A stretch of 39,247 nt of DNA from Nanobdellota archaeon (GTDB lineage: Archaea > Nanobdellota > Nanobdellia > Pacearchaeales > GW2011-AR1). The DNA is taken from positions 1 through 39,247 of the forward strand of contig JAUSKH010000002.1 in NCBI GenBank assembly GCA_030647095.1, read 5' to 3'. Below are positions 1 through 39,247 of this stretch, piece after piece. The notes under the pieces were generated by a model that worked only from the letters and a program-made list of their open reading frames with translations, made no database searches and was not told where the DNA came from. The translations under genes were made by a program, and so were the position numbers. Within the stretch, counting starts at the first letter, position 1; each line of letters starts with the position of its first letter.

Positions 1-1018
1 GATAGAACCTGCAGAGCCCATGTGGCTACGGGGTTCTTTTCCAACTCGGAACTTGTCAGCTGCGTAATACAGGAATGGCGGGCGGTGCGTAAGGTACCGT
101 TCGAAGACCCGAACAAGGGAGACTGGAGTTAAGGTCCCAAAATGTATGCTAAGTGTAGCAAAGGGAGTCTTGAACCTGAGACAGTAGGGATGTAGGCTTA
201 GAAGCAGCCATCATTTAAAGAAAGCGTAACAGCTCACCTATCGAGGTTCGAGGCCCCGAAAATGGACAGGGCTAAGCATACTACCGATACTTCAGAGGCG
301 CTCGTAAGAGCGTTCTGGTAGGCAGGCGTGCCTTCTGCGTAGAAGTTTCTCCGAGAGGAGGAATGGAGCGGGAGGCAACGAGAATCTTGGCGTTAGTAAG
401 ATCATATTACCCTGAGAATGGGTAACGTCGAAAGAGCAAGGTTTCCTTGGCACTAATCGTTAACCAAGGGTTAGTCGGTACCTAAGTCATCCCTTAACTG
501 GCGATGGCGAATGGACATCCGGTTAATATTCCGGAACTTTTTATATTCGTCGACGTACAAATTAGCTTTGGGATAGGTAGAAACCCGAGAGGGTTTTCAC
601 GTAGGAAAGATGTGGATCGTAATGATTAGAAACATCTGAATTGCGTGACGCGAGCTGCTGATTCCTGGAGCCCATGAAAAGATTAGTACTGAGAATATAA
701 ATAGCCGTACCAAGAACCAGCACAGGTGCTCTAGCTGAGAAGGCTAAGACGTGAAAGGACAATCCGGTTAAGGGAATTCGGCATATTGGCCCCGTAGCTT
801 CGGTAGAAGGGGTGTCTATAGATGTTTTTGAATTATCAAATGCATTCGTAGATTGCAATAACAAGGACCGCCCGACTGTTTATCAAAAACGTAGCCGATT
901 GCAAATCCTAAAGGACTAGTATAATCGGTGAGACCTGCCCAGTGGTGGTGTTTCAAACTTCTGTTCAAAGGAGCTAAGACCCATCAAACGGCGGGCCTAA
1001 CTATGAGGCTCTTAAGGT

Positions 1019-2002
1019 CGAATGGCATACAAACTGCCTTACATTATCGTCGATAAAAAGACGATAATGCTTCAAGCCAATAGTTAAATGATAAATAGAA
1101 AGGAAAATAAACCAATATGAAGAAAATCGAGCTATATGCTGGAACATCTGAGAATTCCACTCTACAACGACGACAAGAATTTATATTGTCGGTTCGCGTG
1201 AAAATGAGATGGATGCAGACAACCAAGCAGGAAAGGCTCAGTATGATAAAAGTTTTATCGATATAGCTTATTTATTTGGTGTTTATCTCGGAGATGGCTG
1301 TTGTCCTAAATCTAGAGGTTATATGTTTAGAATAGTGTCAGCAGACAAAGATGTAATTGAAAAAACAAGAACTATTGTTAATCAATTAATAAATAGAAAT
1401 ATTTCTATTAAAGAGATAATGCCTAACAAAACTAAACTTTACGATTTTAGAGTTTATGATAAAAAACTATTTGAGATGTTAACATCTCAAACAAATAGAA
1501 AATCTAAGATTCCAGAATTTGTTATTAATTCAGATAAAAAGATAAAATCAGAGTTTATAGCAGGTTTAATGGATACAGATGGTTACATAAGCACTGGAAC
1601 TAACAGGTTTGGATGGCAAAGATTTTCTTTGGGATTTATTAATTCTGGAAAGTGGACAGATCAATTTATTATACTTCTTAGAGATACTGGAATAAAAGTT
1701 GGTAAAAAAACTTTAAAGAAAAAGTATAGAAGCATAAAAGAAAAGGACTGTTACCAAATTAATATTAACTTAAGAAGTTTTGTTGAAAACAGCTTATATT
1801 TTAAATGTCAAAGAAAACAAGAGTTACTTGAAAAATATAAAGTAAACGTAAAATATCAATCATATTGAGAATCCTCAGAGACTATACGCTCGAGATAATT
1901 AATAATTATCAAGATATAGTCCGAACCTTATAGCGATATAAGGAAGTTAATAGAAATATTAATTCGTCATAATAAATACAGTTATGGCAGTAACAATCAT
2001 TG
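1019..2002 (+). other. Group I intron in 23S rRNA (E. coli ~1923 position) carrying a LAGLIDADG ORF
   Basis: Interrupts CTTAAGGT/AGCGTAATGCC. 5' exon TAAGGT (1013-1018) pairs with GCCTTA (1036-1041), giving a U.G at the splice site. Downstream AGACTATACG...AAGATATAGTCC matches P7/S-type core elements. Last intron base is G. Confidence 0.88.
1209..1868 (+). CDS. Intron-encoded LAGLIDADG homing endonuclease
   Basis: Two LAGLIDADG-like helices: AYLFGVYLGDGCC and EFIAGLMDTDGYI; located inside the 23S intron. Confidence 0.9.
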   Translation: MDADNQAGKAQYDKSFIDIAYLFGVYLGDGCCPKSRGYMFRIVSADKDVIEKTRTIVNQLINRNISIKEIMPNKTKLYDFRVYDKKLFEMLTSQTNRKSKIPEFVINSDKKIKSEFIAGLMDTDGYISTGTNRFGWQRFSLGFINSGKWTDQFIILLRDTGIKVGKKTLKKKYRSIKEKDCYQININLRSFVENSLYFKCQRKQELLEKYKVNVKYQSY

Positions 2003-2648
2003 AGCGTAATGCCTTGTCGTCTGAATGGCGACGTGCATGAATGGTTTAATGAGGTGGTCACTGTCCCTAACCGGCGCCTTCTGAACCCACTTTCCGGTGA
2101 AAATGCCGGAAACGCCTAGTGGGAAGCGGAGACCTTGTGGACCTTTACTGCAACTTGTTGTTGTAGCTTTAAGGGGGATGCATAGCATAGGTAGGAGCGT
2201 CGATGCCTAGCTTCGGCGAAAGCGGAGCGACCTTGTAATACTACCCATCTTTCTTGAAGTTGCTCACCCGAGAGGGGACACCAGCAGGCAGGCAGTTTGG
2301 CTGGGGCGGCACCCTACAGAAAAGATATCTGTAGGGCCTAATGGTGAGCTCATCCAGGTTGGAAATCTGGAGTTGAGTGCAGAGGCAAAAGCTCACCTGA
2401 CTGTGTTTCGCACAGCAAAGAACGCAGAGACGAAAGTCGAGCTCAGCGACCCCACATGACCTTTTAATAGGGTCTGTGTGTGACAGAAAAGGTACCCCAA
2501 GGATAACAGGCTCGTCGCGCCCGATAGCTCACATTGACGGCGCGGTTTGGTACATCGCTGTCGGCTCTTCCTATCCTGGTTGTGCACAAGCAACCAAGGG
2601 TGCCGGAGTTCACGCATTAAAAGGGATCGTTAGCTGGGTTAAGAACGT

Positions 2649-3300
2649 AAACAATGAAGCTAACGAATATTCCAACTCGATAGAGTTGGAGTTCCCACAG
2701 AATAAAATTCTGCGGTGACCTGTATCAAATTGCGGCTATCAAAAAACGCGGCGTTGCATGCAAGTAATTGCATGAACAATTAAATCAGCTCATATCGGTG
2801 AAACCTTCATACTCCACACTGTAGTATGATGGCAATACCGAGGGAAGATGTTTATAGAAACAAAGATTTTTAACTTTAGTTTTTTATAAACCAATATGGA
2901 TATAAGAAATAAATCTAATTGGCGATTACAAACTAAGGACTTTATTCCTTTCTATGGATATTTTCGTTATCGTAAAAGAAACGGAATTCCAATTGAAGGA
3001 GGAACAGTAAATCTAAAAACTGGAATTAGAAGTATTATTATACATATTTATGAACTAATAATCTTATTAATCATAGGGGTTATTATCATAACTTTCTTTA
3101 ATATAAAACTATAAATTATCCCCGTAGAGACTTCAATCTTTCCACAAGAATAGGAATCGTCAAATTCCGATAAGATTGGGAGTATTTCTGTAAAAAGAAA
3201 TGCTAACACGCTGATCTCCTACAAAACTTTTTTCTAAAAAGTGTTGTAGGATGAAGGTATAGTCCATACCATTCCGAATAAATAAGGATGGAGAAATATA
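2649..3300 (+). other. Second 23S rRNA intron (E. coli ~2593 position), probably group I
   Basis: Interrupts AAGAACGT/CGCGAGACAG. Contains GAAGGTATAGTCCATACC near its 3' end, resembling the group I P7/S element. Exact 3' splice site uncertain. Confidence 0.72.
2896..3114 (+). CDS. Small intron-encoded membrane protein with a DFIPFxG..YRKR motif
   Basis: 72-aa ORF with a C-terminal hydrophobic helix; shares DFIPF-G----YRKR with the ORF at 4689-4922. Confidence 0.5.
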   Translation: MDIRNKSNWRLQTKDFIPFYGYFRYRKRNGIPIEGGTVNLKTGIRSIIIHIYELIILLIIGVIIITFFNIKL

Positions 3301-3687
3301 CGCGAGACAGTTTGTATGATATCTACTAGGCGCGCAGTTGTCTGAGTGGAACGACCATTTAGTACGAGAGGAACGGTGGTCGGGTGCCTCTGGTGTAGCG
3401 GTTGTTATGAGCAGGCCGCGCAGCTACGCACTAAGGGATAAGTACTGAAAGCATCTAAGTACGAAGCCCCCCGCAAGACGAGACAACAAAGGCCGTCATA
3501 GAAGATGACGTTGATAGAGCTGGTGTGTAAGATCCAAGAACCCGAGGATTTAAGCACGCAGCTACTAATAGCCACATTTATTCACCTTCAAAAAAGAAAC
3601 CTTCCTGCTTGTTTTATTTGATGTATTATAATATTTTGAAACATTTTTCTACACAACTTTTAAATAGCTTTTAAGTTAGCGTTAGCT

Positions 3688-4632
3688 ATGAAAAGAACTG
3701 TGTTTGTTGCAAACATAATACTTTTAGTTTTCCTTATTATTTTCAATGGATCAAATGCCTATGATGTAGTCAAAACAAACTCAACTAATCTCACTTCGCA
3801 AAACAATAGCGGAGCGCCATATGGCAAAGCCATATGCGGCAACAACATCTGCGAAGGAGGAGAAGCTTCACTTCAAGGAGGTTGCGGTCCAAATGCAGAT
3901 CCTCGTTGCCTAGGTCCTCCTGCTAGTGAAGGAACTTGCCAGCAAGATTGTAAATATTATTGCATTAATGATGATGATTGTCTCCTCGCGAATCCTTCAG
4001 TTATTGCCTCCTGTCCACAATGTCATTCATGTGGTGAAATTGATTATGGAAACTCTCAATTTGAGACCGTTAATGAAGGTTGGTTAACCTATAAACTTGC
4101 AGCCTGTCCACCAAAAAATCCAAATACCCTATGCCCTGCATGCCCATCAAATATAAAATACCCTCCAGAATACGAAGCAAAATGTATCAATAATGAATGT
4201 AAAAAAATAAACGTTAGAAATACAACTTCTTATACTCCTCCAGTTTGCGGCAACAATATTTGCGAATCAGGGGAGGAACCTTGGCATACTGAAAGTTGCG
4301 CGCAGGAGAATGCTCCCTGGTGTCAATCTAATTATCCTGGTCCTTGTCCACAAGATTGTCCTAATGCCCCAGGCACTGGAAAAGTAAAAATCCTTCCAGA
4401 AACAGCATCTGAAACAGCTATTGCAAAATTAGGGCAGTTAGGATTTAATATCATTTTAAAAGAAGTTGGCACAGGCAATAAAACAAAAGCGATATATTAT
4501 TTAGAAGCTGAAAAAGAATATAGAATTCTAGGAATATTTAAGAGAAACTCCTTTATTGAAGCACAAATCGATGCAAACACCGGAGAAATTATTGCAGTTA
4601 AAAAGCCTTGGTGGGCAATTCTTACGGTTTGA
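3688..4632 (+). CDS. Secreted Cys-rich protein with two CGNNICExGE modules
   Basis: N-terminal signal peptide; repeated CGNNICEGGE...CQQDC and CGNNICESGEE...CPQDC modules. Confidence 0.75.
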   Translation: MKRTVFVANIILLVFLIIFNGSNAYDVVKTNSTNLTSQNNSGAPYGKAICGNNICEGGEASLQGGCGPNADPRCLGPPASEGTCQQDCKYYCINDDDCLLANPSVIASCPQCHSCGEIDYGNSQFETVNEGWLTYKLAACPPKNPNTLCPACPSNIKYPPEYEAKCINNECKKINVRNTTSYTPPVCGNNICESGEEPWHTESCAQENAPWCQSNYPGPCPQDCPNAPGTGKVKILPETASETAIAKLGQLGFNIILKEVGTGNKTKAIYYLEAEKEYRILGIFKRNSFIEAQIDANTGEIIAVKKPWWAILTV

Positions 4633-4688
4633 TTTTTATAAAAACATTTTTACTAAAGTTATATAAGCATAAATATTTACAAATATAA

Positions 4689-4922
4689 ATGAATAATAGA
4701 GAGTTAATGAGTGCAGAACTTGAATTAGGATCTAGAGATTTTATTCCTTTTTTAGGTGAGAAAAGCTATAGAAAAAGAAAAGAATCATTAACTGATAGAA
4801 TGAATCTTAATCAACTGAAAAGATATGAAATGAATCATACATTATTAACAATATACAACTCTTCGCTAATTGTGTTAGCTACATATGGAATTATAAAAGG
4901 AATAGACTCATTTTTTTATTAG
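4689..4922 (+). CDS. Small membrane protein related to the intron-2 ORF
   Basis: 77 aa; SRDFIPFLGEKSYRKRKES motif plus a C-terminal hydrophobic helix. Confidence 0.5.
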   Translation: MNNRELMSAELELGSRDFIPFLGEKSYRKRKESLTDRMNLNQLKRYEMNHTLLTIYNSSLIVLATYGIIKGIDSFFY

Positions 4923-4932
4923 TTTCTTATAG

Positions 4933-5961
4933 TTAACTAACAGTACTATTCCCACCAAACAACTCAAGTCCAGTCGGGACATTTACGCCCAAATAAAGAA
5001 GCAGTATATACATAGCCAAGAATAATATTATCATTAAAATAAATATAGACAGAATTGCAAAAAAAGTTCTTCCTTTAGATACATTATGATATGTCGATAA
5101 ACCAAATAAAGAAAGTATAAAACTCCATATTCCGACAAACGGAATAAAAATAAATAACATTTGCGGCGTTGAAGAATAAACAATTGCTTTATATGTATCT
5201 CTATATTTTCCACTTCCTCCATATAGTTTCATAAATAAATGAACGATTACAGCACTAATAAAAATAAATAAAGGATTAATAATGAAAAAGAGCACAGCTA
5301 AAATACCAATAATAGTAGCACTAACAGCAATAGAAAATCCTCCTGTTGCAGATATATCAGGTATAACATTACCAGCAGAAACTAGTGCAGCAGGAAGAAT
5401 AGATAAAATTACACCAAAAAGAAAAATCACCAAAATAGAAGTTATAAGAAAAGGAACTATAGATATAAATAATTGATAAAAGAAGGCAGGAGATATCTTT
5501 TCCTCTTTTGTTTTTTCGAATAGTTCTATTGGATGTATAAAAGATTTTCCTATCTTTTTAAACAAACCCATCTTTTCAGCAGGCGATATATTAATCTGCA
5601 AACCAACAGTTGGCATAGGTTGCAAAAAGTTTTCTACAGGAGGCGAACTGGGTGGAGTAATTGATTTTTGTAAATTTTGATTATCTAAATTAGTTTGCTG
5701 TTCATATGTATTTGTGGAAGATGCTGTCTGTTCATTCTGTTTTAACGTTGTTTGCTGATTATTCTGAGAAGGAATAAAATTTTTATTCTGAGAAACAGAA
5801 TTAGACGATCTGTTTTGCGTCAAATTTGTTATATAATCTCCAGCTTCTTTAACGTCCTGCTCTTTATATCCTGCTTCAAGTAATTTTTGTTTTAGGATTG
5901 AAATATCAACCCCTTTTTTTATACCTTCAATTAAATAGTTTAAAGCCTGCTGATTCACCAT
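4933..5961 (-). CDS. YIP1-like multi-pass membrane protein
   Basis: Soluble N-terminal region, then several TM helices; KYRDTYKAIVYSSTPQMLF...PFVGIWSF resembles the Yip1 domain. Confidence 0.65.
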   Translation of the reverse strand: MVNQQALNYLIEGIKKGVDISILKQKLLEAGYKEQDVKEAGDYITNLTQNRSSNSVSQNKNFIPSQNNQQTTLKQNEQTASSTNTYEQQTNLDNQNLQKSITPPSSPPVENFLQPMPTVGLQINISPAEKMGLFKKIGKSFIHPIELFEKTKEEKISPAFFYQLFISIVPFLITSILVIFLFGVILSILPAALVSAGNVIPDISATGGFSIAVSATIIGILAVLFFIINPLFIFISAVIVHLFMKLYGGSGKYRDTYKAIVYSSTPQMLFIFIPFVGIWSFILSLFGLSTYHNVSKGRTFFAILSIFILMIILFLAMYILLLYLGVNVPTGLELFGGNSTVS

Positions 5962-6109
5962 CTTTTTCTCTCGATATAGAGATATGTTACTTTTTATAGC
6001 TTATGTTATCTATACTGTGTTGTATGATTCTTAAAAAGCAACACGGTTGTTATCTATTGCTTAAATGTCATATCGATAACTTTAAAAACATCTTTCCTGC
6101 TCTATAATA

Positions 6110-6542
6110 GTGAGTCAGAGAGCTGACCGTCAGTATTAAGCTCTTAAATGAGCAAGCTTTGTATAAAAATCAATGCTAAATGCCGAGGAAGGTCCGGGCA
6201 TCCATTCCTTAAAGGAATGTCGCGCGATCTGTGAAAACAGACTGTTGTAAGGCAGAGCTCCGAAACAGAAACGACACAGCTCTTCCTGAGCAATGAACTT
6301 TGCAGGAAGCTACGACGGAAGAGATATGATGAAACGTCAAACTTTTGCGAGTTTGAGGTCCTGTGGCACCAAGTGTTGCAGTACGGTCGTCTTCGCTGAT
6401 GCAAGAGCCTTAGCCGCTCGCTAATGTTCAATTACGAAAGTAATTGTACAGATAGAGATTTTAAAATCTCTGTAGACAGATGTCAGCACAAACCGTTCGC
6501 TAATAACGAGGTTTGACAGAACCTGGCCTACTCCTGACTCAC
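6110..6542 (+). ncRNA. rnpB: RNase P RNA
   Basis: GAGGAAGGTCCGGGC (CR-I), ACAGAAACGACACAGC, GACAGAACCTGGCCTACTCC, and a P1 stem GTGAGTCAG/CTGACTCAC at the ends. Confidence 0.95.
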
Positions 6543-6590
6543 ATTTTTCTTCTAAAAACATTTAAAAGTCAACAAGCTCTCGTTTTTTAT

Positions 6591-6662
6591 GGGAGTGTAG
6601 CTCAGTGGGAGAGCACACGACTGAAGCTCGTGGTGTCGGGGGTTCGATTCCCTCCACTCCCA
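6591..6662 (+). tRNA. tRNA-Phe (GAA)
   Basis: Cloverleaf: acceptor GGGAGTG/CACTCCC, anticodon loop CTGAAGC, T-arm GGGGGTTCGATTCCCTC. Confidence 0.95.
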
Positions 6663-6671
6663 TAAAAAGAA

Positions 6672-6827
6672 ATGACAAAAAAATCTAAAAAGAGACTCAT
6701 CGAAGTGTGTACAAGTTACGAATCAACAAATATAGGAGCTATTACTACAGATTTTGGTTCTAGATATTACTGTCAAGAATGCGATAGCCTTTCATCAATC
6801 ATCAATTTCTCTCGATCACCCCAATAG
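6672..6827 (+). CDS. Small hypothetical protein (51 aa)
   Basis: ORF MTKKSKKRLIEVCTSYESTNIGAITTDFGSRYYCQECDSLSSIINFSRSPQ with one CxxC; not in the supplied track. Confidence 0.3.
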   Translation: MTKKSKKRLIEVCTSYESTNIGAITTDFGSRYYCQECDSLSSIINFSRSPQ

Positions 6828-7016
6828 TGGAGATAGAAAATTCAAAGCTTAAATCTTTTCAAAAAAAGATAACTACAAAGAAAAAATAAGATAACTAATA
6901 TCTTTTATCATTATCTTACAATTTTTTATCTCGCATTTTAATTTTTATATAATCTATTATAATCTTCTCTGGTCTCTAGCCACAATATTTATAAAAGCCT
7001 TTTATCTCTTATCACG

Positions 7017-7319
7017 ATGAAAAAAGAGTCTGTAAGTATGAATTCATCTAACAATAGTTCTGGTGTCACATCAGTAGTGTTTGGAATTTTGAGTATTGTT
7101 TTCGCATCCTTGATAGGAATTATTCTTGCTATTATCTCAATAGGATTCGCAATTAAACAAAACAAATCTTCTCCTAACAAATGGTCAAAAGCAGCCATGA
7201 TATTATCAATCATAGGTCTTATCTTAAGTATTCTAATTATTGCACTCGATGCTTGGTTGCGTAAAAATCCTCAAATCTTAAATCAAGTTCTTACTCAATA
7301 TGGTAGCGTACCACAATAA
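7017..7319 (+). CDS. DUF4190-like small membrane protein
   Basis: Two hydrophobic helices: SVVFGILSIVFASLIGIILAIISIGFAIKQNK and SKAAMILSIIGLILSILIIALDAW. Confidence 0.6.
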   Translation: MKKESVSMNSSNNSSGVTSVVFGILSIVFASLIGIILAIISIGFAIKQNKSSPNKWSKAAMILSIIGLILSILIIALDAWLRKNPQILNQVLTQYGSVPQ

Positions 7320-7950
7320 GTCAGAACAGAATAAAAAAGGAGCAATAGAACTTTCAATAGGAACAGTAGTTATTATAGTTCTAGCAATGGCTATGCTTAT
7401 TCTCGGTCTTGTACTCGTAAGAAGTATCTTCAAGGGAGCTATTGACAGTGTAGATATAACAAATAGGCAAGTACAAGCACAGATAACTTCCTTATTTTCA
7501 AAAGACGACACAAATTTAGCAATACTTTTAGGAGCAGATAAAACAGCAAGAATACAGGCAGGAAGTGGTTTAGTAACCGTTGGTTTTGGTGCAAAACTTT
7601 CTAGTGGTCGTATCATTCAGAAAAGAAGCGATTTAACTTATAAACTAAGTTTAGATACCAGTCAAACACAGCGCGAAGTTCTAACATGTGATCGCGTACT
7701 AGGAGGAGAAAATAATGTTAAAAAGTTGTTTCTTCAAAACTTTGATTCAAACTTAAACTTCGATCAATTAGATGGCAAAGGTAATGCATTCGCAGGTATC
7801 CAAATTGATATTCCTAAGGGTACTCCTAAATGCACTCAAAAGATATATATTGATGTTTTAGATCATATAACCGATCCAACAGCACCGTCGTCAGTAGGCG
7901 CAGATTACTTCATTCTTGAAGTAACAGGTGGAAGTATATTCGGTAGCTAG
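7300..7950 (+). CDS. Pilin/archaellin-like secreted protein with class III-type N-terminus
   Basis: KKGAIELSIGTVVIIVLAMAMLILGLVLV near the N-terminus followed by a soluble domain. Confidence 0.65.
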   Translation: MVAYHNKSEQNKKGAIELSIGTVVIIVLAMAMLILGLVLVRSIFKGAIDSVDITNRQVQAQITSLFSKDDTNLAILLGADKTARIQAGSGLVTVGFGAKLSSGRIIQKRSDLTYKLSLDTSQTQREVLTCDRVLGGENNVKKLFLQNFDSNLNFDQLDGKGNAFAGIQIDIPKGTPKCTQKIYIDVLDHITDPTAPSSVGADYFILEVTGGSIFGS

Positions 7951-8006
7951 TGGTCTTCTTTATTGACATCACAAACCCTTAAAAACCCTCTATTATTCAA
8001 TTATTT

Positions 8007-8597
8007 ATGAATATTCTTGAAGACTATAAAAAATATCGTTGGTTTTACACATTATCAAAAAAGCTTGTAGTAGGTGGCAAGTCAGCAGAACAAAACGACG
8101 ATTTATTAACAAAACTCAAAGCCTCAAAGAAAGATTTTATAATAATGCATACAGCTGAGCCGGGAAGCCCCTTTTGTGTAATTCTTACAGATAAAAAAGA
8201 TGTAACAAAGCAAGATATAGAAGAAGCAGCAATATTCACAGGTTGTTTTAGTAGAGCCTGGAGATCCCAAAAGAAAAAAACAAGAGTAGATACATTTGAT
8301 TTATCTCAACTCAATAAAAGTTCTAAAATGAAAATAGGTACATGGTGTGTTGTAGGCAATATAAAAAGTTTGGAAGTAAATTTAGAGCTAATTTTAACAG
8401 AGCAAGAGGGAGTATTAAGGGCAGTCCCAAGAAAATCGGTGAAGCGAAAATCAAGCATCCTGCTAAAAATTCATCCAGGAAAAATTGATAAACAACAAAT
8501 GATTTTAAATATCCAAAATAACATGAAGAATAAAATTAATCCAAACGAAATACTAGCCGCACTTCCCGCAGGAGGAGTCTCAATCTCCAAAAATTAA
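8007..8597 (+). CDS. Stand-alone NFACT-R (DUF814)-type RNA-binding protein
   Basis: KYRWFYTLSKKLVVGGKSAEQNDDLL...MHTAEPGSPFCVI matches the NFACT-R pattern without the N-terminal NFACT region. Confidence 0.75.
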   Translation: MNILEDYKKYRWFYTLSKKLVVGGKSAEQNDDLLTKLKASKKDFIIMHTAEPGSPFCVILTDKKDVTKQDIEEAAIFTGCFSRAWRSQKKKTRVDTFDLSQLNKSSKMKIGTWCVVGNIKSLEVNLELILTEQEGVLRAVPRKSVKRKSSILLKIHPGKIDKQQMILNIQNNMKNKINPNEILAALPAGGVSISKN

Positions 8598-8598
8598 T

Positions 8599-8841
8599 AT
8601 GAGACCAGGATTAGTCAAATTTCAAATTGGAAAAAATGGCGTAACACTAGGCGTAGTTGAATCACTCCAACTAGCGTTAAAAAATCATTCTCAAGTAAGA
8701 ATTTCCATATTAAAATCTGCTTGTAGAGATAGAGAAGGATTAGAAAAATTAGTCTTAGATCTCAAGGAAAAAATGCCAATAAAATGTTTTTATCGTATCA
8801 TTGGTTTCACTATAATCTTGAAGAAGCAAAGTAATAAGTAA
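8599..8841 (+). CDS. YhbY/CRM-domain RNA-binding protein
   Basis: FQIGKNGVTLGVVESLQLALKNHSQVRISIL pattern. Confidence 0.7.
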   Translation: MRPGLVKFQIGKNGVTLGVVESLQLALKNHSQVRISILKSACRDREGLEKLVLDLKEKMPIKCFYRIIGFTIILKKQSNK

Positions 8842-8873
8842 AGTTTATAAGGCATGTTTTTCACTTCATCTCT

Positions 8874-9287
8874 ATGGCTGATATTAGAACAATCGAGGCA
8901 GGGAAATACAATAATATTCTAGCTGAGGCAATAAAGAAATCAGCATTATTCGAAAAGCCTGAGTGGGTAGACTATGTTAAAACTTCAACTCATAAGGAAC
9001 GTCCAAACATAGATCCTGATTTCTGGTATAAACGTTCTGCAAGTATTCTAAGACAAGTATATATTAAAAATGTAGTTGGCGTGGAGCGCCTTAGAACAAG
9101 ATACGGAGGCAGAAAAAATAGGGGTTCAAAACCACCTGAATTTAGAAAAGGTGGAGGAAAAATAATTAGAACAATACTTCAGCAAGCAGAAGCAGCAGGA
9201 TTTGTAGAAAAAGTTAAAACAAAGAAGAAGGCAGGCAGACAACTAACAGCCAAGGGTAAAGACTTCCTAGAAGAAATTGTAAAATGA
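8874..9287 (+). CDS. rps19e: 30S ribosomal protein eS19
   Basis: FEKPEWVDYVKTSTHKERPNIDPDFWYKRSASILRQVYI...YGGRKNRGSKP typical of eS19. Confidence 0.95.
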   Translation: MADIRTIEAGKYNNILAEAIKKSALFEKPEWVDYVKTSTHKERPNIDPDFWYKRSASILRQVYIKNVVGVERLRTRYGGRKNRGSKPPEFRKGGGKIIRTILQQAEAAGFVEKVKTKKKAGRQLTAKGKDFLEEIVK

Positions 9288-9484
9288 CAAAGCATCATCA
9301 AAAGAAAATCAAATTAGGCGTAGAAGCCAGGCGTACAAAATGGGCGCCTATTTGGGTAGTTGTAAAGAAATACGGTCCTGGAAGAAAAGTTCATCCTTCC
9401 CAGATTACCAAAAGGCGTAGACACTGGAGACAAACTAAACTTAAAATTAAACCTCGAATAACACCTAAGAGGCATTTAGGTTAA
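9284..9484 (+). CDS. rpl39e: 50S ribosomal protein eL39
   Basis: Basic small protein ending RRRHWRQTKLKI; eL39-like position and composition. Confidence 0.88.
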   Translation: MTKHHQKKIKLGVEARRTKWAPIWVVVKKYGPGRKVHPSQITKRRRHWRQTKLKIKPRITPKRHLG

Positions 9485-9492
9485 AAATCAAA

Positions 9493-10032
9493 ATGGCAGA
9501 AGAAAAAATTCAAACAATGGAAAGAGAATATATCATTCCACTTAGAAAAGAATGGCGCAAGGTTGCCAACTATAAGAGAACAGGAAGAGCAATTAAAGAA
9601 ATAAAAAAATATATCGCAAAACATATGAAAGTTCCTGATAGAGACACCTCAAAAATAAAAATAGATATATATCTTAATAACGAGATTTGGTTCAGAGGAA
9701 GAAGGAAACCACCTGCAAAAATCAAAGTCAGGGCAATAAAGGAAAAAGATATTATAAGAGTAGAGTTAGCAGAAATCCCAGAATATGTAAAGTTCAAGAA
9801 ACAAAAAGATGAAAAATTCCATAAGTCCGTAGAAGTCAAGCCTAAAGAAGAAAAGAAGACCGAAGAGAAGAAAGAAGATGAAGAAGTAAAGAAAAAGGCT
9901 GAGCAGGAAAAAGAACAGTCGGTTGCAGAACAGCACGCCTTAGAAGCAAAGCAAGAAGCACGAGCAGAGAAACATATTCCAAAACTCGACAAGAAGAAAA
10001 CTCAGCCAACAAGAATGTCTCTGAAGAAGTAG
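9493..10032 (+). CDS. rpl31e: 50S ribosomal protein eL31 with a charged C-terminal extension
   Basis: REYIIPLRKEWRKVANYKRTGRAIKEIKKYIAKHM...IWFRGRRKPPAKIKVRA. Confidence 0.92.
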   Translation: MAEEKIQTMEREYIIPLRKEWRKVANYKRTGRAIKEIKKYIAKHMKVPDRDTSKIKIDIYLNNEIWFRGRRKPPAKIKVRAIKEKDIIRVELAEIPEYVKFKKQKDEKFHKSVEVKPKEEKKTEEKKEDEEVKKKAEQEKEQSVAEQHALEAKQEARAEKHIPKLDKKKTQPTRMSLKK

Positions 10033-10218
10033 GTTTTTATTTATTAGTTAAACTTATCGTGGGGGGGTATTAATCCTTAGGACACCAAGAATTCTGGCAA
10101 TTGAATTCTTGGGTGCACTCAAGAACTGAGAGTTCTTGATGTTAAGTAATCGCGGGGACGTCAAACTTAAATAACTATCTAAATCTATAATACAAATATT
10201 TATAAACTATCTTGTAAT

Positions 10219-11553
10219 ATGATTTGTATGCTACAAGACATAAAAGAAAGAATAATATTACAAAAACGAGAAATTGAATCAAAACTCAAAGAGAGATATA
10301 TTGAAAGAAATCAGGACTTAAAATTAAATAATGATTTGATAAAAGTAATAGTTGGACCAAGAAGAGCTGGAAAATCCTTTTTTGCAATACATTTCTTAAA
10401 CAAACAAGGAAAATTTGGGTATGTTAATTTTGATGACGAAAAATTAGTTGAGGTAGAGAATTATGATGAGATAATCGCTGCGATAAACTCAGTTTATGAT
10501 AATCCTAAATTTATTCTTTTTGATGAAATTCAGAATCTTCCCAAATGGGAATTATTTGTTAATCGATTGCAAAGACAGGGACATAATTTGGTTATTACTG
10601 GAAGCAATTCAAATCTTTTGAGTAACGAATTAGCAACACACCTAACTGGAAGACATTTATTAACTAATATTTTTCCATTTTCCTTTAAAGAATATCTTAA
10701 ACTAGAAACCTCAAGATTTGTATCTGCGCAATCAAATCTTGATGGTGCTCAAGAACCACTAATTAAAAAGAATGTTCTTGACAATAAAGAATTAACAATT
10801 ACTGAAATAAAAGAAAAGATGTCTCAGTATCTGCTCAATGGAGGTTATCCAGAAATACTATCAAAAAAAATTGAATTAAAAGAATATTTGGGTACTTTAT
10901 TTAACTCAATAATCTATAAAGATATTGTAAAAAGATATAAAATAAGAAATCCAAGAGAAATTGAGGATTTGGTGATTTATTTTATTTCAAATATTGCGAA
11001 TGAATATTCTTATAACTCTTTAACAAAGGTTGGCAAAATTAAAAGTTCGCATACAACAGAAAAATATCTTAAATATTTAGAAGAATCATTTATTTTATTT
11101 AGTTTAAATAGGTTTTCCTATAAAGTTAAAGAGCAATTATCCTCAAATAAGAAAATTTATTGTATAGATAATGGATTTATTCAGGCAAAGGCATTTAGAC
11201 TAAGCCCAGATACGGGAAAGCTTTATGAAAATGTGGTTGCTTGTAAACTAAAAAAAGAGGAAGTTGATGGAAAATTAAAATTTTACTATTGGAAAAATCA
11301 ACAGCAGGAAGAAGTCGATTTTATTATAAAAGAAGGAATAAAAGTTAAGCAATTGATACAAGTTTGTTTTAATATAAATAATTTAGAAACCAAAAATAGA
11401 GAAATAAGAGCATTGATTAAGGCGGGAAAAGAGCTAAAGTGTAGTCATCTTTTGATAATAACCGAAGATACCGAAAGTAAAGAAAAAATGGAATGGTTTG
11501 GGGATAAAGCAACTATAAACTACATCCCCTTATGGAAATGGCTTTTAACATAA
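10219..11553 (+). CDS. AAA_14/DUF4143-type ATPase
   Basis: Walker A VGPRRAGKSFF, Walker B FILFDEIQNLPKWE, ITGSNSNLL; C-terminal ENVVACKL...FYYWKNQQQEEVDFII. Confidence 0.88.
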   Translation: MICMLQDIKERIILQKREIESKLKERYIERNQDLKLNNDLIKVIVGPRRAGKSFFAIHFLNKQGKFGYVNFDDEKLVEVENYDEIIAAINSVYDNPKFILFDEIQNLPKWELFVNRLQRQGHNLVITGSNSNLLSNELATHLTGRHLLTNIFPFSFKEYLKLETSRFVSAQSNLDGAQEPLIKKNVLDNKELTITEIKEKMSQYLLNGGYPEILSKKIELKEYLGTLFNSIIYKDIVKRYKIRNPREIEDLVIYFISNIANEYSYNSLTKVGKIKSSHTTEKYLKYLEESFILFSLNRFSYKVKEQLSSNKKIYCIDNGFIQAKAFRLSPDTGKLYENVVACKLKKEEVDGKLKFYYWKNQQQEEVDFIIKEGIKVKQLIQVCFNINNLETKNREIRALIKAGKELKCSHLLIITEDTESKEKMEWFGDKATINYIPLWKWLLT

Positions 11554-11637
11554 TCTTTAGATATCTCATAGAAGGATTAACTAGTCGCTTAGGGTGTCCA
11601 ACCCTATATTTTTATATATCTCTTTCTCCTTAATCAT

Positions 11638-12342
11638 ATGTTACCAATCCAAAAAGAATTACAATCCCTAACAAACCCAGAAAAAGCCATTATTCTCCAA
11701 CACTTCTTTAAAACAGGACATGGAGAATATGGCGAAGGGGATATCTTTCTAGGTATTCAAGTTCCGCATGTGAGAACAATTTCAAAAAAATATCTGAATC
11801 TATCTTATCAGGAAATTTCTATATTATTAAACTCAAAGATACATGAAGAAAGACTTGTTGCCCTTCTTATATTAATTGAAAAATTTAATAAATCAAGGAA
11901 AGATAATAAGGAGCGTAGAAGAATTTATGAATTTTATCTCTCGCAAAGAGCAGGCATAAACAATTGGGATCTTGTTGACCTAAGTGCAGATAAAATAGTC
12001 GGAGAATTTATCTTCAATGAAGATAAAAGTATACTCAGAGACTTAGCAAGATCAAAGAATCTCTGGGAACGCCGTATAGCCATAGTTTCAACATTTGCTT
12101 TTATAAGAAGGAAAAGATTCGGTGAAACTCTAGCAATATCTGAAATTTTGATTAACGATACTCATGATTTAATCCATAAAGCAGTTGGCTGGATGCTTAG
12201 AGAAGTAGGCAAGAGAGACCAAGAAATACTGGAAATTTTTCTAAAAACCCACTACAATTCTATGCCTAGAACAATGTTGCGCTACTCAATAGAAAAATTC
12301 CCTCAAGATAAAAGAAAAGCTTATTTGAAAGGTGAAATATGA
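11638..12342 (+). CDS. DNA alkylation repair protein (AlkD-like)
   Basis: FFKTGHGEYGEGDIFLGIQVPHVR and NWDLVDLSADKIVG. Confidence 0.9.
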   Translation: MLPIQKELQSLTNPEKAIILQHFFKTGHGEYGEGDIFLGIQVPHVRTISKKYLNLSYQEISILLNSKIHEERLVALLILIEKFNKSRKDNKERRRIYEFYLSQRAGINNWDLVDLSADKIVGEFIFNEDKSILRDLARSKNLWERRIAIVSTFAFIRRKRFGETLAISEILINDTHDLIHKAVGWMLREVGKRDQEILEIFLKTHYNSMPRTMLRYSIEKFPQDKRKAYLKGEI

Positions 12343-12416
12343 AACCACAAGATGTAACCTTTAATAAGTAATAACAATATAGAAAAGTTTAAATACACCT
12401 AAAATTTAAGAAAAAT

Positions 12417-13202
12417 ATGACATCAACACAATACGGGATAATTGAAGTAAAACAACCAGAGCATCCTCCTAGAAGTTTGCTTGTAGTTCCACATGAAAAC
12501 AACAATTTAATTGTAGGTTTTCCTGCTTTTGGTCCAGGTACTTATTCAGGTAATCAAAATTCTATGCAAAAATCATATTCTCATCCTCAAACTGGAGAAA
12601 GAATCTCTTTTACCCCAGCAACTACAGCCCAGTCTATTTCAGCAGCAGCATATGACTTTAAGAATCTAGCAAAACCTCAAATTTTTGACCCACAATGGCT
12701 GCAATTAGGATATATTTTAAGAACATCTGAAGGCGTTTTTGTAAATCTTCCAAAGGATAAACAAGGAAATGTAATAACAGACGAAGCTATTCTCAAATCC
12801 CATTTAAATGGAATTAAGCCAATTAGAATTGGCAAGAGTGATATTTACATTGCTTCAAATACAGAAAAGTTAAAAGATTTTGGCTTTGCACCCTATGAAA
12901 CTTTCCAAACAGGAATCCAGGACGGAAAAAAATTCGCAGAAGGCGGTTTAGCAAGAGTATTGGAACACACAGAAGAAAAAGCAAATGCTTTAGGAAAAAT
13001 AGCTTCCACTAAATTCTATCTAACAGGAGTTAATGTATGGGCTTTTGAGCAAACTAAAGAGCCTGTTTTAAGGGTTGCTAGTCTTGGCTCTGGCAGGGTC
13101 TCTGGTAGCGGCAGGTTGAGCGTTAATGGCAACGACTGGAGCAACGAGGGCTATGCTTTTGGGGTGTTAGATTCTGGCAAAGCCAGCGCAAAAAATTTGT
13201 AA
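12417..13202 (+). CDS. DGR variable (target) protein, C-terminal VR
   Basis: C-terminal VASLGSGRVSGSGRLSVNGNDWSNEGYAFG is encoded by a 94-bp repeat matching the downstream A-rich TR. Confidence 0.9.
   Translation: MTSTQYGIIEVKQPEHPPRSLLVVPHENNNLIVGFPAFGPGTYSGNQNSMQKSYSHPQTGERISFTPATTAQSISAAAYDFKNLAKPQIFDPQWLQLGYILRTSEGVFVNLPKDKQGNVITDEAILKSHLNGIKPIRIGKSDIYIASNTEKLKDFGFAPYETFQTGIQDGKKFAEGGLARVLEHTEEKANALGKIASTKFYLTGVNVWAFEQTKEPVLRVASLGSGRVSGSGRLSVNGNDWSNEGYAFGVLDSGKASAKNL
13073..13166 (+). repeat. DGR variable repeat (VR)
   Basis: Gap-free alignment to 13389-13482 (offset 316) with 16 mismatches, 15 at TR adenines. Confidence 0.93.
13174..13186 (+). promoter_or_regulatory. Small hairpin just downstream of the VR (DGR target-hairpin candidate)
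   Basis: CTGGC-AAA-GCCAG starting 8 bp after the VR end. Confidence 0.5.
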
Positions 13203-13388
13203 AAAACTTTATTAATCCATTCTTTCTAATTACTATGTCTTAGTCAAGCGAATATTCGTCAAGGCTAGGGCCACATGCCTATTACTCATGCTCGAAAGAG
13301 TATCAAATGCAAACGCAACAGCAAGTAGTTATAAAAAACGAACCCTGAAGCGTTGGTGATTTATTGTAGGGTAAGAGGCTACATAGTT

Positions 13389-13482
13389 GGTTGCTAGTCT
13401 TAACTCTAACAGGAACTCTGATAGCAACAGGTTGAACGTTAATGGCAACAACTGGAACAACAATGGCTATGCTTTTGGAATG
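13389..13482 (+). repeat. DGR template repeat (TR)
   Basis: A-rich copy of the VR with nine AAC codons in the VR reading phase; located between target gene and RT. Confidence 0.93.
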
Positions 13483-13506
13483 GCTCTAGCACCTAAGACT
13501 TTATAC

Positions 13507-14589
13507 ATGAAAACATACAAAAATCTCTATGAAAAAATAATTTCATTTGATAATTTGGTTCTGGCTTGGAAAAAAGCACGTAAGGGAAAAACACAGAAGT
13601 TATATGTAGTCAAATTTGAAGAAAACCTTGAGAAAAACCTTCTTGACCTGCATTTTGATTTAAAGGAGCAAATATACAAACCGATACAACTAGAGACATT
13701 TATTTTACGTGATCCAAAAACAAGAAAAATATCAAAATCAGATTTTAGGGATAGAATTCTTCATCATGCAATTATTAATATTTTAGAACCAATCTTTGAC
13801 AAAACTTTCATTTACGATTCATGTGCAAATAGAAAAGGCAAGGGAAATTTATTCGCTCTAAAAAGATTTAATCAATTCAAAAGAAAAGTATCAAATAATG
13901 GAACTAAAGCACCCAATGTATTTAACGATTCAAATTATATAAAAGGATACTGCCTAAAAGCAGATATTAAACATTATTTTGAAAAGGTAGATCAGGAAAT
14001 TCTATTAAAACTAATAGAGAAAAGAATAAAAGATAAGAACATAATCTGGCTGATTAGTCTAGTAATAAAGAATAATACGAACTTTGAAACGAAGAGAGAG
14101 GGTAATAATTTAGGAAAGGGTATGCCTCTAGGAAACCTAACATCGCAATTCTTCGCAAATATTTATCTCAATGAATTAGACTATTTTATTAAACACGAGC
14201 TTAAAGCAAAATATTATATCCGTTATGTAGATGATTTTGTGATTTTACATAAATTAAAATCACAACTTGAAAATTGGAAGGAAAGGATCAACTCGTTTCT
14301 CAAAAAGCAACTCAAATTAGAAATACATCCTGAAAAATCGCGCATTATTGCTCTATCTCGAGGCTTAGATTTCGTAGGCTTCAGAAACTTTTATCACTTC
14401 AAACTTCCTAGAAAAAGAAATATTAAGAAAATGAGGCATAAAATAACTTCTTTTGCAAACAAGGAAATACAATATAGGGAATTAATGGAATCATTTAACG
14501 GTTGGCAAGCATATGCCAAGTGGGGAAATACATTTAAAATACGAAAGAGTATAATTAGAGAGATTTATAGAGTGAAATTCAACGAATAA
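13507..14589 (+). CDS. DGR reverse transcriptase (ORF opens at TTG 13387 through the TR; ATG 13507 is the likely start)
   Basis: RT motifs YCLKADIKHYFEKVD, GMPLGNLTSQFFANIYLNELD (DGR-type GxxxSQ), YIRYVDDFVIL, LDFVGFRNF. Confidence 0.93.
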   Translation: MKTYKNLYEKIISFDNLVLAWKKARKGKTQKLYVVKFEENLEKNLLDLHFDLKEQIYKPIQLETFILRDPKTRKISKSDFRDRILHHAIINILEPIFDKTFIYDSCANRKGKGNLFALKRFNQFKRKVSNNGTKAPNVFNDSNYIKGYCLKADIKHYFEKVDQEILLKLIEKRIKDKNIIWLISLVIKNNTNFETKREGNNLGKGMPLGNLTSQFFANIYLNELDYFIKHELKAKYYIRYVDDFVILHKLKSQLENWKERINSFLKKQLKLEIHPEKSRIIALSRGLDFVGFRNFYHFKLPRKRNIKKMRHKITSFANKEIQYRELMESFNGWQAYAKWGNTFKIRKSIIREIYRVKFNE

Positions 14590-14601
14590 AGGAAAAACAA
14601 A

Positions 14602-14880
14602 ATGAGATTAGAACTATTTTCAATCCCAAATGATGCAAATGGAAATCTTATAAAAGACTTTCTTGTAAAAAATAATTTAACGTTTACAGAAATAATAACA
14701 GAAGATACTGAATTATTAAATAAGATTGCACAAACTAAACTATTAAATAAAATCTCTATATTAAGAGTTACATACTCTCATTCAATTCACGTTATGATTG
14801 GATACCAAGAAAATCAATTGAATCAATTAATTGAGCATATTAAAAAGTATAATCAAAATCACAATGAAACCCAACTTTAA
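14602..14880 (+). CDS. Hypothetical protein, possibly thioredoxin/glutaredoxin-like without CxxC
   Basis: MRLELFSIPNDANGNLIKDFLVKNNLTFTEI resembles a beta-alpha-beta glutaredoxin start; weak. Confidence 0.35.
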   Translation: MRLELFSIPNDANGNLIKDFLVKNNLTFTEIITEDTELLNKIAQTKLLNKISILRVTYSHSIHVMIGYQENQLNQLIEHIKKYNQNHNETQL

Positions 14881-15721
14881 ATCCCTCAAGGAGAAAAAAT
14901 CAACAAAAGAACTTCTAAACTTCAGCATCATAAACCTAGACAAACCATCAGGACCTACAAGCTTCGATGTCTCTCATTTTGTTAAAAAACTTACAGGAGT
15001 AAGTAAAACATCTCATTTAGGAACACTAGACCCACAAGTAAGTGGTGTACTTCCAATAACACTTGGAAGAGCCTGTCGCCTGGCAGATTATTTCATGCAC
15101 CACGATAAAGAATATATAGGAATTATGCGCATACATGAAAAAGTATCTGAAAAGAAACTAAAAGAAGAAATGAAGAAATTCTTAGGAAAAATATCACAAC
15201 TGCCTCCCCTAAGATCAAGGGTAAAAAGAGCTTTTAGAGAAAGAGAAATAAAGCTCTTTGAAATAATCGAAATAGACGGGAAAGACGTTTTATTTAAGGC
15301 AGATGTGGAGGCAGGAACTTACATAAGAAAGCTAATTAGCGACCTTGGAGAGAAAATAGGTGGTGCGCACATGCTTGAGTTAAGAAGAACACGAGCAAGC
15401 GTATTTCAAGAAGAAAACTCAATAAATTTATATGAACTAGAAAAAGTGTTCAAAGAATATAAAGAAGGCAATGATAAAGAATTAAGAAAAGTACTAATCC
15501 CAGCAGAACAGGCTTTATCAGAGGTTATACCAACTATCCAAGTAAAAGAATTAAGCATAAAACAATTACTCACAGGTAAACCTCTGATGAAAACCGATTT
15601 AATCTCACCATTACCCAGAGCAGAAAAGATAGCCCTTTTCTTCAAAGACAGATTAATAGAAGTTGCAAAAAAAGTTGAAGAAAAAGATATTATAGCAAGA
15701 CCTGAATTCGTCTATAACTAA
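14864..15721 (+). CDS. tRNA/rRNA pseudouridine synthase, TruB/Cbf5 family (ORF opens at 14831)
   Basis: INLDKPSGPTSFDVSHFVKKLTG...SHLGTLDPQVSGVLPITLGRACRLADY; AGTYIRKLISDLGEKIGGAHMLELRRTRA. Confidence 0.93.
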   Translation: MKPNFKSLKEKKSTKELLNFSIINLDKPSGPTSFDVSHFVKKLTGVSKTSHLGTLDPQVSGVLPITLGRACRLADYFMHHDKEYIGIMRIHEKVSEKKLKEEMKKFLGKISQLPPLRSRVKRAFREREIKLFEIIEIDGKDVLFKADVEAGTYIRKLISDLGEKIGGAHMLELRRTRASVFQEENSINLYELEKVFKEYKEGNDKELRKVLIPAEQALSEVIPTIQVKELSIKQLLTGKPLMKTDLISPLPRAEKIALFFKDRLIEVAKKVEEKDIIARPEFVYN

Positions 15722-15770
15722 ATCTCGATATCAGCACAACCCTTAAAAGCAATTATTCACTCTTTAAAAC

Positions 15771-16385
15771 ATGAGAGAATTCATATATTATTCAAGAACA
15801 GCACCCACATCAGGCAATTACATAAAAGAGGATTTGCATCAATCAGGAAGATTAGATATAGCAATCCATTCTGTAATAGCTTCTTTTTTTCTTAGCCACA
15901 AGATGAGAACAGATGTCAAACTTCATCTTATATTCAGCGGTCCCCCAGACCCTCCAAAACATCTTGAATTGAAACCGGTAACAGAAGGCGAAACAGATGT
16001 AGACAAAATCTATCTTTCAAAAAGAAATGTCTCAGGAATTTTAAAACGTATGTTGTATAAATATCGTGAAGGACAGAAAAAAGAAGTATTTCCAGGCTAT
16101 TGGATAGAAAAGAAACCTTTTTTGCATGTAGTCAATGAACTCTCTAATGAAGGTAAGAACCTTTACATTTTAGATGAAAGAGGAAAAGATCTAAGAGAAA
16201 TAGAAATAGAAAAAGATCCTATTTTTATTTTAGGTGACCATCAAGGTCTTCCTCAAAAAGAACTCAAGCGCTTAAAAAAAATATGTACTCCAGTCTCATT
16301 AGGCAAACGTCTTTACTTCGCATCTCATACAATTGCCATTGTCAACAACGAACTCGACAGACGTGAAGATGCTGGATTGTTATAA
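15771..16385 (+). CDS. trmY: tRNA pseudouridine(54) N1-methyltransferase TrmY
   Basis: MREFIYYSRTAPTSGNY...LILSGPPDPPKHL-like segment; FILGDHQGLPQKE; SLGKRLYFASHTIAIVNNELDR. Confidence 0.9.
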   Translation: MREFIYYSRTAPTSGNYIKEDLHQSGRLDIAIHSVIASFFLSHKMRTDVKLHLIFSGPPDPPKHLELKPVTEGETDVDKIYLSKRNVSGILKRMLYKYREGQKKEVFPGYWIEKKPFLHVVNELSNEGKNLYILDERGKDLREIEIEKDPIFILGDHQGLPQKELKRLKKICTPVSLGKRLYFASHTIAIVNNELDRREDAGLL

Positions 16386-16454
16386 ATTGTCTGAATTATG
16401 CTATCTCAATAATAGCATTGATTTAGTACTAGATTGTAGTATTGAATCATAGTA

Positions 16455-17249
16455 ATGATTAAAAACCCATCATGCACTGAAACATACATGGCAAAAGGCG
16501 CATCAATCAAATTTAAGTCATACGAAGAAACTATTCCAAAAATTCTTGACCTATTAAAATTAGAAAACGGTTTAGCAAACGCAGACACAGTAGTAATAAA
16601 GCCATTCTTGCTTAACCCAACTGAGAAATATGTTTCAGTTGATTTAGTTGAACAAGTATTAAGATTCTGTTTAATGCATAAAAAGTCTCTTGCAAAAATA
16701 TTTATTGCAGAAGGTGCTGATGGTTATGACACTATGGACCTATTTGATGAACTAGGCTACAGAAAACTCTCAGAGAGATATTCAATTGGCCTAATAGATC
16801 TCAATAATACAGAAACAGAAAGCATAGAAAAGGCACAATTTGAGAAATTTAAGTCAATAGACTATCCTTCAATACTAAAGAACAGTTTTGTAATTTCTCT
16901 TGCAAAACTAGATGAGGATGAAGAATTAGGAATAACTGGTTCTCTCCCAAGTATGCTTGGAGCATTTCCAGGTTCTTCTTACAAAGGTCTTCTTTCAAGA
17001 AAAAAAAGCAAAATAAGGAAATGGCCAATAAAATATTCTATTAATGATATCATTCAATGCAAAATGCCTGACTTTGCAATCATTGACGCTTCGTCTAAAG
17101 GTTTAATACTAGCTGGCTTGCCTTTGGATATTGATAAACAGGCAGCAAAAATACTAGATAAAGACTGGAAATCAATACCATACATTAGTTTAATAGAAGA
17201 AAACTCCATATTAAGAGAAGTTGAAAAGCCATTAGAAAGCGAAATCTAA
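16455..17249 (+). CDS. DUF362 family protein
   Basis: VVIKPFLL...IFIAEGADGYDTMDLFDELGY; IDASSKGLILAGLPLDIDK. Confidence 0.7.
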   Translation: MIKNPSCTETYMAKGASIKFKSYEETIPKILDLLKLENGLANADTVVIKPFLLNPTEKYVSVDLVEQVLRFCLMHKKSLAKIFIAEGADGYDTMDLFDELGYRKLSERYSIGLIDLNNTETESIEKAQFEKFKSIDYPSILKNSFVISLAKLDEDEELGITGSLPSMLGAFPGSSYKGLLSRKKSKIRKWPIKYSINDIIQCKMPDFAIIDASSKGLILAGLPLDIDKQAAKILDKDWKSIPYISLIEENSILREVEKPLESEI

Positions 17250-17264
17250 CTTCAAAAAAATAAA

Positions 17265-17546
17265 ATGATGAAAAAAGCGGTAAAGCTCACTTTAACAGGA
17301 GCAATGCAAGGAATATTCTTTAAGAATTTCATGAAAGAGAACGCTCAAAAATTTAATGTTACTGGTTTTGTAAGAAAGCTTGAAGACGGCCGCATGGAAA
17401 TATTTATTGAGGGAGATAGAGAAAAAGTAGATGCAATGTCTTCTATTTGTAAAGAAGGTCCTCCTCACTCTCAAATAAGGAATGTAGAAGAAAAAGAAGA
17501 AAAATTTCAGGGCGTTTTCAGTGAATTTAAAGTGTTTAGCTTCTGA
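17265..17546 (+). CDS. Acylphosphatase-fold protein (catalytic residues altered)
   Basis: GAMQGIFFKNF...VTGFVRKLEDGRMEIFIEGDREKVD. Confidence 0.8.
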   Translation: MMKKAVKLTLTGAMQGIFFKNFMKENAQKFNVTGFVRKLEDGRMEIFIEGDREKVDAMSSICKEGPPHSQIRNVEEKEEKFQGVFSEFKVFSF

Positions 17547-17584
17547 GTCAATAAATATATAAATCAAATTTCTTTAATCAATTT

Positions 17585-19093
17585 ATGGGACGAGAAGAAC
17601 AAATCATAAATGAACGCTTAAGAAAATTAAAAGAGTTAAGAGCACAAGGTATAAACCCATATATCTCAAAATATAACACAGACAGTACAGCAGCAGAACT
17701 ACAGGAAAAACACGAAAAGCTTAAACCAGAAGCAACTACAAAAGAAAAAGTAAATGTTGCAGGAAGACTGCTTAGCTTTCGCGATATGGGGAAAATCCAG
17801 TTTGGCACACTGTACGATGGAACAGGCAAAATCCAAATAGTATTGCAGGAAGAAGGAACATCAAAAACTATCTCAGAATTTACAAAGAAATACCTCGATG
17901 TCGGAGATTTTATAGGAATCAATGGAACAGTATTTAGAACAAAGCGAGGCGAACTCTCTATACTTGTAAAAGATATTAAACTGCTCACAAAATCTATCCT
18001 TCCACTGCCAGAAAAGTGGCACGGCCTTCAAGACAATGAAGACAGGCTTAGAAAACGTTATTTAGATATCCTAATGAATCCAGAAGTTAAAGAAATGTTT
18101 ATTAGAAAAAGTCTTTTCTGGAATACAATAAGAACTTTTCTGATAGAAAAAGGTTTTCTAGAGGTTGAAACACCAGCATTAGAAAATTCAGCAGGAGGCG
18201 CAACAGCTACACCTTTCGCAACACACCATAATGCTCTCAACATAGATATCTATCTTAGAATATCCATGGGAGAATTATGGCAAAAGAAATTAATGGTTGC
18301 TGGCTTTTCAAAAACATTTGAAATAGGAAGGCAATTTAGAAACGAAGGGATAGATGCAGAACATTTACAAGACTACACTCAAATGGAATTCTACTGGGCA
18401 TATGCTAATTATGAAGACGGCATGAAATTAGTAGAAGAAATGTATAAGGAAGTGGCAAAAAAAGTTTATGGAAAAACAATATTCAAAATAAACAATCAAG
18501 ATATTGATTTAGGAAAAAAATGGGGAAAAGTCAATTACGCGGAAACAGTAAAAAAAGAAACAGGAATTGATATTTTTTCAGCAAGCGAAAAACAAATGGA
18601 GAAAGTCCTAGAAAAATTAAAACAAGAGTTTATCCCAGGTTCACCAAAGCCAAGAATTATAGATGCTCTCTGGAAATACTGTAGGAAGAAAATCCAAGGA
18701 CCTGCTTTTCTTACAGGTCAGCCTGTTGAAGTATCTCCATTAGCAAAACGTTCTGAAAAAGATCAAAGAACAGTAGAGCAGTTCCAGGTAATAATAGCAG
18801 GAACTGAAATAGGTAATGGTTACAGCGAATTGAACGATCCTATAGACCAAGAATCAAGATTTGAAGAACAGCATTCAATGAAAGAATCAGGTGATGCAGA
18901 AGCACAAAGTCATGACTTTGAATTTGTGGAAGCTCTCAAATATGGTATGCCTCCTACTTGTGGCTTCGGTGTTTCAGAACGTTTATTTGCATTCCTCGAA
19001 GGTAAACCTATAAGGGAAACAGTAATCTTCCCATTAATGAAACCTATTTCTCAAATAAAAGAAAAAGGATGTGCAAAGAATGGCAAACGTTGA
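17585..19093 (+). CDS. lysS: Lysyl-tRNA synthetase, class II
   Basis: RLRKRYLDILMNPEV, FLEVETPALENSAGGATATPFATHHNALNIDIYLRIS, FEIGRQFRNEGIDAEH, GCGFGVSERL-like motif 3. Confidence 0.95.
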   Translation: MGREEQIINERLRKLKELRAQGINPYISKYNTDSTAAELQEKHEKLKPEATTKEKVNVAGRLLSFRDMGKIQFGTLYDGTGKIQIVLQEEGTSKTISEFTKKYLDVGDFIGINGTVFRTKRGELSILVKDIKLLTKSILPLPEKWHGLQDNEDRLRKRYLDILMNPEVKEMFIRKSLFWNTIRTFLIEKGFLEVETPALENSAGGATATPFATHHNALNIDIYLRISMGELWQKKLMVAGFSKTFEIGRQFRNEGIDAEHLQDYTQMEFYWAYANYEDGMKLVEEMYKEVAKKVYGKTIFKINNQDIDLGKKWGKVNYAETVKKETGIDIFSASEKQMEKVLEKLKQEFIPGSPKPRIIDALWKYCRKKIQGPAFLTGQPVEVSPLAKRSEKDQRTVEQFQVIIAGTEIGNGYSELNDPIDQESRFEEQHSMKESGDAEAQSHDFEFVEALKYGMPPTCGFGVSERLFAFLEGKPIRETVIFPLMKPISQIKEKGCAKNGKR

Positions 19094-19253
19094 TTTGATT
19101 GTAAAAAGTAAAATTAAAGAAGCAGTACCCGAACTTAACGTCGCAAGCGACGTGCCAGAAGCACTAAACAAGAAAGCATTAGAACTCTTGAAGGAAGCTG
19201 CTGAAAGAGCTAAAGCAAACGGCAGAAGAACACTACAAGGAAGAGATCTTTAG
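19071..19253 (+). CDS. Small histone-fold-like (DUF1931-type) protein
   Basis: ANVDLIVKSKIKEAV...ALNKKALELLKEAAERAKANGRRTLQGRDL; overlaps the lysS end. Confidence 0.7.
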   Translation: MQRMANVDLIVKSKIKEAVPELNVASDVPEALNKKALELLKEAAERAKANGRRTLQGRDL

Positions 19254-19321
19254 ATTTTTGTAAGAGAATTAATTATTTAAAACAAAACATTTATATAATA
19301 GTTATACATATAAGTTATACA

Positions 19322-19549
19322 ATGTCAATAGAAGTTAAAACGAAAAGATGGGGAAATTCAATAGGTGTAATTATACCTAATGAAGCTATAGAAAGATTAA
19401 ATATAAAGCCAGAAGAAGACATAATAATAGAAATTGAAAAAAAGAATAATGTGCTAAAAGAGATGTTTGGAAAAGCAAAATTTAAGAAATCCGCTAAAAA
19501 AATGATAGAAGATTTTAGAAAGGAAAATAATAGCAAATGGATGAAATAA
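19322..19549 (+). CDS. AbrB/VapB-type antitoxin 1
   Basis: EVKTKRWGNSIGVIIPNEAIERLNIKPEEDIIIEIEKK. Confidence 0.85.
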   Translation: MSIEVKTKRWGNSIGVIIPNEAIERLNIKPEEDIIIEIEKKNNVLKEMFGKAKFKKSAKKMIEDFRKENNSKWMK

Positions 19550-19911
19550 AGAGGTGTCTTGATACTTACGCCTTGGTAGAAATATACTTAGGCAATGAAA
19601 AATTTGCTGAGTATCTAAATGTAGACTTTATTATCAACGACCTAACTCTAGCAGAATTTTATGGTGTACTTTTAAGAGAGTATGGAGAAAATGAAGCAAA
19701 CTTATGGTTAAAAAAATTAGAAAGGTATGCTCTACAAGTTAATAGAAAAGTACTAATTGAAGCTGTTAAGTTTCGGTACGAGCACAAAAAGCAGAACATT
19801 TCATTCTTTGATGCAGTAGGGTATATGTTTTCGGTTAAGAATGGCTATTACTTTGTAACAGGTGATAAAGAATTTGAAAATCTACCGAATGTTGAATTTA
19901 AGAAGAAGTAG
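19537..19911 (+). CDS. PIN-domain VapC-like toxin 1
   Basis: CLDTYALVEIYLG...ISFFDAVGYMFSVKNGYYFVTGDKEFENL; overlaps the antitoxin. Confidence 0.85.
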   Translation: MDEIKRCLDTYALVEIYLGNEKFAEYLNVDFIINDLTLAEFYGVLLREYGENEANLWLKKLERYALQVNRKVLIEAVKFRYEHKKQNISFFDAVGYMFSVKNGYYFVTGDKEFENLPNVEFKKK

Positions 19912-19997
19912 GTTTAGATATATTCAGTTTATCTAATTAAACAAAACATTTAAATATAACTTAATATTATATAAAATATAACAAAGGTATAACAAAA

Positions 19998-20198
19998 ATG
20001 GAAGCAGTTGTAAAAACAAGATCAATAGGAGGTTCTTTGGTAGTAACTTTACCTTCAGAAATAGTTAAACTAGAGGATCTAAAAGAAGGAGAGTATGTTG
20101 AAATTAAAGTAAAAAAGAGAAAGAGAGATTATTTTGGAGCATTAAAAGGTATGGGCTCTTTCAAGGAAGAAGACAAAGCCAGAGGGCAATTAGATTAA
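19998..20198 (+). CDS. AbrB/VapB-type antitoxin 2
   Basis: VKTRSIGGSLVVTLPSEIVKLEDLKEGEYVEIKV. Confidence 0.85.
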   Translation: MEAVVKTRSIGGSLVVTLPSEIVKLEDLKEGEYVEIKVKKRKRDYFGALKGMGSFKEEDKARGQLD

Positions 20199-20578
20199 TG
20201 AAATATATTATAGATGCATTCTCATGGATAGAATACTTAGAAGGAAGCGAAAAGGGTAAAAAAGTTTATGAAATACTAAGTTCAGATGCAGAAAATTATT
20301 CTTTATCAATAACTATAGCAGAAGTTGTAAGCAAAGTAAAAAGGAAAAATGGGAATCAACAACTTGCTTATAATTCCATTATTTCAAATTCAAAAACATT
20401 AGAGATAACTTCCAAAATTGCACAAGAAGCAGGATTACTCCATGCAGAAATAAGAAAAAAGTCACCTAATTTTGGTATAGTTGATGCTTTATTAATAACT
20501 GCCGCAAGAGATATTAAAGCAAAAGTTCTTACTGGAGATCATCATTTTAAGCAATTTAATGAAGCTGTTCTTTTGTAA
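20198..20578 (+). CDS. PIN-domain VapC-like toxin 2
   Basis: IIDAFSWIEYLEGSEKG...IVDALLITAARDIKAKVLTGDHHFK. Confidence 0.9.
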   Translation: MKYIIDAFSWIEYLEGSEKGKKVYEILSSDAENYSLSITIAEVVSKVKRKNGNQQLAYNSIISNSKTLEITSKIAQEAGLLHAEIRKKSPNFGIVDALLITAARDIKAKVLTGDHHFKQFNEAVLL

Positions 20579-20635
20579 ACTCTCTTTTCTAGGCAAATTT
20601 AAAAACCAGTTAAACATTAGTTAATAAATTCTAAG

Positions 20636-21028
20636 ATGCCAAACAATAAATCAAAAGGGTCAAAAGCAGAAAGAGAACTTGTGAAGCTTTTCACAGAACA
20701 GGGCTGGCGAGCAGTTCGTGTAGCAGGTTCAGGAGTCCTAGATGAATCTCCCTGCGATCTTATAGCAGCAAAAGCAGGAAGAAAAGGTTTTGCTGTAGAA
20801 GCAAAATCAAGCAAGAAATCTACAATTTATATTACTAAAGATCAAATAAATGATTTTATCTTGTTCTCGACAAATATAGGTTTAAAGCCAGTAATTGCAA
20901 CACGCTTTAATAGGGAAGGCTGGCTTTTCGTAAGCCCAAAATATTTGAAAGACACAGGTAAATTCTGGGCAGTAAGCCTAGCAACAGCAAAAGAAAAAGG
21001 AAAAAGATTCAGCCAGTTCTTCGATTAA
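20636..21028 (+). CDS. hjc: Archaeal Holliday junction resolvase Hjc
   Basis: SKGSKAERELVKLFTEQGWRAVRVAGSG...PCDLIAAKAGRKGFAVEAKSS. Confidence 0.93.
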   Translation: MPNNKSKGSKAERELVKLFTEQGWRAVRVAGSGVLDESPCDLIAAKAGRKGFAVEAKSSKKSTIYITKDQINDFILFSTNIGLKPVIATRFNREGWLFVSPKYLKDTGKFWAVSLATAKEKGKRFSQFFD

Positions 21029-21035
21029 TAAGCTA

Positions 21036-21170
21036 TTAACAACATCTGAATTTATCTTCCCACATATCTCTTCTATCCTTACTGCTAAATGGTTTTATTT
21101 TACTTTTTAGACTTCCAAATAAAGACTTGGGCGCATCATCCTTCTTTAAATTTTTTTCTTTAAGCTTCAT
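21036..21170 (-). CDS. Small hypothetical ORF (44 aa), possibly antitoxin-like
   Basis: MKLKEKNLKKDDAPKSLFGSLKSKIKPFSSKDRRDMWEDKFRCC; overlaps the end of the next ORF. Confidence 0.35.
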   Translation of the reverse strand: MKLKEKNLKKDDAPKSLFGSLKSKIKPFSSKDRRDMWEDKFRCC

Positions 21171-21309
21171 GGTTTTCATATAATTTATAATTATCTAAAT
21201 ATTTACTCCAAAATTCATCATCTTTTTTATTGTTCCAGATTTTATTCATTGATTTCTCAGCTAAAATCGACCAACCAATTTCCTCTGTTTTACTTTCATC
21301 TTCTTCCAT
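21160..21309 (-). CDS. Small hypothetical ORF (49 aa), possibly antitoxin-like
   Basis: MEEDESKTEEIGWSILAEKSMNKIWNNKKDDEFWSKYLDNYKLYENHEA. Confidence 0.4.
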   Translation of the reverse strand: MEEDESKTEEIGWSILAEKSMNKIWNNKKDDEFWSKYLDNYKLYENHEA

Positions 21310-21359
21310 AAAAATTAGAAGCATTGCTGATTTATATATTCATCCAAATAAAATAAATT

Positions 21360-23579
21360 CTAAAGCTCAGAACCCTTAGCAACAATACTACACGCACTCG
21401 GCGAAGGTCTATTACCCTGAAGATCAGAACACTTCACATAGTAAGTTGAATCATGCTTCCATTCAGCCATATGAACAGACTTAACTATAGGATCTTCATA
21501 AAGCAAAGGCAAACCTTCCTCAAATTTATAACTGCACCCAGTTAACGAATATACGCACTGGGCATCTTCATCAGTAACTACTTTCAAGCTATCTTCCTCT
21601 CTATAAACACGTGTTATTTTAGGATTTGTTTTATCAATAGATATTGTAAATGTTGTGTTAGCCATAGCACTATTTCCTCCAAGATCAACACACTTAAAGA
21701 AGAATTGATAGTTTCCAGCTCCCAAGTCTATTGTATGGTTGTGTAAATAGCTCTCTTCGCCAAACATGACTGTATAACTATCAATATTTGCTTGTGATGA
21801 TTTAAAGTAACACGTTGATGCGCCTTCATTTGCTCCATGTGCTGTTTCCACTTCAAGACTTGTTGTGATAGTAGTTGTACCACCTCTAATAGTTCCGTTA
21901 GGAGCAACACTTACTATGTTTAACTCTTCTGTACCTTTAAGTGTAATGCACTTACTTACAGACATAGTATTTCCATTAAGATCTTCACATCTAAAGCAGA
22001 ATTTATTATCTTCATGATTCTTTATTCCACTTAAGTCACCAGAGCAAACAAAATTAAGATTTGCGTTGAATTGATATACTTCTGTCTGACAGCTCATCGG
22101 ATTTTCCATATCTTTGAACGCTTTATCTGTTCTACTCCATTTACACTGCGCAGGCTCATCTATATAAACATCAATAGGAACTTTATCAGCATTGAATTGC
22201 ACAGGACTTCCGTCTTGTATTGAAGTATCCTGAATTATTGGCTGTGTTGTATCAGGCCCGGGATCAACACAGAACCTAAATGCAAACGCATCAGGATTTT
22301 CATTACCATTTGCATCTCTGCATCTTGTCCATAATGTATAAGTCCCTTTATTAGGTATCTGAGGTGCATTTCCAGTCTGCGTCTCTGAATTTTCAGGAGC
22401 AGGAACTTTAAGCTGTATGCTATGATTATATTCGTATAAGCTAGTATTTCCAAATATAAATTGCATATTATCAAACTTTCCAGTTAAATCATAACTTACT
22501 TTACACTGCGCAGGCTCATTCGTAGTCAAGCCAAATTCTAATTTTGTATAAGCCTGTAAACATGGATTGCTTCCTTTAACAATTTTCACTCCTCTATTGG
22601 GTGGTCTTATCGTAGTATCTGGAATATATTTCAATCCTCTAGGCTTCAATACATCACTCCATGGTTGCATTATCGGAGCACTTACATCTCCTTTATTCTT
22701 ATTCACACACAATACATTATCTGTTCCTGGATTTACAATATCACAACTCTGTCCAAGACTTTTACATCTATATTCAGAACAAGTCTTCATAGGATTTTTA
22801 TTACAATCCTCACATCTATCTCCTCCCAAAGGAGGTTCCCAAGGATAACACTCAAACACAACTAATTCTTTTTTCTCTTTTTTGTATAATGCTAAAAAAA
22901 CTAATGCACCTGCGCCAATACCAACTAGCGGTCCTGCAAGAGTGTACCCCATATTATATCCTATAGAACCAACAAAACCAGTAGTAGCTCCAGCAAAACC
23001 CAAAGCCTTAGAATTATTAGGAGTCATTCCAAGTAAATATTTTCCTATTAAATACGCTCCTCCTCCAACAATACCTGCCCATACAACTCCTGATAATAAC
23101 AAACCAGGCACTCCTCCCCCAAGTCCTCCTCCAGAGAATATTCCTCCAAGCATACTATCAGCTCCAGCAGCTGCAGGCAAAGATCCTCCACCAGGTAACC
23201 CTCCTGTCGCAGCAGTTTGCGTTCCAACTCCTCCCGCAGTACCACCAGCATTAGCCGCACTTTCTGCAGTCGCTAATTCTGGATGTGCAGTAGCAAAAGC
23301 TTGTTGACTGGGAAATACTTCTTTTCCCCACTGATATTGACCATTCCCAATAAACCCAAATTTTTCACCAACTGCAGATGTAGGAATTATAGAAGCCGTT
23401 GGTTGTGATGTTGCAACAGCAGGACCAAATGCATTTGGACCAAGAGGATCAACACCACTAACGACACCAACTTCCTCGCTCCAAACAAAAGCAATAGCAA
23501 AAGACAATGCAATAAGCAAAAACATTTCTGAAAATGCAGTTATTTTTATAAAATTATTATTTCTACTTTTTCTTCTCAT
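21360..23579 (-). CDS. Large Cys-rich surface protein, C-terminal-half paralogue (B2')
   Basis: ATGA overlap with the upstream gene; Gly-rich hydrophobic segments; CYPWEPPLGGDRCEDC matches CKPWVQPMGGSNCEKC of the 1505-aa protein. Confidence 0.8.
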   Translation of the reverse strand: MRRKSRNNNFIKITAFSEMFLLIALSFAIAFVWSEEVGVVSGVDPLGPNAFGPAVATSQPTASIIPTSAVGEKFGFIGNGQYQWGKEVFPSQQAFATAHPELATAESAANAGGTAGGVGTQTAATGGLPGGGSLPAAAGADSMLGGIFSGGGLGGGVPGLLLSGVVWAGIVGGGAYLIGKYLLGMTPNNSKALGFAGATTGFVGSIGYNMGYTLAGPLVGIGAGALVFLALYKKEKKELVVFECYPWEPPLGGDRCEDCNKNPMKTCSEYRCKSLGQSCDIVNPGTDNVLCVNKNKGDVSAPIMQPWSDVLKPRGLKYIPDTTIRPPNRGVKIVKGSNPCLQAYTKLEFGLTTNEPAQCKVSYDLTGKFDNMQFIFGNTSLYEYNHSIQLKVPAPENSETQTGNAPQIPNKGTYTLWTRCRDANGNENPDAFAFRFCVDPGPDTTQPIIQDTSIQDGSPVQFNADKVPIDVYIDEPAQCKWSRTDKAFKDMENPMSCQTEVYQFNANLNFVCSGDLSGIKNHEDNKFCFRCEDLNGNTMSVSKCITLKGTEELNIVSVAPNGTIRGGTTTITTSLEVETAHGANEGASTCYFKSSQANIDSYTVMFGEESYLHNHTIDLGAGNYQFFFKCVDLGGNSAMANTTFTISIDKTNPKITRVYREEDSLKVVTDEDAQCVYSLTGCSYKFEEGLPLLYEDPIVKSVHMAEWKHDSTYYVKCSDLQGNRPSPSACSIVAKGSEL

Positions 23580-25588
23580 CCGAATAATCCTCCACTACTT
23601 TTATCAGCTTCAACAGAATTTATTTTTATAGCATATCCTTTCTTAGCACCTACTTGTCCAACGATATTAGTCTTAAATCCACAATCTCCAAGAGAAGAAC
23701 ATAAAGCTGCCCTTTTCAATTCAGTTGATTGTTCTAAACATTCGCAATGGTCAACACATTTCCAGTCTCCCCCAATCAGTCCTTTTTCATAAGTTACAGG
23801 ACAAACAGCATTTGCTTGAGCGCAAATTCCTTTTGCATCCCCCTCTTCCCAGAATTTCAATCCAGGGGCATTCTTTGGAACACAAGCTCCTTGAGGAACT
23901 CCTCCATTTGCTTTTGCTTCTGCAACTATTTTATCTTGTAATCCTGCTAATGACGCACCATCCGTCGGTGTTCCATTAAGTGCACTACCCATAAGCATAT
24001 ACTCTATACCTTGAAGCCATACACAATCTCTTCTATCAGTATTAGTACAATCCTGTGCATTCTTTTGCGTAGTGCAATCCTGCCATCTATTTACTCTGCA
24101 CGCAGCTTGCGAGAAAGCTCCTACAGAAGTTTGAATCGTATTTTGAATGCATTCTTCCTGTCTAAATTCAGCACAAGGTTCAACAATAACCTCTCCATTC
24201 ACACAAACATACCGATAGAATTTACTTCCAACAGGATCAACTCCTCCAGCAGCCATAGCAACCTGACCCAATGCTCCATTAAGCTGTCCTTTTGCTTTAT
24301 CAGATCCAAAAAACGTATTTAAGACGCTAGCAATATTACCAGCTTGTGGTTTGGTAACACTAAAATCACTTTTGCCGTCGAAACCGCACCAACTCTCTCC
24401 ATGCAATCTTTTCTTTCCAGTTGGATCAATACAATTCAAATCAGCACAAATATTATCACCATAAGCAGCTTTAGCTCCATTTGCAGTACTTGAAGACCTA
24501 CAAAAACTACCTAATAAATAATTACAATTTCCACAACTCTTTGATAAAGTATTTGCTGCATTAGGACTACACGCTTGAGGCTTATCAACAATATTTGCCC
24601 AATATTGTTTATTATTTATTTTTGAAGAATCATATATATTTGCAGGATTTCCACAAGTATCAACAAAATAAATTTCCTCTTTGCCAGGCATGCAAATAGT
24701 CTGCTTTGTTGGTCCGCAATTTGTTCCAAGTTCCTCGGCAGAACAAAGTTTTCTAGGATGGAATTCTACTTTAGAATTACTTCCACTGGTAGTATTACTA
24801 TTAATACTTCCATTTATATCACTAATAGCTTTTCCTGTCGTGGTTGTAGCAGGATTTGTAGTACCTGCAACAGTAGTAGTTCCACTTGCAGTCGTAGTAG
24901 TGCTTGTTGTCTGTGTACTTGGAACTCCAGCAGTATTTCCACTTGTAGTGGCAGGAGTCAAATCTAGATTTGTTTTTACATTACTTGTCCCGCCAGTTTG
25001 ACTAGCACTAGTTGAACTTCCTCCAGATAGAACATCATTATTACAGTTAGACCTTGTAGTAAATTTACAAGTCTTCTCAAAATCTTTTTCGTAAACACAC
25101 GCCCCCTTCTCATCTGCCCTCGCTGTTAATATACATTGAACTTCACTTTTCATTGAAGGATCATAATTCGTTTCTAAACTCAACAAACTTGAAAGTCTTT
25201 TACACCTAGTTAACGTTACAAAAGAAGCCTGATCCCCTAGAATACAACAGCCTAACTCGCATTGAGCAGGTTTATTCTTTGACCAAGTACCTTGATTAGA
25301 ATTACAAACCATTTGAGGAGTGTTATCTAAACACGTTCCTTCAATCGAATCAAAACAAAAGCCAGAAGTACAAAAAGCCGTGGATTGACAAGCAGTTGGA
25401 ACAGTTTTTACTCCTACAGCACAATCATCCTTCTGAATATCCTGACAAAATAATCCCGACTTTGTTTTTTCACAACATAGTGTTGGTTGTGAAGTGCCAA
25501 CAGTTTCTGCAGCAGAAACAAAATAAATAAGCATAAAACTAATTGTAAACACTGCAATTCCAAGTAAAATCTTATTTTTTCTATTCAT
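23576..25588 (-). CDS. Large Cys-rich surface protein, N-terminal-half paralogue (B1'); ORF opens at 25666
   Basis: Signal peptide MNRKNKILLGIAVFTISFMLIYFVSAAE; CELGCCILGDQASF and CRVNRWQDC shared with the 1505-aa protein. Confidence 0.8.
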   Translation of the reverse strand: MNRKNKILLGIAVFTISFMLIYFVSAAETVGTSQPTLCCEKTKSGLFCQDIQKDDCAVGVKTVPTACQSTAFCTSGFCFDSIEGTCLDNTPQMVCNSNQGTWSKNKPAQCELGCCILGDQASFVTLTRCKRLSSLLSLETNYDPSMKSEVQCILTARADEKGACVYEKDFEKTCKFTTRSNCNNDVLSGGSSTSASQTGGTSNVKTNLDLTPATTSGNTAGVPSTQTTSTTTTASGTTTVAGTTNPATTTTGKAISDINGSINSNTTSGSNSKVEFHPRKLCSAEELGTNCGPTKQTICMPGKEEIYFVDTCGNPANIYDSSKINNKQYWANIVDKPQACSPNAANTLSKSCGNCNYLLGSFCRSSSTANGAKAAYGDNICADLNCIDPTGKKRLHGESWCGFDGKSDFSVTKPQAGNIASVLNTFFGSDKAKGQLNGALGQVAMAAGGVDPVGSKFYRYVCVNGEVIVEPCAEFRQEECIQNTIQTSVGAFSQAACRVNRWQDCTTQKNAQDCTNTDRRDCVWLQGIEYMLMGSALNGTPTDGASLAGLQDKIVAEAKANGGVPQGACVPKNAPGLKFWEEGDAKGICAQANAVCPVTYEKGLIGGDWKCVDHCECLEQSTELKRAALCSSLGDCGFKTNIVGQVGAKKGYAIKINSVEADKSSGGLFG

Positions 25589-25589
25589 T

Positions 25590-26351
25590 TTATGATGTAA
25601 TCCCATAACCAGCAGGCCATGCAAGACTTCTGGATGCGAATACGAATTTTTCTTTTGTGGTAACATCAGTTAAAGTGTAAACTTTTGAACCATCCTCTAA
25701 TTTTATTTTTTCTATCTTTAAATTAGGATAATATTGCATATATAAAGTTACTTCTGAATCACCATATGTAGACTCATAATCAATAATGCTAGTTGATATC
25801 ATAAGCAGATTGTACATTTCACTAGGCATATCAATATTTAATTCGCTAAAAGTTTGTGTAGAATCTTTTGTAATACTCATAGGTGTCTCAATCACTAAAC
25901 GAATATTTCCAGGAACTATTTCGGCATGAGACTTTAACCCCCCTAAAGAAACAGAATATCCTTGGCTTTCATAACTCGTCTTTAATTGTTGCATGCAATC
26001 ATCAGCAGAATCTTTAATCATTTTGCTTAATTCAACTTCAAAATGCCCCTTAATCAAAGGCTGCTGAACAGTACAAGTTTTATAATATTGAGATGTATAA
26101 CATAAATATTTTACTTTTTCTCCTTTATATAAAATAAAACCTTCTGGTTCATTATATCCTCCCTGTTTAGAAAGAATATCTACAGAAGATTGTACGCTTT
26201 GCTCTATACAAGACTTAAGAAAAGTAGATGGAACGGTTTCACCTACAACAACAGTCTTTATATTTGGATAGAAAAAGTAAACTGCTAATATACCAGCAAC
26301 TATCACAATTGCAATAATTACATAAATCGCAACCTGCCCTCTTTTGTCCAT
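25590..26351 (-). CDS. Pilin-like/anchored surface protein A' (ORF opens at 26399)
   Basis: MDKRGQVAIYVIIAIVIVAGILAVYFF parallels MSKRGQLAIWVIIALVLAASILIFF at 30916-31677. Confidence 0.75.
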   Translation of the reverse strand: MDKRGQVAIYVIIAIVIVAGILAVYFFYPNIKTVVVGETVPSTFLKSCIEQSVQSSVDILSKQGGYNEPEGFILYKGEKVKYLCYTSQYYKTCTVQQPLIKGHFEVELSKMIKDSADDCMQQLKTSYESQGYSVSLGGLKSHAEIVPGNIRLVIETPMSITKDSTQTFSELNIDMPSEMYNLLMISTSIIDYESTYGDSEVTLYMQYYPNLKIEKIKLEDGSKVYTLTDVTTKEKFVFASRSLAWPAGYGITS

Positions 26352-26395
26352 TATTCCCTCAATACTAAACTGTTTATAATTGTTTCTTTTAACTA

Positions 26396-29300
26396 TCATC
26401 TATTTAGTAACACTCCCTGCGCAACAATGTCGCATTGATCATTTCTATTCATATTTCCAAACTTATCTTTGCACTTAATATAATATGTTTTCAAGCTATC
26501 AAATGTAACTCTGTGGATAATTCCATCAATATCTTCATTAGTTTGCTCCCCTTTTTCAAATTCAAATGAGCAAGGGTCAGTTTTTCCTTCTTGAGCTTTA
26601 GTAACAAAAGAGCATTTAGCTTCTTCATTTGTTATTATTGCAAGCGAGCCTTCATCATTATATGTTCTTGTAACCAAAGGAGGAGTAAGATCTTTTTCTA
26701 TCTTAAAAATACTTTCCTTTTGAGCGCTATTCTTAGCAGAATCCTCGCATTTAACAGCTAGTGTATGCCAACCAGCATTATTTCTTTGTTCAGGCGATTT
26801 ATGGCTTGATCCACCTGATTGTGCAAATGGAACATATTGTTCATTATCAAGAGAATAATAACAATTTGCATTTCCATCAACACCTCCAGAAGTTTGAACC
26901 ATTATATCAATAGAAGCAATAGGAGTTCCAACCCTTATGGTCACATTGTTAGGACTAATAGCATCAACGTTGAGTGGGCTTTCGGTTTTCTTTATATCTA
27001 TTTTTATTCCTTGGTCATTCTTATTCCTTTCTGATTCTCTATCTGTTCCAGCAAGTTCAGGATGATCTTTAGCTCTGGTATATACAACAGTTTCAGAATT
27101 AGTAATAGGAACACTAGCGGTACACTCCCAAGAAGATGTAGTAACTTCTCTGCAATTCATTTGATTTTCCATTTGATCATAATCCTTATCTTCATAACTC
27201 CATCTAGCATCTATAGGCTCACTAGAAGTTATTTTAATTTCTTTTTCAGTTGCTCCATAAGGAAGCAAATTATTATCTTCGCTAGCACTAATAATAGGGG
27301 CAGTATGATCTTCTTGAGTCACACAAATATTGATTACATAATCTCTAGGACTTGGATTTCCATTTGCATCCTGGCATTTAACATACAAATTAAATTCTTT
27401 TGTCTGTCCTTGAGGAACTTGCTCTCCAACAGAATTTAACAAATCAAGCCCACGCACTATTTCACTATGTTCTTTATTAAGAGAATTATCTCCTGCCAAG
27501 TAACTCATTTCATCAAAAGACGCTGCCGCATTAGTTCCTAATTTACATCTTCCATATTCATCTAATTTAATTCCAAAGTTTACTGTTTCATATTGCGAAA
27601 TACAAGCATTTCCACCTCCAGTTCTTCTAATTTTGAATCCATTTTCAGAAATATCTTGATATTCAAATCCAGCACTCTTTGCTTCCTCCAATTCAGATAT
27701 TCTAGGTCCTGTCACATCACTAGGGGAAATATCAATACACTTAAGATTAGGGTCTTCTCCTTCTAATTTACAACTCCCTCCCAAAGACTGACAAGCATAT
27801 TCATTGCATGGGAATCCATCAGTTCCACATTTCTCGCAATTGCTTCCTCCCATAGGCTGTACCCACGGCTTACACTCAAATGAAACATGAACATATTTAA
27901 TTTCTCCAACACCCATTATCCAATTTGTTACAATTGAAGCAATAACAACTACAGCTAATACAACACCAATTGGTCCAGGCGCAAAACCCAAGAATCCACT
28001 TACACTAGAAGTGCTAAGTGCAGCATATCCTATTAACCCTCCTGACACTGCTCCCATTCCCATCAAAGTATAAGTTTGAGCAACACCCATTCCTCTTCCA
28101 ATACCACTAACTGAAATCAAGATAGATGTCGCTGCAAACCCAACTGCTGCTCCCATTATTGCTCCTCCAAATGCAGACATAGTAGGAGCACCAGCAGCAG
28201 GCGCAGTCGTAGTGGTCGTCGTTGTAGTCGCAGGCGCTCCGCCATATAATTGCGCACTAGCGGCCCCATCGACAGCAATATATTCTCCACCACTTGTAGC
28301 AACAGGTACTAATGTTCCTCCTTCAACAGGAGTCATCGAAAGTGCTCCACCAGCCCCCTGATACATTGCTGGAACTGCTTCTGCAGTTAGAGGATTGATT
28401 GCAGTAGGTCCAGTCCATAAAACAGTATCTACTGCAGCAGTACCTACAGGAATAGCAGACGCTGCTCCAGCTGCGCCAGCAGCTCCAATTGAAGCAGTTG
28501 ATGCACCACCAAGCACACCAGCATGTGCCAGTCCATAATATGCTAATGCTCCACCTCCAGCAATTCCACCAACCCATGGAAGTTCACTTCCACTGTATCC
28601 TCCAGGCTTTGGAGTTCCTCCAGTATAAACATTACCTTGCCCGTTCCCGCTTGAACTTTGCGTAGACGAGCCACCAAAACCATTCCCCAAAATAGCACTT
28701 AATCCTCCTACTCCTCCATTACTTGCCCCTATACTTTTTTGCAAGGTTTGGCTGTTAGCCGCATCAATATATTTTGTTTTATCAGGTACAGCATCGGAAA
28801 ATGTTAACAAAGAGTTAGTAAAGGAACCAAGAAGAGATGAAGCACCAAGCACAGGTTTTTTATTTCTACACTCTCCAGGCGTACCAGTAACACATTTCTT
28901 TAAGTCATAACCACCAATTCCGCCACTAATACCTTTATAATTAACTTTCTGACCACAATCTCCTAAACTTGTGCAAAAATTATTCATCTCACTTACAAAT
29001 TTTTGAGAAGGTTGAGTGCTGTCTGGATCATTTCCCTCAACACATTCGCAATTTGCTTTGCAAACCCATTCAACAGGTCCAAAAAGAAAACCTTTCTGTT
29101 CTTTTACAAAAACAGCTGTACACTCTTGACTAGCAAATTTACATACTTGCTCTCCACCTCCACTAACACCATTTCCCAAATTAAATCCAGGAGGATATTT
29201 AGGTAAGCAGACAGGGAATCTAAAATTCTTCCCTACTTCTACTGTTTTGACAAAACAATCAGGATCAAATTCACATTGGGTCATTGCTAATATCACTTGA

Positions 29301-30913
29301 GCAGTTCCCAAACCTCCTCCAACTTGTTGAGTAGGATTATATTTCAAACACTCCTGCCATCTATTTACTCTGCACGCGGCAGTTGAAAACTTTTCACTAC
29401 TTCCCTCTTTTGGCTCTTGATGTTCTGTGCAGATTTGATTTCTATAATTTTCACAAGCAGTTAATTCTATCTTGCCATCTTGACAAGATTTTCTATAGAA
29501 TAGACTTCCTGGAGGACCTATTGACCTTCCTCCAATAAAACCACCTATGAAACCTCCACCTATCCCGCCTAATCCTCCAGCATAACTTAAAGCAGCAAAT
29601 CCAGGTATGTCTGCTCCCGCAACACCAAATTTTGTTTGATAAGCACACCACGTTTCTCCATTTTCCCTTCTTCTTCCATTATCAGAATCATCTTCGCATC
29701 CAAGATTTAAACATACATCTCCTTGACTTGTATCATCTAATTTTTCTTCACTTGTTTTATCTCCACAAACACTTCCAAAAAGACGATTGCAATTTCCACA
29801 ACTAGCCTGATTCTTTAACCAATCTCCAGCTTCGCCAATGCTACAACTTTCGCTTTTAGCTAACAGCATTCCTTCTTTTCCAGCAACTTCACTTCCGTAA
29901 ATATTCTCTCTATTTCCACAACTATCAAACCAGTAAACTTCATCCAAACCATCAACACAAGAACTACTTTTCTTTGTAGTACAAATAGTATTCAAAGAAG
30001 GATTAGAACAAAGCATTCCAGCATTGAATGTTCCATGTATTTGAGAACATTCACTTTGACTTACTAGCTTACATCCTTTCATTCCAGAGGAATCACCACT
30101 ATCAAAAGTACATGCTCCCTGCTGTTCTCCAGTTGCTAGAGCTAAACAAGCCATTTCTGAATTAAGAGTAGAATCAAACGTCGCAGACTCTCCATAAACA
30201 AGACCAAGATCTTCTGCCGTTTTTTGGCATTGTAAATCTGTCGTGAATTTAGCTTCAGTTCCTAAAACACAACACCCTCGATTACATTCTTCTATATTAC
30301 CATTGGGATCATCAAACCATTTTCCTTCTTTCTCTTCACATGATCCTTTTGGAGCATTGAACTGACAGATACCCTCACTAGGATCCTGGCAAGTTCCTAT
30401 TTTACATTCATCAGGCGCATTTCCACCAGGAGAATTAAGATTTGCTATTTGAGTGCATCCTCCAGGCAGGCATTTATCTTCGCAATCTTTAGTAGTATAC
30501 TTCTGGCACTGTTCTCCCTTTTTTGATTTTATACATATGCTAATGCCTCCGCCAGTTACACTATCAATTCCTTGTAATATCTGTTGAGGATTAATTCCAG
30601 CCAAGTCAGAGGCAGATAAGGCAGAAACAAAATTATTTCCTAATAATAAATAGAGCAGTTTCTCAAAACTTCCTTTCCAACCTTCATTTACAATTCCAGA
30701 AACTCCCCCTAAACTCTGGCTTTCAAAATAAGAAAAAGAGAACAGCATCCCAATTAATAATATCATCTCGGCAATAGCATCTATTTTTTTATTGCTCCAA
30801 ATGGGTTTAGTACCTTTCAGCTTGCTAAGATTAGTCTCGTTCGTTTCCATTTGGAGGCTTAAAGAATACACTTCCGCCTTTCTCAATTTGGATTCTTTAT
30901 TTCTTTGTCTCAT
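26396..30913 (-). CDS. Giant Cys-rich surface protein B (1505 aa)
   Basis: N-terminal TM, many Cys motifs, Gly/Ala-rich hydrophobic centre, Ig/adhesin-like C-terminal half. Confidence 0.82.
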   Translation of the reverse strand: MRQRNKESKLRKAEVYSLSLQMETNETNLSKLKGTKPIWSNKKIDAIAEMILLIGMLFSFSYFESQSLGGVSGIVNEGWKGSFEKLLYLLLGNNFVSALSASDLAGINPQQILQGIDSVTGGGISICIKSKKGEQCQKYTTKDCEDKCLPGGCTQIANLNSPGGNAPDECKIGTCQDPSEGICQFNAPKGSCEEKEGKWFDDPNGNIEECNRGCCVLGTEAKFTTDLQCQKTAEDLGLVYGESATFDSTLNSEMACLALATGEQQGACTFDSGDSSGMKGCKLVSQSECSQIHGTFNAGMLCSNPSLNTICTTKKSSSCVDGLDEVYWFDSCGNRENIYGSEVAGKEGMLLAKSESCSIGEAGDWLKNQASCGNCNRLFGSVCGDKTSEEKLDDTSQGDVCLNLGCEDDSDNGRRRENGETWCAYQTKFGVAGADIPGFAALSYAGGLGGIGGGFIGGFIGGRSIGPPGSLFYRKSCQDGKIELTACENYRNQICTEHQEPKEGSSEKFSTAACRVNRWQECLKYNPTQQVGGGLGTAQVILAMTQCEFDPDCFVKTVEVGKNFRFPVCLPKYPPGFNLGNGVSGGGEQVCKFASQECTAVFVKEQKGFLFGPVEWVCKANCECVEGNDPDSTQPSQKFVSEMNNFCTSLGDCGQKVNYKGISGGIGGYDLKKCVTGTPGECRNKKPVLGASSLLGSFTNSLLTFSDAVPDKTKYIDAANSQTLQKSIGASNGGVGGLSAILGNGFGGSSTQSSSGNGQGNVYTGGTPKPGGYSGSELPWVGGIAGGGALAYYGLAHAGVLGGASTASIGAAGAAGAASAIPVGTAAVDTVLWTGPTAINPLTAEAVPAMYQGAGGALSMTPVEGGTLVPVATSGGEYIAVDGAASAQLYGGAPATTTTTTTTAPAAGAPTMSAFGGAIMGAAVGFAATSILISVSGIGRGMGVAQTYTLMGMGAVSGGLIGYAALSTSSVSGFLGFAPGPIGVVLAVVVIASIVTNWIMGVGEIKYVHVSFECKPWVQPMGGSNCEKCGTDGFPCNEYACQSLGGSCKLEGEDPNLKCIDISPSDVTGPRISELEEAKSAGFEYQDISENGFKIRRTGGGNACISQYETVNFGIKLDEYGRCKLGTNAAASFDEMSYLAGDNSLNKEHSEIVRGLDLLNSVGEQVPQGQTKEFNLYVKCQDANGNPSPRDYVINICVTQEDHTAPIISASEDNNLLPYGATEKEIKITSSEPIDARWSYEDKDYDQMENQMNCREVTTSSWECTASVPITNSETVVYTRAKDHPELAGTDRESERNKNDQGIKIDIKKTESPLNVDAISPNNVTIRVGTPIASIDIMVQTSGGVDGNANCYYSLDNEQYVPFAQSGGSSHKSPEQRNNAGWHTLAVKCEDSAKNSAQKESIFKIEKDLTPPLVTRTYNDEGSLAIITNEEAKCSFVTKAQEGKTDPCSFEFEKGEQTNEDIDGIIHRVTFDSLKTYYIKCKDKFGNMNRNDQCDIVAQGVLLNR

Positions 30914-30915
30914 TA

Positions 30916-31677
30916 TTAAAGTCCTGATGGAATAGCACAGCTTCTTGTAGCCACCATCATATATTTTCCAGTTTTAGTATCTCTTATTGTGTAAATCTTT
31001 GTAGATTCTGGAAAAGAATATCTAGTTATTGAGAATCTTGGATAAAGTAAATGATATCCAACATTTTCAAAATAACAGTATTTAGCTTCCTGTGCAGCAA
31101 TCTCTGTTGCAACTATTGCTAAATCATAAGCAGGACTCATAACATCAACATCAAATTCGTCATAAGTTCTTGTCTCTTGTTTTGTTGAAACAGTTGTTGA
31201 CCTGATTATCTTAACTTTAACTTTATTAGGAACAAGCGAGACATTAATCAAAATAGATCCATAACTAATGTTCCCCTGCCTCTTTTCTGCTTCTTTTTGT
31301 AAATCAAAGAAGCAATCAGCAATATTGCCGTAAAGATAATCTCCTATTTCTTTCTTCATTTCATTTAGAAGCATTGGATGTTGGTTTATGCAAGGATCGT
31401 AACTACCTATATTCTCACATAAATATTCCACATTTGTATTATTATATCTCTTTGTATTTCTTGGGCTGACAAAACCACCTTGTGGTAGCATAATATTTAA
31501 TGCTTCTTGAGTATTTTTTTCAGTACACTGTTCAATAAATGTTTGCGCATCAATAATGCCTGGCTCAGGCGTTCTAAATAAGTTAGGTCCCCTTCTAAGC
31601 ATAAAGAAGATAAGTATAGACGCAGCTAACACTAATGCAATAATAACCCAAATAGCTAGCTGCCCTCTTTTACTCAT
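30916..31677 (-). CDS. Pilin-like/anchored surface protein A
   Basis: MSKRGQLAIWVIIALVLAASILIFFMLRRG N-terminus followed by a soluble domain. Confidence 0.75.
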   Translation of the reverse strand: MSKRGQLAIWVIIALVLAASILIFFMLRRGPNLFRTPEPGIIDAQTFIEQCTEKNTQEALNIMLPQGGFVSPRNTKRYNNTNVEYLCENIGSYDPCINQHPMLLNEMKKEIGDYLYGNIADCFFDLQKEAEKRQGNISYGSILINVSLVPNKVKVKIIRSTTVSTKQETRTYDEFDVDVMSPAYDLAIVATEIAAQEAKYCYFENVGYHLLYPRFSITRYSFPESTKIYTIRDTKTGKYMMVATRSCAIPSGL

Positions 31678-31822
31678 TTTTTTGTTTACCTTCTTTTTGC
31701 CATAATAATAAAATAGCCTCCTCTATTGCATGGGATTTATTGCGATAAGAACGTTTCTTTAGTAATACATCTAGAATCTTCTTTGTTTCTGGATCTATTG
31801 TAGCTGATACTCTTTTCTTCAT
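31670..31822 (-). CDS. Ribbon-helix-helix-like small protein (50 aa), first gene of the surface operon
   Basis: Reverse-strand ORF MKKRVSATIDPETKKILDVLLKKRSYRNKSHAIEEAILLLWQKEGKQKNE; overlaps the next start codon. Confidence 0.75.
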   Translation of the reverse strand: MKKRVSATIDPETKKILDVLLKKRSYRNKSHAIEEAILLLWQKEGKQKNE

Positions 31823-31938
31823 TATTTTTAGTAATACTCAATAACATTAAATATATTAAGTATTATTTAATAAACTAAATATTACTTTATATTACTATCA
31901 AACCATACTTATAAATATTTGCTCATTCATAAAAAACC

Positions 31939-32499
31939 ATGGAACCTAAAACTCCTGACAAATCACAACTAGGACAAGTTCATGTCTTTTGGGGAGATGG
32001 AAAAGGAAAAACAACTTCTGCTTTTGGTACTGCTTTGCGTGCCTGCGGCAATGGCTACAAAGTGCACCTAGTGCAATTTATGAAAAATGGTACAGGAGAT
32101 GCAGAATTAGAAATTCCTGGAGAAATAATCTCCTTAGCCAAATTTAATAATTTTTCATATAAAAGATTTGGTACGGGCTCTTGGGTAATAGGCAAACCAA
32201 AACAACACCACATAGACAAAGTAAGCGAAGCATTTGATTATCTTAAATCATCTCTAAATCAAGATTACGATATTATAATAGCAGACGAAATATTATATGC
32301 AGTACAACTCGGACTTCTCGAAGAAAACAAAGTTGTAGAATTAATTAGAACAAAACCAAAAAACAAAGAACTTATTCTGACAGGTTCTCACATACCTTTT
32401 CCAAACATCTTTGAACTTGCAGATTTAGTTACAGAAATAAAAAAGATTAAGCATCCTTATGATGCAGGGATCATGGCGAGAAAAGGTATAGAATACTAA
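31939..32499 (+). CDS. Cob(I)alamin adenosyltransferase, CobA/CobO type
   Basis: VHVFWGDGKGKTTSAFGTALRACGNGYKVHLVQFMK; IIADEILYAVQLGLL; ELILTGSH. Confidence 0.9.
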   Translation: MEPKTPDKSQLGQVHVFWGDGKGKTTSAFGTALRACGNGYKVHLVQFMKNGTGDAELEIPGEIISLAKFNNFSYKRFGTGSWVIGKPKQHHIDKVSEAFDYLKSSLNQDYDIIIADEILYAVQLGLLEENKVVELIRTKPKNKELILTGSHIPFPNIFELADLVTEIKKIKHPYDAGIMARKGIEY

Positions 32500-32543
32500 T
32501 TTATAGCACATATATTTATAAAAACCTTTCAATTAAATACCGA

Positions 32544-33292
32544 ATGAAAAAAGAGGTGTTCATAATACTAATACTAGCAACTCTCCTTCTAATTTCCTAT
32601 TCTCCCCAATCAAATCACAAAATATTATCAAAATAGAACTACAAGCAAACGTTATCAATCAAACCTCTCAAAATCTGACAATTATAGGAAACGATGGAAA
32701 AGAATTCTCTTACAATTCCATCAACTTTACAGATTTTAATATATCTTTAGTATCTCTATCCATGCAGCCTACAGAATTAGCCTCTGAATATTTTCCTCCG
32801 GTGAATAATGTGTACAATTTTGACATTGAATTATTGGATAAATTCAATAATACCATATTTAGAAAGGAAGCAGGGTACGAATTTTACGAATTCTACGCTA
32901 AACAAAGGTATTTAGTATTTAATATAAGAGATAGTTCTGCTCTTCAGTCACTAAGAGTAACCTATTCTGGGCAAGAGAAACTATTTACAGACTTAAAGGA
33001 ATCTTTATGCAATACAGATAAGATTTGTGAGGGTTTTGAAGATTACTATTCTTGTCCAAGCGATTGTACAATAAACGCTAAAGACAATCAATGTATCCTG
33101 AAAGCAGATAGTCTGTGTGACCCTGATTGCATATATAATCCTGACTGTCAGCATAATGCTTCAAATTCTAGCACTTCTTCATTTTGGATAAAGAATAAAG
33201 CGTCAATCTCGGTGTTTGCAGTGGCGATAATTTTTCTAATAATACTACTAACGATAGTTGTTATTCTGCTAAAAAGAGAAAGTAAGTCTTAA
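32544..33292 (+). pseudogene. Secreted Cys-rich single-TM protein gene with a frameshift near 32604-32607
   Basis: Signal-peptide ORF from 32544 ends early; the frame of ORF 32762-33292 stays open upstream to about 32602. One extra C in the CCCC run would join them. Confidence 0.65.
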
Positions 33293-33660
33293 TAAGGAGG
33301 ATATTTCATCTTACGAGATAACTCTATGTCTCTTAAGATTTTCTCTCTTGTAAATTCAGATTCCCAATTCTGTGCTTCTTTTAGACTACCAAAATTTATA
33401 ACTCTATTCTTAAGTATTACTCCTTCCCTATAAGCTAAGTTTCCTTCTCTTTTCCAACCTGCTATATTTTTATTATCATAGGGCTTTACAATTCTCATAT
33501 CATCATGACTTTTATGTTGCATATGATAGTCATAAACTGGATAATTAGTGCTAGAATTTAGGTTGCTCTCGTTAGCAGGTCTTTTATTCAAACTACATCC
33601 TGCAACGCCTAAAGCTATCAGACCGGTTAATCCTAGTGAAGCACCTTTTAAATTTCTCAT
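33289..33660 (-). CDS. Predicted lipoprotein
   Basis: MRNLKGASLGLTGLIALGVAGCSLNKR: n-region, hydrophobic stretch, lipobox VAGC. Confidence 0.65.
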   Translation of the reverse strand: MRNLKGASLGLTGLIALGVAGCSLNKRPANESNLNSSTNYPVYDYHMQHKSHDDMRIVKPYDNKNIAGWKREGNLAYREGVILKNRVINFGSLKEAQNWESEFTREKILRDIELSRKMKYPPY

Positions 33661-33776
33661 ATTCCAAATGGATGTAGCACCTATTTAAATCTTTCCATCT
33701 GTCACCACTAGTAGATGACATATAAAGCCTATTGTGCAAAAGCAATCCTTAAAACCTTCTTAGCCAATCTATCTTA

Positions 33777-34559
33777 ATGATTCCAGTAAACATAAATCCG
33801 ATAATTTTTCGCCTTGGCTCTTTTCAATTAACATATTATGCACTGAATTTTCTTCTAGGTTTTGTAGTTTCTCTAATTGTTTTACTTCAAGCAATAAAAA
33901 ATAAAAAAATAAAAATCACAAAAGAGCAAGCCTACGATCTTATAATCTTGCTTTTAATAGGGATAGTTGTAGGAGCAAGATTATTCCATATTATTTTCTG
34001 GAATTTAATTTACTTTAAAGCTAATCCAATTGAAATATTCTATATTTGGCAGGGTGGTTTAAGCCTCCATGGAGGGATATTAGGAGCATTCATAGTAGGA
34101 ATTATTTTTACAAGAAAAAATAAAATAGATTTCTGGAAATTAGCAGATATACTGGTTCTCCCAGCAATATTTATGCTTGCTCTAGGGAGAATCGCTAATT
34201 TCATTAATGTAGAAATTCTCGGAAAAGTTACTTTATTGCCTTGGTGCGTTCAGTTTGTTGGAATAGAAGGATGTAGACATCCTATACAACTCTACGCAGC
34301 AGCAGGTAGATTCGCGCTATTTTTCTTACTTCTAGCAATCTCAAGAAAAAAGAATCAAAAGCCAGGTTTTATCTTCTGGCTGTTTATAACCTTAATGGGC
34401 ATCGGAAGATTCTTTTTAGATTTCTTACGTATAGACACGCACTATTTAGGTCTTAACGCAGGTCAATGGTTAAGCATAGCAATGTTTATTATTGGTTCTT
34501 TTGCTTTAATAAAATACTATAAAAGAGATTTGAAAAGTTTGTTACATAAAGTATTATAA
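33777..34559 (+). CDS. lgt: Prolipoprotein diacylglyceryl transferase (Lgt)
   Basis: GGLSLHGGILGA, GRIANFINVEILG, CRHPIQLY, multi-pass membrane profile. Confidence 0.92.
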   Translation: MIPVNINPIIFRLGSFQLTYYALNFLLGFVVSLIVLLQAIKNKKIKITKEQAYDLIILLLIGIVVGARLFHIIFWNLIYFKANPIEIFYIWQGGLSLHGGILGAFIVGIIFTRKNKIDFWKLADILVLPAIFMLALGRIANFINVEILGKVTLLPWCVQFVGIEGCRHPIQLYAAAGRFALFFLLLAISRKKNQKPGFIFWLFITLMGIGRFFLDFLRIDTHYLGLNAGQWLSIAMFIIGSFALIKYYKRDLKSLLHKVL

Positions 34560-34560
34560 A

Positions 34561-35265
34561 TTAAGCTAAGAAGTCCTTCTCACTTGTTTTACTCTGATTA
34601 TCGACCTTTACAATTCTTTTTAAAACGCCCTTTCTTTTTGATAGTTCTCTTATCTCTTTGGGATCCTTAACATTTTGAGGTATAACTATCTCTGTAATGT
34701 TTAAGATGTGCTTTATAAATATGTCTTTAAAATTAGAATAATCAAAAAACAAATCGTTTACAATATCTTTATTTGAAGTTTTAAGCGAGCAAAAATCTGC
34801 TTTTGGTTCAGCTTCCCCTTTACCTGATGGTTTTCCACTCTTAGGAGCCTTTGCTTTTATTTTTAATTCATATCCTTCAATGGAAAATGAAAGAGCATAA
34901 AAAGCCTTAGGGTATTTAATCATTAATTGTAAAATATTCTTAGGATCTATTTTAGTATTTATAATTAATTGTTTTATTCCCATATATCTTTTAACATTCT
35001 CAATAGGGAAATTAATATCTTTCTGTAAATCTAATGTAGAAATAATTGCACCAGTAACTTGTATTTGAGAATTTATCTTTTCTAATCCAGCTCTAACAAA
35101 AAAGTTTCCAAACTCAGCACTAGATTTTATACTCCACTTATCTTTCTGTGCTTTTCCATCTAGCAAATATCTATTTTCAAATACACCCTTGCTGAATTTT
35201 ACAAAATCAGAGTGTACTTCTTCATCACACTTTCCAAGAAATATTTTTCTTATTACGTTCTCCAT
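34561..35265 (-). CDS. Hypothetical protein (234 aa)
   Basis: Long ORF with good coding character; no family recognised. Confidence 0.65.
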   Translation of the reverse strand: MENVIRKIFLGKCDEEVHSDFVKFSKGVFENRYLLDGKAQKDKWSIKSSAEFGNFFVRAGLEKINSQIQVTGAIISTLDLQKDINFPIENVKRYMGIKQLIINTKIDPKNILQLMIKYPKAFYALSFSIEGYELKIKAKAPKSGKPSGKGEAEPKADFCSLKTSNKDIVNDLFFDYSNFKDIFIKHILNITEIVIPQNVKDPKEIRELSKRKGVLKRIVKVDNQSKTSEKDFLA

Positions 35266-35325
35266 TCTTTAGTATATGATGTGGTCTATTTATAAAGTTT
35301 TTTGAATTTTTCTTTAAATTCTTAT

Positions 35326-35401
35326 AGAGAAGTTTGAATAATTCAATTTACAAACTTTGCAGCCTCTAAAACTGCAAGATTTTGCCGTTTCAAACTTCTC
35401 T
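35326..35401. repeat. Nested inverted repeat in a divergent intergenic region
   Basis: Exact 13-bp arms AGAGAAGTTTGAA/TTCAAACTTCTCT enclosing TTGCAG...CTGCAA. Confidence 0.7.
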
Positions 35402-35495
35402 TAGGGAAATTTAGGTAATTTTAAAAATTTCTCTATAGTTTTCTGAAAATAGTGTGGGCTGCAAGATTTATATAGAGGAATTTCTATTCTGTTGA

Positions 35496-36527
35496 ATGGA
35501 AATTAAGGAGAGAGAATTCAGAAAAATAGCTTTGTTGATTTTGATAATCGGTCTTGGAGTACTTACTTACCTTATTCTTCGCCCAATTATGATTTCAATA
35601 ATCGGCGGTTTGCTTCTTGCATATATGTTCTTTCCATTATATCGTCAAATATCAAAGCGCATAGGCTATCCAGGTCTCTCTGCTGGAATTGTGAGTGTTA
35701 TAGTCTTAATTATTATTATTCTGCCTCTATGGTTCCTTATTCCTCCAATGGTACAACAGATCTTTGAGCTTTTCAGAAGTTCTCAGGGTATAGACATACA
35801 AAGCTTCTTGATTAGGCTATTTCCAACAGCATCAGACCAATTCATAACTCAAATTACAGTAACTGCAAATAGTGCAATAAGCAAATTAAGTTCAACAGCT
35901 TTAAATTACTTGGTTGATTTGCTTGTAGACTTCCCAACAATCTCTTTACACTTTCTTCTTGTAGCTTTTGTATTCTTTTTCGCTTTAAAAGACGAAATAA
36001 AATTCAAAGAATTCGCTTCGGCAATATCTCCTCTTAATAAATTTCAGGAGAAAGCTTTGGTAAAACAGTTTAAAGATATAACTGACTCGATAGTGTATGG
36101 TCAAATTCTTGTAGGTATATTTCAAGGAATAGCTACAGGAATAGGTCTAGTTTTGTTTGGCGTTCCAAACGCGCTTTTCCTTACAGTATTTGCAATAATC
36201 TTAGGGATTCTACCCGTTATAGGACCTCCTTTAATATACCTGCCAATTGCTGTTTATCTTTATTCCACGATAAGTTTCCCACTAGCAACTATTTACTTAG
36301 TATACAATCTAGTGGTAGTGTCTATTCTAGAGCATGTAATAAGAGCAAAACTTGTCTCTAGGCGTACTGATATTTCACAAGTATTCATATTAATTGGAAT
36401 GGTTGGAGGATTATTCATATTTGGTATTCTAGGACTTGTTCTTGGTCCACTAATCATTGCGTATTTCATAACTCTGCTCAAAGCCTATAAAGATAATTCC
36501 CTTTCAAGCTTATTCTCTTCAGATTAA
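35496..36527 (+). CDS. AI-2E family transporter (PerM-like)
   Basis: Multi-TM profile; GLLLAYMFFPLYRQISKRIG, GILPVIGPPLIYLP, GLVLGPLIIAYF. Confidence 0.88.
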   Translation: MEIKEREFRKIALLILIIGLGVLTYLILRPIMISIIGGLLLAYMFFPLYRQISKRIGYPGLSAGIVSVIVLIIIILPLWFLIPPMVQQIFELFRSSQGIDIQSFLIRLFPTASDQFITQITVTANSAISKLSSTALNYLVDLLVDFPTISLHFLLVAFVFFFALKDEIKFKEFASAISPLNKFQEKALVKQFKDITDSIVYGQILVGIFQGIATGIGLVLFGVPNALFLTVFAIILGILPVIGPPLIYLPIAVYLYSTISFPLATIYLVYNLVVVSILEHVIRAKLVSRRTDISQVFILIGMVGGLFIFGILGLVLGPLIIAYFITLLKAYKDNSLSSLFSSD

Positions 36528-36778
36528 GCAATTGTAAATCTATTCAAATAACCACATTTCTCACAAGCCACAGTCTTAGTCTTTTTACTTACCCTAGTCT
36601 TTCCATTTAATTTCTCCAAACAATTTTTGCAGAACATCATTCTATATTTCCCTAGCTTAATATTATATTTCATCGCCAATCTTTTTATTTTTCTCACTTC
36701 TTCAGCACTAAATTCCTCTTTTTGGAAGAATTCATCAATTTTCTTTTGCGCCTCTGCCCTAGTAGTTTGTCTTTTCAT
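36524..36778 (-). CDS. RNase P protein subunit Rpp21/Rpr2 (RNP4)
   Basis: RIKRLAMKYNIKLG...MFCKNCLEKLNGKTRV...VACEKCGY zinc-ribbon layout. Confidence 0.85.
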   Translation of the reverse strand: MKRQTTRAEAQKKIDEFFQKEEFSAEEVRKIKRLAMKYNIKLGKYRMMFCKNCLEKLNGKTRVSKKTKTVACEKCGYLNRFTIA

Positions 36779-36901
36779 CTTTTTATTAGGTCTATAAGCT
36801 ATAAAAATTTATACAGTTAAAAATTGTTATCTCTAAAAAAAGGTATCTAAAAAGTGACTACAAAGCAAAGATTTAAATATTTCTATTTTATTAGTATTTT
36901 T

Positions 36902-37336
36902 ATGCAAAATCAAACAACAGAAAAAGGGCAAGTCAGTTTTTATGAAAGTCCTGTTTATCAAATAGTAAAACAAATAAAAGAAGAAGGGTATTTACCAGCA
37001 AGTATTAATGGAGCTAAATTAGACGAATCAGACAGTCCTTCTCATTCGGGTGTCGGAATATTAAAATCAAGACCACCTATAAAACAAGGTTTATTAGGGT
37101 TCTTAGGAATTGAAACACGCCAGCGAGCCTTACACCTCGGAACCATATGGTTAGAAAATGATAGGCTTGGCGCAAAATCAGATTCAAACTGGAAGTTAGA
37201 AGCATATGGTAGGGAAAGCTTTTCTGAATTGAAAGAATTCATGGGTGATATGTCAAGCAAATACAATGTCAAAATAGACTCTATTCTATCTAGAGAAACG
37301 CCACATTTAGAGGCCTATGCAAGTGATGACTATTAA
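36902..37336 (+). CDS. Hypothetical protein (ORF opens at 36854)
   Basis: ORF of 160 aa; ATG 36902 is a plausible start. Confidence 0.5.
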   Translation: MQNQTTEKGQVSFYESPVYQIVKQIKEEGYLPASINGAKLDESDSPSHSGVGILKSRPPIKQGLLGFLGIETRQRALHLGTIWLENDRLGAKSDSNWKLEAYGRESFSELKEFMGDMSSKYNVKIDSILSRETPHLEAYASDDY

Positions 37337-37409
37337 TATCTAAAAACTGTTAGATTCTGCTATAAATTTCTAGAGTTAATTTTATTAATATCATTAGACA
37401 TAAAAAAGA

Positions 37410-37766
37410 ATGAAAAACATAGCTCCAAAGATAACTAGACAAAGATTGCTAATAGAAGGTTTCTATTCAATTGATGTAAACAAAGAAGTCATTGAAAACT
37501 ATTTCAAAAAAGTTACTTCCTCCTTAAATCTTAGAATGTACGGCACACCAATAATCTTCTCTCCCGGAGGAGAAGGTAAAGAGGAGAATCAGGGCTATGA
37601 CGCTTTCGTTCCTCTTATAGATTCAGGCATCTCCCTTTATGTATGGTCAAAATCCAAATTCCTTTCATTAATCATCTATACCTGCAAAAGCTTCGATGAA
37701 AATAAAGCAGTAGATGTAACAAAGGATTTCTTTAAGATTAAAGACATAGTTTCAGAAGGATTCTGA
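37410..37766 (+). CDS. SpeD/AdoMetDC-like protein, divergent
   Basis: GYDAFVPLIDSGISLYVWSKSKFLSLIIYTCKSFDENKAVDVTKDFFK parallels the IAESHxSIHTWPE...DxFTCG segment. Confidence 0.5.
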   Translation: MKNIAPKITRQRLLIEGFYSIDVNKEVIENYFKKVTSSLNLRMYGTPIIFSPGGEGKEENQGYDAFVPLIDSGISLYVWSKSKFLSLIIYTCKSFDENKAVDVTKDFFKIKDIVSEGF

Positions 37767-37794
37767 TTCTTTATTATAAGTTTAAGGAAAATAA

Positions 37795-37912
37795 TGAGGA
37801 CAGCATCTGTGCTTCGCCTCTTGTGGGAGACTAACGCAGCAGACGTAACGAGCTTAGCTATCTGTGTTCGGAATGGGAACAGGCGTTTCCTCGTTACTAT
37901 GGCCGTCTTCAT
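37795..37912 (-). rRNA. 5S rRNA
   Basis: Reverse strand GGCCATAGTAACGAGGAAACGCCTGTTCCCATTCCGAACACAGATAGCTAAGCTCGTTACG. Confidence 0.93.
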
Positions 37913-37941
37913 AAATGTGCTATTTTGATGGTATTTAAATC

Positions 37942-38610
37942 TTACTTTGTTGCTGCCAGACGTATGTACGATTTTATCATCCTATCTAATTTCTCCACTT
38001 TTGCTGGATGAGAAAAGCCGATAGTGTCTCTAAATTTTTCAATATTGCTCTTTGCAGTTATAGTTAAAACATAGTTTGTATAAACTTTTGATTCTCTTCT
38101 TCTATCATATCTTCCTAGTTTATTTGATTTTATAGCAAACTCATTTTCTAAAATGACTTTTATTTCCTCTAATAATCTTTTTGAGTTAGAAGATAAGGTT
38201 ATACTTCTTTTGATCTCATTAGTCTTTTTGTACAATCTCAATGCTGCACATCCCTCATCATCATATATTGTACGTAAAAACTCAACGTAAAGCTCTCGAC
38301 GATCAATAAATTTAGGCATATACAATGCAAAACTACGATAGTCTGCTAATAAAGATTTTAAGAATGTATGAATTGGTTTATTCTGGACCATAATAAATCG
38401 TGTGCCAGAATTAACTTTGCCCTTAATTAAATGAATATTTCCAAAAAGAAATATTAAGTCTTTCTCAAAACCATTTAATAAAGTATCATTTTTATTATAA
38501 TATGAAAAATATTTATTAGTTACGCACCCATCCCCCATCAAATGAGCAACTACCCTTACCAGAGCTTTAGTTTTTTCTGAATCCAATAATAATTCTTTAT
38601 AATCTTCCAT
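37942..38610 (-). CDS. Free-standing LAGLIDADG-type endonuclease
   Basis: ALVRVVAHLMGDGCV and EFLRTIYDDEGCA motifs. Confidence 0.78.
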   Translation of the reverse strand: MEDYKELLLDSEKTKALVRVVAHLMGDGCVTNKYFSYYNKNDTLLNGFEKDLIFLFGNIHLIKGKVNSGTRFIMVQNKPIHTFLKSLLADYRSFALYMPKFIDRRELYVEFLRTIYDDEGCAALRLYKKTNEIKRSITLSSNSKRLLEEIKVILENEFAIKSNKLGRYDRRRESKVYTNYVLTITAKSNIEKFRDTIGFSHPAKVEKLDRMIKSYIRLAATK

Positions 38611-38686
38611 TTTATTTTTAGGCTCCTAAGATATTTAAATCTTTCGGCTCCTAAAAACTTATATACTTATTAGTATCTTTATAAAT

Positions 38687-38848
38687 ATGAAAATCCAAAG
38701 GAGACTATCTAGAAAATACAAAAATCAAGTTTATTATAAATATATTCTAGTTATACCAAAAGAAGATATTATAAATGCAGGTTTATCAGAAGGCGATGAA
38801 CTTATTTCTGAAGTTAAAAAAGGCGAGATAAAACTAAGAGTAAAATAA
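38687..38848 (+). CDS. AbrB-like small DNA-binding protein (53 aa)
   Basis: MKIQRRLSRKYKNQVYYKYILVIPKEDIINAGLSEGDELISEVKKGEIKLRVK; not in the supplied track. Confidence 0.65.
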   Translation: MKIQRRLSRKYKNQVYYKYILVIPKEDIINAGLSEGDELISEVKKGEIKLRVK

Positions 38849-38929
38849 AACCAGCATCCATCCCCTTTCTTTTAACTTTGGCAAAACCAAAGAATACACT
38901 TAAAAACTATTCATAATTGGAATAAATAT

Positions 38930-39013
38930 GCAGGAGTAGCGAAGTGGTCAAACGCGCGAGACTCAAGATCTCGTCCCTTAGTGGGTTCAGAGGTTCGAAT
39001 CCTCTCTCCTGCA
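38930..39013 (+). tRNA. tRNA-Leu (CAA)
   Basis: Acceptor GCAGGAG/CTCCTGC, anticodon loop CTCAAGA, long variable arm, AGAGGTTCGAATCCTCT T-arm. Confidence 0.95.
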
Positions 39014-39229
39014 TCTTTGCTCACCGTAGCGAGAAGCACCGCAGCAAAGCGAGGATGCTCGCAGCAAGAGTGAATCGAAGATTATTAAGCAGCGAGCAAG
39101 CCCGCAGAGCTTCAAGGCGAGAGTGAGTCAAAGATGAGTGTATACGAGGAAGGTCACAGCAACAGTAAATCAAAGAGACCTTTTCTAAAAAGAGAATAAA
39201 TTTTTAAACACCTGTAAATAAATACAATC

Positions 39230-39247
39230 ATGAAAGTAGTAAGAATA
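39230..39247 (+). CDS. Start of a CDS truncated by the window end
   Basis: ATGAAAGTAGTAAGAATA at the edge, downstream of an AT-rich leader. Confidence 0.3.

Follow-up and report, generated by a model that had tools for sequence, protein, structure and literature searches.

Among the described diversity-generating retroelements (DGRs), those of the DUSEL4 nanoarchaea come closest to the element treated here. These DGRs (Paul 2015, PMC4372165) have the gene order target-TR-RT, a variable repeat (VR) which differs from its template repeat (TR) specifically at adenines, an IMH motif TGGGGT and an IMH* motif TGGAAT; C-type-lectin-like targets, represented by AvpA (PDB 5ioo), a C-type-lectin variable protein of nanoarchaeal DGRs (Handa 2016, PMC5006420), and the presence of several DGRs per genome are further traits. 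All these traits were found again in the window, by which we mean the whole analyzed stretch of 39,247 nucleotides of contig JAUSKH010000002.1, from a nanobdellotal genome of 1.09 Mb and 93% completeness, or in its genome. A hairpin within the target ORF with a loop of 3 nt is a further common trait, the loop being AAA in the window and GRA in the DUSEL4 DGRs. The DGR of Bordetella phage BPP-1 resembles the window in the fold of its reverse transcriptase (RT), in the TR/VR pair and in the logic of IMH and hairpin; its structured RNA is located between TR and RT, whereas that of the window is located 5' of TR. A third point of reference is an RNA family of Rfam, RF03019, which is there named merely RT-16 RNA, and whose link to the template RNA of DGRs is made here, by position. 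The simple-sequence contingency loci of Campylobacter, Neisseria and Helicobacter, finally, which vary in phase through poly-G or dinucleotide tracts, carry repeats with a unit length of 1 or 2 nt within a coding loop, occur as in-frame and out-of-frame alleles and are in strong excess over the genome background. The same holds for the RT family described below, which is, in contrast, archaeal, and in which the switched gene would encode a mutator RT and not a surface or modification function.

The element of the window was confirmed as a real DGR of the Pacearchaeota type of DPANN archaea, a kind which is already known, while an RT gene switched by repeats would be new. The identification of RT-16 RNA beside the TR is a difference from the DUSEL4 DGRs; RT genes with putative switching repeats occur in relatives of the window, and no mention of them was found in the excerpts of the two nanoarchaeal reports (PMC4372165, PMC5006420). 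A survey of the open-access literature yielded no earlier report of DGRs together with phase variation, homopolymers, frameshifts or slippage.

Anatomy of the retroelement

All features of the element are located on the forward strand. The sequence-only reading had proposed a compact archaeal DGR, with a VR at 13073–13166 and a TR at 13389–13482 which form an ungapped alignment of 94 bp containing 16 mismatches. This alignment was reproduced exactly, as were the types of mismatch (14 A to G, 1 A to T, and one T to G at TR 13464/VR 13148), and both the adenine specificity and the DGR-type RT were borne out. Changes affected 15 of the 30 adenines of the TR and 1 of its 64 remaining positions (Fisher p = 2e-8). 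When adenine differences were tolerated, the VR agreed with the TR at 63 of 64 non-adenine sites, and the match ranking next in the window at only 29 of 64; a search of the genome for further VRs of this TR, which the same reading had suggested, gave none. Two of the A to G differences, at TR 13479–13480, are part of the IMH*/IMH motif pair TGGAAT/TGGGGT (IMH* at 13476–13481, at the 3' end of the TR; IMH at 13160–13165, at the 3' end of the VR), which is also described for the DUSEL4 nanoarchaeal DGRs (Paul 2015, PMC4372165). Because of their position inside this motif, these two changes are probably fixed differences between cis elements; when they are set aside, the mutagenized part consists of 12 A to G and 1 A to T, and these 13 adenine changes are clearly mutagenic. 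The strong bias towards A to G fits the family as a whole, where changed adenines were replaced by G in 68%, by T in 27% and by C in 5% of cases.

The target gene (12417–13202, 261 aa), whose ORF was found as the earlier reading had described it, contains the VR at its 3' end and is preceded by a likely archaeal TATA box, TTTAAATA, at 12388–12395; a similar sequence, GTTTAAATAA, is present upstream of the paralogous target on contig C66 of the same genome. Downstream of the VR, and still within the target ORF, a 5-bp hairpin CTGGC-AAA-GCCAG was detected at 13174–13186, which by itself is weak (z -1.5). The window thus contains IMH, IMH* and a post-VR hairpin, as is expected of a DGR. On C66, the corresponding hairpin (L004:5655–5735) is much larger, its CTGGC...GCCAG stem enclosing two inserted stems (z -5.2).

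The RT gene starts best at the ATG at 13507 and extends to 14589 (360 aa, with GMPLGNLTSQ at residues 205–214 and YVDD at 240–243); a longer ORF of 400 aa, from 13387, runs through the TR. The protein matched Pfam RVT_1 and PHROG 1423. Its assignment to the DGR type, made earlier from the GNLTSQ motif, was upheld by sequence and by fold: the best sequence match in the PDB was the DGR RT of the Bordetella phage, 8ub7 (E 1e-38, the highest-ranking group II RT reaching 5e-20), and the first five fold matches of an AlphaFold model were all DGR RTs, with 8ub7 at the top (TM-scores 0.82/0.90). Directly after the RT gene, at 14602–14880, a protein of 92 aa is encoded, with a weak glutaredoxin-like match below the cut-off; it is probably unrelated to the DGR.

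Template RNA and target protein

Between target and TR, at 13238–13387, a full-length match to RT-16 (RF03019) was obtained with 84.2 bits, the gathering threshold being 50; its end is separated from the start of the TR by 1 nt. In ten genomes of the genus 16 RT-16 matches were found, every one at a locus of a DGR RT and immediately upstream of TR or RT; nearly every TR of the genus is accompanied by one copy. An RNA alignment of our own suggested its closing helix. The distance from the end of the TR to the start of the RT gene is about 25 nt in the window and about 20–40 nt in most relatives, which leaves little room for a downstream spacer RNA of the BPP-1 kind. Judged from its position, RT-16 is here probably the 5' portion of the template RNA and the scaffold to which the RT binds. 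An RNA which Rfam knows only as RT-associated would thereby probably have a function in the template RNA of DGRs without Avd, as its 5' portion.

The accessory protein Avd (bAvd, PF22296) was not detected in the ten genomes of the genus, which is another difference from BPP-1; the same search did detect PF22296 in two related viral records. Avd is a common but not a universal accessory protein of DGRs, and since it is optional, membership of the window element among the DGRs holds without it.

The target protein gave no match in Pfam, NCBIfam or PHROG. For its predicted structure the sole credible fold match was AvpA (5ioo_A; probability 0.99, E 5e-3), with a modest TM-score of 0.43/0.51, so that by structure prediction the C-terminal variable domain of the target has a C-type-lectin-like fold; that this fold is closest to AvpA is a further difference from BPP-1. 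In an alignment of 14 target homologues the VR part varied around a constant frame, L..S...RL.V.G..W...GYAFGV. A third target-like gene of the same genome (G000:C3:32524–33291, L254), 49% identical, looks like an undiversified paralog, since no TR or RT was found nearby and no adenine signature was seen against either TR of the genome (TR1, TR2).

Simple repeats in the reverse transcriptase genes of relatives

The genome of the window contains a second, paralogous DGR on C66, with a target gene at 4913–5683, RT-16 at 5772–5935 and an RT gene from 6063. All of the 19 changes in its VR concern adenines. The RT gene is frameshifted at a run of 11 G, and is in this sense OFF in the assembly; no second G/C run in this assembly of 1.09 Mb reaches a length of 10.

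For estimates of prevalence, 79 RT loci spanning the repeat site were used, which came from searches of the genus and the family and were sampled regardless of repeats; a wider set of 93 RTs was not used for this purpose, because it includes loci found through their G pattern. The relatives are mostly represented by metagenome-assembled genomes. A long G or AG repeat was present in 37 of the 79 DGR-type RT genes; 31 of these were out of frame (OFF) and 6 in frame (ON), whereas 39 of the 42 repeat-free genes were intact and 3 broken (p = 2e-12). In the ten genomes of the genus, 9 of 13 G/C runs of at least 10 were inside DGR RT genes (p = 4e-22), although these occupy only about 0.2% of the sequence, and all nine were out of frame in the assembly. 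When 84,980 species genomes were searched for nine G together with the GMPLGN motif, a pattern limited to RTs with this spelling, 30 loci were obtained, nearly all labelled as DPANN archaea and one record labelled as a bacterium; no combination of tract and RT motif was found in viral contigs.

The repeats, with units of 1 or 2 nt, are nearly all located in one disordered surface loop just before GMPLGNLTSQ. Frameshifted loci without poly-G had mostly (AG)n in the same loop; a second site for poly-G, after YVDD, is occupied in two RTs of the genus and apparently also in L167. The loop is the main length-variable one of the RT alignment, and residues 192–200 of the window RT, which correspond to it, are the only segment to which AlphaFold assigned a pLDDT below 50. 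In a weakly supported RT tree, at least 24 gains or losses of repeats were counted. Among the RT loci, same-species pairs with at least 90% identity were not found. The window RT itself carries (AG)4 in this loop (14093–14100, codons 196–198), in frame and thus ON, with flanks ACGAACTTTGAAACGAAGAGAGAG which match those of relatives (compare L169 and L174), so that it can be read as a contracted form of their (AG)n.

Out-of-frame copies retain traces of function. YxDD was present in 36 of 37 out-of-frame RTs, and the differences at the three codon positions downstream of the tract were distributed as.296/.150/.523 in OFF genes and as.296/.174/.506 in intact ones; judged from these patterns, the downstream halves of OFF copies are under purifying selection. 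The VRs of OFF elements had changes at 470 of 835 adenines and 22 of 1927 other sites, similar to those of ON elements (396 of 742 and 11 of 1757), the non-adenine changes being underestimated in both classes, as the TR/VR finder prefers clean pairs.

Three further observations concern single RTs or groups of them. An in-frame RT of locus L053 (G001:C1) is without about 45 residues (182–227), including GMPLGNLTSQ, and its VR is largely adenine-specific. In locus L194 (G083:C1) about 27 AG units were found in the loop, together with a second frameshift upstream. One RT subclade (L201, L204, L207, L208, L209, L212, L214 and L215) had neither repeats nor a detectable TR/VR nearby, and consists perhaps of DGRs with distant templates or of another RT system.

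Slippage as a possible switch of hypermutation

To our knowledge, the regulation of DGRs, and the means by which good target variants are protected from destruction, are poorly known. The reading as a whole, a complete DGR without Avd whose RT gene is a slippage contingency locus, can be held with good confidence. It appears likely that in Pacearchaeota and Woesearchaeota targeted hypermutation is toggled at random, by slippage of G or AG repeats where the DGR RT has a disordered loop. For the window, the switch is inferred from relatives, since (AG)4 is too short for strong instability; the window RT contains this repeat alone, and no long unstable one.

In the organism of the window, mutagenic homing would begin with a transcript of the RT-16 scaffold followed by the TR, which the RT would copy, making errors at adenines. 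At the 3' end of the target gene, with its IMH TGGGGT and hairpin, the resulting cDNA would then take the place of the VR, and a C-type-lectin-like binding face would be randomized in about 20 codons. Within populations, the G(n) or (AG)n repeat before GMPLGNLTSQ would change its length by slippage; the length of the tract would place the catalytic half with YxDD in or out of frame, and hypermutation would switch reversibly and stochastically between ON and OFF. The window copy, with its contracted (AG)4, would represent the ON state, and its sister on C66, with G11, the OFF state of the assembly; conceivably, the former could act in trans for the latter. The benefit might be that the target is mostly kept unmutated, with rare bursts of diversification: if the reading is true, a working variant would be held while the RT is OFF, diversified in rare ON cells and then locked again. 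This would amount to an evolvability system of two layers, in which simple-sequence phase variation acts on an archaeal mutator, and simple-sequence contingency loci would join the biology of DPANN archaea.

The main rival to a switch by DNA slippage is slippage of the RNA polymerase or the ribosome, by which full-length RT would be produced from a tract of any length in a small and constant proportion, so that the mutator would stay at a low level without genetic switching. Transcriptional slippage is possible at long homopolymers, and (AG)n repeats are not classic sites for it. Such a constant low supply would suit the somewhat high proportion of out-of-frame copies (31 of 37) and the signs of recent activity which OFF elements still bear, but repeats are often gained and lost, and copies with an in-frame tract exist, so that we regard this explanation as unlikely. 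OFF copies are somewhat more frequent than the expected two thirds (p about 0.03), so that a different mechanism, e.g., transcriptional slippage, may be at work. A programmed ribosomal frameshift at the G tracts was ruled out; the offsets +1 and -1 were divided 16 to 15, as at random, and with equal offsets no single programmed frameshift fits.

Much less probable is that the frameshifted RT genes are decaying pseudogenes or low-complexity assembly errors, and that the window contains an ordinary DGR. All assemblies except one are drafts, and the RTs of L047 and L193 are broken at sites outside any repeat; against this, frameshifts were hardly found outside repeats, the repeat types differ at one and the same loop, in genomes from many projects, among them the AR20 chromosome (CP010426), which is titled complete, and neither the apparent purifying selection downstream of the tract nor the adenine-only changes in VRs of OFF elements would be expected from decay. 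An RT of two chains, the second of which restarts at the ATG of GMPLGNLTSQ and assembles with the first, would make the frame irrelevant, and the second RT ORF on C66 does start at this ATG; many relatives, however, have a single unbroken ORF with the same internal ATG, and repeats which change the frame would serve no purpose, which renders this explanation highly improbable. Next to no probability is given to coincidental repeats in an RT that stems from a group II intron or from a defence system, a reading which the fold search and the TR/VR pairs of the family refute. The best NCBIfam match of the RT was group_II_RT_mat, and PADLOC returned generic RT matches, but searches by PDB sequence and by fold preferred DGR RTs, the GNLTSQ motif is present, and most members of the family adjoin a TR/VR pair with adenine-only changes. 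A group II intron RT or maturase was rejected, as the score of 145.6 bits was under the cut-off of 300 and no intron RNA was found in Rfam searches, where RT-16 gave the only match above gathering.

Repeats of the same types were also noticed outside the DGRs of the genus. Runs of 11–12 G/C in G003:C18 (L063/L263), G003:C19 (L080) and G005:C4 (L064/L265) are located roughly 50–70 bp upstream of genes whose products begin with a transmembrane segment, which is a classic promoter-spacing position for phase variation. In G008:C30, a G10 run is situated within the gene of a membrane-anchored protein, and (AG)n repeats were found in or upstream of genes for membrane or secreted proteins in G003:C1:12862 (L260) and G007:C65:3590 (L261).
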